In this document: one piece after another, positions 1-52,937 of the stretch
Layout of the letters: each line of letters starts with the position of its first letter
Numbering within the stretch: the stretch's first letter is position 1
NCBI GenBank assembly: GCA_001778375.1
Contig: MFGV01000005.1
Coordinates: forward strand, 1 to 52,937
Direction of reading: 5' to 3'
DNA: 52,937 nucleotides
Source: Candidatus Firestonebacteria bacterium RIFOXYD2_FULL_39_29
Lineage (GTDB): Bacteria > Oederibacteriota > D2-FULL-39-29
Position numbers and translations under genes: made by a program
The notes under the pieces: generated by a model
What the model saw: only the letters and a program-made list of their open reading frames with translations
Told to the model about the DNA's origin: nothing
Databases searched by the model: none

Positions 1-112
1 AATTTTGTTCTCGTAAAACTTATTATACAGGATACGTCGCTGTTTTACTTCATACACATCTTTTGATTATAACTCATCAGCCTTCTTTGTGGAAAAATAT
101 TTAAAAAAATAA

Positions 113-130
113 TTAAATGTTAACATTTAA
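113..130. promoter_or_regulatory. 18-bp perfect palindrome upstream of lipoprotein gene
   Basis: TTAAATGTTAACATTTAA is self-complementary over 18 bp and lies 17 bp before the ATG of the first lipoprotein gene, just ahead of its GGAGGAG ribosome-binding site. The position suits a repressor operator or an mRNA hairpin. It is AT-rich, so chance is possible, although the GTTAAC centre is specific. The rest of bases 1-112 shows nothing I recognise. Confidence 0.4.
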
Positions 131-147
131 AATAATGGAGGAGTGAT

Positions 148-732
148 ATGAGAAGAATGCTAGTAATTTCAATAGGATTCGCGTTGCTTTTTTCCGGCTG
201 TGCTCATGTGTCTGATTATGGTTTTATTGACCAAAAGCTAAAACATATTGCGATTAGCAATAGTATAAAGACAGATAAAAAAATGGGAGACGTGAGTAAA
301 GCATTAAAAAGTAGAAATGTGGCTTTAACCTTTAACGGGATTGTTGATAAGGAACAAGGTGAGTATGTTAAGTCGATAATTGAGAAATATCTAACAAATA
401 ATGATGTAAATATATGCTCATTAGATAAAGCGGATTATATTTTAAATATTAGGGTGGATGTATTAGGGACAATACAGGATGATGAGCATTTTGGGATATT
501 TTATCATACATCTAAAAGAATCGGTCAAACTAGAGTAAATCTGAGTCTTAGTGATATAAAAAGCAAAAAAATATTAAATGAAGATACTTTACAAGGATGT
601 GCTATGTGGACGGAATTATATTTATTCTGGATATTTGGACCCATTAGAAATTATAATGATAATGTCGATTATAAAGAGTATAGACCTAAGTATAAAAATT
701 CTGATGAAATAGAAGATCTATATTTTAAATAG
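148..732 (+). CDS. Putative lipoprotein, 194 aa
   Basis: The N-terminus has a short positive stretch (MRRM), a hydrophobic core and a lipobox-like LLFSGC with the cysteine at residue 18, so export and lipid anchoring are likely. A strong GGAGGAG site supports the start. The mature part is mixed alpha/beta, with a stretch near residues 85-115 (DYILNIRVDVLG) that resembles lipoproteins which report on or bind envelope partners, but I recognise no named family. It is followed 11-23 nt later by a small membrane protein gene and then by a second lipoprotein gene, so the three probably form one transcript. Function unknown. Confidence 0.75.
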   Translation: MRRMLVISIGFALLFSGCAHVSDYGFIDQKLKHIAISNSIKTDKKMGDVSKALKSRNVALTFNGIVDKEQGEYVKSIIEKYLTNNDVNICSLDKADYILNIRVDVLGTIQDDEHFGIFYHTSKRIGQTRVNLSLSDIKSKKILNEDTLQGCAMWTELYLFWIFGPIRNYNDNVDYKEYRPKYKNSDEIEDLYFK

Positions 733-755
733 ACAAGAAAATTGTGAGATTGAAA

Positions 756-1094
756 ATGAAAATCAAAGATAAAATATTGGATATTCGGGGTCGTTTGAGT
801 GATGGTATTATTGGATTTGTAGTTATAGGCTATTTTGTAATTAGCATAGTAATTGGTATGTATCGCGATTCCGGGCTGACAATATGGCAGTTTATCTCCA
901 CGAGCATTGTGATTATTATTATTATTGTAATAGGTTATTTCTCTAAAAAGGTTGGCTATTTGGAGGGTAATCGAGAAGGTTATAGAAGCGGTTATGAAGA
1001 TGCTTATGAGGATGGTTTTGCAGATGGGATAAAGAACGATTATGGCAAAAATTATACAGATTTAGACAAAAAGGAAATGGAAGATGAATATTAA
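756..1094 (+). CDS. Small membrane protein with Gly/Tyr/Asp-rich tail
   Basis: An open frame begins at a GTG at 744 with an ATG at 756; I chose the ATG because neither has a strong ribosome-binding site and ATG is the commoner start. It has two hydrophobic segments, about residues 18-35 and 45-62, then a soluble tail with a repeated G-Y/F-x-x-G-Y-x-D-A/G pattern (EGYRSGYEDAYEDGFADG) and a charged C-terminus. Such tails occur in small envelope proteins and sometimes bind metal or stack as repeats. It lies between two lipoprotein genes with 15-25 nt gaps, suggesting a shared envelope role. No family recognised. Confidence 0.6.
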   Translation: MKIKDKILDIRGRLSDGIIGFVVIGYFVISIVIGMYRDSGLTIWQFISTSIVIIIIIVIGYFSKKVGYLEGNREGYRSGYEDAYEDGFADGIKNDYGKNYTDLDKKEMEDEY

Positions 1095-1109
1095 AGGGGA
1101 AGGTGAAAA

Positions 1110-1937
1110 ATGAAAAATATCTTTTCTATGATTATAGGATTTGTCGTATTGTATTCAGGTTGCTCATATAAGTATTCTAATTTGCAATCTTCAAGTGATT
1201 CTGTTTATCATATAAAAGACAATATAGACCTTGCTGGAATTCCTCAATGGGAAAAGGAACGAATGGTTTTCAGTAACCGTTTGGGGTTTAATACTATTGA
1301 AGCAGGTAGAGAAGTTATTGTTTCGTTGGTTTATGAGCCAACTTTAAAAGATATGATATTGCCAGGAGATGTTATACTACAATTAAATTCAAATAAAGTG
1401 TTATCCAAAAGTTCATATGTTAAAATATTGGATAGTTTAGATATTGAATTGGTTTGCACAATAAAAATAAAAAAAGGTAATAATGTATCTTCCATAAATA
1501 TCAGACCTGGTAAAAATTATTATGAATCAAGTCTATATTCTGAAATTGAAAGATTATTACTAGGAAATAAAATTGCTATCACCGTTGTCAGCTCATCAAA
1601 TTCAGGATCCTGTGCAGATAATCCAGAAGCTGATAAAAATGATATTGCCGCTGTATATGAATCTCATTTATTGCAAATATTTAAGGCAGATGATAAATTT
1701 TCATTGGTGGATCGTGCTTTGATCGATAAAATATTAGCAGAGCAGAAACTTTCGTTGTCTGGGGCCATTGACGAAAAAACACGAGTTGAAATTGGCAAAG
1801 TCACAGGTGTTACACATATTATATTTTTAACTATTTGCAGGTATTCTGATGGCTTTGGCTGTACTGAGAAAATTATTGAACTCAAGACCGGAAAAATATT
1901 AGTTAGTAATAGCTATACAAGACCTTATGGTAAATAG
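1110..1937 (+). CDS. Lipoprotein with PDZ-like and CsgG-like regions
   Basis: The signal sequence ends in LYSGC (Cys18), a lipobox. Residues ~65-130 (LPGDVILQLNSNKVLS and the basic strands after it) look like a PDZ core of the kind found in periplasmic proteases and secretion proteins. The C-terminal ~110 residues resemble the CsgG/FlgO-type outer-membrane lipoprotein fold: FSLVDRALIDKILAEQ, then the motif for a short helix and IGKVTGVTHIIF, is the typical edge of that domain. A full CsgG channel is larger, so this is more likely a CsgG-like accessory protein. A gggaagg site precedes the ATG. The PDZ/CsgG assignment is by motif reading, not by a search. Confidence 0.65.
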   Translation: MKNIFSMIIGFVVLYSGCSYKYSNLQSSSDSVYHIKDNIDLAGIPQWEKERMVFSNRLGFNTIEAGREVIVSLVYEPTLKDMILPGDVILQLNSNKVLSKSSYVKILDSLDIELVCTIKIKKGNNVSSINIRPGKNYYESSLYSEIERLLLGNKIAITVVSSSNSGSCADNPEADKNDIAAVYESHLLQIFKADDKFSLVDRALIDKILAEQKLSLSGAIDEKTRVEIGKVTGVTHIIFLTICRYSDGFGCTEKIIELKTGKILVSNSYTRPYGK

Positions 1938-2033
1938 ATTCTGTGATTTATAATCATGGCCTGCTTCAAAATACCTCACCCTGAAAACATGAAATAATCA
2001 TATATATCATGATGTATCTAATCTTATAGTATA

Positions 2034-2062
2034 TTGACAAATTCAATAGCCTGATGTATAAT
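2034..2062 (+). promoter_or_regulatory. Sigma-70-type promoter for XRE regulator gene
   Basis: TTGACA at 2034-2039 and TATAAT at 2057-2062 are separated by exactly 17 bp, a consensus vegetative promoter. Transcription should begin near 2069, only about 9 nt before the ATG at 2078. This excludes the upstream in-frame ATG at 2054, which lies in the spacer, and implies an almost leaderless mRNA. Confidence 0.75.
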
Positions 2063-2077
2063 GATAAAAGAGTATAT

Positions 2078-2551
2078 ATGAGTATAATAGCGCAATTACA
2101 ACAATATTGTCTTGAAAAGAAGATGACCCAGAAAGAGCTTGCAAAGAGGCTCGGGGTCACTCTTGTTTCTGTTAATCGTTGGTTTAACAAAAGAAGTAGC
2201 CCGAATAAACTCCAGGTGTATCAAATTCAGAAGATTTTAGGCCAGACTGAGCAATATTCACTTGATAAGGCTGAATTACATAAATATTTAACTGACAAGG
2301 TAGAAAAGAGAATTGAATCTAATAGTAATTTAGGCTATGCCTGTGCAAGAGAGGACTCTCCTGAATACACTCCTGGCAAGGGCTTGATAAATTCTATAGC
2401 GCTAATAAAGGATGCTGAGACAGGAAGGGAAGAAGTATTTGTATCATATTTAAGTAGGAATGCTGGGGGTAGAGTTATTTACAGAAGTATACCGGGAAAG
2501 AGGCTTATTGAACTATTGGAGAAATCTCCGGGAGTTGACGATGACGCATAA
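2078..2551 (+). CDS. XRE-family HTH regulator, 157 aa
   Basis: Residues ~3-55 form an XRE/Cro-type helix-turn-helix: MTQKELAKRLGVTLVSVNRWFN carries the classic A-x-x-L-G-V-x-x-x-x-V-x-R-W recognition pattern. The C-terminal ~100 residues have no family I recognise; they may sense a ligand or dimerise. The start was set by the promoter at 2034-2062. Its 3' end overlaps the next gene by 11 nt. As the first gene of a phage-like block with a strong promoter of its own, it is a good candidate for the element's regulator, perhaps autorepressing. Confidence 0.8.
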   Translation: MSIIAQLQQYCLEKKMTQKELAKRLGVTLVSVNRWFNKRSSPNKLQVYQIQKILGQTEQYSLDKAELHKYLTDKVEKRIESNSNLGYACAREDSPEYTPGKGLINSIALIKDAETGREEVFVSYLSRNAGGRVIYRSIPGKRLIELLEKSPGVDDDA

Positions 2552-2996
2552 CTGGTCGAACTTAAAACGTGATTATCTGAAAGGTGAGTATAAAAGCTTG
2601 AAAGACTTTGCAGAGTATAAGGGAATAGCCTATCGGACAGTTAGAAAAATGGGAGCAAAATGGGGGCAATTGAGGGGCAAAATTGAAGAAAAAGGTGATG
2701 AGAAGACTGTCGAGAAGGTTTCGGACCACATAGCAGAGATGAATGTCAGGCATATTATAAAGGCTCAAGAACTTATAGAGACCGGAAGTCAAGCTTTGGA
2801 GCGGTTAGATTTTGAGTCAGCGGTTGGGGCCGTGAATGCTATAAAGACTGGGATAGAAATTGAGAGAGAAATAGTATTACCTAAAGGTGAAGATGCTTCA
2901 ATAACTTTAATAATTGATGGGAGAATAAATCATCCTTTAATCTCAAAACTGAAAGCTATTCAGAATCAAAAGGAATTTAATGCTCTTCACCCGTAG
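2541..2996 (+). CDS. Terminase-small-subunit-like / HTH phage protein
   Basis: The gene starts at ATG 2541 inside the end of the XRE gene, implying translational coupling. Residues ~5-35 (LKRDYLKGEYKSLKDFAEY, then YRTVRKMGAKWG) form a helix-turn-helix of the type seen in phage terminase small subunits and phage-associated DNA-binding proteins: 'L-K-x-x-Y-x-x-G-x-Y-K-S-L-K-x-F-A'. The rest is helical and charged. No terminase large subunit, portal or capsid gene is present, so the protein may serve another DNA-binding role in the element. The C-terminus overlaps the next frame slightly. Confidence 0.55.
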   Translation: MTHNWSNLKRDYLKGEYKSLKDFAEYKGIAYRTVRKMGAKWGQLRGKIEEKGDEKTVEKVSDHIAEMNVRHIIKAQELIETGSQALERLDFESAVGAVNAIKTGIEIEREIVLPKGEDASITLIIDGRINHPLISKLKAIQNQKEFNALHP

Positions 2997-3003
2997 AGAA
3001 GTG

Positions 3004-3297
3004 ATGATAAGGCTTGAAAACATCCGGCAGTCTGTAATAAAGCTCAATGGATCCGAGAGTAAGGTTGACAATGAAGTTGGAAAGGGAATACTTAAAGAAG
3101 TAAATAATATCGAGGCAATAATGATGAGGCTAGCAATAACAGAGCAAGATGACGGCGCAAATACAGAATATGCGACAACTCATCCTGAAATGTGTATGGA
3201 GTGTGATGGATGGATCCCGACTGAAGGCAAGGAATTTCCCGATGACTTTCCAAGTAATCAAATATGTGGCTGTCTGCTTCCAAAGAGGGCTAAATGA
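3004..3297 (+). CDS. Small protein with C-terminal cysteine cluster
   Basis: ATG 3004 has a GAGAAG site 6 nt upstream and was preferred to the in-frame ATG at 2980, which overlaps the previous gene. The N-terminal half is helical. The C-terminal half contains MCMECDGWIP and ICGCLLPKRA, that is C-x-x-C and C-x-C spaced about 26 residues, suggesting a small zinc-binding fold. The stop codon overlaps the next small gene as ATGA. Probably a phage or plasmid-type protein of unknown function. Confidence 0.5.
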   Translation: MIRLENIRQSVIKLNGSESKVDNEVGKGILKEVNNIEAIMMRLAITEQDDGANTEYATTHPEMCMECDGWIPTEGKEFPDDFPSNQICGCLLPKRAK

Positions 3298-3434
3298 AAC
3301 TATTTATATCAATACTTATAATTTTGATAGGTGTAACAATAAAGCCATATTACACGATGTACTATGGTGGCATAGTATTATTTATAGTGTTTCAATTTGC
3401 CCTGGATGAAAAGATTAAGGAAATGGGGCTGTAG
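3294..3434 (+). CDS. 46-aa single-span membrane protein
   Basis: The ATG overlaps the preceding stop as ATGA. The 46 residues begin MKLFISILIILIGVTIK and contain two hydrophobic stretches (residues 3-15 and 25-38) around a Tyr-rich turn, ending in a charged tail (DEKIKEMGL). The overlap and the amphipathic layout argue for a real short gene, similar to the small membrane proteins carried by phage lysis or exclusion cassettes. Nothing in the sequence fixes its role. Confidence 0.4.
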   Translation: MKLFISILIILIGVTIKPYYTMYYGGIVLFIVFQFALDEKIKEMGL

Positions 3435-3473
3435 TAAGCTTAGAAGAATAAAATAGTGAGGCGGTTAAAATAT

Positions 3474-4436
3474 ATGAAAATGAAAAATATGGATTATAGA
3501 TTAAATTCTAATTATCGTTTAGTTTTAAGAGTTATAACTACTATGGTAGATCCACTTCTTTGTGCAAAAGTAGATGAAGAACAGGGCCTTGTTTGTAAGA
3601 GTCCATTAACATTTGAAGGAGCATTTAATAAAATTTATTTATTTTATGTAGAAAGAATACGAGAGTTTGACAGGGGTGAATCTTTTTGGAGTTGCAGCGA
3701 CTTTTTTAATAAACTTGCTATTTGCGGAGACTCAAACAAAATGTATTTTAACCAATGGAAAAAAGAACTGGAGGAAGCATTATTATGTTTTAATGAAAAA
3801 GAAACAGCGCCTAAGCTCATAATGATAAAATATGGATTATGTGGATCGACTCTTAAGGATTTTGAGGGTGTTGGCATTCTTGAGGGTGATAAAAGTGTAG
3901 CTTTTGTAAATCCTACTAATGAGAAATATCATAGCTGTTTAATTGGCATCCCTTCTTTTTTTGCAAGGAATGATAATAGTGCGGGATATTTGAGCGAGAT
4001 AACTAATGATATAAACTGCGTTCTTCATCAAGAGGTAGTTGGTAAAGAAGCATTGTATAAATTAAGAGAAAATCTTTTATTACTTAAGAAATTTAAAGAC
4101 TTCAACAATGTAAGATTTATAAAAAGATTAAATTCTTTCATTAAAAAACTATTGAAGAATAAAACGCCTATAAATGATTTTATGGTTAAACATTATTATG
4201 ATTTTGCTGAAGAATATGTGGATCCGAAATATGCAAAACAATGTATATTTTGTAAAATGTTTTTTATTGTTTCTAGTCCGCAAAAAAAGTATTGCTCCTT
4301 ATTAACGGATAGGCGTGATTGTGGGAAAAAAGCTCGGAGTCAAAAAGATTATAGAAAACATCGGAGTGTAAGAAAAAATTATTACTTGGGCGAAATGAGA
4401 GAAACAAGAAGAATTAGAAAACTATATAGTAAATAA
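3474..4436 (+). CDS. Protein with C-terminal CGNR-like zinc motif
   Basis: Start chosen at ATG 3474, 12 nt after a GTGAGG; a GTG at 3456 is the alternative. About 320 residues. The N-terminal 220 residues are mostly helical and unrecognised. The C-terminal part has CIFCKMFFIV, KKYCS and RRDCGKKARSQKDYRKHR, i.e. C-x-x-C ... Y-C-S ... D-C-G-x-x-A-x-x-Q-x-x-Y-R-K. This is the layout of CGNR/DUF6076-like zinc fingers that follow a helical domain and bind nucleic acid. It stands alone in the phage-like block with a 155-bp gap downstream. A DNA-binding regulatory or replication accessory role is plausible only. Confidence 0.6.
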   Translation: MKMKNMDYRLNSNYRLVLRVITTMVDPLLCAKVDEEQGLVCKSPLTFEGAFNKIYLFYVERIREFDRGESFWSCSDFFNKLAICGDSNKMYFNQWKKELEEALLCFNEKETAPKLIMIKYGLCGSTLKDFEGVGILEGDKSVAFVNPTNEKYHSCLIGIPSFFARNDNSAGYLSEITNDINCVLHQEVVGKEALYKLRENLLLLKKFKDFNNVRFIKRLNSFIKKLLKNKTPINDFMVKHYYDFAEEYVDPKYAKQCIFCKMFFIVSSPQKKYCSLLTDRRDCGKKARSQKDYRKHRSVRKNYYLGEMRETRRIRKLYSK

Positions 4437-4550
4437 GAAGTATTACCTGCACTACTTAATTATCTGCAACATTTTGAATTATTCAGTATACTTAAAATCA
4501 TTATCTCTATCCTCTGTTTTAGGAAATTGAAGTAATGATTAAAGTGCATT

Positions 4551-4586
4551 AAACTCCTATTAGATTAAATTATTGAATAGGAGTTT
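4551..4586 (+). promoter_or_regulatory. Hairpin that covers the ribosome-binding site
   Basis: AAACTCCTATT (4551-4561) is the exact reverse complement of AATAGGAGTTT (4576-4586), with a 14-nt loop. The right arm contains the AGGAG ribosome-binding site of the gene starting at 4591, so in mRNA the site would be paired with CTCCT. The stretch 4437-4550 before it shows no gene. Confidence 0.5.
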
Positions 4587-4590
4587 ATAT

Positions 4591-4839
4591 ATGAAAAAAG
4601 AAATGTATGCAACCTCTGATTTTTACCTCGCCTGCTTCTTGCTTTCTAAAGAATGTGAATTGTCCGTCGTTCAATCCGTAATTGATAATCCTAAGAAAAA
4701 GAGCTTCGTTTTCGTTTGTAATAAACAAAATGACATTGCTAAATTAGCAGATACTTTTTATACCGGGACTGGCTCAATTTCAGTTAAAAAGTATGTGCAT
4801 TGTATAAAAGATTTAAAAAGTATTTTGTATAAAAATTAA
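4591..4839 (+). CDS. DUF5659-like small protein
   Basis: ATG 4591 follows AGGAG by 7 nt and is preferred to the upstream TTG at 4573. The sequence YATSDFYLACFLLSKECEL, then SVVQSVIDNPKKKSFVFV, matches the pattern of the short DUF5659 proteins found beside replication genes on plasmids and prophages ('..t.D..lAafLla.g..l........F.F.....'). 82 residues. It opens the replication module of the element. The RBS hairpin at 4551-4586 suggests translational control. Biochemical role unknown. Confidence 0.6.
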   Translation: MKKEMYATSDFYLACFLLSKECELSVVQSVIDNPKKKSFVFVCNKQNDIAKLADTFYTGTGSISVKKYVHCIKDLKSILYKN

Positions 4840-4853
4840 AATGAGGGGCGAAA

Positions 4854-5069
4854 ATGGATTACAGAAAAACGAAAGAAATAATTTTACTTGTAAAGGGTCA
4901 AAATTGCGGCTGTATTTATATTAAAACCGCAGATGAAGCTAATAGTATTGTAGGAGAAAAAAAACGTGCAAATAATTCGTCTTTTTACGATTATCACCTT
5001 GCGGAGCGAATTTATAAAGTTTATTGGTTTTTATTGCCAAATACAACAAAAAAGAGGGTAAGTATTTAA
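4854..5069 (+). CDS. Hypothetical protein, 71 aa
   Basis: Starts at ATG 4854, 14 nt after the previous stop, with an agGGGCG-type site. It is a short basic protein (MDYRKTKEIILLVKG, a Cys-x-Cys at residues 18-20 and a basic C-terminus). No family recognised. The immediate downstream neighbour is the repeat block that precedes the replication ATPase. Confidence 0.45.
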   Translation: MDYRKTKEIILLVKGQNCGCIYIKTADEANSIVGEKKRANNSSFYDYHLAERIYKVYWFLLPNTTKKRVSI

Positions 5070-5070
5070 A

Positions 5071-5187
5071 ATGATTAAAAAAAAGTACCAAGTTGGTACC
5101 AATTTAAAGGCCAGTTGGTTGAGTAGGTACCAACTACAAAAAAGTACCAACTTGGGAAAAGGAGGCAATTATAATGTCTATTCTTAA
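5071..5187 (+). CDS. Possible 38-aa leader ORF across repeats
   Basis: ATG 5071 begins 1 nt after the previous stop and has AGAGGG about 16 nt upstream, a rather long spacing. The frame runs through the first three GGTACCAAC-type repeats, which are therefore read as K-Y-Q-V-G-T-N and R-Y-Q-L-Q-K-S-T-N. It overlaps the next short frame at 5174. It may be a leader peptide or simply an open frame created by the repeats. Confidence 0.25.
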   Translation: MIKKKYQVGTNLKASWLSRYQLQKSTNLGKGGNYNVYS

Positions 5188-5300
5188 AAATAGGTATATT
5201 GGTACTCTTATATACCCCAAAAATAAAATCCTTATAAATCAATACTTTCACTTTTTGAATCTAGGGGGTAGGGGGTATAGTACCAACTACCAACTGTACC
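5085..5300. repeat. Iteron-like GTACCAAC repeat block
   Basis: A short motif with consensus AGTACCAACT or GGTACCAACT occurs in both orientations: TTGGTACCAA (5093-5102, a perfect palindrome overlapping TACCAAGTTGGTA at 5086-5098), AGTTGGT (5113-5119), GGTACCAACT (5126-5135), AGTACCAACTT (5143-5153), TTGGTACT (5199-5206), AGTACCAACT (5279-5288) and ACCAACT (5289-5295). It lies directly upstream of the DUF3987-type ATPase gene. Clustered inverted and direct repeats before a replication gene suit an origin with iterons or an operator for the replication gene. Confidence 0.6.
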
Positions 5301-5326
5301 TGATAAGTGAGGTAAAAAATGTCTAA
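5174..5326 (+). CDS. Possible 50-aa ORF before the replication ATPase
   Basis: ATG 5174 has an excellent AAAAGGAGG site ending 8 nt before it. The 50-codon frame ends at 5326, overlapping the ATG of the ATPase gene (5319) by 8 nt, a layout that gives translational coupling. The peptide (MSILKNRYIGTLIYPKNKIL ...) matches nothing I know. The strong ribosome-binding site is the main argument; it could instead be a translated leader. Confidence 0.4.
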   Translation: MSILKNRYIGTLIYPKNKILINQYFHFLNLGGRGYSTNYQLYLISEVKNV

Positions 5327-6497
5327 CTTATTATCTGATTACTTTAATTATATTTACTCTCCGACTTTAGAATATCCGCAGGGCGATTTACAGAAGGCTA
5401 TTACAGATGGGCCGGAAATTTATCAGGAAGCGACTTTATATTCAATTATAGGCACCCTGATGGGTCGCAAACGTTGGCTACCTTTCGGACATAACCATTT
5501 ATACCCTAATACTTGGATAGTAATACTTGGTGAAAGTTCAGTTATGAGAAAATCAACAGCTTTATCAATAGGAATACATATTTTACAGGAATTAAAACCT
5601 CATAGTGTATATCCTAATGAATTTAGCGGGGAAAAGATTTTAGAGGTAATACAGGAAACCTCGTCAGGGGTATTTTGTTTTTATGAGTTTGCAACTTTCT
5701 TAGAAAACATGGAGAAGGAATATAATGCCGGAACAAGATCAATGCTTACTGAGTTATTTGATTGTCCTCCGTCATATAATCGGGCAACTCGACAAACAAA
5801 AATTGAAATTGTAGATCCTTGTCTATCAATATTAGCGGCTTCTACTCCGCAATGGCTTAAAATGTCCGAAAACAACTTAAAGGGCGGTTTTCTTACAAGG
5901 TGTTTATTTGTACCGGCAACACCAAAAGACAAACCATTTGAAATTGATATACCTAATAAATACGATATTACACAAAAAAGGCCTGTCTTAATAGAATTAA
6001 AAAAACATATAGAGCAAACAGCCGGAACAGAATATAAGCTATCTCCGGAAGCAAAAGAGAGATATAAGCAACACAGAAGGTTTATATTTGAATATAGCGA
6101 AGGAAAAGAAGTTTGGCAGATAAAAGAACTTTTTGCCCGCCAGGATATCTACGCCTTAAAAATATCAATGATAATTCAGAGCATTTTAAATTTCGATAAA
6201 AATGTAATAACTGGCGAAGCAATGGACAAAGCCTGTAATTTTGTAAAAAGATGTATGGGCAGTATGAGCATTGTTTGGGGTGGAATGGCAAAAAACAAAG
6301 AGGATAGTCATGTTAAAGCGGTTTTAAATATTATAAAAAAATATGGGAAATCCGGAATAAGCAGAAGTGATTTATTGCGTTCTGGCAATGTATCGGCAAA
6401 ACAATTAACGGATATTATTGAAACATTAAAACAGAGTGAAAGAATTGAAGTTGTTACAGTGGACAAGGTGCAATGGTATAAATTGGTGGAGGAATAA
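5319..6497 (+). CDS. DUF3987-type replication ATPase/helicase
   Basis: 392 residues resembling the ATPase part of DUF3987/primase-helicase proteins of plasmids, prophages and integrative elements. The P-loop region is WIVILGESSVMRKSTAL (residues ~66-82), with the usual glycine before the lysine replaced by arginine. FCFYEFATFLENM (~120-132) stands where Walker B and the DUF3987 'DE' occur, and PCLSILAASTPQWL (~170) fits the sensor motif. A winged-helix-like C-terminus (SGISRSDLLRSGNVSAKQL) follows. No primase domain is present. It is preceded by iteron-like repeats and followed by two short genes, so replication initiation of the element is the likely role. Confidence 0.75.
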   Translation: MSNLLSDYFNYIYSPTLEYPQGDLQKAITDGPEIYQEATLYSIIGTLMGRKRWLPFGHNHLYPNTWIVILGESSVMRKSTALSIGIHILQELKPHSVYPNEFSGEKILEVIQETSSGVFCFYEFATFLENMEKEYNAGTRSMLTELFDCPPSYNRATRQTKIEIVDPCLSILAASTPQWLKMSENNLKGGFLTRCLFVPATPKDKPFEIDIPNKYDITQKRPVLIELKKHIEQTAGTEYKLSPEAKERYKQHRRFIFEYSEGKEVWQIKELFARQDIYALKISMIIQSILNFDKNVITGEAMDKACNFVKRCMGSMSIVWGGMAKNKEDSHVKAVLNIIKKYGKSGISRSDLLRSGNVSAKQLTDIIETLKQSERIEVVTVDKVQWYKLVEE

Positions 6498-6776
6498 ATG
6501 ACAAGAGAAGAAAGCATTGCAATAGAATATTTAAAAGGTAACGAACTATTTAAAACAATTAAAGACTTACCGGAATTTGTGCATTTATGCGATATAACTT
6601 TCCCGACAAAAGAATATCACTTGGAATTTAAGAAAGCATATTTTTGGCAGAAGTCAAATCCTAAAAGACAGAAGAAGAATCAAAGAAGATTTTTAACAAA
6701 CTGGTTGTTAGCTGCGTATGGAGTTTATAAGCCGAAACAAGAGAAAAAACAAGAGGAAGTAAAGGAAAAAATATGA
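6498..6776 (+). CDS. Hypothetical basic protein, 92 aa
   Basis: Begins directly after the stop of the ATPase gene with GGAGGA 5 nt upstream, so the two are co-translated. Helical and highly charged, ending in a Lys/Glu-rich tail (KPKQEKKQEEVKEKI). The 3' end overlaps the next gene by 4 nt (ATGA). No family recognised; the position suggests a replication accessory protein. Confidence 0.5.
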   Translation: MTREESIAIEYLKGNELFKTIKDLPEFVHLCDITFPTKEYHLEFKKAYFWQKSNPKRQKKNQRRFLTNWLLAAYGVYKPKQEKKQEEVKEKI

Positions 6777-7051
6777 AATCAGCTGAGAGAAGGTTTATAG
6801 AAGTTTCCAGTAAGAAGCCTTACTGGAGTTCTTATCTTTGTTTTTGTGAGGCTATAGATAGCCAAAAATTTCAGAAAAAGACAATACAAAAGTGGTTCCA
6901 TAAATTGGTTGATAAAGACGATTACTTTGTTGAGGATGGAATGAAGGGATTATTTCAGCATCTCTTTCAAATCTCGAATCCTGTTAAAGACAACAAGAGA
7001 AGAGTCGCCTGGTCTAAAAAAGTGGCTGTGGCGTGTATGAAACAGGGGTAA
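6773..7051 (+). CDS. Hypothetical protein, 92 aa
   Basis: Starts within the stop of the previous gene (ATGA overlap) and has an aaGGAAA site. Rich in aromatic and basic residues (KKPYWSSYLCFCEAI, KWFHKLVDKDDYF). It has two features of small phage-type proteins, a basic N-terminus and a C-terminal stretch ending KKVAVACMKQG, but I cannot assign a family. Confidence 0.5.
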   Translation: MKSAERRFIEVSSKKPYWSSYLCFCEAIDSQKFQKKTIQKWFHKLVDKDDYFVEDGMKGLFQHLFQISNPVKDNKRRVAWSKKVAVACMKQG

Positions 7052-7132
7052 ATTTGGCTTCCTGTGAGTTAATTATATCAAATAGTAGTTCTGATATGGT
7101 TAAAGCTGAACGAAGGGGTTTAAAAGTATAAA

Positions 7133-7330
7133 ATGGTTGAAAAGAGGTTATACAACATAAAAGAAACAGCAGAGTACTTAGGTTTAGCAATCGGAACCCT
7201 GTATAATCTCATTTCTCAAAAGCGGATTGAATATGTAAAGTTAGGGCGGAACGTGAAATTTGACAAGAATAAGCTGGATAGGATGATAGAGTTAAATACT
7301 ATAAAAGATATGAAAATAAGTGTTGAATAG
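7133..7330 (+). CDS. Excisionase-like helix-turn-helix protein
   Basis: 65 residues with YNIKETAEYLGLAIGTLYNL, then SQKRIEYVKLGRNVKFDKNKLDRMI. This is the helix-turn-helix 17 (MerR-like, AlpA/excisionase) pattern: E-x-A-x-Y-L-G-x-x-x-x-T-L-Y-x-x-I, then V-K-L-G-R-x-V-x-F-x-x-x-x-L-D. Such proteins bend att DNA and direct an integrase toward excision. It lies 1 kb before the integrase, within the same element. A weak AAGGGG lies about 16 nt before the ATG. Confidence 0.8.
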   Translation: MVEKRLYNIKETAEYLGLAIGTLYNLISQKRIEYVKLGRNVKFDKNKLDRMIELNTIKDMKISVE

Positions 7331-7351
7331 TGTGTTTACATATGGTAAACT
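7323..7351 (+). promoter_or_regulatory. Likely autoregulated promoter of second XRE gene
   Basis: GTTTAC (7334-7339) and GTAAAC (7345-7350) form a perfect inverted repeat around ATATG. TTGAAT (7323-7328) and TAAACT (7346-7351) at 17-bp spacing form a possible promoter whose -10 box overlaps the right arm. An XRE dimer bound here would block its own transcription. The transcript would start about at the ATG at 7358, so the mRNA may be nearly leaderless, as for the first XRE gene. Confidence 0.5.
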
Positions 7352-7357
7352 ATTTAT

Positions 7358-7549
7358 ATGAGTATACTTGGTGACAGGGTAAGTCAAATATTGAAAGAAA
7401 AAAAATTAAGCCATTCTGATTTTGCAAAAAAATTGAAAGTCAGCAAGGGCTTTATATCTTTAGTTTTAAATGGGAAGAGAAACGTTACAATAGATACATT
7501 ATACAAAATAGCTAAGATACTTCAATGTAATCCGAAAGACTTGGTCTAA
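7358..7549 (+). CDS. Cro/CI-type XRE repressor, 63 aa
   Basis: The whole 63-residue protein is one XRE domain: LKEKKLSHSDFAKKLKVSKG, FISLVLNGKRNVTIDTLYKIAK and LQCNPKDLV, with the usual S-x-x-x-F/L-A-K-x-L-x-V-S-x-x-x-I-S recognition helix. Proteins of this length are Cro-like or antitoxin-like. Its start is fixed by the promoter and palindrome just upstream. It is the second XRE gene of the element; with the first it may form an opposing switch. Confidence 0.8.
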   Translation: MSILGDRVSQILKEKKLSHSDFAKKLKVSKGFISLVLNGKRNVTIDTLYKIAKILQCNPKDLV

Positions 7550-7558
7550 GAGGGTAAT

Positions 7559-7951
7559 ATGGGAAAAAATAGAGATAATTACGAATTGAAACTTTGGCCA
7601 TTTATAGTTTTTGCAATAATAGTTTTTATTGTTATAGTTTTAATAAGTAGAATCTATGACATAATAATGGGAACACTCGGTTTTGCGTTAATTGTCTTAG
7701 CGATTTGCTGGTATGAATGGATGAAGGCAGACCAAATAAAGCATAGCACTGATATAAATAACCCATATAGAAAAGTATGTAAAAATTGTAATAAATGGAA
7801 AAGGATAGGGGCTGGTATTAAAACCGGAAAGTGTGAAAGAATAAAAGAAAGACTTCTTACTGTATCTGAAAGTCCAGAAGACTTTGGTTGTATTGATTTT
7901 TATCCATATACTCGAACTCCAAGTGCAAGTGAAAAAAGTTATTTTGACTAA
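7559..7951 (+). CDS. Membrane protein with Cys4 tail, copy 1
   Basis: 130 residues starting MGKNRDNYELKLWPF with an agagGG site. Two hydrophobic segments at ~13-34 and ~40-58 are followed by a soluble domain STDINNPYRKVCKNCNKWKR, a glycine-rich KTGKC and ESPEDFGC. The four cysteines (C-x-x-C, C, C) in this order look like a metal or disulfide site. The next gene encodes a close relative with the same layout, so they arose by tandem duplication. Function unknown. They lie between the small XRE repressor and the integrase, a usual place for cargo genes. Confidence 0.6.
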   Translation: MGKNRDNYELKLWPFIVFAIIVFIVIVLISRIYDIIMGTLGFALIVLAICWYEWMKADQIKHSTDINNPYRKVCKNCNKWKRIGAGIKTGKCERIKERLLTVSESPEDFGCIDFYPYTRTPSASEKSYFD

Positions 7952-7966
7952 TAATAGGGGACGAAA

Positions 7967-8350
7967 ATGGGCAAAAATAGAGATAGATATAAATTAAAAG
8001 GTTGGCCATTTGGGATAACGGCGATAGTCGTTTGGCTTGTAATAATAAAAATATTTGAAAGATTTGAAAACACATCAGCAGAAGTATCGCTTTGCTTTGC
8101 GTTACTTGCTTTAGCATATTGTTGGTATAAGTGGGTGGAAGCAGACCATATAGAAAAGAGTACTGATATAAATAATCCGTACAGGAAAATATGTAAGAAT
8201 TGTTCCTATTGGGAAAGAATTGGCGGAAAAAAAACAGGAAATTGTAAAAGGTTAAAAGAAAGTTTTACCGATGTATATGAAAGTCCTGAAGATTTTGGTT
8301 GCAGATATTTTGGCCCATGTGGTTATTACATGTACGATTACGATCCTTAA
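7967..8350 (+). CDS. Membrane protein with Cys4 tail, copy 2
   Basis: 127 residues, starting MGKNRDRYKLKGWPF behind a taggGGACG site. It shares with the preceding gene the N-terminus, both hydrophobic segments, STDINNPYRKICKNC, W-x-R-I-G, K-T-G-x-C and ESPEDFGC; the last residues diverge into a glycine/tyrosine-rich end (GPCGYYMYDYDP) with one extra cysteine. The cysteine layout is conserved while the TM segments differ, which suggests the tail is under selection. Function unknown. Confidence 0.6.
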   Translation: MGKNRDRYKLKGWPFGITAIVVWLVIIKIFERFENTSAEVSLCFALLALAYCWYKWVEADHIEKSTDINNPYRKICKNCSYWERIGGKKTGNCKRLKESFTDVYESPEDFGCRYFGPCGYYMYDYDP

Positions 8351-8387
8351 CTTAAAGAAAACACAGTAAATAGGTCTGGAGGATAAA

Positions 8388-9527
8388 ATGAGAATATATT
8401 CCAGGATAGATAGTAAAAGCGGAGCTAAGAAGTGGGGAATAGACTATTTGAATCCGGCAACGAATGAACGCATAAGGAAAATAATTGGAACGAATAAAAG
8501 GCAAGCTGAGGATGTTTTAGCTAAGATTAAGATTGAAATTATTGAAAAAGGCTATTTTGAGAAAAACGAGGTTAAGAATAGGTCGTTTATTGAAGCTCAA
8601 AAAGAGTATATTGATTTTGTCAAAAAAGACAAGAAAACATTTGAAGGGGATGAACATACGCTAAGATTGTTTGGAGAGTTTAGTTCCCCTGCAACAAATA
8701 GTAAGAATGTAAAGGAATTGTTGCTTTCCGGGATAACAACAAAAATTATTGAGGACTTTAAAGCTTTTAGAAGTGTTAAGAAGAAACCGGCTACAGTTAA
8801 CAAGGACTTGGCCTGTTTAAAGCACTTCTTTAATAAAAATATTGAATGGGGCTATACTGAGTGTAACCCGGTAAAACGGGTTAAGCTATATAAAGTAAGT
8901 GATGGTCGTACCAGGTTCTTTGAGATGGAAGAGGTTGAGGCCTTGTTAAAGGCTTGTGAAGAGGCGGATCCAAAAGCAAAGCACCTTAAATCAATTGTAA
9001 TTATTGCTTTGAATACCGGTATGAGAAAGAGCGAAATCCTTAATTTAAAATGGAAAAATATTGATTTAACACACAAAATAATTTATACTGGTATAACTAA
9101 GAACGGAGAAAAGCAAATAAAGAGAATGAATTCTGATGTAGAAAAGGCCTTGTCTGAAATATCTCCATTTAGGACTAAAGGTGAGAAGCTCTATTTTGAT
9201 GACTTTGTCTTCAGAAACAAGAACGGGAAGCCCTTTGTTGATGTTAAACGGTCTTATAATACGGCTTTAAAGAACGCAAAGATAGGCGATGGAGCAAACT
9301 TTCATACTCTCAGGCACACTTTTGCTTCGCATTTGATGATGAAAACAGGCAACATAATGGCAGTAAAAGAGGCTCTTGGTCATAGATGTTTAAAGATGAC
9401 AGAACGGTATAGCCATTTGTCGGAAAACTACAAAGAAAGAGCAATTGAAGGGCTTTACAAGAAGCAAGTTGGCACGGATTTGGCACATTTAGAGAAAACC
9501 GAAAATATTCGTGTTGAAAAAACATAA
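8388..9527 (+). CDS. Tyrosine recombinase (phage-type integrase)
   Basis: 379 residues. The N-terminal ~70 form an arm-type DNA-binding domain (IRKIIGTNKRQAEDVLAKI), residues ~75-170 a SAM-like core-binding domain, and ~180-370 the catalytic domain. The catalytic set is visible: Arg at ~212 (GMRKSEILNLKW), the beta-hairpin Lys, HTLRHTFASHL (His ~305, Arg ~308), the LGHRCLKMTERYSHLS motif with His ~330 and nucleophile Tyr ~340. The GGAGGA site supports the start. The gene ends 25 bp before tRNA-Thr, which is presumably the attachment site. This is an integrase of the integrative-element kind and not XerC/D, whose length is ~300. Confidence 0.93.
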   Translation: MRIYSRIDSKSGAKKWGIDYLNPATNERIRKIIGTNKRQAEDVLAKIKIEIIEKGYFEKNEVKNRSFIEAQKEYIDFVKKDKKTFEGDEHTLRLFGEFSSPATNSKNVKELLLSGITTKIIEDFKAFRSVKKKPATVNKDLACLKHFFNKNIEWGYTECNPVKRVKLYKVSDGRTRFFEMEEVEALLKACEEADPKAKHLKSIVIIALNTGMRKSEILNLKWKNIDLTHKIIYTGITKNGEKQIKRMNSDVEKALSEISPFRTKGEKLYFDDFVFRNKNGKPFVDVKRSYNTALKNAKIGDGANFHTLRHTFASHLMMKTGNIMAVKEALGHRCLKMTERYSHLSENYKERAIEGLYKKQVGTDLAHLEKTENIRVEKT

Positions 9528-9552
9528 GATAAGATATATAAAATAAGGAAAA

Positions 9553-9628
9553 GCTGGCTTAGCTCAGTCGGTAGAGCATCTCACTTGTAATGAGAAGGTC
9601 ATCAGTTCGATTCTGATAGCCAGCTCCA
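9553..9628 (+). tRNA. tRNA-Thr (anticodon TGT) with encoded CCA
   Basis: The acceptor arm GCTGGCT pairs with AGCCAGC, the D arm is GCTC/GAGC, the anticodon stem TCTCA/TGAGA encloses CTTGTAA giving anticodon TGT, and the T arm ATCAG/CTGAT closes TTCGATT. The 3' end reads discriminator T then CCA. It is 76 nt. Integrases often use tRNA genes as targets, so it is the probable attachment site of the upstream element. Confidence 0.95.
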
Positions 9629-9643
9629 TAAATATCGCATTAA

Positions 9644-9802
9644 ATGAGACGGTCATCAGTTCTCCGCCTGAGGCGGACGGCTGTGGCCGGATAAGATAGC
9701 GAGCTCCATAAATATCGCGCTACAAAAGAAGGGCGTCAGTTCTTTGCTGCAAAGGGTTGGCGGACGGGGCATATGCCGGATGTCAGACAGCTTAAATATT
9801 TG
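9644..9802. repeat. Two decayed copies of the tRNA-Thr 3' half
   Basis: Bases 9590-9638 (the tRNA 3' half plus 10 bp) recur at 9644-9718: ATGAGAcGGTCATCAGTTC, then a foreign GC-rich insert including the palindrome TCCGCCTGAGGCGGA (9663-9677), then GATAGCgAGCTCCATAAATATCGC. A weaker third copy covers ~9727-9802 (GGGCGTCAGTTC ... AAATATTTGCGC). These look like scars left by earlier integration at the same tRNA. The 189-bp gap holds no gene. Confidence 0.6.
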
Positions 9803-9817
9803 CGCTAAAAGAGAATA

Positions 9818-11752
9818 ATGAAAAATAAAAAACTCTTACTAGGGGTGCTTCTTTTAATAACTTTTCTTGCTTTTTTGCCGTCTCTGGGAAATAAGTTTAC
9901 TAATTGGGATGATGATTTCTATGTCGTTAATAACGGGGTTATTCGTGAACTTAGTTTTCAAAATACCGTTAGAATATTCACTACAAGCTATAGCGAAAAT
10001 TATCTGCCTTTAACGATATTATCGTATAATTTTGAGTATGAATATTTCAAGTTGAATCCTTTTTATTATCATCTTGATAACCTTCTTTTGCATCTGCTTA
10101 ATTGTATCTTGGTATTTTATCTTATCTTCCTGCTCTGCGCAAATAACAGAATTGCTTTTTTTACTGCTTTGCTTTTTGGTATTCATCCTTTGCATGTGGA
10201 GTCGGTTGCCTGGGTCGCGGAAAGAAAAGATCTTCTTTATTCGTTGTTTTTTCTGCTGTCATTGATATTTTATGTGCAGTATCAGAAATTTAATAAAATC
10301 AGATATCTCTATCTGACATTTGCCGGTTTTGCGCTTTCCTGTTTTTCTAAGGCAATGGCCGTTACTCTGCCTTTTATACTTATACTGCTTGATTATTTTA
10401 AAAGCAGAAAGTGTGATAAGAAAGTAATTCTTGAGAAAATTCCTTTTTTTGTTCTTACGCTGATATTTGGTGTTCTTGGTTTTCTTATGCAGAAAACTCA
10501 TGGAGCTATCAAAGCCGAGAAGTTGTCAAATATTTCTGATAATATTTTAAATGCGGTGTACAATCTTGGTTTTTATCTTTATAAAATTATAATACCTCTA
10601 AATCTGTCCAATATCTACTCCTACCCTTCGACATTATTTGGCATGATTCCTTTGATAATGCTGGTTGTTTTGACAGGCGTTATTGTGTATCGTTTTAAAA
10701 ATAAAATAATATATTTCTGCTCTTTGTTCTTTCTGATAACAATATCTCCGGTACTTCAATTGATACCGCTTGGCAATGGAGTTCCTGCGGACAGGTATAC
10801 CTATATCCCGGCTATAGGTATATTTTTTCTTTCAATTACCGGGCTGGAAAAGCTTTATGTAAGATTTGAATCAAAGAGTATTAAAAGAAAACTTATTTTA
10901 TCCGTGATATCTGTAATATTAATTATATTTATTTCTCTTACATTTCTAAGGTGTTTTGCCTGGTATAATGGCGAAACAATCTGGACGGATGCCATAAAGA
11001 ATGATATTAACTCAAAAATTGCGATTTACAATCTGACGGTGCTTTCTTTTGAGAAAGGGGATTATGATAAAGCTCTCACAGGCTTTTCAAAAGTAATAGA
11101 ACTTGATCCGGGTTTTGATCTGGCATATGAGCAAAGAGCGAATGTTTATATCCGTTTAGGATTGTATGCAAAAGCAAGAACAGACATTGCACAGATAAAG
11201 CAGAATAGTTCAAAAAAAAAGGATATTTGTAAAAAGTTGTATGAACTTTGTGACAGAATAGAAGGTAAGGGAAAAAAAGGAATTAATAGAGAAGAGGCTC
11301 AGATTGTAGAGGATGGCCTGACTTTTCTTGCTCAAGGCAATTATAAAGGTGCGATAATAAAATACACCGAAGCCTTGGCATTAAGCCCCGGAAATCCTGA
11401 GTATCTGAATAATAGAGGAGTATTATTTAGTACGCTAAATGATAACTTAAACGCTCTGAAAGATTTTGATGCTGCAATAAAAGCCGTTAAGAATGATGTT
11501 TTGCCGGAATATTATTTTAACCGTGGAAATTTATTTAGAAAGCTGGGGAAAAATCACAAAGCTGTTGCTGATTATACAAATGCAATTCAAAAAGAGAAGG
11601 GCAGGTCGGAATATTATAATAACCGCGGAATAGCATACTATAATCTGAAAGATTACAAGCTGGCTTTAGTTGACTTTAACCAGGCTGTATTCCTAAATCC
11701 GGATAATAAAAGTGCAGTTAAAAACAGGAATAGTCTTATACAGAAACAATAA
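9818..11752 (+). CDS. TMTC-like glycosyltransferase with TPR repeats
   Basis: 644 residues. About 10-11 hydrophobic segments occupy residues 5-385, with FTNWDDDFYVVNN (~27-40) giving the acidic D-D motif of the first extracytoplasmic loop typical of GT-C glycosyltransferases, and FGIHPLHVESVAWVAERKDL (~118-140), the signature of TMTC/DUF1736-type O-mannosyltransferase relatives. Residues ~395-640 are about six TPR units such as YLNNRGVLFSTLND and YYNNRGIAYYNLKD. The transfer of a sugar from a polyprenyl-phosphate donor to an exported protein is the expected reaction. It is followed by a gene with its own promoter, so probably monocistronic. Confidence 0.8.
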   Translation: MKNKKLLLGVLLLITFLAFLPSLGNKFTNWDDDFYVVNNGVIRELSFQNTVRIFTTSYSENYLPLTILSYNFEYEYFKLNPFYYHLDNLLLHLLNCILVFYLIFLLCANNRIAFFTALLFGIHPLHVESVAWVAERKDLLYSLFFLLSLIFYVQYQKFNKIRYLYLTFAGFALSCFSKAMAVTLPFILILLDYFKSRKCDKKVILEKIPFFVLTLIFGVLGFLMQKTHGAIKAEKLSNISDNILNAVYNLGFYLYKIIIPLNLSNIYSYPSTLFGMIPLIMLVVLTGVIVYRFKNKIIYFCSLFFLITISPVLQLIPLGNGVPADRYTYIPAIGIFFLSITGLEKLYVRFESKSIKRKLILSVISVILIIFISLTFLRCFAWYNGETIWTDAIKNDINSKIAIYNLTVLSFEKGDYDKALTGFSKVIELDPGFDLAYEQRANVYIRLGLYAKARTDIAQIKQNSSKKKDICKKLYELCDRIEGKGKKGINREEAQIVEDGLTFLAQGNYKGAIIKYTEALALSPGNPEYLNNRGVLFSTLNDNLNALKDFDAAIKAVKNDVLPEYYFNRGNLFRKLGKNHKAVADYTNAIQKEKGRSEYYNNRGIAYYNLKDYKLALVDFNQAVFLNPDNKSAVKNRNSLIQKQ

Positions 11753-11756
11753 AGTA

Positions 11757-11785
11757 TTGAGTATAGTCATTAGACAAAGTATAAT
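11757..11785 (+). promoter_or_regulatory. Putative promoter of the beta-helix operon
   Basis: TTGAGT (11757-11762) and TATAAT (11780-11785) are spaced 17 bp, immediately after the glycosyltransferase stop codon. Transcription would start near 11792, leaving a ~60-nt leader before ATG 11853. No other promoter-like sequence is evident until 20833, so the four genes 11853-20833 may share it. Confidence 0.6.
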
Positions 11786-11852
11786 TGACTAAGATGTATT
11801 TGCTGAAGCCATTGCTTGAATGCAGCTGTCTCTATTTATCGGAGGTGGTGAT

Positions 11853-14800
11853 ATGGGTTGGAAAAGATTAATTTTATTAGCTGTTTTATTATGTTTTGGT
11901 ATTATGACAAGCGGTTATCTGTATGGATTAGATGAGAATGTGCAAAAAGAGACAACAGTTGAAAAAAGCAGTGTGTCTAAACAAAAGAAAAGAAAAAGAG
12001 CCCCCAGGGAAAATAAAAAACTGACTGAACCCAAAAAAGAAGCGCCTAAGGCTTCAATCAACCCGCCCATGGAATCAAAAGACGGTAAAGAATGGATCTA
12101 TGTCTCCGAGACCTCGGCAAGTATCTACTGGAAAACGGATATACCCTGCCAAAGTTATATTGAGTACGGTCAAACAGCTATTTACGATAAAAAATCTGAA
12201 AAAGACAGCAAACTTAGAAAGGGGCATTTCCACCGTCTTCCGGGATTAAAGAAGGGCGAAGAGTTTCACTTTAGATATGTAACAATAGGTGAGGATAAAA
12301 AAGAAATAAAAGGGGAAGATAGAAGAATAAAAACAAATGTAATAGCAAATGCCGTATATCTTCCCGGCGATTTAAAGGGACCTCCATATGTGTTAAGTCA
12401 ACCGGATACCGTGTATGTTTTAACAGAAGACATAACTGCAGAAGGTACAGCGTTTGAGATTAGAACCGCCAACGGGATTACTCTGGATTTGGACGGACAC
12501 ACGGTAAAATATTCAACGGCTGCAAAAGCTATTAAGTGGGACAGACCGGCAGGTCAGGTCTTTGGAGTGTTTATAAATTATGCCAAAAATTTAAAAATAT
12601 ATAACGGTGTTATTAAGCAAGGTGTAAAAAATACAAATTGTGCAGGAATAGAAGTAGGAGGATCAGATAACATTGAAGTGGCAGGGATAACTATTGAAAC
12701 TTTGGGTGATACACAGTGTTTGGAAGGTGCATATGGAGTAGGTGCGGTACGTCTGCATCATAATTATTTTATTGACAGCTGTAATGATTGGATAAAAGAA
12801 GGCGGGCCGTGGAATCCCAGACAGTGTGTTTCGTTCGGACAACCTGCTGCAAAAATTGATCATAATCTTTTCACGGCAACTCACAGGTTGCTGCATGTAA
12901 GTGATCAGGGAGGGATGTCGGATAACAGCGGCGGGGAAATCTACGAAAATGATTTTTATCTTGATTCCTGGGGAAACCAATCGGAAGGTGTTGTTCTTGA
13001 ATATCGCAATGCGGTATTCCGTGATAATTATATGATTTGTGAAGGTGCCGCATTGATAGGTGTAAGAGCGGGAGGGGCCGGAGGCAGATATTCAAAGATA
13101 TACAATAATCACATTGAAGTAAGACCTACCAGGGGATTTGAAACTGAAGAAGGAGCCGGAGTTCCTGCTCCTGATGTTTATATGGCCATTGCTCTTTCCG
13201 GAGGTAATTACGGGACGGAGATATATAACAACTATATTGAGGTGTATTCAGGCAGGTACGGCAAGGGCCGGTCTGCTTCATTCTGGTCTAATGAAAAAGG
13301 CAGTTATGTTTCTGTGAGTGTTTCCAGCGATATAGAGGCAAACGGGATAAGGGTTGTTAATATGATGTTTGATGCTTTCACAAATATTCATGATAATACA
13401 ATCAAAGCAATAAGCAAAAAAAACGGAAGAGCAGCCTGTGTAGTTGTTACCGGCGGATGTCAATCTGATACATTGGAGTTTAAGAATAATAAGTTTATAA
13501 GCAACTGGTGCGGTGTAATTGTGTCAGATTTAAAACATTCGACTCAATGGAAGGGTGAACAGGATGGTGGAAGAAATGCTGTATTTATAAATAACACCTT
13601 CATTAAAGAGGAAAAAAATGACGGATATAAGATAATCAGGTGCGGTTGGGATACAATTGACAGTAATGCCATGTTTTTAAATAATAAATATGAGGGAGGC
13701 GCGGCAGCAGACGATATTCTTTTTGACGGTAAAAAGGGAGAAAGGGAAATATTGATCGGAAGCATGTCTTTAGCCGCGATAAAAGATGAAAAAGGAAAGC
13801 CTGTTATTGATGCTAAAGTTGAGTTAGTATTAGATAAATCAAAGTTAGAATCTGTGAGTTATTCTACGGTAGCAGGAACAGCCGGGATACCGGTAGTGAA
13901 TACCGTTTACACCCCAAAAGCCAAAATACCTGTTCTGTCGCACAAAATAAGAGTGAGCAAGGAAGGTTATGATAATTTTGAAATTGATGTGAAACCCGGT
14001 GATAAAATTGCAAATATTGTTTTAAAAGAAGGATTTGCCGATCCGGAAGCAGTGATAAAGTGGTTAAGTGAAAAATATTCCGATAAAGCAAAACAAGAAG
14101 CTGAGTGGGACTGGCTGCATGCTCCTTTGACCTCCATTACGGAAAATAGTGCTCATTTTGGGGTTACCTCTGCCAGCGTATATTGGCAGACGGATGGAAG
14201 GGCATGGGGATATGTTGAGTATGGGGAAGATTTTAAATACGGGATAAAGACACAGCCATTTGAAAAACCTAATTTTGCTCATTTGCACCATATTAAAGGA
14301 TTGAAAAAAGGTGCCAAATATCACTACCGTATGGTAAGCATAGGTGTTGACGGGAAGAAAGTGTTAAGTGAAGATAAAACAATCAGCACTGTAACTGATA
14401 AAGGTATGAAGATATTGACCGGAAATCCGCCTTATAATCTTAATGAAAAAGGGACCTATCTGTTGACAAATGATGCATCCTGCAATAGTGGATTTGGAGT
14501 GTCTGTGTCCTCTTCCGGAGTCACTTTAGAAATGGATGGGCATACTATCGTGTACGGAGCTGCTCAACCTTCGGGAGTTCCGGGACAGGGTATATATGGA
14601 ACAGGTGTTTCCAATTTTAAGATTTTTAACGGTATAATCAGAGAAGGCCCTCATGACGCAGCATATTCTCATGGAGTAAGTTTGGTCGGATGTAAAAATT
14701 ATGAACTTGCGTATCTTCGAGTTGAAGTGAAGAGTTTTTTAACGGGTGTTTTGTATTTGCGGAAAGGCAGTAACAGCTTTGATATCCATCATAATTTATT

Positions 14801-15638
14801 GTGGGATCGCGGGCATGCATATGCGAACAGGCATCAGCAGAATAGAACAATTGATATGGCTGACGGTGGAGGGGCTGACAGCAAGTTTCATCATAATATG
14901 GTGGTTGCTGCAAGAAATCAGAGTATTAGCGGCGGCGGTCCTAATTCAGAATATTTTGAAAACACTGTGGAACTTGTGGGACATTCAACCAATTCTGCGG
15001 CGATAGCCGTTGTAGGGGCTGAAGCCAAGGTACATCATAACAGGATCATAGCAAGAGGGGAACATCCCCACGGCATATGGGGTTCACCCGGGGTAAAATA
15101 TTTTTCAAATAAAATTGATTCCATGACTGATATGTGCGTTAGTTATGAGTATGGTACATTGGGAGGGGTTGGATTTAGGACGAATTACTCCAGGAATTAT
15201 TCCGGAATGGAATTGTCTGACAATGTAATGGTTGTGCGGGCGATGGAAGATACCGGACGGGATTTTGTTGACTCAGGCAGCTGGTTGTTCTGGCTGGCTG
15301 ATATGAAAGGAGAAGACAGCGTTCTTTTTAAGAACAATACCTTTGTTTCTATGGTTTATGGCAATGCAAAAACAAAAGGACTTGCACACTGCAGTACTTC
15401 TCCAAACATTGTTTATGAAGGTAATACAATTATTTCTAACTATTGCTGCGTCACCTTTGGCACACACCGCGGCGATGGGATGAACAGTCAATGGATCAAT
15501 AATACGTTTGTTAAAATAGGGAATAACCGTGAATTTAGAACTTTCAAAAATGAACGCGGAAAATGTACTGGCAATAAAATGACCGGTTCCATATATAAAG
15601 GCGGAGCGAGTTTGGATTTTTCAGGATTTTTAAAATGA
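11853..15638 (+). CDS. Secreted duplicated FN3/parallel beta-helix protein
   Basis: About 1,261 residues. ATG 11853 with GGAGGTGGTGAT upstream fits better than the in-frame ATG at 11820. The signal peptide (MGWKRLILLAVLLCFG) is followed by a Lys/Pro-rich linker. Two homologous halves follow: an FN3-like module 'S-x-S-I-Y-W-x-T-D ... Y-x-E-Y-G ... H-L/R-x-L-P/K-G-L-K-K-G' at residues ~85-160 and again ~765-835, each leading into a right-handed beta-helix with N-x-x-H-N-x-F and 'L-D-x-D-G-H-T-V/I' repeats. The helix resembles polysaccharide lyase or adhesin folds, but no lyase active site is evident. It heads the secreted-protein operon; no terminator separates it from the next gene. Confidence 0.75.
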   Translation: MGWKRLILLAVLLCFGIMTSGYLYGLDENVQKETTVEKSSVSKQKKRKRAPRENKKLTEPKKEAPKASINPPMESKDGKEWIYVSETSASIYWKTDIPCQSYIEYGQTAIYDKKSEKDSKLRKGHFHRLPGLKKGEEFHFRYVTIGEDKKEIKGEDRRIKTNVIANAVYLPGDLKGPPYVLSQPDTVYVLTEDITAEGTAFEIRTANGITLDLDGHTVKYSTAAKAIKWDRPAGQVFGVFINYAKNLKIYNGVIKQGVKNTNCAGIEVGGSDNIEVAGITIETLGDTQCLEGAYGVGAVRLHHNYFIDSCNDWIKEGGPWNPRQCVSFGQPAAKIDHNLFTATHRLLHVSDQGGMSDNSGGEIYENDFYLDSWGNQSEGVVLEYRNAVFRDNYMICEGAALIGVRAGGAGGRYSKIYNNHIEVRPTRGFETEEGAGVPAPDVYMAIALSGGNYGTEIYNNYIEVYSGRYGKGRSASFWSNEKGSYVSVSVSSDIEANGIRVVNMMFDAFTNIHDNTIKAISKKNGRAACVVVTGGCQSDTLEFKNNKFISNWCGVIVSDLKHSTQWKGEQDGGRNAVFINNTFIKEEKNDGYKIIRCGWDTIDSNAMFLNNKYEGGAAADDILFDGKKGEREILIGSMSLAAIKDEKGKPVIDAKVELVLDKSKLESVSYSTVAGTAGIPVVNTVYTPKAKIPVLSHKIRVSKEGYDNFEIDVKPGDKIANIVLKEGFADPEAVIKWLSEKYSDKAKQEAEWDWLHAPLTSITENSAHFGVTSASVYWQTDGRAWGYVEYGEDFKYGIKTQPFEKPNFAHLHHIKGLKKGAKYHYRMVSIGVDGKKVLSEDKTISTVTDKGMKILTGNPPYNLNEKGTYLLTNDASCNSGFGVSVSSSGVTLEMDGHTIVYGAAQPSGVPGQGIYGTGVSNFKIFNGIIREGPHDAAYSHGVSLVGCKNYELAYLRVEVKSFLTGVLYLRKGSNSFDIHHNLLWDRGHAYANRHQQNRTIDMADGGGADSKFHHNMVVAARNQSISGGGPNSEYFENTVELVGHSTNSAAIAVVGAEAKVHHNRIIARGEHPHGIWGSPGVKYFSNKIDSMTDMCVSYEYGTLGGVGFRTNYSRNYSGMELSDNVMVVRAMEDTGRDFVDSGSWLFWLADMKGEDSVLFKNNTFVSMVYGNAKTKGLAHCSTSPNIVYEGNTIISNYCCVTFGTHRGDGMNSQWINNTFVKIGNNREFRTFKNERGKCTGNKMTGSIYKGGASLDFSGFLK

Positions 15639-15662
15639 GATTTAATATTTTCCGGAGGTTTT

Positions 15663-16655
15663 ATGGCAATAGATAATACAGAAGCTATAAAGGTGGTTTG
15701 CGATAATATGGACAGGCTGATGAGTTGTTCTTTAAGGACCTTGGGTCATCCAAGGGCAGCTTATGTAAAGAAGCTGTATGAAAGAGAAAGGTCTGTTTTA
15801 GGTGAACCTATTTGTTATGTTTGTGCGAAGGAGATATTAAACCATCCGGGGTGCCGTATAGCAATAGTAACCGGAACCTATAATCCTGTTTATTTTCCCG
15901 GAGGGGAAACCGACGGACCCATAGGGGCCGTTGTTCTGGGAAGAGCTTTGGAACAATTAGGATATAAAATTACTTTATGTTTTGAAAAACAGATACTTCC
16001 TGCAATGCAAGCACTGGCAAAAGCGGCAGGTTTAAAAAAATATGAAGTGGAAGGGCTTACTATCGGAGAAGGAAACGGTTACGCAGAACTGGCGGAGAAA
16101 TATGACGGTGCAATATTTATTGAAAAAATCGGAACAAATAAAGCAGGCGTTCCTCACACTTCATCGGGGGTAAGGAGCGACTCTGATGATTCAGTCATAG
16201 ACGGGTTTGTAAACGGGATGCTGAAGAAAGATAAATTTTCAATTGGACTGGGAGACGGCGGCAATGAAATTGGTTTCGGGAAAATGTACGATTATGTAAG
16301 AGAAGTAGTTAGATACGGTGCCGAATGCCGTTGTCCGTGTAAAGACGGAATAGCCACAAAGCTCGCGACTAAAATTCTTTTTCCTTCTGCCATATCAAAT
16401 TGGTCGGCTTATTCCATTATTGCCGTGATAGCATTGATAAAAAATGATATTTCCTTGTGCCATACGCCGGAAAAAGAAATAGAACTTCTTGAGCTGGCGC
16501 CGAAAGTAGGTTGTTTTGAAGGGACAGTCGGCAAGGGTAAAGCCTACATTGATGCAGTTCCTGCCAGAGGGTCTGCTGCAATGGTTGAGTTGTTAAGAAC
16601 TGCAGTGGAAGTTGCTTACGGTGAAACAATATCTTTGGAAAGCCGTCTGTACTAA
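15663..16655 (+). CDS. D-glutamate cyclase-like protein (DUF4392)
   Basis: 330 residues matching the DUF4392/glutamate-cyclase-like family: RIAIVTGTYNPVYFPGGETD, then GAVVLGRALEQLGYKI, YDGAIFIEKIGTNKAGVPH and LGDGGNEIGFGK (~196-207). Characterised relatives convert D-glutamate to 5-oxo-D-proline; whether this protein does so is inference. GDGGNE with E and the G-G-E-T-D stretch likely line the active site. The usual length is ~300-500, so it is a complete stand-alone copy. GGAGG site before ATG; 24 nt after the beta-helix gene and 13 nt before the ornithine cyclodeaminase-like gene. The pair may act on linked amino- or imino-acid substrates. Confidence 0.75.
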   Translation: MAIDNTEAIKVVCDNMDRLMSCSLRTLGHPRAAYVKKLYERERSVLGEPICYVCAKEILNHPGCRIAIVTGTYNPVYFPGGETDGPIGAVVLGRALEQLGYKITLCFEKQILPAMQALAKAAGLKKYEVEGLTIGEGNGYAELAEKYDGAIFIEKIGTNKAGVPHTSSGVRSDSDDSVIDGFVNGMLKKDKFSIGLGDGGNEIGFGKMYDYVREVVRYGAECRCPCKDGIATKLATKILFPSAISNWSAYSIIAVIALIKNDISLCHTPEKEIELLELAPKVGCFEGTVGKGKAYIDAVPARGSAAMVELLRTAVEVAYGETISLESRLY

Positions 16656-16668
16656 AAGGAGCTGTTTG

Positions 16669-17658
16669 ATGAAAGTATTGATTTTGAATGAAAAAGATTT
16701 AAGAACAGCATTGAAAGATTCAAATCCGATAGACGATGTAGAGCAGGGTTTTAAAAAATTAACATTAAATGAAGCTGTGCTTCCGGGTATTATTTCACTG
16801 GAAATTCCGGAAAAAAAAGGCGAGTTTCATATAAAAGGAGCATATCTTCAGGGGAGTCCTTTTGTCGTTTTTAAATCAGCCAACAGCTATTATGATAATC
16901 CTGTTAAAGGGCTGCCTTCAAGCAGCGGCTTGTTTTTTGCATTTGATTCGGATACCGGTTTTATAAAGGCGTTAATGTTTGATAATAGTTTTTTAACCCA
17001 TGTAAGAACCGGGATATCAGGGGCCATCGGGACAAAGTATCTCTCAAATAAAGATTTAAAACAGGTTTTGATAGCCGGTTGTGGGACTCAGGGTCGCTTT
17101 CAATGGGAATATTTAAAAAAGGTAAGGAGTATAAAAAAATTAAAACTTTGGGATATTGACCCTAAAAAAGCCGAAGAATTTCAAAATGAAATAAAGGCGA
17201 AAGATAAAATAGATGTTTCAGTCGTGACCAGCTTAAAAGATACTGTGCCGGAATGCGATTGTATTACTACCGTTACCCCGAGTAAAAAACCTTTTATTTC
17301 ATTAGAGTGGATATCTAAAGGCACGCATATAAACGCTGTAGGCGCGGATAATCCGGATAAACAGGAACTTGATGAAAGAATATATGGAATAGCGGATGTT
17401 ATTATTGTCGACAGAAAAGCCCAATGCGTTAAATTTGGAGAAACTCATCATGCGATAGAAAATAATATAATCAAGGAAGAAGAAATTGACGGGGAGATCG
17501 GAGATGTGATAGCGGGTAAAGTTTGCGGGCGCACTTCTGTTGATCAGATAACAATATGCGATCTGACAGGAGTTGGAGTGCAAGATGCGGCAATAGCAGC
17601 TTTTGCAATTAAAAAAGCTACAGAAAAAGGGCTGGGAACGTATGCCGATATTTCCTGA
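16669..17658 (+). CDS. Ornithine cyclodeaminase/mu-crystallin family enzyme
   Basis: About 329 residues; ATG 16669 with AAGGAG upstream rather than the upstream in-frame ATG at 16612 inside the previous gene. The family pattern is clear: FHIKGAYLQGSPFVVFKSANSY, FDNSFLTHVRTGISGA (catalytic-lobe R-T-G-x-x-x-G-A), QVLIAGCGTQGR (NAD-binding G-x-G-x-x-G at ~133), CITTVTPSKKPFIS, HINAVGADNPDKQELD and DLTGVGVQDAAIA. Members include ornithine cyclodeaminases, ketimine reductases and alanine dehydrogenases. Only the family, not the substrate, can be stated. It sits between the D-glutamate cyclase-like gene and a secreted protein. Confidence 0.85.
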   Translation: MKVLILNEKDLRTALKDSNPIDDVEQGFKKLTLNEAVLPGIISLEIPEKKGEFHIKGAYLQGSPFVVFKSANSYYDNPVKGLPSSSGLFFAFDSDTGFIKALMFDNSFLTHVRTGISGAIGTKYLSNKDLKQVLIAGCGTQGRFQWEYLKKVRSIKKLKLWDIDPKKAEEFQNEIKAKDKIDVSVVTSLKDTVPECDCITTVTPSKKPFISLEWISKGTHINAVGADNPDKQELDERIYGIADVIIVDRKAQCVKFGETHHAIENNIIKEEEIDGEIGDVIAGKVCGRTSVDQITICDLTGVGVQDAAIAAFAIKKATEKGLGTYADIS

Positions 17659-17674
17659 TCCGGGAGAATGTAAA

Positions 17675-20600
17675 ATGTCTACAAAAATAAATTTAATACT
17701 TCTTTCTTTGAGTTGTTTTATTGTTTTAGCTTCTAATGCAAATAGTGTTTATGGACAAGCACCTTCAAAAGAAGAACGAATAGGGTTTTCAGAAGATTTT
17801 GATAAAATAGAAGGCTGGAAAACGGGTGAAAAAAATCCTCTTGCAGGGATGGAAGCAAAAGAAGGCCTGGGTGTTTTTAAAACATATATTGGCTCTTTTA
17901 TGGGAAGCAAACCTATTGAGCAAACCATAACTTTAAAACCCACTTCGGAAGCTGTGAAAGAATATGACATGGAAATTGATCTGGACAAATATAAATTTTT
18001 GATCGCCAAAATAGATGAAAAATCAATGTTTTCAATTTTAAGAATTAACGGTAAAGAAACAGAGGTGGCATATACCAGCGGAATAATTTCGGAAGACCTG
18101 GCAAAATTAGGTTTCAAAGGCAGAAAAAAATTAAGAATTGCAATTGAAATAATGAATAATGGCAGGGAATTAAAGATAGATTATCTCCGCCTGGCTAGCA
18201 GTTTAAATGACGAAGAAAAAAAAGGTTTAATAGTGTCTCCTGTCAGATTGTATAAGGAAAACATTCAAAGTCATCCGTACCAGAAACTTGAAGCGTTATA
18301 CAGCCGGTCCGCAAGACCGTTAATGGAAAATATAATAGAAGAAAAATTTATGTTCCGCGATGTCGGAACGGGCGCAGTTATGTGGAGGGTGACAGGACTT
18401 CCAGGGGATGAAGGATTTTCAGAAGAGTATGATATGTGGAAACCGGATGGTTCCGGCTTTTATGCGAAAGGTTCCAGGCACGGATATTTTGATTATAAAA
18501 CAAACAGATGGGAACAGGGCGGCAGCGTTGATCCAAATCCTGAGTATGAGGTCAGCTATCGTGAAAAAAAAGGATCTGTAATATTTAAAGCCCGTAATCA
18601 TCAAAACAATAAGATGGAAGTTGTATATGACACTCCTGTCAAACAGGGTCCGGGAAATAATAAGGGTCTTATTCACGGTGATAAAATGGTTGCTTTAATT
18701 GCGGGAGTTGAGCTGATAGTTGTTGATATGAAAGAACAGGATAAAAATAAACGGATAAAAACATTTCCATTGGGACCTGATGGCGCAAAAGGAGGCGGAT
18801 TCAGTTATGACGGGAAGTATTTTATCTACTATAGCCCCTTCGGAAGTTACGGTATTGTAATTGTGGATTTAGAAACAGGTAAGGTGGAAAAGGGCTCAAT
18901 TTTTACGTTTACTCATGGAATGGGAGGAAGCCCATACAGTATTATGGCCTACGGCGGAGGATCAAAGTTAATAGTTTCTGAAAAAGCCGATTATGGCGGT
19001 AATTCTCATCCAGGGAATGAACTTAAAGTATATGGTGTTTATCTTGATGCCGTGCAAACCGATTATGGCGGAATGACAAGAGATTGTAGATATGGTATTA
19101 CGAACGGGACCGGCGGGGAATTAGCAGGACAGCATGTTATGTTTGATGCTACTGATCCCGGCACTGTACTGCGCCTGTGTAATTGGAGGATATCAAGGAT
19201 ACAATGGAATCTTTTTACCAAAGCTATTGCAAGCCCTGACTATACCAAGCTTGTTCATCTGTCAGATATGCTCGGCAACGGTAATTATTATTTTTGTATA
19301 ATGAGATTACCTGATGCTCCAAAAGAGTTAAAAGCCTCAAAACAACAGGGCGGGGTTAAACTTGAATGGAAAATACCGGAAAGGCATGCTGAGTTAAAAG
19401 GATATAATATTTATAAGTCGAATAAAAGCGGAAATGGTTTTAAGCGGCTTAACTTGAAAGTAATATCTGAAACAGCTTACCTGGATACGGAATCAGGGTC
19501 TGAGACAGGATTCTATATGGTTGCTGCCGAAGAATATTCCGGATTAGAAGGATTCTTGTCACGTGAAGCCAGCGCGGGCGGGTTAAACGGGCCTGTTATC
19601 CTGCATTATGAAGCGGAGGAATGTGAAAAAACACTTCCAATGAGAGAGGTCTTAGACGGTTATGCTTCAGGATATCGCAGCATGCGGGTAACTAAGGTTG
19701 CTGAAGGCGAAGATTCCGGTTCTTTAACAATAAATCCTGGAATTTTTAAAAAAGGCAGCTATTTAATATGGGCAAGATGTAAAAATGCATCCGGCGGAGA
19801 TGGAAAGTTTTCTCTGAAGGTGCAAGGTAAGGAAACCGCCGTGTTAAAGGGAGTAACCGGTGATTGGAGTTGGATAAAAAGTACTGCAGAGGTTTCAATG
19901 TCACCCGGAGATAAATTATTGCTGGTTTCTAATGATGACGGCCTGGCGGTGGATAAAATAGTAATAACAAATGATAATAGTTATAAACCTGTTGGTTGTG
20001 ATGATAGGAAAGGCAAACCGGCAGCCGTTTTGGAATTTAAAGCATCTGAAGTTACTGCTAATTCGGTTAAATTAGAGTGGAAACCTAACATGGATTCTGA
20101 TTTGTATTACTATTCTGTGTATGTTTCTGAAAAACCTGATTTTAGTTTGGATAATGAAACAGTGTTATGTTCAGGAGAAAAAACAATAGCCTTGGATTGG
20201 GGTATAAAATCAAACACAAAATACTGTTATAAAGTGGTAGCTGTTGATAAACGGGGAAATATGTCCGACCCTGTTACTCTTGAAGTAAAAACCTCCGGTC
20301 TGGAAATAGTCACAAAAGATATTGAATCCGGAAAAGCAAAATTAAGCAGTTCACTTAAAACCGGAACTACCGAAGGAGTGAATTTTGTGGAATTTCCCAA
20401 GGATGCTGTTTCTGGAAACCAGTCTCTGACATTTGATCTTGATATCATCAAGGACGGTTCGTATTATTTCTGGATAGAAAATAGTCCCCGGCAGATAGGA
20501 GCCAGAACGGTTAAAGTGCTGGCAGATGGTAAAGACGTCGGATATTGGTCGGCTCGGGAACCGCTCAGGCTTGGCAGTGCTGCAGAAGTTAAACTTGAAG

Positions 20601-20833
20601 ATGCAAGATGGTTTGTAGAGCGTTTGTCAATAGCTCCAAATATCTGGGGAAACGGGGTCTGGAAAAGTTATTTGAATTTTAATACAGGAAAACATACTTT
20701 AACTATTGAATTTGATGAAAAAAAGGCCGGACTAACCCCGTTAATTTCGAAAATATGGTATAGTAATGATGCTTCGTTTATACCACCCGGTTATAATGTA
20801 CAGGCAAGATTTAATAAATTAAAAAGACAATAA
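17675..20833 (+). CDS. Secreted protein with propeller-like, CBM and FN3 modules
   Basis: About 1,052 residues. ATG 17675 follows CGGGAGA by ~8 nt and yields a signal peptide (MSTKINLILLSLSCFIVLAS, then VYGQ); the upstream in-frame ATG at 17603 lies inside the previous gene. Residues ~35-190 are beta-rich; ~190-550 show repeats like FVDVKEQ... and TLSPDYTKLVHLSDM that resemble a TolB-like propeller; then FN3 modules at ~550-640 (LKLEWKIPERH, YNIYKS) and ~790-880 (VKLEWKPNMDSDLYYYSVYVSE), with CBM6-like stretches between and after (LHYEAEE). No catalytic residues recognised. Likely an extracellular carbohydrate-binding or adhesion protein. Confidence 0.65.
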   Translation: MSTKINLILLSLSCFIVLASNANSVYGQAPSKEERIGFSEDFDKIEGWKTGEKNPLAGMEAKEGLGVFKTYIGSFMGSKPIEQTITLKPTSEAVKEYDMEIDLDKYKFLIAKIDEKSMFSILRINGKETEVAYTSGIISEDLAKLGFKGRKKLRIAIEIMNNGRELKIDYLRLASSLNDEEKKGLIVSPVRLYKENIQSHPYQKLEALYSRSARPLMENIIEEKFMFRDVGTGAVMWRVTGLPGDEGFSEEYDMWKPDGSGFYAKGSRHGYFDYKTNRWEQGGSVDPNPEYEVSYREKKGSVIFKARNHQNNKMEVVYDTPVKQGPGNNKGLIHGDKMVALIAGVELIVVDMKEQDKNKRIKTFPLGPDGAKGGGFSYDGKYFIYYSPFGSYGIVIVDLETGKVEKGSIFTFTHGMGGSPYSIMAYGGGSKLIVSEKADYGGNSHPGNELKVYGVYLDAVQTDYGGMTRDCRYGITNGTGGELAGQHVMFDATDPGTVLRLCNWRISRIQWNLFTKAIASPDYTKLVHLSDMLGNGNYYFCIMRLPDAPKELKASKQQGGVKLEWKIPERHAELKGYNIYKSNKSGNGFKRLNLKVISETAYLDTESGSETGFYMVAAEEYSGLEGFLSREASAGGLNGPVILHYEAEECEKTLPMREVLDGYASGYRSMRVTKVAEGEDSGSLTINPGIFKKGSYLIWARCKNASGGDGKFSLKVQGKETAVLKGVTGDWSWIKSTAEVSMSPGDKLLLVSNDDGLAVDKIVITNDNSYKPVGCDDRKGKPAAVLEFKASEVTANSVKLEWKPNMDSDLYYYSVYVSEKPDFSLDNETVLCSGEKTIALDWGIKSNTKYCYKVVAVDKRGNMSDPVTLEVKTSGLEIVTKDIESGKAKLSSSLKTGTTEGVNFVEFPKDAVSGNQSLTFDLDIIKDGSYYFWIENSPRQIGARTVKVLADGKDVGYWSAREPLRLGSAAEVKLEDARWFVERLSIAPNIWGNGVWKSYLNFNTGKHTLTIEFDEKKAGLTPLISKIWYSNDASFIPPGYNVQARFNKLKRQ

Positions 20834-20863
20834 TAATCTTAGTATAAAAAGAGGAGGAGTTTA

Positions 20864-20929
20864 ATGCGGAACATACTTAACACGTCCTTCCGTGATTGCC
20901 GTTTATGGGGATTACCTGTTAATATCTGA
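20864..20929 (+). CDS. Possible 21-aa leader peptide
   Basis: In the 207-bp gap between two operons, ATG 20864 has an unusually strong AAGAGGAGGAGT site. The frame is only 21 codons (MRNILNTSFRDCRLWGLPVN ...). It may be a leader, a decayed gene or an accident. The rest of the gap to 21040 holds no other signal I trust. Confidence 0.25.
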   Translation: MRNILNTSFRDCRLWGLPVNI

Positions 20930-21040
20930 TATGTATTCACATAGAGTAATGCGCTGTAAATTAGTTTATAATCAGGAATTCAGACTGGAATGCAACTGAT
21001 TAAGTACATTTGTTTTACCATAATCAGTTAGGGAGATATC

Positions 21041-22921
21041 GTGAGCAAATATGAAGGTTTGGGCGTATTTTTTGTTTTTATTTTTGTTATTTTATTGCTT
21101 AAGGGAATAGGGCATGCTCAGGATTTTGTAAAACCTGTTAATAAGATCTGTAATATTAATCTTGTGTCGGATGTGGAACCTGATATGACCTCATTGGACA
21201 GTATAATAAAAGATATTACTAAACCGGGTATGACTGATGAGCAAAAGTGTCTTGAGGCTATGAAATTTGTAAATGAGCATAGATTCTGGGCTCCCTCCCT
21301 CAGGACTCCGGGTTACGGTCTTGATGAAGGCGGAACTGATCTAATATTACTTATGAATTCTACAATACCGACAATTTGCCAGCAGGATGCCGCACTTTGT
21401 TCCATACTGTGGATGTGCATGGGGTATGATGTTCGTTACTGGCAGTTAAAAGGACATACTACAAGCGAAGTCAAATGGGGTGATAAATGGCGTAATTTAG
21501 ATGCCACATTTCCGGAAGTTGCAAAAGGTTCTGATGGCAGTATTGTGGGAGTTATCGAGGGTAATAAAAGGTATAAGCCGAATATAAGTTACATTGAAAA
21601 ATATGATGATTTTATCGTGGGGCATTCAATGACTATGGGTTTAAGAAAAGGGGAGAATTTTACAAGATACTGGGGGCCTATTTCAAAAGATCCTGATTAT
21701 TGGATCCCGGATTTAAATAAAGAAATGCCTCATGATAAGGGTAATGAAAGAAGAAGTTTGGCAACAATCATAGAAAAAAAACCTTATAGATTTGAAACCC
21801 AGGGTTGCGGCTATGGAAATGGGCTATGGGTTTTTGTTCCGGATTTTGTTAGTTCGGATTGGAAGGATTTTGTTGAATATGAGGAAAATATCAGAGTCCC
21901 GCAAACTAAAGAAGGATATGTGAAATCAATGAGTCCTGCAAAAAAAGGGGTCATTATTCTGAAAGTTTACACTCCATACCTTATTGACTGCGCCTGGATA
22001 AAAGGAAAATGCAAAAAAGAAACAAATGACAGTCTTAATATTTATGTTTCTAAAAACAACGGGATGAATTGGGAATCCGTATGGGATGCCAGGTTGATGA
22101 AAACCGGAGAAGAAAAATTCAATATCCCCGTAAGATCAATCGTAAGACAGGAACTAAGTTATCTGGTAAAAATAGAAATTGACGGTGCCTCCGCAGGATT
22201 TAAAGATTTAAGGGTTGAAACTGTTGTTCAGGTAAATCCGTTGTCGCTTCCTGCGTTAAAAACGGGAGAAAACAGTATAAGTTTTGATGCCGGAGAGCAG
22301 ACGGAGCGTATTACGGTTATACCGGAAAAGAATAAGTTTCCGGAATTAAAGAATCAATGGAGTAAGGAAATAGAAAAGGGATTTGTAGAAGCTTCTATGA
22401 TAAAACCGGAAAATGAAAATGCTTTGATAATAAAGGTAAAGGCACCCGGCAATATAAAAAAAATAAGTTGGGGCGGCAGATTTAGAAAGGATGCTTTTCA
22501 AATGTCTTATTCTTGTGATAATAAAGAATGGAAGAAACAAGAAGTATCAAATAAATATATATTTCCCGGCACAGATGCTGCTAAAAGACTTATAGCAGTT
22601 TACGAGAAAGTTGCTAATCTGCCCGGTGATTGCAAGACGATATATTTAAAGATGGGAACAACAAATGATTGGATACGGGTAGTCCAATATTTGCGGGCAG
22701 ATGTTGATTATTCCGCAAAAATAAACAATTTTAATAGTAAATCTTTTCCTGCCGGTATTAAAGTAAAATATTGCTGGGTGGAAGAAAAAGACGGGAAAAA
22801 AGAAGAAAAGTACCATACTGAAGAAATAAAGTCCGTTCCTCATAAATTTAAGATAAAAGTAGAAGGTTCGGAAAGACCTGTTATGAAATGGGTAAAGATT
22901 GAATATGGAGAGGTAGAGTAG
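21041..22921 (+). CDS. Secreted transglutaminase-like protein
   Basis: 626 residues; GTG start with GGGAG upstream, then a signal-anchor (VFFVFIFVILLLKGIGHAQ). Residues ~55-160 have the transglutaminase-like core: IPTICQQDAALCSILWMCMGY with the catalytic Cys at ~112, KGHTTSEVKWGDKWRNLDATF with His ~137 and Asp ~152. The remainder is beta-rich, with segments resembling C-terminal beta-sandwich or discoidin-like domains, so binding to a polymer is plausible. Such secreted transglutaminase-fold proteins are often peptidases rather than cross-linkers. The stop is 3 nt before the ATG of the ceramidase-like gene, so co-translated. Confidence 0.75.
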   Translation: MSKYEGLGVFFVFIFVILLLKGIGHAQDFVKPVNKICNINLVSDVEPDMTSLDSIIKDITKPGMTDEQKCLEAMKFVNEHRFWAPSLRTPGYGLDEGGTDLILLMNSTIPTICQQDAALCSILWMCMGYDVRYWQLKGHTTSEVKWGDKWRNLDATFPEVAKGSDGSIVGVIEGNKRYKPNISYIEKYDDFIVGHSMTMGLRKGENFTRYWGPISKDPDYWIPDLNKEMPHDKGNERRSLATIIEKKPYRFETQGCGYGNGLWVFVPDFVSSDWKDFVEYEENIRVPQTKEGYVKSMSPAKKGVIILKVYTPYLIDCAWIKGKCKKETNDSLNIYVSKNNGMNWESVWDARLMKTGEEKFNIPVRSIVRQELSYLVKIEIDGASAGFKDLRVETVVQVNPLSLPALKTGENSISFDAGEQTERITVIPEKNKFPELKNQWSKEIEKGFVEASMIKPENENALIIKVKAPGNIKKISWGGRFRKDAFQMSYSCDNKEWKKQEVSNKYIFPGTDAAKRLIAVYEKVANLPGDCKTIYLKMGTTNDWIRVVQYLRADVDYSAKINNFNSKSFPAGIKVKYCWVEEKDGKKEEKYHTEEIKSVPHKFKIKVEGSERPVMKWVKIEYGEVE

Positions 22922-22924
22922 AAA

Positions 22925-24376
22925 ATGACCGGGAAAGTTAATAAATGTATATTGAATGGTAATATTCAGATAGCATTTTCAAGTACTATTATTACTGATT
23001 GCGGGCAAGTTTCAAGGGCGTCTCGCGGATATGATAAGCCTGAACCCCCGGCAATTCATGATGACCTTAAAGCAAGAGTGCTTTTGGTGAAATCAGACAA
23101 AAAAGAGATGGTTTTGATTTCCTGCGACTTTGGCGGATTTGACCTGTATGAAATTAATAAAATAAAGGAACAAATTAAGAGAATCGGAATTTCCCCCTGC
23201 AATGTTACGATATTTTGCTCCCATACTCATGCAGGATTTGACAAGATAAATAGCGGAAAAATTGGAGAAAAACTTGCTAATATAATAAAAAAATCAAGAA
23301 AGAATATGGTGTCTGCTTCCGTAGGATTCCTTGAAGTTAACGCCGGTACGGGTATCAATATTAATAGAAGAGTTGTCTTACCGGATGGTTATGGTGTTTT
23401 TTGTATTATGTATAATACCGACTGTACTATTGGAAGTAATAAACTTAATTGTACAAAACAAGTGCGTAAGCAGTTTGAAGCATTGGGGTTAGATTGTAGA
23501 AAAGCTAATATTCTCAAAAAACCGGTTTATACTGACAGACCCGTAGATACTACATTAAACGCTATTTATTTTAAGGATGATAAAGGGAAGTTATTGGGAT
23601 CGTTTGTGCGGTTTTCAGGACATGCTTGTGTCGTCTCCTCAAAACATATAGGAAACCGTATTTCGGCGGATTATGTCGGATATCTTTGTAGAAAAGTTGA
23701 AAAAGAGCTGGGTGGAATATGCCTTTTTGGAAACGGCCCTTCCGGAGATATTAGAATGCTTTATCGTGAGAATACTTTCAAGGAAGCCGAAAGATTCGGA
23801 AATTTGCTGGCGGGTAAGGTTATCGATAACTTCAAAAAAACGGATTATAGACCGCTTGTTTCTTGCGGGGTAATTCAAAAAGAAGTTGACTTTCCGGTTA
23901 ATAAAAAATTCCCTAAGACAGTTGAAGCGGGAAAAGAAAAATCTGAATATTTAAAAAAAGAAATATTGCAGCGAATAGCCGATAGGAAAGATATTCGAGG
24001 AATAAAAACTCTTTATGATGAAAAATATTATATTGAGTCTAAGACGAGATTGTTCAGCAGGGACAGGCATACCTGGGATGAATGCCTTTCCGGAAAATTA
24101 AAACGTGAAGTTCAGTATATGTATTTCAATGATATCGGCATTGCCGCCTTACCCGGGGAAATATTTACAAAGATTGGGCAGCGTATAAAAAACGAAATTG
24201 GAAAAGAAAAAGTATTTACGGTCAGTCTGGCTAACAGTTATTTGTGTTATTTTCCTCCTAAAGAAGAGTATGGGATGGGAGCATATGAAGTTGGTCAAAA
24301 TTTGCTGGCACCTGATTCGGTAGATAGACTTGTGAATGAATCTGTTTTATTAAGCAGATATTGCTCCGAATCATAG
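22925..24376 (+). CDS. Neutral ceramidase-like hydrolase
   Basis: 483 residues with the neutral/alkaline ceramidase N-terminal family pattern: a zinc-binding FCSHTHAGFD (~97-106, two His), a second His in SGHACVVSSKH (~232), SADYVGYLCRKVEKELGG, and FGNGPSGDIR (~268). In characterised members the serine nucleophile lies in that G-P-S-G-D motif and is conserved here. No signal peptide is visible, so it is likely cytoplasmic, unlike true ceramidases. Related proteins in PVC-group bacteria act on unknown amide substrates. Start at ATG 22925 with the site GGAGAGG in the preceding gene's end. Confidence 0.75.
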   Translation: MTGKVNKCILNGNIQIAFSSTIITDCGQVSRASRGYDKPEPPAIHDDLKARVLLVKSDKKEMVLISCDFGGFDLYEINKIKEQIKRIGISPCNVTIFCSHTHAGFDKINSGKIGEKLANIIKKSRKNMVSASVGFLEVNAGTGININRRVVLPDGYGVFCIMYNTDCTIGSNKLNCTKQVRKQFEALGLDCRKANILKKPVYTDRPVDTTLNAIYFKDDKGKLLGSFVRFSGHACVVSSKHIGNRISADYVGYLCRKVEKELGGICLFGNGPSGDIRMLYRENTFKEAERFGNLLAGKVIDNFKKTDYRPLVSCGVIQKEVDFPVNKKFPKTVEAGKEKSEYLKKEILQRIADRKDIRGIKTLYDEKYYIESKTRLFSRDRHTWDECLSGKLKREVQYMYFNDIGIAALPGEIFTKIGQRIKNEIGKEKVFTVSLANSYLCYFPPKEEYGMGAYEVGQNLLAPDSVDRLVNESVLLSRYCSES

Positions 24377-24450
24377 TTTACTGAGGATAGGCATTTTGGA
24401 ATGGGAGTTTTGTAGCAGGGAAAAGGTATTAAATTAGAAAGGAAGCTATA

Positions 24451-25665
24451 ATGAAGTTGAAAAATAATAATCTAATATTTTTGACGGCTTTTATTAATGG
24501 TATACATACTTATATGATGAGAGTTTTAATACAGCCGTTTGTTCTAAGTATCACTTCTTCTATGACTATGGTCGGATTGGTCGACGGTTTGACTCATAGT
24601 CTTGTTCCTTCCTTGATACAACTGCCAAGCGGTTTTGTTTCCGACAGGGTGGGAAGGAAGACTCCGATAATCGTCGCCAGTATTTTAATAATATTCTCGT
24701 TTCTTGTTTTTCTGTCGGCGTATTTTACCGGATCAATAGCTCTTGTTATTCTTGGGGCGGTATTGTTTGGACTCGGGACTTTGGGCGCGCCTGCAAGAGA
24801 TTCTATGGTTGCCGAGTCTGCGGATGCGTCAAAAAGAATAATGCTGTACAATTTAGTTGCGTTTGCTATGGTTGTTCCGGGAATCTTTACTTCGTTTTTA
24901 GGCGGTAAAATAGCGGATATCCGGGGGTATAATGCTGTTTTTGTGATAAGTGTTTTTCTTGAAATCGCATGCTTGATTTTATATTTATTTTTGCGGGAAA
25001 GTATGACGAATAAAGAAAACGATATTTTCAACAGAAAACATATGAATATATTTTTAAAGAATGTTTTCAATGTTCCCCGCGCTTTGCTTGTTTTTTATCT
25101 CATAATAGCTGTTGACAGTTTTGTCTGGGGCTTAGGTTACAGAATACTGTTTGGACTTCTTCGAAGGGAATATAGTTTAAGTCTGACACAAATTGGAATT
25201 TTGGGCAGTGTTTCTGTATTTTCCTGGGCTGTGTTACAGATACCAATAGGTTTGTTTATGAATAAATTTGGCTGCAAAAAAGCTCTAATTTTGTCGGAAG
25301 TTTTCGGGGGTGTCGGCCTTTTAGGTATAATTCTTTTTAAAAATTTCGGGCTGCTTGTTGTTTTTCAGGTTTTTCTGGGTCTTATTCCGGCCTTCTGGCT
25401 GCCTGCGATCAGAATACTTGTAGCAAACAGTGTTTCTGAGAATCAAAGAGCGGAATCTCTTGGCAGGTTGACTCTTTTTACCGGTGTTACCGGCTTTTTG
25501 GGTTCTTTTGCAGGAGGAGTTATTTATGAAATGTCAGGTTTAATACTTCCTGTTTTATTGAATGTTATCGGTGCGGCAATAATGGTTTTTACTATTTTAT
25601 TTTTTATTAAGGAATCAAAAGATAAAAGCCTTATGGAAGTTGAGCCGGAGTATAAAGTTCCTTAA
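24451..25665 (+). CDS. MFS transporter
   Basis: 404 residues with about twelve hydrophobic segments. The loop LPSGFVSDRVGRKTPIIVAS (residues ~53-72) is the classic MFS G-x-x-x-D-R-x-G-R-K/R-x signature between TM2 and TM3, and a weaker copy IPIGLFMNKFGCKKALIL occurs at the second half. GAAAGGAAG precedes the ATG. Substrate cannot be inferred; the neighbours (ceramidase-like hydrolase, Gfo/Idh/MocA dehydrogenase, amidohydrolase) suggest uptake of a sugar-like or acylated small molecule. Confidence 0.9.
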   Translation: MKLKNNNLIFLTAFINGIHTYMMRVLIQPFVLSITSSMTMVGLVDGLTHSLVPSLIQLPSGFVSDRVGRKTPIIVASILIIFSFLVFLSAYFTGSIALVILGAVLFGLGTLGAPARDSMVAESADASKRIMLYNLVAFAMVVPGIFTSFLGGKIADIRGYNAVFVISVFLEIACLILYLFLRESMTNKENDIFNRKHMNIFLKNVFNVPRALLVFYLIIAVDSFVWGLGYRILFGLLRREYSLSLTQIGILGSVSVFSWAVLQIPIGLFMNKFGCKKALILSEVFGGVGLLGIILFKNFGLLVVFQVFLGLIPAFWLPAIRILVANSVSENQRAESLGRLTLFTGVTGFLGSFAGGVIYEMSGLILPVLLNVIGAAIMVFTILFFIKESKDKSLMEVEPEYKVP

Positions 25666-25748
25666 TATTTGAACATTGTTCTGTGAAGTTCCGTATGAAT
25701 TATCATCGCAATTACGTTTAATGTAATCAGTAAAAAGGAGAGGATACT

Positions 25749-26768
25749 ATGGGGAAAATACTAAAAGGCGGAGTAATAGGTTTTGGAAATATGGGACAAG
25801 GATTTACAAAGATGATAAATTCGCGTTCTGATGCCAAAATAACCATCGTTTGTAACAGAGGGAAGGAGAAACTGGATATTGCAAGAAAGGATTACGGATT
25901 ATACGGAACTCATTCAGCAGAGGAACTCCTTAATTCGGATATAGATTTTGTAATAATAACCTCTAATTCCTATGCGCATAGAGATCAGGTCGTAATGGCG
26001 GCAGAGAAAGGAAAACATATACTTTGCGAGAAACCTATTTCTCTTAACTTGAAAGAAGCTGATGAAATGATCGAGGCAGTTGAAAAAGCAGGGGTGGTAA
26101 ATGTCGTTAACTATACGCTCAGATTTACTCCTCACTATAAAAAGATCAAAGAAATGGTTGATTCAGGAGCCATAGGCAAGATACTTTCCTGCTGGAGTTC
26201 AAGATCCCGCGGCTCCGGTTTGTACAGTGGAGGTTCAAAACACAGAGCAATTGTAGAACCGGAAGAATCAGGCGGATGGATAATTCATCATGCTTGTCAC
26301 AATGTGGATTTTATGATGTCATTTGCGGGTCATGTTAAGGATGTCTACTGTGCTACTCAGTCAACATTTCATGAAAAAGATTCCGAAGAAATTATCTGGG
26401 CGATAATGAATTTTAAAGACGGAGCAATCGGGATGATGGGGGATTCCGTTTTGAATTTGAGATATGAATCTTTAGGTGTTTCCGGAGAAAAAGGGACAAT
26501 ATGCCTTGATTATACGGAGAAGGGTAAAGTGTTAAGGTTTCGGAAAGAAGAAGCTATCGATAATTTTGCTTTTGCCAGACCCGGTGATATTATTCAAGCA
26601 GATGAGAAATCCGATGCAGCAGAAAACTTGTTTAATCATTTTTTTGACTGTATCCGTAATGATAAAAAATCACATATAGATATCCGGGAGGCAAAAGCTT
26701 CTTTGGGTGTAAGTATTGCGCTTAAACAATCCTCGGTTGAAAAGAAAATTGTAAGTTTGCAGGGGTAA
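25749..26768 (+). CDS. Gfo/Idh/MocA family oxidoreductase
   Basis: 339 residues. The N-terminal Rossmann fold has VIGFGNMGQGF (G-x-G-x-x-G, ~8-18). ILCEKPISLNLKEADEMI (~90-107) is the family's E-K-P motif with the catalytic lysine. GGWIIHHACHNVDFMM (~177-192) is the C-terminal D/H active-site stretch. These enzymes oxidise or reduce sugars, inositols or similar substrates with NAD(P). AAGGAGAGG precedes the ATG. It is separated by 32 nt from the amidohydrolase gene, with which it is probably co-transcribed. Confidence 0.9.
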   Translation: MGKILKGGVIGFGNMGQGFTKMINSRSDAKITIVCNRGKEKLDIARKDYGLYGTHSAEELLNSDIDFVIITSNSYAHRDQVVMAAEKGKHILCEKPISLNLKEADEMIEAVEKAGVVNVVNYTLRFTPHYKKIKEMVDSGAIGKILSCWSSRSRGSGLYSGGSKHRAIVEPEESGGWIIHHACHNVDFMMSFAGHVKDVYCATQSTFHEKDSEEIIWAIMNFKDGAIGMMGDSVLNLRYESLGVSGEKGTICLDYTEKGKVLRFRKEEAIDNFAFARPGDIIQADEKSDAAENLFNHFFDCIRNDKKSHIDIREAKASLGVSIALKQSSVEKKIVSLQG

Positions 26769-26800
26769 AATTTCTAATGAAAAATTAAACAGGAGGGGGA

Positions 26801-27607
26801 ATGTCGAAGATTGAGATATATGATTTACATACTGCAGTGTCTGGCCCATGTTTGGAAGATCCAAAGAAGCTGACTTCTGAAAAATTCTCCGAGATATTTT
26901 CCAAATGCAGGCACGGGATAAGGCTTTTATCTATGGACGGGCGGAATGAAGCCGGAAAATATCCGGTTAGCAGTGTAATGCAGATGAAAAAAGTTATAGA
27001 TTGCCTGGAAGGTAAAATGCTGGGATTTGTTACGGTAAATCCGTATTTTCTTGAGGAAGGGCTTGAGGCAATGGAATTAGGTGTTAAAAAATTGAATATG
27101 AAAGCAATAGGAGAGATGGTTCAATATATGGAAAATTGGGTAACTGATGAATATATGGTCTTACCTGTTGTAAAAAAGGCCGGAGACCTGGATGTACCGA
27201 TAAATTTTCATGCGGGTGGTGAAGACCATGTCGAAGGTGTTGTTCACCTGGCTGAAAGTTTTCCGAAAACAAAATTTATAATGGCTCATTTTGGCGGGCG
27301 TGCCTGGCGATTCGCCGCAAAGCTTTTAAAGAATTTTAAAATAAGAAATGTCTGGGTTGAGCTAAATATTCCGGATCCGAAAGATCCAAGGTGTCCTATC
27401 CCTTCCACAATAGAAATGGTGAGAGCTGCAGTTGATTGTGTTGATATTGATCATATAGTATTTGGCACGGACTTTAACATATCTCCCGGGTTGGATTATC
27501 AATTTGGCAACAGGCTTCTTGATGTTTTGGAAACTATGAAAATGAAAGACAGGGATATGGAGAAAATATGTTCGTTAAATGCCAAAAAAATATTAAAGGT
27601 TAGATAG
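26801..27607 (+). CDS. Amidohydrolase-2 family protein, altered metal site
   Basis: 268 residues with a TIM-barrel amidohydrolase pattern: DVPINFHAGGEDHVEGVVHL (His on the fifth strand), KFIMAHFGGRAWR (His on the sixth) and IVFGTDFNISPG (the terminal Asp on the eighth). The N-terminal DxHxH is replaced by IYDLHTAVSG, so the second His is absent. Family members hydrolyse or decarboxylate cyclic amides and lactones, often needing one metal. The changed site may mean a mononuclear or different reaction. AGGAGGGGG site before ATG. It follows the Gfo/Idh/MocA gene and precedes a HEAT protein, all within one apparent operon. Confidence 0.75.
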   Translation: MSKIEIYDLHTAVSGPCLEDPKKLTSEKFSEIFSKCRHGIRLLSMDGRNEAGKYPVSSVMQMKKVIDCLEGKMLGFVTVNPYFLEEGLEAMELGVKKLNMKAIGEMVQYMENWVTDEYMVLPVVKKAGDLDVPINFHAGGEDHVEGVVHLAESFPKTKFIMAHFGGRAWRFAAKLLKNFKIRNVWVELNIPDPKDPRCPIPSTIEMVRAAVDCVDIDHIVFGTDFNISPGLDYQFGNRLLDVLETMKMKDRDMEKICSLNAKKILKVR

Positions 27608-27618
27608 CGGAGGATAAA

Positions 27619-28464
27619 ATGATTGGAAATATAGAGCAATTGTTGAAAGTACTGGGAACCAGGACTCCGGAGGCAGTTGAGGCTGCAAAAGCTTTGGCTA
27701 AAAAAGGCGTGCCGGCTTTATGCTTGCCGTTAAAACGGCCTGAATCCTTAAGTTCACCCCAGGGCAGACATGCAATTGCCAGGTTGCTTTTTGTTACTGA
27801 TATTTCTAAGATAATGTCAAATTTATTAGATGCAATTGCAAGTAAAGACTGGAGACCTGTTCAAACTGCAGGAGATGTTCTTTATGCGATGGGTAGAAGG
27901 TCGGCGCCAATATTGATTAAATACCTTGAAACAGAAAAACGTTCTGAGGGAAAAATAAATGCGATGTTTGTGCTGCAAAGGATAAGCACAGATGAGGCAG
28001 GAAAGGCTATAGAAAAAATTGCGTTGACTGACAAAGACCCTAATGTCCGTTCTGTTGCAGTTATGACATTAGGGATGATCGGTGCTTTCTCCTCTAAAGA
28101 TACGGTTGTAAAAGTGTTAAGAGATAAATCCCTCGATGTCAGGTTTTCTGCAGTTAAATCAGCCGGGTATCTAAGGATAAAAGAAGCGGCTAAACAAATT
28201 GTTAAAATAGTTGAAAAAGAAAAAGACCCAAAAGTGAAGGCAGTCGGTATATACTCTCTTGATAGGATCGGTAATCCGGAAGTTGCAAAAGATATTCTCG
28301 GATTTTTAAAAGACTCAGATGCTTATGTCAGATGGTCTGCGGCAGTAGCATTAAGAAGGATCTGGAATGATTCATGCAGACCAATATTGAAAAAAATGAA
28401 AGATCCTGATAAAGTTGTTGCTTCTGCTATTTTGGAAACAATGCAAATATGCTGCAGTAAATAA
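27619..28464 (+). CDS. HEAT/PBS-lyase-repeat protein
   Basis: 281 residues formed almost entirely of ~30-residue helical HEAT repeats: ALTDKDPNVRSVAVMTLGMI, LRDKSLDVRFSAVKSAGYLR, KEKDPKVKAVGIYSLDRIG, LKDSDAYVRWSAAVALRRI and two weaker ones at the N-terminus. The pattern 'D-x-x-V-R-x-x-A-x-x-x-L' is clear. It contains no catalytic motif; such proteins are scaffolds or act as regulators. The GCGGAGGA site fits the start. Its stop is 4 nt before a large perfect inverted repeat. Confidence 0.85.
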   Translation: MIGNIEQLLKVLGTRTPEAVEAAKALAKKGVPALCLPLKRPESLSSPQGRHAIARLLFVTDISKIMSNLLDAIASKDWRPVQTAGDVLYAMGRRSAPILIKYLETEKRSEGKINAMFVLQRISTDEAGKAIEKIALTDKDPNVRSVAVMTLGMIGAFSSKDTVVKVLRDKSLDVRFSAVKSAGYLRIKEAAKQIVKIVEKEKDPKVKAVGIYSLDRIGNPEVAKDILGFLKDSDAYVRWSAAVALRRIWNDSCRPILKKMKDPDKVVASAILETMQICCSK

Positions 28465-28467
28465 ATA

Positions 28468-28592
28468 TTATGACGTTATGCCAAAGAAAACCCCGAGCGC
28501 ACGGAGTTTCGACGATAGGAGATTTTTAATTATTCATGCCAAATTCATCCCACGAGCTCACGCTCGGGGTTTTCTTTGGCATAACGTCATAA
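28468..28592. repeat. Perfect 32-bp inverted repeat, MITE- or terminator-like
   Basis: Bases 28468-28499 and 28561-28592 are exact reverse complements over 32 bp, with a 61-base centre. The arm begins TTATGACGTTATGCCAAAG and its inner end is CCCCGAGCG; the right arm reads CGCTCGGGGTTTTCTTT. The inner GC-rich stem followed by a T-rich tail resembles a bidirectional terminator, while the length and exactness resemble a miniature inverted-repeat element. It lies in the only gap between the HEAT gene and the ECF sigma gene. Confidence 0.75.
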
Positions 28593-28608
28593 AAATTGAA
28601 GAAAGTTT

Positions 28609-29211
28609 ATGATATTATTAATGGTGTCGGGAGAATATGACTTGATAAATACTCCAAAAAACGGGATAGATCCAGATTCTATTTTAATGCTTCAAGCCAA
28701 AAGCGGGGATATTCATGCCTATGAAGCACTCGTAAATAAATATAAAAAACCTCTTTTAAATTTCATATACCGTTTTCTGAAAGACAGACAGCTCGCGGAA
28801 GATATCGCCCAGGAGACATTCTTTCGGGTCTACCGCGCAAGAGAAACCTACCGGCCCGGGTCAAAGTTTTCCACCTGGCTCTATACGATTGCCTCAAACC
28901 TTTCTCTTGATACAAAAAAGAAAGAAAAACGAGACGCCTCCGGTCATGTTCAGTCTATGCCGGATTCCGGCCGGGAGTTAGGAAGTAGCGACACCCCCGT
29001 ATATTCAGGCGCCGAAAATTCCCGTCTGGAAGAAAATATCCACGCCGCCCTTCAAAATCTTCCCGAAACACAAAGAATAGCACTACTCCTCAAGGTCTAC
29101 GAAGATAAAAGCTACACCGAAATAGCCGAAATCATCGGCACCACCAAACCCGCCGTAGAATCCCTGATCTTCCGAGCCAGACAGAATTTGAAGATAAAAC
29201 AACTGAAATAA
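28609..29211 (+). CDS. ECF sigma-70 factor
   Basis: 200 residues. Sigma-2 region spans ~25-95 (NFIYRFLKDRQLAEDIAQET, FFRVYRA, FSTWLYTIASNLSLD); sigma-4 spans ~138-195 (LQNLPETQRIALLLKVYEDK, SYTEIAEIIGTTKPAVESLI, FRARQNLK). The linker region with Gly/Ser/Asp residues is typical of ECF factors. The weak gaagaaag site is 4-11 nt before ATG 28609; another ATG at 28621 is possible. A zinc-finger anti-sigma-like gene, the usual partner, lies not next to it but at 39261, beyond the restriction island. A weak terminator-like GTAAATCC/GGATTTTAC hairpin occurs at 29227-29246. Confidence 0.9.
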   Translation: MILLMVSGEYDLINTPKNGIDPDSILMLQAKSGDIHAYEALVNKYKKPLLNFIYRFLKDRQLAEDIAQETFFRVYRARETYRPGSKFSTWLYTIASNLSLDTKKKEKRDASGHVQSMPDSGRELGSSDTPVYSGAENSRLEENIHAALQNLPETQRIALLLKVYEDKSYTEIAEIIGTTKPAVESLIFRARQNLKIKQLK

Positions 29212-29307
29212 ACAACTCGTTAAAGCGTAAATCCCCCGGATTTTACCCTTTAAAAGTACTGCTTTTCGATGTATAATCTATAATGCGCGTTGAATCAATG
29301 TGCATTC

Positions 29308-29345
29308 AGGGGCCTGACAACAGCTTTTCCGGTGTCTGCTTTTTT
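29308..29345 (+). repeat. Hairpin repeat, left copy flanking the R-M island
   Basis: AGGGGCCTGACAAC (29308-29321), nine spacer bases and GGTGTCTG (29331-29338), followed by CTTTTTTG. The reverse complement of the hairpin at 39169-39199 has the same layout with 13/14 and 8/8 matches in the two arms and an equal 9-base spacer. It resembles dispersed REP-type palindromes. Two TATAAT boxes (29272 and 29279) just upstream may serve mod. Confidence 0.55.
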
Positions 29346-29420
29346 GCCCGCCGGTCTTGATGGAGGGTACCCGCCAGTTAATTTGTTTGGGTGAAAAAGA
29401 AAGGCATATAAGGGGAAAAT

Positions 29421-31388
29421 ATGGATGGAAAATCGGAAGATATAAGGCAGGAAAGAATAAACAATTTGAAAGAAATTATGCCTGAGGTTTTTACTGAGGG
29501 GAAGGTGGATGTTGAGAAGCTCAAGCTGACGCTTGGGGAGGATTTGAACCTTCAGGATGAACGGTATGTGTTGAATTGGGCGGGGAAAGCGGAAGCTTTT
29601 AAGGTCTTACAGGCGCAGAGTACCGCGACACTCGCTCCGGCGCCGGAAGAATCCATTGATTTTGAAAAAACGCAGAATGTATTCATAGAAGGCGAGAATC
29701 TCGAAGTCCTGAAAGTCCTTCAGAAATCCTATTACGGCAAAATAAAGATGATTTACATAGACCCGCCGTACAATACCGGCAACGACAGCTTTATCTATCC
29801 AGACAAGTTTTCCGAGTCAAAAGACGAGTACCTGAAGAGAATCGGCGACAAAGATGAAGAAGGCTTCCTCCTGAAAGAAGGCTTATTTCGAAAAAACAGC
29901 AAAGAAAGCGGCCACTACCATTCCAACTGGCTCTCCATGATGTACCCACGATTATTCCTTGCAAGAAACCTCCTGAGAGATGACGGCGTGATTTTTGTCT
30001 CCATTGACGACAATGAAGTTCATAATCTACGAATGATAATGAATGAAGTCTTTGGAGCCGAGAATTTCATTTCAAGTATTTCAAGAGTAATGAAATCTGG
30101 AGGTTCTAAAGGCAGTTACTTCACTCCGAATGTAGACTTCATTCTTGTATATGCAAAAAATATTATTTCAACTGAGTATTTTAGATCACCAATAAGTCAG
30201 GATCAAATAGCTAATTACTACAATAAAATAGAATCCTCGGGTAATAGGAAAGGAGAATCTTTCGGGGAAGAACGTGTCTATGTCGCCGGTCTTGATATTC
30301 GTCCTAATCAAAGATATTGGATAAAATGCCCAGATGGAAGTTTTGTAATTCCGCCAGGGGAGAATTTCCCAGAAAAAATTAAACAAGGATCAAAAATAAC
30401 TCCAACTTCACAAGATGGTGTGTGGAAGTGGATATTTGAGACATACGAAGATGAGCTTAAAAAAGGTAACATCGTGTTTAAGCAAACGTCAACTTCTGCA
30501 TTATTAGATCAAGATGGAAATCGGTCAAAATGGAATATATATAACAAACTATGGCTAAAAGATAGGCTTGAGAAGGGTGTTGTTCCCTCTAATTTTATTG
30601 ATGATTATGAAAACAGGCAAAGTGCTTCAGAGTTGAAACAGCTTGATATTTCTTTTGATTTTGCAAAGCCTGCTGGACTGATAAAATATTTGATTGATAT
30701 TGTAAGTGTTAAAGGTGATGAAATAGTCTTAGATTTTTTTGCTGGTTCAGGTACTACTGCTCATGCATTATATTTATTAAATAAAGAAGATGGCGATGAT
30801 AGAAAGTACATTTGTGTTCAATTACCAGAGAAAACTGATGAAGACAGCGAAGCATATAAAGCAGGTTATAAGACGATAGCTGAAATCTGCAAAGAAAGAA
30901 TACGAAGAGTTATTAAAAAAATCAAAAAAGAAAAGGAAGAGAATCCAGACCTTTTTGCCGACCAGAAAAAGGACTTAGACCTAGGAATGAAGGTTTTCAA
31001 GCTTAAAAACTCTAATTTTAAAATCTGGCGGAACGACATAGCTGAAAATGAAAAAGAACTTGGCAAACAATTAGATGCCTTTGAAAATCCAATAAAAAAA
31101 GAAGCCAAAAATGAAAATATGCTCTGGGAAATCCTTCTAAAATCCGGCTATGACTTAAATACAAAGGTAGAAGAAAAGAAAATCTCCGGTTGCCCTGTCT
31201 TCTTGGTCTCTGACGGTGAAATGATCGTCTGCCTTTCAAAAATCAACGAGAGTGTAGTCAAAGAAATCGTAAAACAACCCCCAAAAAAATGCATCTGTCT
31301 TGACATTCTCTTCGCCAAAAACGACCAATTAAAAACCAACACCGTCCTACAAATGAAAGACGCCGGAGTGGAGTTTAGGACAATATGA
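29421..31388 (+). CDS. mod: Type III R-M DNA methyltransferase (Mod)
   Basis: 655 residues. The beta-class order of motifs is visible: DPPYNTGNDSFIYPD (motif IV, DPPY at 114-117) precedes FFAGSGTTAHAL (motif I, ~440), with the target-recognition region in between (~190-400). IFVSIDDNEVHNLRMIMNEVFG is typical of type III/N6-adenine Mod proteins. The length is usual. The GGGG site supports the ATG. It adds N6-methyl to adenine at the recognition sequence. The stop overlaps the next start as ATGA. Base composition changes near 30,050, where the TRD begins, from moderately GC to more AT-rich, which suggests exchange of the TRD. Confidence 0.93.
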   Translation: MDGKSEDIRQERINNLKEIMPEVFTEGKVDVEKLKLTLGEDLNLQDERYVLNWAGKAEAFKVLQAQSTATLAPAPEESIDFEKTQNVFIEGENLEVLKVLQKSYYGKIKMIYIDPPYNTGNDSFIYPDKFSESKDEYLKRIGDKDEEGFLLKEGLFRKNSKESGHYHSNWLSMMYPRLFLARNLLRDDGVIFVSIDDNEVHNLRMIMNEVFGAENFISSISRVMKSGGSKGSYFTPNVDFILVYAKNIISTEYFRSPISQDQIANYYNKIESSGNRKGESFGEERVYVAGLDIRPNQRYWIKCPDGSFVIPPGENFPEKIKQGSKITPTSQDGVWKWIFETYEDELKKGNIVFKQTSTSALLDQDGNRSKWNIYNKLWLKDRLEKGVVPSNFIDDYENRQSASELKQLDISFDFAKPAGLIKYLIDIVSVKGDEIVLDFFAGSGTTAHALYLLNKEDGDDRKYICVQLPEKTDEDSEAYKAGYKTIAEICKERIRRVIKKIKKEKEENPDLFADQKKDLDLGMKVFKLKNSNFKIWRNDIAENEKELGKQLDAFENPIKKEAKNENMLWEILLKSGYDLNTKVEEKKISGCPVFLVSDGEMIVCLSKINESVVKEIVKQPPKKCICLDILFAKNDQLKTNTVLQMKDAGVEFRTI

Positions 31389-32506
31389 ACAATAAAATAG
31401 TTTTCATAGATAGATTCAATGAAGAATCAAAACCCATAAATGATGAAATATTCAAAGAGGTTGCCACGATTGTAAAAGATAAAAAGTATAATTTTAAGCT
31501 TGAGCCTGCTAAAGTACCAAGAGGAATATTGGATGAATCACTAATAAGACAAATTATTGAAGCAAAATTAGTTATCGCTTGCATAAATGGTATTGAAGAC
31601 CAAATTGTTGCTTCAAAATCTCTTAATGTTATTTATGAGCTTGCTTTCAGACAAGCTGCTCAAAGACCAATTATTGCTGTCAGCAAAAACAATAAATTAG
31701 AAAATCTGCCATTTTATCTGCGTAATATTAAAATAGTAAAAAATATTAGAAGAGAATTGCCAGAGGTTTTAAATAGTGTCTTGAATAATCCGGATTATCC
31801 AGATAATAGAGTATGGAAAATACTTAAAGAAATAGAAACAGAAAATCGCCTGAGCGTTAAAAATGCATTTGATTTTTATGAGAGAAAAAAAATCTGGGAA
31901 GTAGATTCAACAGGAAGCCTGAGGGTATTTGGGTCATATCTCGGAGCCATGTCAAAAGCAGGTGAAGACTGGAAAAACTACACCTTGTCTTTTAAAATGA
32001 AAATAGTTAATAGGTCTTTAGGTGTGATTGTGTATGGCGGTACTTGGAAAAAGGGATTGATGTTCCAAATATCAACAGAAGGAAAAAGGATTATTCCTCA
32101 CAGATTATTTCCTACGGTAAATGCAATGCCAGACTCAATAATAAAATCCATGTCAAAATGCTCAAAGAATTGCAATATCTGTAACGATACTTGGTATGAT
32201 GTTGCCATTACGATTGGAAGAAGAATACAAATAAAACTTGACAAAAAAACATTAAGCTGGACTGAAGCTCAGACAAGGATATTTCTTGGATTTGTTAGCC
32301 AAAATGATGCTATTATAAAAGATGACTGGGTAGGAGAAGAAAGAGCGATCCCAAAGATAGATTCTGAGCAATTGTGTTGTGGAAAGATAGGATTTAGAAA
32401 TTCTTACGGTGGAAATGAGTTGAATGATGAAGAAGCTTTAATAAGGGATGTGAAGGTAATATTAGAAGATGGAAGGGTAATAAATATCTGGCCGAGTGCT
32501 TGCTGA
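31385..32506 (+). CDS. TIR/deoxyribosyltransferase-like domain fused to lectin-like domain
   Basis: 373 residues, starting 4 nt inside the end of mod. Residues ~1-130 have a Rossmann-like order: KIVFIDRFNEE, RQIIEAKLVIACINGIED, then SLNVIYELAFRQAAQRPIIAVS. The N-V-x-Y-E-L-A-x-R-Q-A-x-x-x-P-I-I pattern is that of TIR-like/nucleoside 2-deoxyribosyltransferase-like proteins, with the Glu of YEL as likely catalytic residue. Residues ~155-370 form a beta-sandwich of concanavalin-like type (WKNYTLSFKMKIVNRSLGVI, WYDVAITIGRRIQIKLD, GKIGFRNSYGG), close to LamG/DUF1080, with a C-x-x-x-C-x-x-C insertion. The overlap with mod argues for a joint function. Both domain calls are by motif reading. Confidence 0.65.
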   Translation: MNNKIVFIDRFNEESKPINDEIFKEVATIVKDKKYNFKLEPAKVPRGILDESLIRQIIEAKLVIACINGIEDQIVASKSLNVIYELAFRQAAQRPIIAVSKNNKLENLPFYLRNIKIVKNIRRELPEVLNSVLNNPDYPDNRVWKILKEIETENRLSVKNAFDFYERKKIWEVDSTGSLRVFGSYLGAMSKAGEDWKNYTLSFKMKIVNRSLGVIVYGGTWKKGLMFQISTEGKRIIPHRLFPTVNAMPDSIIKSMSKCSKNCNICNDTWYDVAITIGRRIQIKLDKKTLSWTEAQTRIFLGFVSQNDAIIKDDWVGEERAIPKIDSEQLCCGKIGFRNSYGGNELNDEEALIRDVKVILEDGRVINIWPSAC

Positions 32507-32918
32507 GAGCGAAAAGAAAAATTAGCGAGCTACGGCCATTTTGCTGAGGTCAGCAAAATCGTCAAGCTTGATGCAGCAGTGCGGTGAGTCTTCGACAGTT
32601 TGTCGACAAGTGAAATGGGTCCAACTATTAAGGAATACTTAATAGTTCAACCAGAATGAAAACAAATAGATTCTCTTTAAAGACGGCGAATTATGGAAAA
32701 ATCAGTTGCCGAGAAATTCTCGGTAACTGTCAGGAAAGTGGAAAGTATTTTTAAAGACACTGCCCTCCAAAAAGCGTTGGCGGGTCAACTAAGAGATCCC
32801 GGATATCCAAAAAGATCGGCGGGTTAATTAAGAGATATCCAAAAAACCGGATTCCCCGCCGAACGGCGAGGTCTCGTTAACGACGGACGGAATGACAGAG
32901 ACGAAGGGAAAATAATTA
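32507..32918. other. Repeat-rich spacer inside the R-M island
   Basis: This 412-bp gap holds several structured parts: a perfect 10-bp hairpin AACTATTAAG/CTTAATAGTT (32623-32647), a 13-bp hairpin with one mismatch (32703-32729, arms CAGTTGCCGAGAA and TTCTCGGTAACTG), an imperfect tandem repeat of GGCGGGTYAAYTAAGAGAT and ATATCCAAAAA units (32789-32850), and GC-rich CCGCC ... GGCGAGGTCTCG ... GGACGG (32856-32890), which recurs in reverse near 40131-40175. A 44-codon frame is listed separately. Confidence 0.6.
32693..32827 (+). CDS. Possible 44-aa ORF in the R-M spacer
   Basis: ATG 32693 opens a 44-codon frame (MEKSVAEKFSVTVRKVESIF and so on) that crosses the hairpin at 32703-32729 and the tandem units. 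The first 30 residues would be helical, with a helix-turn-helix-like SVAEKFSVTVRKV. No ribosome-binding site is clear. It may be a gene fragment left by the insertion of repeats. Confidence 0.25.
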   Translation: MEKSVAEKFSVTVRKVESIFKDTALQKALAGQLRDPGYPKRSAG

Positions 32919-33809
32919 ATGATTTACAAAGTATTTGTTGATGACAGCGGGAGTAGAGATTACAAGAATCCTTATGTCTCTGATTTTAAGGTAAAGCCGC
33001 CTTTATTTGAGGCTTATCCCCAATTTTGGAGAGATAATTATTTTGTTTTGTGCGGAGTAAGAATCCATCAGAGTGAAATCGGTGGCATTAATAAAGAAAT
33101 TAACGATTTAAAAATGACTCACTTTAAAACAAATAAAGTTGAAATAAAGTCAGACTGGCTTAGGAATCCGAGGCAAAGACAGAAATATTATTTAGAAAAG
33201 TATAATATTTCAGCTGAAAAGCTTAATGAGTTTGGCTTTGAGATTTATGAGATTATTAAAAAGAATGCTAATAAAATGAAAATTATTGGGGTTGTTTTTG
33301 ATAAAAGATGTTACGGTGAAGAAAAAAGAAGGACTACGGATGGGCAGCCTTTGCTTAAAGCCGTTCAAGTGTTGTTTGAAAGACTTCAATACACGAAAAA
33401 ATATCATATTGTGATTTTTGATCAATTTGAATGCGACTTGTGTATAACTAAAGGTGAGCATAAAAAAATATCTGATATTGCCCAATCCAAAGATAATCTT
33501 AAAAAGCTTCATGTTGGCCAATTTGATAAGATAATTGATGTGAAATTTTCTAAATCTTCCGGAGAAAACTTTATTCAAATCGCCGATCTTTGCGCGTACA
33601 ATGTTTATAGGCAATTTTTGCATTTTGGCAGGGAATGGACAAAAGAACAAGGCAATGAAGTAATGAATATGTATGAATACTTTGAAAAAATTAGATGTAA
33701 TTTTATGGTTAATCCGGTAAATGGTAAAGTTCAGGGATGTGGATTGGTCTGCTTGCCGGACTTTGGTAAATGCAATTGGAATCTGCTAAAAGGGTGCGAT
33801 TTAAAATAA
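32919..33809 (+). CDS. DUF3800 protein
   Basis: 296 residues. The N-terminal IYKVFVDDSGSRD (residues 2-14) is the DUF3800 start motif (D-D/E-S-G), followed by YFVLCGVRI, and FIQIADLCAYNVYRQF (~ residue 225) is the family's conserved ending, I-Q-x-A-D-L-x-A-Y. Together they form an RNase H-like fold with acidic residues (D8/D9, and D at ~226), so a nuclease or phosphotransfer role is likely but not established. It commonly occurs in defence islands. It is placed between the TIR-like fusion and res. The ATG has only a weak site, so translation may be modest. Confidence 0.8.
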   Translation: MIYKVFVDDSGSRDYKNPYVSDFKVKPPLFEAYPQFWRDNYFVLCGVRIHQSEIGGINKEINDLKMTHFKTNKVEIKSDWLRNPRQRQKYYLEKYNISAEKLNEFGFEIYEIIKKNANKMKIIGVVFDKRCYGEEKRRTTDGQPLLKAVQVLFERLQYTKKYHIVIFDQFECDLCITKGEHKKISDIAQSKDNLKKLHVGQFDKIIDVKFSKSSGENFIQIADLCAYNVYRQFLHFGREWTKEQGNEVMNMYEYFEKIRCNFMVNPVNGKVQGCGLVCLPDFGKCNWNLLKGCDLK

Positions 33810-33992
33810 ATGAGGTCAGTTTCCTTTCGGATATCCACATTGCCAAGAGGTGGACTAGCTCCGGAGAGCAACCGACCAAGATTATTCTAACAAAAAAGTT
33901 AAACATATGCAATAGGCAATAAATACTAATTTTTAAAGGTAAAAAAGTAAGGAAAAGCAGCAAAAAAATAATGAAAAAGGAAAACTTAAACA

Positions 33993-36647
33993 ATGAAACT
34001 GCATTTTGACGCGAATCAGGAGTTCCAGCTGGAGGCGGTTAAATCCGTTGTTGATTTATTTCAGGGGAATCCTATGAACAAGGGGGATTTTGAATATTCT
34101 CTGAGCGGGGACGCTGAAGGCAGTACGATAAATGAATATGGAGTTGGGAACAGGTTGTTTGTTGATGAGGATAAAATAAAAGAGAATCTTGGGGAAGTTC
34201 AGCGCGGGAACGGGCTGGTGGGTGTTCCGGACTTTGCCGGGATGCATTTCTCTATTGAGATGGAAACGGGTACAGGTAAAACTTATGTTTACCTTCGAAC
34301 AATTTACGAGTTAAATAAAAAATACGGGTTCAAGAAATTTATCATAGTCGTTCCGAGTGTTGCCATTAAAGAAGGGGCGAACAAAAACCTTGAGATAACG
34401 AAAGAACATTTTCAGGGGTTGTATGATAATGTTCCGGTAAACCACAAGATCTATGATTCAGGAAGAACTGCCGAGTTGCGCAATTTCGCGTTGAGCAATA
34501 CTGTTGAGATTCTCGTGATAAATATTGACTCTTTCGCGAAGGATACAAATATAATTAATCAGGCGAGAGATTCGGCTCTGGGGAAAAAACCGATAGAGTT
34601 TATTCAATCTACCAGTCCGATTGTTATAGTTGACGAACCTCAGAATATGGAAACAGAAATACGAAAAAAGGCGCTTGAAAACCTTAAGCCCTTATGCACG
34701 CTCAGGTATTCTGCTACGCATACCAACCTGTATAATCCTGTTTATAGTTTAAATCCTGTGAAAGCTTATGATCTGGGGCTGGTAAAACAGATTGAGGTGG
34801 ATTCTGTTTTCGCGGAGGGCGGCTTTAATCAGGCGTTTATCTCTCTTGAAGAGCTAAAATCCGCCAAGAAATCGGTCAGCGCAAGTATAAGAATAGATGT
34901 AAACACCGATAAAGGCGTTACGAAAAAAACATTTACAGTAAAGAGCGGAGATGATTTGTATGAACTTTCCAATGAAAGGGAGGCCTATAAAGAAGGTTAT
35001 AAAATAAATTCTATAGATGTCTCTAACGGCTGTATAGAACTGTCAAACGGCGATGTAATTTCCAAGGGAGAAACAAAAGGCGGTTTGCAGGATGAAGTTA
35101 TGAAAGTTCAGGTGGACAAAGCCGTCAAAGAACATTTCCATAAACAGCGGAATCTTAAAGAAAACGGGATCAAAGTGCTTACACTGTTCTTTATTGACAG
35201 GGTTGCCAATTACCGTTCTTATGATGAAGCCGGAAAAGAAGTTCCGGGAAAGTTTGCGTTATGGTTTGAGGAGATATATAAAAAGTACGCGAACGAAGCT
35301 AAATTCAAAAAAGTAATACCTTTTGAAGTTGAAAAAGTTCATAACGGCTACTTTGCTCAGGATAAAAAGGGGAAATTTAAAGATTCTACTTCCGGGGAAA
35401 CCCAGGCCGATGATGATACTTATAAGTTAATTATGCAGAAAAAAGAAGAGCTGCTTGATATTAATAATCCTTTGAGTTTTATTTTCAGCCATTCTGCTTT
35501 GCGTGAGGGCTGGGATAATCCGAATGTGTTTCAGATATGTACCCTAAACGAGACCAGATCGGATTTGAAAAAGAGGCAGGAAATAGGAAGAGGACTCCGG
35601 CTTTCCGTAAACCAGCAGGGCGACAGGATAAGGGATAAGAGTATTAATGTTCTGACGGTTATCGCGAATGAAAGTTATGAGGATTTTGCTAAGAAACTTC
35701 AGAAAGAGATACATGAGGACTGCGGTGTTGAGTTTACCGGAAGGATTAAAAACGCGAGAGATAAAAAGAATGTGACTTTCAGAAAAGGATTTAATCTGGA
35801 TCCGAAGTTTATTGAGCTATGGAACAAGATAAAGCAAAAAACAACTTACAGGGTGGACTATAATACTGAAGAATTGATAAAGGACGCGGGTAAAGCAATA
35901 AAGGAAATGCCGAAAATCACAAAGCCCGTTATAAGATCGGAAAAAGTCAGTATTTTTATGGGTAAAGAAGGAGTCAAGACCTATATGACGGGTTCTGATT
36001 TGCCAAAGACCGTGGAAATGAAGACGGAGACCCCTGATGTTCTGGGATACATTCAAAGTAAGACAGAGCTTACAAGGTCGACAATACTGCAGATATTAAA
36101 GGAATCAGGCAGGATAGCTGATATTCTAAAAAATCCTCAGATGTTTCTTGACCTCGCAGTGGAAAAAATCAGGACAATACTTACTAAGTTTTTAATTGAC
36201 GGCATTAAATACGAGAAAATAGCGGGGCAGGAATGGGCGATGATGCTTTTTGAAGGTAAAGAGATAGAATCCTATGTGGATAATCTTTATGAGGTTAAAA
36301 ACGGTAATAAAACTCTGGCATCTCATATTATTATCGACTCAATGTCCGAGCCGGAGAGGAAGTTTGCCGAGGATTGTGATACAAATAATAATATCGAATT
36401 TTTCATAAAGCTGCCAAGGTGGTTTGTAATAAAAACGCCTATTGGACCCTATACGCCGGACTGGGCATTGATATTTAAAGGTGATAAAAAACTGTATTTT
36501 GTCGCAGAAACAAAAAGCACGCTTGATGAAAATGCTCTCAGGGGCAGCGAGTATATAAAAGTTAAATGCGGGGAAAAGCATTTCGCGGAATTCCCTGATG
36601 TTATATATCAAAAAGTGACTAGAGTTGCGGGACTGCGGGAACCTTAA
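33993..36647 (+). CDS. res: Type III restriction endonuclease (Res)
   Basis: 884 residues. Walker A METGTGKTYVYLRTI (~88-102), Walker B IVIVDEPQNME (~210-220, DEPQ), helicase motif RQEIGRGLRLSVNQQGDR (~528-545). The C-terminal nuclease site YTPDWALIFKGDKKLYFVAE followed by TK (~820-845) fits PD-x(n)-E-x-K. Thus SF2 translocase plus endonuclease, as in the type III Res subunit, which works with Mod and ATP. Length (~880-1000) is normal and there are no frameshifts. It lies 2.6 kb after mod with three other features in between; Res/Mod pairs are usually adjacent, so the inserts are noteworthy. Confidence 0.93.
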   Translation: MKLHFDANQEFQLEAVKSVVDLFQGNPMNKGDFEYSLSGDAEGSTINEYGVGNRLFVDEDKIKENLGEVQRGNGLVGVPDFAGMHFSIEMETGTGKTYVYLRTIYELNKKYGFKKFIIVVPSVAIKEGANKNLEITKEHFQGLYDNVPVNHKIYDSGRTAELRNFALSNTVEILVINIDSFAKDTNIINQARDSALGKKPIEFIQSTSPIVIVDEPQNMETEIRKKALENLKPLCTLRYSATHTNLYNPVYSLNPVKAYDLGLVKQIEVDSVFAEGGFNQAFISLEELKSAKKSVSASIRIDVNTDKGVTKKTFTVKSGDDLYELSNEREAYKEGYKINSIDVSNGCIELSNGDVISKGETKGGLQDEVMKVQVDKAVKEHFHKQRNLKENGIKVLTLFFIDRVANYRSYDEAGKEVPGKFALWFEEIYKKYANEAKFKKVIPFEVEKVHNGYFAQDKKGKFKDSTSGETQADDDTYKLIMQKKEELLDINNPLSFIFSHSALREGWDNPNVFQICTLNETRSDLKKRQEIGRGLRLSVNQQGDRIRDKSINVLTVIANESYEDFAKKLQKEIHEDCGVEFTGRIKNARDKKNVTFRKGFNLDPKFIELWNKIKQKTTYRVDYNTEELIKDAGKAIKEMPKITKPVIRSEKVSIFMGKEGVKTYMTGSDLPKTVEMKTETPDVLGYIQSKTELTRSTILQILKESGRIADILKNPQMFLDLAVEKIRTILTKFLIDGIKYEKIAGQEWAMMLFEGKEIESYVDNLYEVKNGNKTLASHIIIDSMSEPERKFAEDCDTNNNIEFFIKLPRWFVIKTPIGPYTPDWALIFKGDKKLYFVAETKSTLDENALRGSEYIKVKCGEKHFAEFPDVIYQKVTRVAGLREP

Positions 36648-36664
36648 TTAAATGGGAGAAGATT

Positions 36665-38656
36665 ATGACCGAACCGGGGAGAAATGACCCGTGCCCCTGC
36701 GGGAGCGGGAAGAAATATAAGAAATGTTGTATGGGTAAAAGTAATATTCTGCCGGTAAAAACCGGACAGAATATCAATATATTGGAGACCTACTCAAATC
36801 AGAAAGATAACCTGCCAAAACTTCACAATACAGACGGAGAACCGCTGCTTTTTTGCAAGGTTTATTTTAAGTTAATTAATAAAGAAGCAATAGAAGTAGT
36901 ACTGAATGGGATGGAAAACGTAGAACGCGACGAAAATAACAAGAGTTGGGTCTGGAAAAAGAAAGGCAAAAATCTACTGCATCCGAATGTTCTTATCGGA
37001 AATATTTACTTCGAAAATGAATTCCTTGTGTTTGATACAAATTCAATGGAAAGATCGGTGAAATTCAGGAAGTTAGCCGTTAAATCGTTTAAGGGATATA
37101 TTTCTTATCTTCGTACGGAGGAAAAAGAATTTTCAGAGCTAAAAAGGCCGTCGGAAGAAAAGATGAAAGAGCAGGCTTTGAAACAGCAGGAGCTGATGAA
37201 TAATCCGGAAGTTGTAAGGCAATTAAAACAGAAGACAGAAGAGTATTATCTGAAAAGCTGGGTAAGGCAGAAAATACCGGCGCTTGGTGATATTACCCCT
37301 TATGACGCCATGAAATCTGAAAAAGGCAGGGAGTTACTTGAAAAGCTGATAGGCGAAATGGAAGAAATGGATAAGAATGTTGCCGTAAGAAACCCGGCAA
37401 TGAACATGAATTTTGACCTACTGCGTGCTAAAGTAGGGATGAATAAGGAACAGCGGCGGAGTAAAAACGGTCATCATGTTGATGAAAGTATAAGCGAAAT
37501 AAAAACAGGAATGAACGAACCATGTCCGTGCGGGAGCAAAGAGAAGTATAAAGACTGCTGCTTGACAAAGGATCGGGTGCAAGAACTTGACAAAAATTCC
37601 AGGATTTCCGGTACGATCCTTGATGAGTATATGTTCCTTATTCAATATGTCGGGATGTATGCAGATAAAGAACGGCAATTCAGCATTAATGGTGAATATT
37701 TAGACGCCGTCTATGAATATATAAAAAATGCGTATACCGATGAAAAAATAAAAACCAGAATGTATGACAGTATGCTGATGGGATGGTATTTCCTTGATTT
37801 AAAGTACGGAATTGAAAATATGTCTTTAATTGATAATCTTCTGAAGTATGGCTCGGTCTCCGAGCTAAACAGCCCCGGTCCGGAATGCTTGCGGGATCTG
37901 GCAAAAAGTTATCAGGGTTTTTACGAAATAATGAATGTTTCTCCGCGCGAAATGACAGTCAAAGAACTGGTTACTGGAAAAGAAAGAAATGTAATGGCTT
38001 ATGGAGACACCTATGAAAAAGACAGGAAGCCGGGAGAGGTCTGGTTCTGCCGTCTGCTTGGAGCGGAAAATGAATCCTATTCTTATGGAGCTCCCTGGAT
38101 GTATACAAAAGATCAGCGGGATAATATCGAAAGCAATCTGTTAAAGATTATAGAAAAAGCCCGTGAAAACGGCTGGCTCGAAAAAATGACGCCGGAAGAA
38201 GAGGTTAGAACCGTTGCCAAAAACTCTATAATATTCTTTGTTGCAGGTTCTTTGCAGTGTGAGCCTTCCAGAAAAGAAGAACTGCCTTTTGGGTTTTTTA
38301 AAAAAAACAGCAACGAATTCTTTGGACCAAGTTTTAAGAATCTTGATAAAGATGAGATGTTTTACAATAAAAGCATTTTCAGTGTGTCTGATATATTTGT
38401 ACTGAACTCCCGGCTTAAGGAAGATAAGAATTTTGATTTTGACTCCGAAATCAATGACCACCTTTATATGAAAAAATATAAAATTAAAGGAGCCGCGACG
38501 AATATGGCAATTGCTTCAATAAAATTATTTGAGAACCGCATGGAATGTGAGACCAACTCCGAGTATAGAGCCAATGAAATGATGAAATTACTCTGTGAAC
38601 GCGGAAAGGGTATAGTCAAATTTGAAAGTCATGAAGAAATTAAGGGAATATTCTGA
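36665..38656 (+). CDS. Protein with two SEC-C zinc motifs
   Basis: 663 residues. An N-terminal SEC-C motif GRNDPCPCGSGKKYKKCCMG (~5-24) and a second one MNEPCPCGSKEKYKDCC (~283-300) bind zinc through the C-x-C...C-C ligands. The rest is helical with no catalytic motif I recognise. SEC-C occurs in SecA tails and in many proteins of uncertain function in defence and mobile islands. GGGAGAAG site before ATG; it starts 17 nt after res and is followed 51 nt later by a short gene, so it probably belongs to the same island transcript. Confidence 0.75.
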   Translation: MTEPGRNDPCPCGSGKKYKKCCMGKSNILPVKTGQNINILETYSNQKDNLPKLHNTDGEPLLFCKVYFKLINKEAIEVVLNGMENVERDENNKSWVWKKKGKNLLHPNVLIGNIYFENEFLVFDTNSMERSVKFRKLAVKSFKGYISYLRTEEKEFSELKRPSEEKMKEQALKQQELMNNPEVVRQLKQKTEEYYLKSWVRQKIPALGDITPYDAMKSEKGRELLEKLIGEMEEMDKNVAVRNPAMNMNFDLLRAKVGMNKEQRRSKNGHHVDESISEIKTGMNEPCPCGSKEKYKDCCLTKDRVQELDKNSRISGTILDEYMFLIQYVGMYADKERQFSINGEYLDAVYEYIKNAYTDEKIKTRMYDSMLMGWYFLDLKYGIENMSLIDNLLKYGSVSELNSPGPECLRDLAKSYQGFYEIMNVSPREMTVKELVTGKERNVMAYGDTYEKDRKPGEVWFCRLLGAENESYSYGAPWMYTKDQRDNIESNLLKIIEKARENGWLEKMTPEEEVRTVAKNSIIFFVAGSLQCEPSRKEELPFGFFKKNSNEFFGPSFKNLDKDEMFYNKSIFSVSDIFVLNSRLKEDKNFDFDSEINDHLYMKKYKIKGAATNMAIASIKLFENRMECETNSEYRANEMMKLLCERGKGIVKFESHEEIKGIF

Positions 38657-38707
38657 CCTTAAGACAGCGACCTGTTGTTTTCAGCATACAATGCAAAAGG
38701 GGATTTT

Positions 38708-39103
38708 ATGGTTGAAGATAAATACATTGACGTACTGGCTAATCTGGAAACCAATATAGTTAAGAAATATAAGGAAAATTCTGAAATTACGGATTATGAT
38801 GTCATCAGGGTTGTAGAAATTGTAATAGAAATATTCAATGCGGAAAAAGCCGGAAGGCAACCGCGCTCTTACTCACTTTCAGAAAGGGAAAGCTGTATCT
38901 TTGATTGTGTTTATGCGATAAGCGGCTGGAGCCTGGGCAGGGCTAAATTGGAAGAAAAAAGAGATGTGAACCCAAATATAAAAACCGTGGATGAAGTTGT
39001 CTATTGCTTGAAAAAAATAAAAAAATCCGCTGAAAAACATAGCCAATCCAGAGGGAAACATGGGTATTTAGATTTTATTACAAACTTCTTTGGACAAATT
39101 TAA
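38708..39103 (+). CDS. Hypothetical protein, 131 aa
   Basis: ATG 38708 with AAAAGGGG upstream was preferred to the in-frame ATG at 38675. Helical and charged; begins MVEDKYIDVLANLETNIV and has a Y-S-L-S-E-R-E-S-C-I-F-D-C stretch at ~66-78. No family recognised. It is the last gene before the terminator and the repeat that closes the island. Confidence 0.5.
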   Translation: MVEDKYIDVLANLETNIVKKYKENSEITDYDVIRVVEIVIEIFNAEKAGRQPRSYSLSERESCIFDCVYAISGWSLGRAKLEEKRDVNPNIKTVDEVVYCLKKIKKSAEKHSQSRGKHGYLDFITNFFGQI

Positions 39104-39164
39104 ACTATGGAAAACAGAGAGCTATTTTGACATACAGCTGTAGAATTCACTGAGGTTAATATGA

Positions 39165-39204
39165 GGGACAGACACCGAAGAGAACGTTGTCAGTCCCCTT
39201 TTTT
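39165..39204 (+). terminator. Terminator-like hairpin, right copy of island-flanking repeat
   Basis: GGGACAGACA (39165-39174) and TGTCAGTCCC (39188-39197) pair with one mismatch, a 13-base loop and then C followed by six Ts (39199-39204), a good intrinsic terminator. Its reverse complement matches the hairpin at 29308-29338, so it may also be a dispersed palindromic repeat. Confidence 0.7.
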
Positions 39205-39260
39205 AAATAAACCGCAAGTATTTCTTCCGATTGTCGTATAATATAATAGAGGGTAAAAAG

Positions 39261-39794
39261 ATGAGAATATCAAAGGGAAAATGCGAAGAAATAAGAAGGA
39301 AAATACCTGCTTTTGTCGACGGGGAGTTGAGTGATGTGGAGAAAAGTCAAGTAAAAGAGCATCTGGATTCTTGCCTTCCTTGTTTGAAAGAATCTAAAAT
39401 ATACTTAAAACAGGATAAAATACTTACAAAACTCAAAGATATTGAATCTTCTTTGAATTTCAATAGAAAATTGTTTTTGAAAATTCAGCAAGCTGATTCT
39501 AAGGGGCAAAACCCGATGGATATATTCCTAAAATGGATTCTTCCGGTGCCGGCTCTTTGCGCGGCTATTCTGGTTATTTTTATGGGATTTACGTTGGTTT
39601 CGCCGTATATTTATGCTCTTCCCGGAGAAAAGGTGAACACGACAGTTACGACTGATTCAAGAAAGAGCTTTTTTTCTTTCGTAGAGTTCTCTTCTTATTG
39701 TGATAAGCACTGCGAGCAGGTATGCAGGTATTGCAGGGTTGCAATGGGGAGTGAGTGCAAATGCGGGAGGTGTTCAAATGAATCTAAAAACTAG
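39261..39794 (+). CDS. Zinc-finger anti-sigma-like protein with Cys-rich tail
   Basis: About 177 residues; ATG 39261 with GAGGG upstream, preceded by TATAAT at 39237 and 39242, and better supported than ATG 39231. KCEEIRRKIPAFVDGELSDV, then EHLDSCLPCLK give the zf-HC2/ZAS motif (H-x3-C-x2-C). A TM helix at ~90-115 (WILPVPALCAAILVIFMGFT) is followed by an extracytoplasmic part ending in seven Cys and one His: C-x3-C-x3-C-x2-C-x7-C-x-C-x2-C. Thus an anti-sigma-like membrane protein whose outside part could bind metal. Its likely partner ECF gene is at 28609, and it leads directly into a metal-efflux operon. Confidence 0.75.
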   Translation: MRISKGKCEEIRRKIPAFVDGELSDVEKSQVKEHLDSCLPCLKESKIYLKQDKILTKLKDIESSLNFNRKLFLKIQQADSKGQNPMDIFLKWILPVPALCAAILVIFMGFTLVSPYIYALPGEKVNTTVTTDSRKSFFSFVEFSSYCDKHCEQVCRYCRVAMGSECKCGRCSNESKN

Positions 39795-40014
39795 TACAGC
39801 GCTTGCTGTTCTTCTCCTCGGTGCTTTATCTTTCTTTGATCTCTTTGGCATTGAAAAAGCCATCGTCGCGATACTTCTTGGCAGTGCGTATCTTAATGAA
39901 AGTAGGGGTTCCAGCGACAAATATAAATATCCGGTGTGCGCCGGTATCGGTCTTGGCATTATAAGTATTCTGATTCTTACGGTAATAATGATCTCGAAAA
40001 GTCCGAAATGGTAG
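39778..40014 (+). CDS. Small two-span membrane protein
   Basis: 78 residues. ATG 39778 with GGGAGG 7 nt before it, overlapping the end of the anti-sigma gene by 17 nt. Two hydrophobic segments at ~6-35 and ~54-72 (IGLGIISILILTVIMI) with a polar turn. It may assist the anti-sigma protein or be a small metal-efflux accessory. No family recognised. Confidence 0.55.
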   Translation: MNLKTSTALAVLLLGALSFFDLFGIEKAIVAILLGSAYLNESRGSSDKYKYPVCAGIGLGIISILILTVIMISKSPKW

Positions 40015-40203
40015 AACGAAGTGAAGGAAGTGAAGTAAAAGAAGGAAAAGAAGAAAGTGAAGCAGGGGAAGCGTGTAAAGCAAAAAAAGAATCAGGGGAA
40101 GGTTTGTATCAGTGTCCACCTACGGTGAGATCTCGTCCGCAACAATGTTTGTTGCGAGACCTCGCATTTAGGCGGGCTGAAGGCGGAGAATCTTTTTCAA
40201 GGA
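40015..40203. repeat. Purine-rich segment and GC-rich palindrome
   Basis: After the stop at 40014, a purine-rich stretch of GAAGTGAAGGAAGTGAAG type runs to ~40101; related stretches occur at 46040-46104 and 51570-51640, always at a gene 3' end. At 40131-40175 a palindromic block GCAACAA/TTGTTGC with CGAGACCTCGC and GGCGG appears, which resembles the sequence at 32856-32890 in reverse. A frame running across it has no ribosome-binding site and is not counted as a gene. Confidence 0.55.
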
Positions 40204-40210
40204 GTGGGAT

Positions 40211-41464
40211 ATGAAGAAGTTCAGGTATATTACGGCGGTGCTTTTATTTGCAAGCGTGAGTTTTTACGCTGAAGATAGTGAATTGCTGAAATTAACAGGT
40301 CTGGCTCTGGAAAATAATCAGGAGATAAAGTCACTGAAGGAGATGGTCAAGACCCTTGAGATAACTTCGCGTAAAGAGTCCGCACTGGAAGAACCGAAAA
40401 TTGGCGCCGGGATTGTGAATCTTCCTGCAAATTCTCTTTCTTTTAACGAAGAAGATATGACGATGTTGGAGTTTAAATTTATGCAAATGCTACCGTTTCC
40501 CGGGAAGCTTGGCTTAATGGGGTTGTCGGCCGGGTTTAATGTGAAGATTGCGGAGCAGGAATTAGTGAAAAAAAAGAATGAGATAAAAGAGAATGTCTCG
40601 AAGGCTTATTATGATATTGTTTATCTAAACAAAGCCCTGGATATTTCCGAGAAAAATAAACAACTCCTGATGAATACAGTCGCCATTGCCGATGAAAAAT
40701 ATAGATCCGGGACCGCAATGCAGTCGGATGTCTTAAAGGCTCAGGTGGAAGTTTCCAGAATGGGGTTGGATATTAATATGTTAAAGCAGGAAAAACATTC
40801 CGCTCTCGCGTTATTGAGCGCTTTGCTAAACGAAAAGAAAGAGATCACACTGGAAAATACAGTGTTGGAAAGAAATAAAACCGAAATTAATGAAGAAAAA
40901 GTAATTGCAATAGCTTTGGAGGACAATCCCGAGTTGAAAATTGCCGCTCTCGGTGTGGAAAAAAACAAAGCAGACCTCGACGTTGCGGGAAGCCGGCTTT
41001 TACCGGATTTTAATCTTTCCCTCTCTTATGGCCTGAGACAGGATAATCCGGTTACCGGCATGAAAAGAAGCGGAATGATAACTCTTATGCTGGATATGAG
41101 CCTGCCTTTTCTCTGGGGTAGCGCGGGATTTGAAGTGAAAGAGAATGAAGCTGAGAAAGAAGTCAAAAAAGCGGTGTATGAAAATACGACTAACACTATC
41201 ACCTCTATGCTTAAGGAGATTGTTTCAAGGATATCGAAAAACAGGGCAAATATTGAATTGTACGAGTCCGGCATTTTACCGCAATCAAGGCAGAATATAA
41301 ATATTTCTCAGGAAGGGTATAAATCAGGGAAGCTGGACTTTTTGACATTGCTGGACAGCCAGATGACTTTGTATAAATATGAATTGGAGTATTACCGGGA
41401 GCTGGCGGAACATCAGAAGAATTTTTCCGGGATGGAAACTCTGTTAGGGGGAGAATATAAATGA
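40211..41464 (+). CDS. TolC-type outer-membrane efflux protein (CusC/CzcC-like)
   Basis: 417 residues, signal peptide MKKFRYITAVLLFASVSFYA. The N-terminal LLKLTGLALENNQEIKSLKE begins the long coiled-coil hairpin, and a second copy (VIAIALEDNPELKIAALGVE) gives the usual two-fold OEP repeat; RSGTAMQSDVLKAQVEVSRM and YKSGKLDFLTLLDSQMTLY are typical of heavy-metal TolC proteins. No lipobox is present, unlike CusC. GGAG site before ATG. The stop overlaps the next start by 4 nt, so it forms one operon with the adaptor and pump, exporting copper or silver across the envelope. Confidence 0.88.
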   Translation: MKKFRYITAVLLFASVSFYAEDSELLKLTGLALENNQEIKSLKEMVKTLEITSRKESALEEPKIGAGIVNLPANSLSFNEEDMTMLEFKFMQMLPFPGKLGLMGLSAGFNVKIAEQELVKKKNEIKENVSKAYYDIVYLNKALDISEKNKQLLMNTVAIADEKYRSGTAMQSDVLKAQVEVSRMGLDINMLKQEKHSALALLSALLNEKKEITLENTVLERNKTEINEEKVIAIALEDNPELKIAALGVEKNKADLDVAGSRLLPDFNLSLSYGLRQDNPVTGMKRSGMITLMLDMSLPFLWGSAGFEVKENEAEKEVKKAVYENTTNTITSMLKEIVSRISKNRANIELYESGILPQSRQNINISQEGYKSGKLDFLTLLDSQMTLYKYELEYYRELAEHQKNFSGMETLLGGEYK

Positions 41465-42624
41465 TATTACTGAATAAGGGCGGGTTAAAATACGTTATTA
41501 TCGCGGTTCTGGTGCTTCTACTCGGTACGACCGGTGTAATCCTCTACCAAGGACATAAGAGCGGGGCCAAAGATGTTAAACAAATAAAGTATCATTGCCC
41601 CATGCATCCTGCTTATATTGCCGACAAACCGGGGGATTGCCCCATCTGCGGTATGAAATTGGTCCCGATGGAAAATAAGGAAGAGGGAAAGAAGAAAATA
41701 ATCTACAGGTCCACGATGATGCCCGTTGAAATTTCCGATAAACCGGGGAAGGATTCCATGGGTATGGATATGGTAAAAGAAGAAATAACGGTGGACGCAG
41801 AACCTTCAAAGGTTTCCGGTCTGGAAAAAATTTCCATAACCGGAGAGCAGGAACAGCTTATAGGTGTGAAAACCGAAAAAATTACAAAGCGCAATTTAAC
41901 GGCGGATATCAGGGCGTCCGGCAGAGTGGCGCATGATGAAGAACTCTATAATGCTCTTTCGGAGTACAAACAGACGCTTGTCACCTATGCTGATATGAAA
42001 AACAGTAAAATTTCCGGAGAAAACCTGAAACAAACGGAAGAAATGCTTCAGGCCATAAGATTCAAACTGGCGCATATGGGTATCTCCGTAGAACTCGCGG
42101 ATAGAATGGTGAAAGAAAATAAATTCTCTAATCTTCTGTATACGAATAAGTCCGGCGGAATCGTCTGGATCTACGCGCAGGTGTATGATTACGAGTTTGG
42201 ATTAATAAAAGAAGGTCAGGTCATAGAGGCCTCTACAACCGCGGTTCCGGGAAAAAAGTTCAAAGGTGCGGTAATATCTGTCGGTTCATATCTTGATGCC
42301 GAGACAAGGACCCTGAGAGTAAGAGCCGAAGTTGAAAATCCGGGCGGCTTATTAAAACCCGATATGTATGTCGACACTTTAGTTCATGTTCTGTTGGGTC
42401 AGAAATTGGCTATTCCGGTTACGGCCGTAATGGATACCGGTACCAGGAAAGTCGTGTTTGTCAAGACAAGCTCGGGGGTGTATGAGCCGAGGGAAATAGT
42501 AGCAGGGGCAGAAGGGGATAATTATTACGAGGTAATTTTCGGTGTTTCTGAAGGTGAAGAAGTTGTAACCTCCGCAAATTTCCTGATTGATTCAGAATCA
42601 AGACTTAAGTCAATGACCAAATAA
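41461..42624 (+). CDS. RND periplasmic adaptor, CusB-like, with HMBD domain
   Basis: 387 residues. An N-terminal signal-anchor (YVIIAVLVLLLGTTGVILY), then a heavy-metal-binding domain HCPMHPAYIADKPGDCPICG followed by MKLVPM (~44-70); a second, decayed copy YRSTMMPVEISDKPGKDSMG lacks the cysteines. Adaptor lipoyl/beta-barrel parts: ISITGEQEQLIGVKT, RASGRVAHDEE, VSVGSYLDAETRTLRVRAEV and LLKPDMYVDTLVHV. The order is that of CusB-type fusions. Start overlaps tolC-like gene by 4 nt. Methionine-rich metal sites suggest Cu(I)/Ag(I). Confidence 0.9.
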   Translation: MILLNKGGLKYVIIAVLVLLLGTTGVILYQGHKSGAKDVKQIKYHCPMHPAYIADKPGDCPICGMKLVPMENKEEGKKKIIYRSTMMPVEISDKPGKDSMGMDMVKEEITVDAEPSKVSGLEKISITGEQEQLIGVKTEKITKRNLTADIRASGRVAHDEELYNALSEYKQTLVTYADMKNSKISGENLKQTEEMLQAIRFKLAHMGISVELADRMVKENKFSNLLYTNKSGGIVWIYAQVYDYEFGLIKEGQVIEASTTAVPGKKFKGAVISVGSYLDAETRTLRVRAEVENPGGLLKPDMYVDTLVHVLLGQKLAIPVTAVMDTGTRKVVFVKTSSGVYEPREIVAGAEGDNYYEVIFGVSEGEEVVTSANFLIDSESRLKSMTK

Positions 42625-42625
42625 A

Positions 42626-42770
42626 ACAAGCACTAAGAAAAGCAATGACTAAGAAATAAGCACTAAGCACTAAAAAGGAAGTTTATTAATATAGATACAA
42701 AGATTTTGTTTTAGATTTAGTTATTAGGTTTTAGTAATTGTTTAGTGCTTAGAATTTAGATCTTAGTGAT
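42626..42770. repeat. Interspersed CTAAGCACTAA palindromic repeat, copy A
   Basis: Begins 1 nt after the stop codon of the adaptor gene. The left end has CACTAAG units and TAAGCACTAAGCACTAAA, the right end TTTAGTGCTTAGAATTTAGA and CTTAGT; the two ends are partly reverse complementary. It fills most of the 170-bp gap before the pump gene. The same element recurs at 50066-50200 and 52726-52860. Confidence 0.75.
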
Positions 42771-42794
42771 TAATTTTAACAAGGAGTTTATCGT

Positions 42795-45700
42795 ATGCTC
42801 GAACGGATAGTTGAATTTTCTGCGAAAAACAAAATATTAATAATAATATTTACACTGGCGGCTATACTCTTTTCTGTTTATGCGGTCAAAAATATACCTT
42901 TGGATGCCATTCCTGATTTGTCTGATACTCAGGTCATTGTATATTCAAAATGGGACAGAAGTCCTGACATAATTGAAGATCAGGTTACATATCCCATCGT
43001 TTCCAGTTTACTTGGAGTACCGAAAGTAAAGGCCGTTCGCGGCTTCTCTGATTTCGGGTTTTCTTATGTCTACATAATCTTTCAGGATGGTACTGATATA
43101 TATTGGGCAAGAAGCCGTGTTCTGGAATATCTGAGCAAGATCCAGTCAAAACTGCCGGAAGGCGTGAGTACCGAACTTGGCCCGGATGCGACGGGTGTGG
43201 GTTGGGTTTACCAATATACGCTGGTTGATAAATCAGGGAAAAATGACCTTTCGGATTTAAGAAGCTTTCAGGATTGGTATATGCGGTATTATCTGCAGTC
43301 CGTTCCGGGCGTAGCTGAAGTGGCTTCAATCGGCGGTTTTCAAAAACAGTATCAGGTTAATATTGATCCTAATGCTTTGTTGAGCTACAAGATACCTCTG
43401 ATGAAAGTTTCGGATGCGGTCCGTGCAAATAACAATGATACTGGCGGCAGGTTGATAGAGTTCAGCGGTGCGGAATACATGATTCGCGGAAAGGGCTACA
43501 TAAAAAATGTGGCTGATATAGAAAAAATAGTCGTCGGCAGGAGTATGCAGGGTACTCCTGTTCTCATAAAAAATATAGGTAAAGTAGTAATAGGCCCGGA
43601 TATCAGGAGAGGTTCCGCAGATTTAAACGGGGAAGGAGATACTGTCGGAGGTATTGTAGTTATCAGACATGGTGAGAATGCTCTGAATGTTATAAACCGC
43701 GTAAAAGCAAAGTTAGAAGAGATAAAACCTTCTTTGCCCGCCGGCGTAGAAATAGTCACGGCTTACGACCGTTCAGACCTTATACACCGAGCCATTGAGA
43801 CCTTAAAGAGTCAGCTGTTCGAAGAGATGCTAATAGTGAGTCTCGTTATTATGTTGTTCTTGTGGCATATACCCTCAGCTATCGTCCCTATAGTAACTAT
43901 TCCCGTCTCAATATTATTATCTTTCAGTTTAATGTTCTTATTCCGGATCCCAATAAATATCATGTCCTTATCCGGTATCGCGATTTCCATAGGTGTTCTT
44001 GTTGATGGCGCTATCATTGAAGTGGAGAACGCGTATAAAAAACTTGAGTTGTGGAAAGAAGGTGGAGAAGTCGGGGACCCCCATGAAGTTCGCATTCAAG
44101 CACTCAAAGAAGTGGTCCCGGCAGTATTCTTCTCTTTGCTTGTTATTGCTGCAGCATTTCTTCCTGTCTTCACTTTGCTGGAACAGGAAGGAAGGTTGTT
44201 CAAGCCACTGGCATTTACAAAGACTTTTACAATGGCGATTGCCGCTGTTTTGGCGTTGACTCTCGACCCCGCGATAAGATTACTCTTTATGAGGATGCAT
44301 AACTTCACTTTTAAACCCAAATGGCTGGCCTGGTCTTTTAATCAGGTACTAGTCGGAAAATATTACAAAGAGGAAAGTCATCCCGTGAGCAAGGTGCTTT
44401 TTAAACTTTACGGACCGGTTTGCAGGTTTGTGTTAGATTATCCTAAAGCTACAATTGCTGCAGCTTTAGTTCTGGTACTGCTTACGATACCGGTATATAT
44501 GAAGCTGGGTTCGGAGTTCATGCCGCCGCTGAATGAGGGCAGTATTCTGTACATGCCGACTACTCTCCCCGGAATATCGGTTACAGAGGCACGGAAACTT
44601 CTTCAGACACAGGATAAAATACTTAAAAGCATCCCTGAGGTGGAAAGTGTCTTTGGTAAAGCTGGAAGAGCCGAAACTGCGACAGATCCGGCGCCGTTTT
44701 CCATGATGGAGACGACTGTGGTCTTAAAGCCGGAGAGTGAATGGCGTAAAAATAAAAGATGGTACTCGGGACTGCCGGAACCAATGCAGAAATTATTCAG
44801 GCCGATATGGCGGGACAGGATAACCTGGGAAGAAATAATAAATGAGATGGATTCTAAAATGAAATTCCCCGGGGTCACGAATGCCTGGACGATGCCTATT
44901 AAAGCCAGGATAGATATGCTGACGACCGGAGTACGAACTCCTATAGGTATTAAAATATTTGGGGCGGATCTGCAGGAAATTGAAAAACTGGGAACAAATA
45001 TTGAGATGCTTTTAAAAGATGTACAGGGGACCAGAAGCATTTATGCCGAGCGGGTTACCGGCGGGTATTTTGTTGACTTTGACCTGAAAAGAGAAAAACT
45101 TGCAAGATATGGGTTAAGCGTAAAAGAAGCAGAAGATATAATAATGACGGCGCTTGGAGGGGAGACAGTTACTACGGTTATAGCCGGGAGGGAAAGATAT
45201 TCGGTCAATGTACGCTATGGGCGTGATTACAGGGATACCCTTGCAAAGTTCCGCCGTACACTGGTTACAACTATGTCGGGCGAGAATGTTCCGCTTGAAG
45301 AAATTGCTGATATCGGTATTAAGACAGGGCCGTCGATGATAAGGGATGAGAACGGAATGATGGCAGGATATGTTTACGTGGATATTACCGGCAGGGATGT
45401 AGGCAGTTATGTCGAAGAGGCAAAGAAAAGAGTGAATGAAAAATTAAAGCTGCCCGCCGGTTACTCTTTGATCTGGAGCGGTCAGTATGAGAATATGCTT
45501 CGCGTTAAAGAGCGCTTAAAGGTGATTATCCCGCTGACTTTATTCGTTATCTTCCTGTTATTGTATATGAATACAAAATCCACGGTAAAGACCTTGATAG
45601 TTCTATCAGCCGTTCCTTTTTCACTGGTGGGTGCTGTCTGGTTTCTATACTTCCTCGGCTATAACGTCTCAATTGCTGTGTGGGTGGGAATGATAGCGCT

Positions 45701-46070
45701 CCTGGGACTTGATGCGGAGACCGGCGTATTTATGCTCCTATTCCTTGACATTTCATACGACGACAGCGTTAAAAGAGGCAAGATGAAAACCTATTTGGAT
45801 CTTGAAGAGGCGATAATGCATGGCGCGGTGAAAAGAATCCGTCCTAAGACCATGACGGTGATGGCGATACTTATGGGTTTAATACCGATCATGTGGGCTA
45901 TGGGAGCCGGGGCGGACCTTATGAAGAGAATTGCAGCTCCGATGATAGGCGGAGTTGTAACAAGTTTTATTCTTGAGTTATTGGTATATCCTCCCATATA
46001 TGCTATATGGAAATGGAACTTTGAAATGAAGAAGGGGAAGCAGGAAAAACAAATACAGCACGAACAGTAA
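42795..46070 (+). CDS. cusA: CusA-type RND heavy-metal efflux pump
   Basis: 1,091 residues, the usual length of heavy-metal RND pumps. The N-terminus IPLDAIPDLSDTQVIVYSKW is the HME-RND signature; twelve TM segments are grouped as 1+5 twice. Methionines consistent with the CusA metal relay are visible: EFMPPLNEGSILYMPTTLPG, PFSMMETTVVLKPESEW and NAWTMPIKARIDMLTTG. ILVDGAIIEVENAYKKLE holds the TM4 acidic proton-relay region. Likely substrate Cu(I)/Ag(I). The GGAG site fits. The C-terminal tail (MKKGKQEKQIQHEQ) is encoded by the purine-rich repeat family that also occurs at 40014 and 51570. Confidence 0.93.
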   Translation: MLERIVEFSAKNKILIIIFTLAAILFSVYAVKNIPLDAIPDLSDTQVIVYSKWDRSPDIIEDQVTYPIVSSLLGVPKVKAVRGFSDFGFSYVYIIFQDGTDIYWARSRVLEYLSKIQSKLPEGVSTELGPDATGVGWVYQYTLVDKSGKNDLSDLRSFQDWYMRYYLQSVPGVAEVASIGGFQKQYQVNIDPNALLSYKIPLMKVSDAVRANNNDTGGRLIEFSGAEYMIRGKGYIKNVADIEKIVVGRSMQGTPVLIKNIGKVVIGPDIRRGSADLNGEGDTVGGIVVIRHGENALNVINRVKAKLEEIKPSLPAGVEIVTAYDRSDLIHRAIETLKSQLFEEMLIVSLVIMLFLWHIPSAIVPIVTIPVSILLSFSLMFLFRIPINIMSLSGIAISIGVLVDGAIIEVENAYKKLELWKEGGEVGDPHEVRIQALKEVVPAVFFSLLVIAAAFLPVFTLLEQEGRLFKPLAFTKTFTMAIAAVLALTLDPAIRLLFMRMHNFTFKPKWLAWSFNQVLVGKYYKEESHPVSKVLFKLYGPVCRFVLDYPKATIAAALVLVLLTIPVYMKLGSEFMPPLNEGSILYMPTTLPGISVTEARKLLQTQDKILKSIPEVESVFGKAGRAETATDPAPFSMMETTVVLKPESEWRKNKRWYSGLPEPMQKLFRPIWRDRITWEEIINEMDSKMKFPGVTNAWTMPIKARIDMLTTGVRTPIGIKIFGADLQEIEKLGTNIEMLLKDVQGTRSIYAERVTGGYFVDFDLKREKLARYGLSVKEAEDIIMTALGGETVTTVIAGRERYSVNVRYGRDYRDTLAKFRRTLVTTMSGENVPLEEIADIGIKTGPSMIRDENGMMAGYVYVDITGRDVGSYVEEAKKRVNEKLKLPAGYSLIWSGQYENMLRVKERLKVIIPLTLFVIFLLLYMNTKSTVKTLIVLSAVPFSLVGAVWFLYFLGYNVSIAVWVGMIALLGLDAETGVFMLLFLDISYDDSVKRGKMKTYLDLEEAIMHGAVKRIRPKTMTVMAILMGLIPIMWAMGAGADLMKRIAAPMIGGVVTSFILELLVYPPIYAIWKWNFEMKKGKQEKQIQHEQ

Positions 46071-46104
46071 GTGCAGAAAAAGCAGAAAGAGGAGGAAAAA
46101 TAAA

Positions 46105-46581
46105 ATGAAGAAAATTAAAATAGTCTTTTCGAGTTTTGCGATATTGGCAGTAGTGTTCGTTCCGGGAGGTTGTACGAAATCAACGGATATGGGTATGAGT
46201 AAAGATTCTTCGGGTGTTCAAAAAAGTGAAGCTATTGCGGCGGATATTAAAATATATAAAGAAATTTGGACAGATTCTATGGGAGATTACAGAGGTGAAA
46301 AAACAAAGGACGGAAGATGTCCGAAATGCGGCATGAAGCTGGAAAAAGAGGTCATTATACGCGGGTTAAAAAAAGATGAGATTGGCAAAGAATATTTTTG
46401 TCCGGTTAAAGAAGAAACATTTACAGGATCGGCTGTTACGAAAGCCGGAGAATACAAAGATAAAACATATTACTTTTGCTGTAATTGGTGTCCCGATGAA
46501 TTTGCAAAAACCCCGGAAAAATATATAAAAAAAGAAGATAAACAGGAGATGAAAGAAGATAGCGGCGGACATCATCATTAA
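46105..46581 (+). CDS. Lipoprotein with YHS/TRASH-like metal-binding domain
   Basis: 158 residues; signal peptide with lipobox VPGGC (Cys ~23). Two metal-binding parts: KDGRCPKCGMKLEKE (C-x-x-C) and EYFCPVKEETFTGSAVTKAG, then KTYYFCCNWCPDEFAKTPEK, a YHS/TRASH-like C-x(n)-C-C-x-x-C pattern, ending in GGHHH. Such proteins capture Cu/Ag in the envelope. GAGGAGG site before ATG; follows the pump gene by 34 nt, so a metal chaperone of the Cus operon. A strong terminator follows. Confidence 0.8.
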   Translation: MKKIKIVFSSFAILAVVFVPGGCTKSTDMGMSKDSSGVQKSEAIAADIKIYKEIWTDSMGDYRGEKTKDGRCPKCGMKLEKEVIIRGLKKDEIGKEYFCPVKEETFTGSAVTKAGEYKDKTYYFCCNWCPDEFAKTPEKYIKKEDKQEMKEDSGGHHH

Positions 46582-46595
46582 TTAAGATAAAACAA

Positions 46596-46638
46596 AAAGA
46601 GGTGCTTTGCAATATTTGTTTTGCAAGGCGCCTCTTTT
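46596..46638 (+). terminator. Intrinsic terminator after the metal-efflux operon
   Basis: AAAGAGGTGCTTTGCAA pairs with TTGCAAGGCGCCTCTTT (one bulge and mismatch), loop of about seven bases, followed by TTTAAG. The strong stem closes the Cus-like operon. Confidence 0.8.
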
Positions 46639-46682
46639 AAGTTTATTAGATAATGCTTCTGGAGAATAAATGCTTGGGTACT

Positions 46683-46740
46683 GGCAAAATAGGACATTCT
46701 TACTTTGCAGAGAATAGGACATTTCTATTTTGCATTGACA
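46683..46740. mobile_element. Solo IS-end-like sequence with two 22-bp direct repeats
   Basis: AATAGGACATTC... and AATAGGACATTT... are 22-bp imperfect direct repeats at 46688-46709 and 46713-46734, each ending CTTTGCA or TTTTGCA, preceded by GGCAAAATAGGACATT. This is the style of the terminal sequences of IS481/IS3-type elements, in which repeated transposase-binding sites lie at each end. No transposase gene is near, so it is a remnant or a solo end. The rest of 46641-46887 holds the promoter below. Confidence 0.45.
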
Positions 46741-46755
46741 GGTGCGAATGGCGGA

Positions 46756-46784
46756 TTGACATTAGTAGCGGATTCAGTTAGAAT
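46756..46784 (+). promoter_or_regulatory. Promoter of the prenyltransferase-repeat protein
   Basis: TTGACA (46756-46761) and TAGAAT (46779-46784) with a 17-bp spacer. Transcription would begin about 46791 and give a ~97-nt leader. A second TTGACA lies at 46735-46740 inside the IS-end-like sequence. Confidence 0.65.
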
Positions 46785-46887
46785 AATCAAAGTATTCGTG
46801 TTTCTATGAAAACTCTTTGTTTTAGTTATTTTTAGTAGATTTAAACGGAACTTGAGATAAACAAATACCCCGACCGGAGGATATTTA

Positions 46888-48309
46888 ATGAATCTGATGA
46901 AGCAAATTAAAGAAAAGATCAAAGAATCAAAGTTCTTTTTTGTTTCCTTCACCGCTCACCTGCTGATCCTCTTTCTGGTCAGTGGAATAGTCATTGTAAA
47001 TCCAACAATGAGAAAAACAGTTTTTAGGGGCATCCTTCAAATGGGAGGCGGTGGAAAGGCGGAAACTCCGGAGTGGGAAACACAAAAACAACTTCCGTCT
47101 TCAAAACCTGTAGATATTCCGTCTGCGGCCAAACAAGAGATTAAAGTTACTGACGCAAAAGTCGTCATCAATACAAAGATTGCAGATGCAGCGAAGTCAA
47201 GTGCTGTTGTTAAGCCGTTGGATATTGTCGGAGCGGGCGGCAGTGAGGGTGGCGGCATGGGTACCGGTATCGGTAAAGGCATCGGAGCGGGTATTGGTAT
47301 TTTCTCTGCCAGAATGAACAGAACAGAGATGGCAAAGAAATATGGCGGGACCCCTTTGACAGAAGTTGCCGTGAATAAAGGATTGGAATATTTATTTAAG
47401 AATCAGAAACCTGATGGTTCTTGGATAGATGAAAAACGATCAAGAAATAACGGCAGTTATACAGGATTGTCGTTACTTGCATTTTTGGGAGCGGGGTTCA
47501 GATGTGATTCTCCGCATAAGTACGCAAAGACAATAAGGAATGCAGTTGAATATCTGGTAAAAACACAAACGGATGAAGGAATCGTCGGTAATGTGACATC
47601 CGGCAACGACAGCATGTATACACATTTTATATGTACAATGGCTTTAAGTGAGGCGTATTTAGTGGGAGGTGCTTCCGGTATTAAAGAGAGAGTAACCAGG
47701 TGTGTGGATGCCACAATAAAATCACAAGAACAAAATCCTAAAGGGGCCTGGAGATACGGACCTAATGCAAAAGACGGGGATATATCGGTTTCCGGATGGG
47801 GCCTTATGGCTCTGAAAGATGCTTATTATTCGGAGATAAAAAAAGAAGAAGTTAAAAAAGCAATTGATAAGGCAATGGAATTTGTAATAGCTTGCAAAGG
47901 AGCGTATACTCCTGAACTAAAATATGACAGGTGGTCGTACGGGTCCTGCCCTGCAATAGGAATATTTTGTCTTGCCATGAATGATAAACTAAAACATCCT
48001 TCGGCAAAGGCCATACTTGATTTATTGACGTCTATTGATATTTCTGCTATTAATAGTTATTATGCTATGTATTATTTTAACTTGGCGTTATTCCAGGTGG
48101 GGGGGGGGAGCTGGGATAATTGGAATAAAAAATTCAGGGGATTTATAGTACCATTACAAAATGAAGACGGAAGTTTTAAACCTTATCCGGGTGCAACCTG
48201 GTATGAAAAAGATCTTAATGCAACATATACGACAGCGATGGCTGTCCTTTCGCTCGAAGTTTATTACAGATATTTGCCTATTTATCAGGTTGTTCAAAAA
48301 AAGGAATAG
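46888..48309 (+). CDS. Prenyltransferase/squalene-oxidase-repeat protein
   Basis: 473 residues. An N-terminal TM helix (FFFVSFTAHLLILFLVSGIV) and a Pro/Lys- and Gly-rich linker, like a TonB-type anchor, precede a (alpha/alpha)-toroid with prenyltransferase/squalene oxidase repeats: VNKGLEYLFKNQKPDGSWID, NAVEYLVKTQTDEGIVG, SVSGWGLMALKDAYYSEIKK and LQNEDGSFKPYPGATWYEK. No DxDD or VxDCTA catalytic motif is seen, so a binding role is more likely than cyclisation. GGAGGA before ATG. A run of ten Gs at 48099-48108 encodes Gly-Gly-Gly and could cause slippage. Proteins of this layout are common in PVC-type bacteria. Confidence 0.8.
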   Translation: MNLMKQIKEKIKESKFFFVSFTAHLLILFLVSGIVIVNPTMRKTVFRGILQMGGGGKAETPEWETQKQLPSSKPVDIPSAAKQEIKVTDAKVVINTKIADAAKSSAVVKPLDIVGAGGSEGGGMGTGIGKGIGAGIGIFSARMNRTEMAKKYGGTPLTEVAVNKGLEYLFKNQKPDGSWIDEKRSRNNGSYTGLSLLAFLGAGFRCDSPHKYAKTIRNAVEYLVKTQTDEGIVGNVTSGNDSMYTHFICTMALSEAYLVGGASGIKERVTRCVDATIKSQEQNPKGAWRYGPNAKDGDISVSGWGLMALKDAYYSEIKKEEVKKAIDKAMEFVIACKGAYTPELKYDRWSYGSCPAIGIFCLAMNDKLKHPSAKAILDLLTSIDISAINSYYAMYYFNLALFQVGGGSWDNWNKKFRGFIVPLQNEDGSFKPYPGATWYEKDLNATYTTAMAVLSLEVYYRYLPIYQVVQKKE

Positions 48310-48452
48310 AGAAGTTATAATAAAAAGTTTAACAAGTGCAGAAAAAAGTATGTTAAATATCTTTAAGTTGGTAATATGAAAAAGCGGAACGTGAACCTAC
48401 TCTGCAGGTAAGCAGCTACAAGAAAAAAAAGAGCACAAAATCAGAATAACTA

Positions 48453-48481
48453 TTGACAAATAGAAATGTCTTTGTTATAAT
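48453..48481 (+). promoter_or_regulatory. Consensus promoter and possible operator of Rrf2 gene
   Basis: TTGACA (48453-48458), 17-bp spacer, TATAAT (48476-48481). CTTTGT overlapping the spacer/-10 boundary is reversed downstream as ACAAAG (in TAGACAAAGTA), a possible operator for the Rrf2 protein. The rest of 48310-48452 shows no gene. Confidence 0.75.
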
Positions 48482-48522
48482 CACTACTAAGATGATAGAC
48501 AAAGTATAGAAGGAGGGCTTTA

Positions 48523-48972
48523 ATGAGGATCTCGTTTAAAGGTGATTATGCATTAAAAACAATACTTGATTTATCAACACATTATAAAAAAGGGTTGGTC
48601 AGAATTGGCGAAATATCGAAAAGACAGGATATACCGCTTAAATATCTTGAGCAGATTTTACTGCTTTTAAAAGGAGCGGGATATGTTAACAGTAAAAGGG
48701 GTCCGGATGGAGGGTATTTCCTGGCAAAAAACCCTGCGGAGATAACTGTAGGTGAGATTGTCAGGCTTACGGAAGGCTACACATCTCCTGTAAGCTGTGT
48801 AAGCAAATCCTGTTATGCGAAGTGTAGTGATGAGCTAAAATGTCCTTTCCGTCCTTTGTGGAAGGATATCAGAGAGATGATTAACGGAGTTGTTGACCGG
48901 GTTACCTTCGAAGATATGTGCGATAGAAAAGAAAAATTAGAAAAGAAAAATATAGTAAATTATGAAATTTAA
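48523..48972 (+). CDS. Rrf2-family transcriptional regulator
   Basis: 149 residues with the Rrf2 winged helix: LVRIGEISKRQDIPLKYLEQ, ILLLLKGAGYVNSKRGPDGGYFLAK and ITVGEIVRLTEG. The Cys cluster CVSKSCYAKCSDELKC (C-x4-C-x3-C-x5-C) resembles that of Fe-S-binding Rrf2 members (IscR, C-x5-C-x5-C) although the spacing differs. It lies before cysK and metY, so a CymR-like regulator of cysteine/sulfur metabolism is the likeliest role; Fe-S biogenesis control is the alternative. GAAGGAGGG site and own promoter. Confidence 0.85.
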   Translation: MRISFKGDYALKTILDLSTHYKKGLVRIGEISKRQDIPLKYLEQILLLLKGAGYVNSKRGPDGGYFLAKNPAEITVGEIVRLTEGYTSPVSCVSKSCYAKCSDELKCPFRPLWKDIREMINGVVDRVTFEDMCDRKEKLEKKNIVNYEI

Positions 48973-49131
48973 AAAAGGGTGCTGGGTTCTGGGCGCTAGA
49001 TTCTGGGTTTGCATTTTGGAGTTGTTGAATTTAATAATAGTACAATAATTTGGACGTGAGCAACGTGATAACGTGTAAAGTTTTAACAGTAATTTATGTA
49101 TAAGTGGAATCTATTTCAAAAGGAGGATTCA

Positions 49132-50067
49132 ATGTCAGGCATATATAAAGATATAACAAAAACCATAGGAAATACTCCGCTTGTGCGGATAAATAAACTT
49201 AATGCCGGGTTAAACGGGACAATTGCAGTAAAGCTTGAGAGTTTTAATCCAATTCACAGCGTGAAGGAAAGAATTGCCCTGGCAATGATAGAAGATGCCG
49301 AGAAAAAAGGCCTGCTAAAAAAAGATACCGTGATTATTGAACCGACCAGCGGAAATACCGGGATAGGTCTTGCTTTTGTTGCGGCGCAAAGAGGATACAA
49401 ACTTATCCTTACTATGCCTGAGACCATGAGCCTGGAAAGAAGAGCTATTCTTCGGATCTTTGGGGCGGATATTGTGCTTACCGAGGGAGCAAAAGGAATG
49501 AATGGGGCTGTTGAAAAAGCGAAAGAATTGGGAAAGCATCATAAAAACAGTTATATACCCCAGCAATTTGAAAATGAAGCAAATTCTGAAGCTCACCGGA
49601 AAACGACTGCTGAAGAGATATGGAAAGATACTGATGGTAAAGTAGATTATTTTGTTAGCGGTATTGGTACCGGAGGTACAATTACGGGAGTTGGAGAAGT
49701 CTTAAAAAAAAGGAAACCTTCGGTAAAAATCATCGGGGTTGAACCGTTTGATTCTCCGCTTCTTTCCGAAGGTAAGGCAGGTCCTCATAAGATTCAGGGC
49801 ATTGGGGCAAATTTTATTCCAAAGATTCTTAATAAAAAGATTATAGATGAATATATTAAAGTGAAAAATGAAGACGCGGGAAATACGGCGAAAATACTTG
49901 CAAAAGAAGAAGGTATTCTTGCGGGGATATCTTCAGGGGCTGCTCTATGGGCGGCATTAGAAATAGCAAAGAGACCGGAGAGCAAGAATAAATTAATTGT
50001 GGCGCTGTTGCCGGATACAGGAGAAAGATACCTTTCGACGTGGTTATTTCAGGAATTCCTGAAGTAA
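49132..50067 (+). CDS. cysK: Cysteine synthase A
   Basis: 311 residues. ATG 49132 with AAAAGGAGG is preferred to the in-frame ATG at 49096. The PLP lysine lies in [11 protein letters not shown] (~44). [16 protein letters not shown] (~68-83) is the substrate loop, [17 protein letters not shown] (~175-190) the phosphate-binding loop and [13 protein letters not shown] the serine end. It converts O-acetylserine and sulfide to cysteine. No regulatory C-terminal extension, so CysK, not CBS. Repeat copy B begins at its stop. Confidence 0.93.
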
Positions 50068-50200
50068 TAATTACTAAGATCAAAGCACTAAGCACTAAAA
50101 ATAAGGAGGTTTATAATATAAGCTCAAAGATTTTGTTTAAGATTTAGTTGTTAAGTATTAATGCTTGTTTAGTGCTTAGAATTTAAGTCTTAGTAATTTT
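50066..50200. repeat. Interspersed CTAAGCACTAA palindromic repeat, copy B
   Basis: Starts at the stop codon of cysK. Left arm AATTACTAAGA...CTAAGCACTAAA and right arm (reverse complement) AATTACTAAGA...CTAAGCACTAAA match over the first 11 and last 12 of ~31 bases; the middle differs. Thus a ~135-bp palindromic unit. Central part AAAGATTTTGTTT...GATTTAGTT is shared with copy A. Confidence 0.75.
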
Positions 50201-50258
50201 CTGCGGGTTTCGAATTTTAAACCTGAGAGGAGAAGAATCATTATTCAAATAAAAATAA

Positions 50259-52774
<2,516 letters not shown>

Positions 52775-52924
52775 GGATTAAATTCTAAGCACTAATATTT
52801 GGAAAGTATTTAAATATATTTCAATGATTTTGTTTAGTAATTTAATCATTAAGTATTCAGACTGTGTCGCAATTAAATTACTAACATGATATAATATGGC
52901 ATATTCACTCCAAAGGAGCAAGCC

Positions 52925-52937
52925 ATGTATCGCACTG
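52925..52937 (+). CDS. Start of a gene cut by the window end
   Basis: ATG 52925 has AAAGGAG 7 nt upstream (CAAAGGAGCAAGCC) and a TATAAT at 52890-52895. Only MYRT and one base are inside the window. The preceding GACTGTGTCGCAATTAAATT could be an IS end, in which case a transposase would follow, but that is a guess. Confidence 0.35.

Follow-up and report, generated by a model that had tools for sequence, protein, structure and literature searches.

Analysis of the window (the whole stretch of 52,937 nucleotides under study, from Candidatus Firestonebacteria bacterium RIFOXYD2_FULL_39_29) showed a type III restriction-modification (R-M) operon whose genes all lie in one direction, on the forward strand, in the order mod, fusion gene, DUF3800 gene and res. 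The methyltransferase gene mod (29421..31388; PF01555, 1.6e-32; PADLOC MTase_III, 2e-186) is followed by an ORF for a two-domain protein of 373 amino acids (P0001, 31385..32506; hereafter the fusion gene), the first four bases of which (ATGA) overlap the mod stop codon. After an intergenic gap of 412 bp (32507..32918), with short interspersed repeats of the genome and a hairpin (32618-32652; fold z-score of -2.2 for 32600-32700), come the gene of a DUF3800 protein (32919..33809; PF12686, 6e-10), which is the second gene of the mod-res gap, and res, encoding the restriction subunit (33993..36647; PADLOC REase_III, 6e-297; PF19778 and PF04851). Since mod lies upstream and the DUF3800 gene and res downstream in the same direction, the fusion gene is embedded between mod and res. 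With mod and res co-directional, the locus is a type III R-M operon, of which the fusion gene is an accessory and not a core member. The last large gene of the island (36665..38656, forward strand) encodes a 663 amino acid protein with two SEC-C motifs, at residues 6-23 and about 283-302 (PF02810, 1.9e-18), and a weak match to Xre_MbcA_ParS_C (2e-4).

The R-M genes fill about 10 kb between an ECF sigma factor gene on the left (28609..29211, forward strand) and an anti-sigma (zf-HC2) gene on the right (39231..39794, forward strand), both with homologues in a sister genus. There, the sigma gene (61% identical) is separated by 27 bp from the anti-sigma gene (56%), the same TolC gene (72%) comes next, and the R-M island is absent. 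The island was horizontally acquired and is of foreign origin. Over 29421-32500 the GC content is 44% in the early part of mod and then falls to about 34%, a level that persists to the end of mod and across the fusion gene; the latter and the second half of mod may have been replaced in a joint exchange. A retron was ruled out, as none of the island genes encodes a reverse transcriptase.

A reading-frame check of the fusion gene found an ATG start, 373 codons and no internal stops, while the opposite strand of 31385..32506 carries stops throughout. This confirmed that the ORF is real, an artefact being ruled out by the strong homology of its N-terminal domain and by the translational overlap with mod. 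Searches with the full protein by tblastn or pattern, part of which are weak negatives owing to a pre-filter requiring exact peptides, disclosed no close relative in GTDB genomes, IMG/VR, plasmids or phages. Likewise, a more sensitive search yielded no relatives of the protein in 98 and 45 genomes, with none in the 44 other genomes of the phylum. Because none of the collections searched yielded a homologue with its domains in this order, there is no sign of selection on the gene as a unit. When the fusion protein alone was compared by sequence with solved structures there was no credible match, no PADLOC model matched it, and the single-sequence AF2 model (pLDDT 34) was unusable. We assign its N-terminal domain to the DrHyd/NDT-like proteins with strong confidence, and its C-terminal domain to the DUF1080-type concanavalin (ConA)-like domains with moderate confidence.

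The N-terminal domain comprises residues 1-150 (31385..31834, forward strand). A phage family (phrog_3634) matched residues 47-117 with E=3.8e-9, a profile of four distant proteins (from Salinibacter, Rhizobium and a Streptococcus phage) built without the fusion protein gave the domain 40.7 bits, and a further profile, made from 38 relatives and again excluding the fusion protein, matched it with E=1e-9 (database size, 1e6). When the family profile A1, which includes the fusion protein, was compared with solved structures, DNPH1/Rcl was the nearest by sequence (7e-5). An AF2 model built with 39 sequences placed residues 1-150 at pLDDT values of mostly 59-90 per 10-residue block, and Foldseek matched this domain to T. 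brucei NDT (probability 0.98), DNPH1 (0.99), a plant TIR (0.99) and a Harvfovirus NDT (1.00). NDT, DNPH1 and TIR structures were found at probabilities of 0.94-1.00 with modest E-values (5e-4 to 2e-2). Alpha/beta folds of other kinds stood beside them in the ranking, the overall placement being among flavodoxin-like folds. The branch is therefore assigned on the sequence evidence, as the fold search alone does not identify it. These results place the domain, by homology and fold group, in the DrHyd/NDT-DNPH1 branch of the TIR-like Rossmannoids, the DrHyd superfamily having been described by Aravind and colleagues as sister to TIR and SLOG (PMC9503650). An earlier note on this DNA had called the N-terminal half TIR/NDT-like. 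Its placement in the Rossmann/TIR fold group is borne out by AF2 and Foldseek and its DrHyd/NDT-like character by the profiles, but not its being a TIR domain proper, which was ruled out since no TIR model of Pfam, NCBIfam or PADLOC matched the protein, nor a plain salvage NDT, since the match to Pfam PF05014 (E=0.12, 13.0 bits) is below the gathering score of 28.8.

When 384 genomes were surveyed with the family profile, relatives of the N-terminal domain turned up in 19 other genomes; none of the phylum genomes searched with this profile has a close one, and the looser phage-family profile does give matches in some of them. The relatives sit on plasmids and prophages beside recombinases, and type III genes were found in the examined flanks of none of 42 relatives from named genomes. 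Relatives other than the ConA-type fusions (see below) carry coiled-coil, TPR or further partner domains, judging by their sequences. One DrHyd protein (L054:7815-8882) has a different beta-rich C-terminal half with a GxW-type pattern, seen by eye, which is possibly calycin-like.

The nucleoside-deoxyribosyltransferase-type motif that the earlier note had described in this half is indeed there, running from S79 to A91 (S-L-N-V-I-Y-E-L-A-F-R-Q-A). It corresponds to SLNVIYELAFRQA (31619..31657, forward strand), in the helix after strand 3. Aligned through the family profile A1, the Glu of YEL (E85) falls on the nucleophile of DNPH1, which is Glu104 in the human enzyme (PMC10483697), a correspondence deduced from its distance to the variable Asp69 site of Rcl chains. 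Thus, the fusion protein has a Glu at the catalytic position in the helix after strand 3 and also keeps N81, Y84 and R89. In contrast, an intact NDT/TIR active site was not supported by the comparison of 33 conserved columns, each kept by 75% or more of the remaining relatives: the fusion protein departs from the family at 19 of them, against a median of 3 and 12 for the next worst, and its N-terminal domain is the most diverged among the 39 relatives compared. Since the search for these relatives used the N-x-x-Y-E motif, the comparison is biased toward well-conserved members. In place of the P-I-G loop that follows strand 1 there are R10, F11 and N12, and C66 stands where the family has the Asp/Asn of A(D/N)LT, after strand 3, so that neither the conserved polar loop nor this D/N is present; moreover, the D of PFD is lost, with P109 and F110 kept. 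An insert of about 8 residues that separates strand 3 from its helix is not in itself a mark of decay, since some family members (L023, L025 and L028) share it. With both the loop of strand 1 and the Asp/Asn that follows strand 3 gone, catalysis by this domain is uncertain. DNPH1/Rcl and the nucleoside 2-deoxyribosyltransferases thus resemble the fusion protein in their Rossmannoid fold group and in the Glu of YEL at the nucleophile position, but the latter is under the Pfam NDT cut-off, has a second domain fused to it, carries L53 at the position of DNPH1 Asp80 and C66 at that of the D/N after strand 3, and has no Tyr on strand 1.

The C-terminal domain (residues 156-373; 31850..32503, forward strand) is probably of the DUF1080-type ConA fold, an assignment made from profile comparison with one profile family. 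A profile of 24 DUF1080 (PF06439) domains from phylum genomes scored 29.7 over 126 columns, a value reached by none of 60 shuffles and none of 196 real protein segments, the best null (22.1) being one of these segments. When the ConA halves of other fusions (see below) were added to the profile, the score was 26.7, the best null reaching 19.7, and the two versions aligned 112-126 columns of the domain. One hastily merged profile lost the signal, and there was no direct Pfam match to PF06439. Of the LamG/DUF1080 beta-sandwich that the earlier note had seen here, the DUF1080 part is the one retained: the Laminin_G_3 profile (PF13385) scored 14.5, matched by 13 of 120 real segments, the F5/8 control profile gave no support either, and both identities were rejected on profile comparison. 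Sequence relatives of this domain were not found above noise in 384 genomes, nor in plasmids or phages, and the AF2 pLDDT is below 50 for residues 197-352. The Cys cluster insert reported before is present within the beta-domain as a CxxxCxxC (C259, C263 and C266; 32159..32182, forward strand), and the sequence suggests that, together with a further Cys pair (C331-C332), it may form a putative metal site.

The earlier note did not mention the type III R-M context of the fusion gene, that is, its position in the mod-res cargo slot. Among 24 further type III loci whose contig carries both mod and res (the locus of the window excluded), 14 had at least one gene in the mod-res gap. These include AbiJ (L150), SoFic plus YhcG/PDC-S02 (L141), HEC-01 (AAA plus DUF4276, PARIS-like; L143), RhuM/PDC-S05 or PDC-S23 (L130, L137, L146 and L152), Bro-N/PDC-S13 (L131 and L148), a type IIG (L145), a PLD protein (L133) and a 23S_rRNA_IVP (L139). 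Across the type III loci L129-L155, the gap is thus a recurring slot for defence and toxin genes, and no relative of the N-terminal domain was found in the other gaps examined. The slot hosts known defence genes elsewhere, and the fusion gene occupies the position of an embedded accessory gene. Embedding has precedents in PrrC, within the type I R-M system EcoprrI (PMC12707154), and in DarTG2, within another type I system (PMC12255303). Like these and the PDC/HEC candidates of PADLOC, the fusion gene lies between R-M core genes; the precedents have other effector folds, whereas the fusion protein belongs to a type III system and has no match among the PADLOC models.

We tentatively believe, with a probability of about 0.45, that the fusion protein is an accessory antiviral factor of the acquired type III R-M operon, made up of a ConA trigger sensor and a DrHyd hydrolase acting via E85. 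The C-terminal domain would bind a trigger, which could be a product of the phage or else the Mod/Res complex; in response, the N-terminal domain would cleave the N-glycosidic bond of NAD+ or of a nucleotide via E85, and infected cells would cease growth once restriction was inhibited or overwhelmed. We infer the catalysis, substrate, trigger and guard role, as well as, with moderate confidence, the ConA fold. In favour of the effector are the ATGA overlap and the co-directional operon, the foreign island, the defence cargo in the slot, the embedded precedents, the match of PADLOC model PDLC00733 to fusions of the reverse order (see below) and the family of the N-terminal domain, DrHyd domains being accepted NADase/signal effectors (PMC9503650). 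The nearest worked precedent is Retron-Eco1, whose NDT-like effector acts through NAD+ hydrolysis (PMC12405507), although that system needs a reverse transcriptase and msDNA, neither of which was seen at the fusion locus. Against the effector are the loss of the strand-1 loop, of the D/N of A(D/N)LT (C66) and of the D of PFD, the lack of a homologue with the same order and of N-terminal domain relatives at type III loci, and a ConA call that comes from one profile family.

Because of these lost residues, the main rival is a non-catalytic sensor, in which a catalytically dead N-terminal domain would be a nucleotide or ADP-ribose sensor or a scaffold, and the protein would regulate the R-M complex, or the DUF3800 protein encoded next to it, in a ligand-gated manner. 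The 19 of 33 changed columns, the most among the 39 members, include the strand-1 loop that contacts the nucleotide in the clade, and inactive versions in this clade have been described as nucleotide sensors (PMC9503650); yet Y84, E85 and R89 plus N81 are kept in the region after strand 3 that bears the active-site residues of the clade, and a pure sensor would have less need of the invariant Glu, so that we regard this possibility as rather unlikely. A passenger, that is, a mobile nucleotide-salvage or unrelated gene hitchhiking in the operon without a role in defence, would fit the relatives found on plasmids and prophages beside recombinases and without type III genes, as well as the single known copy of the architecture. 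The translational overlap with mod, the wealth of defence and toxin genes in the mod-res slot elsewhere and a close family that is not the standard salvage NDT (PF05014 being under its cut-off) argue against it, and make it quite improbable. It is also unlikely that the C-terminal half is some other beta-rich or metal-binding domain, as the Cys cluster might hint, which would leave only an embedded DrHyd protein with no lectin-like sensor. The low pLDDT of residues 197-352, the silence of Laminin_G_3 and the signal lost by the merged profile would all agree with such a domain, but the two DUF1080 profile versions exceeded all nulls over 112-126 aligned columns.

The combination of a ConA-type and a DrHyd domain is found elsewhere in the opposite order. 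The 384-genome survey disclosed a protein (L170/P0006) with a ConA-type domain before the DrHyd domain (DUF1080-set profile, 4.4e-8), and a further search three more (L190, L191 and L192; 31-43% identical to L170), for a total of four other genomes. In L190, Pfam matched PF05014 (7e-5) and PF06439 (5e-4), both under the curated cut-offs. The DrHyd half of P0006, L190 and L191 matched PDLC00733, an effector model of PADLOC that bears the label TIR (2e-13 to 2e-14). The earlier statement that no standard effector has this domain pair is true for the named libraries, but the pair itself recurs, reversed, in other genomes. These proteins contain the same two kinds of domain as the fusion protein, and differ from it in their order, in having intact DrHyd motifs, in ConA halves that are not specifically close and in that no type III genes were recognised in the neighbourhoods read. 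In fact, the score between the C-terminal domain of P0001 and these ConA halves was 11.2, with shuffles reaching up to 17.5. ConA and DrHyd domains are thus joined in both orders, and the lack of specific kinship between the ConA halves suggests that the pairing may have arisen by independent joinings.

Lectin-fold sensors joined to immune effectors are represented by the eukaryotic SPRY (ConA-fold) immune sensors and the bacterial NPCBM/FGS conflict systems; such joining has been proposed in bacteria, where FGS systems are linked to DRHyd among other effectors, and SPRY-like domains were not observed in prokaryotic conflict systems in an eLife 2021 survey (PMC8195603). The fusion protein differs from both in being probably of DUF1080 type, not SPRY, and in carrying no NTPase. 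We consider it doubtful that a ConA-fold sensor fused to a DrHyd nucleotide hydrolase guards type III R-M as a bacterial analogue of the SPRY-type viral sensors, through a pairing assembled more than once and in both orders. The component domains and the principle of embedding in R-M operons are already known; the architecture of the fusion, its type III setting and the ConA/DrHyd pairing appear to be undescribed in the libraries and open papers that were searched, with the proviso that the Payne et al. 2024 preprint on embedded defences (cited in PMC12255303) could include relatives. If the effector reading is true, a lectin-fold sensor fused directly to a nucleotide-cleaving effector would join the known bacterial antiviral parts, the locus would be a type III instance of defence cargo embedded in restriction operons, and an idea related to SPRY-like sensing in prokaryotes would become directly testable in the ConA/DrHyd fusion family. 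The mod-res gap, in turn, is a practical hunting ground for new defence genes. For bench work L170, L190, L191 and L192, with intact DrHyd motifs, are better targets than P0001. Beside one ConA-DrHyd gene, a stretch with no Pfam match at 0.01 (L266:479-922) resembles, on inspection by eye, a protease domain of the trypsin type.
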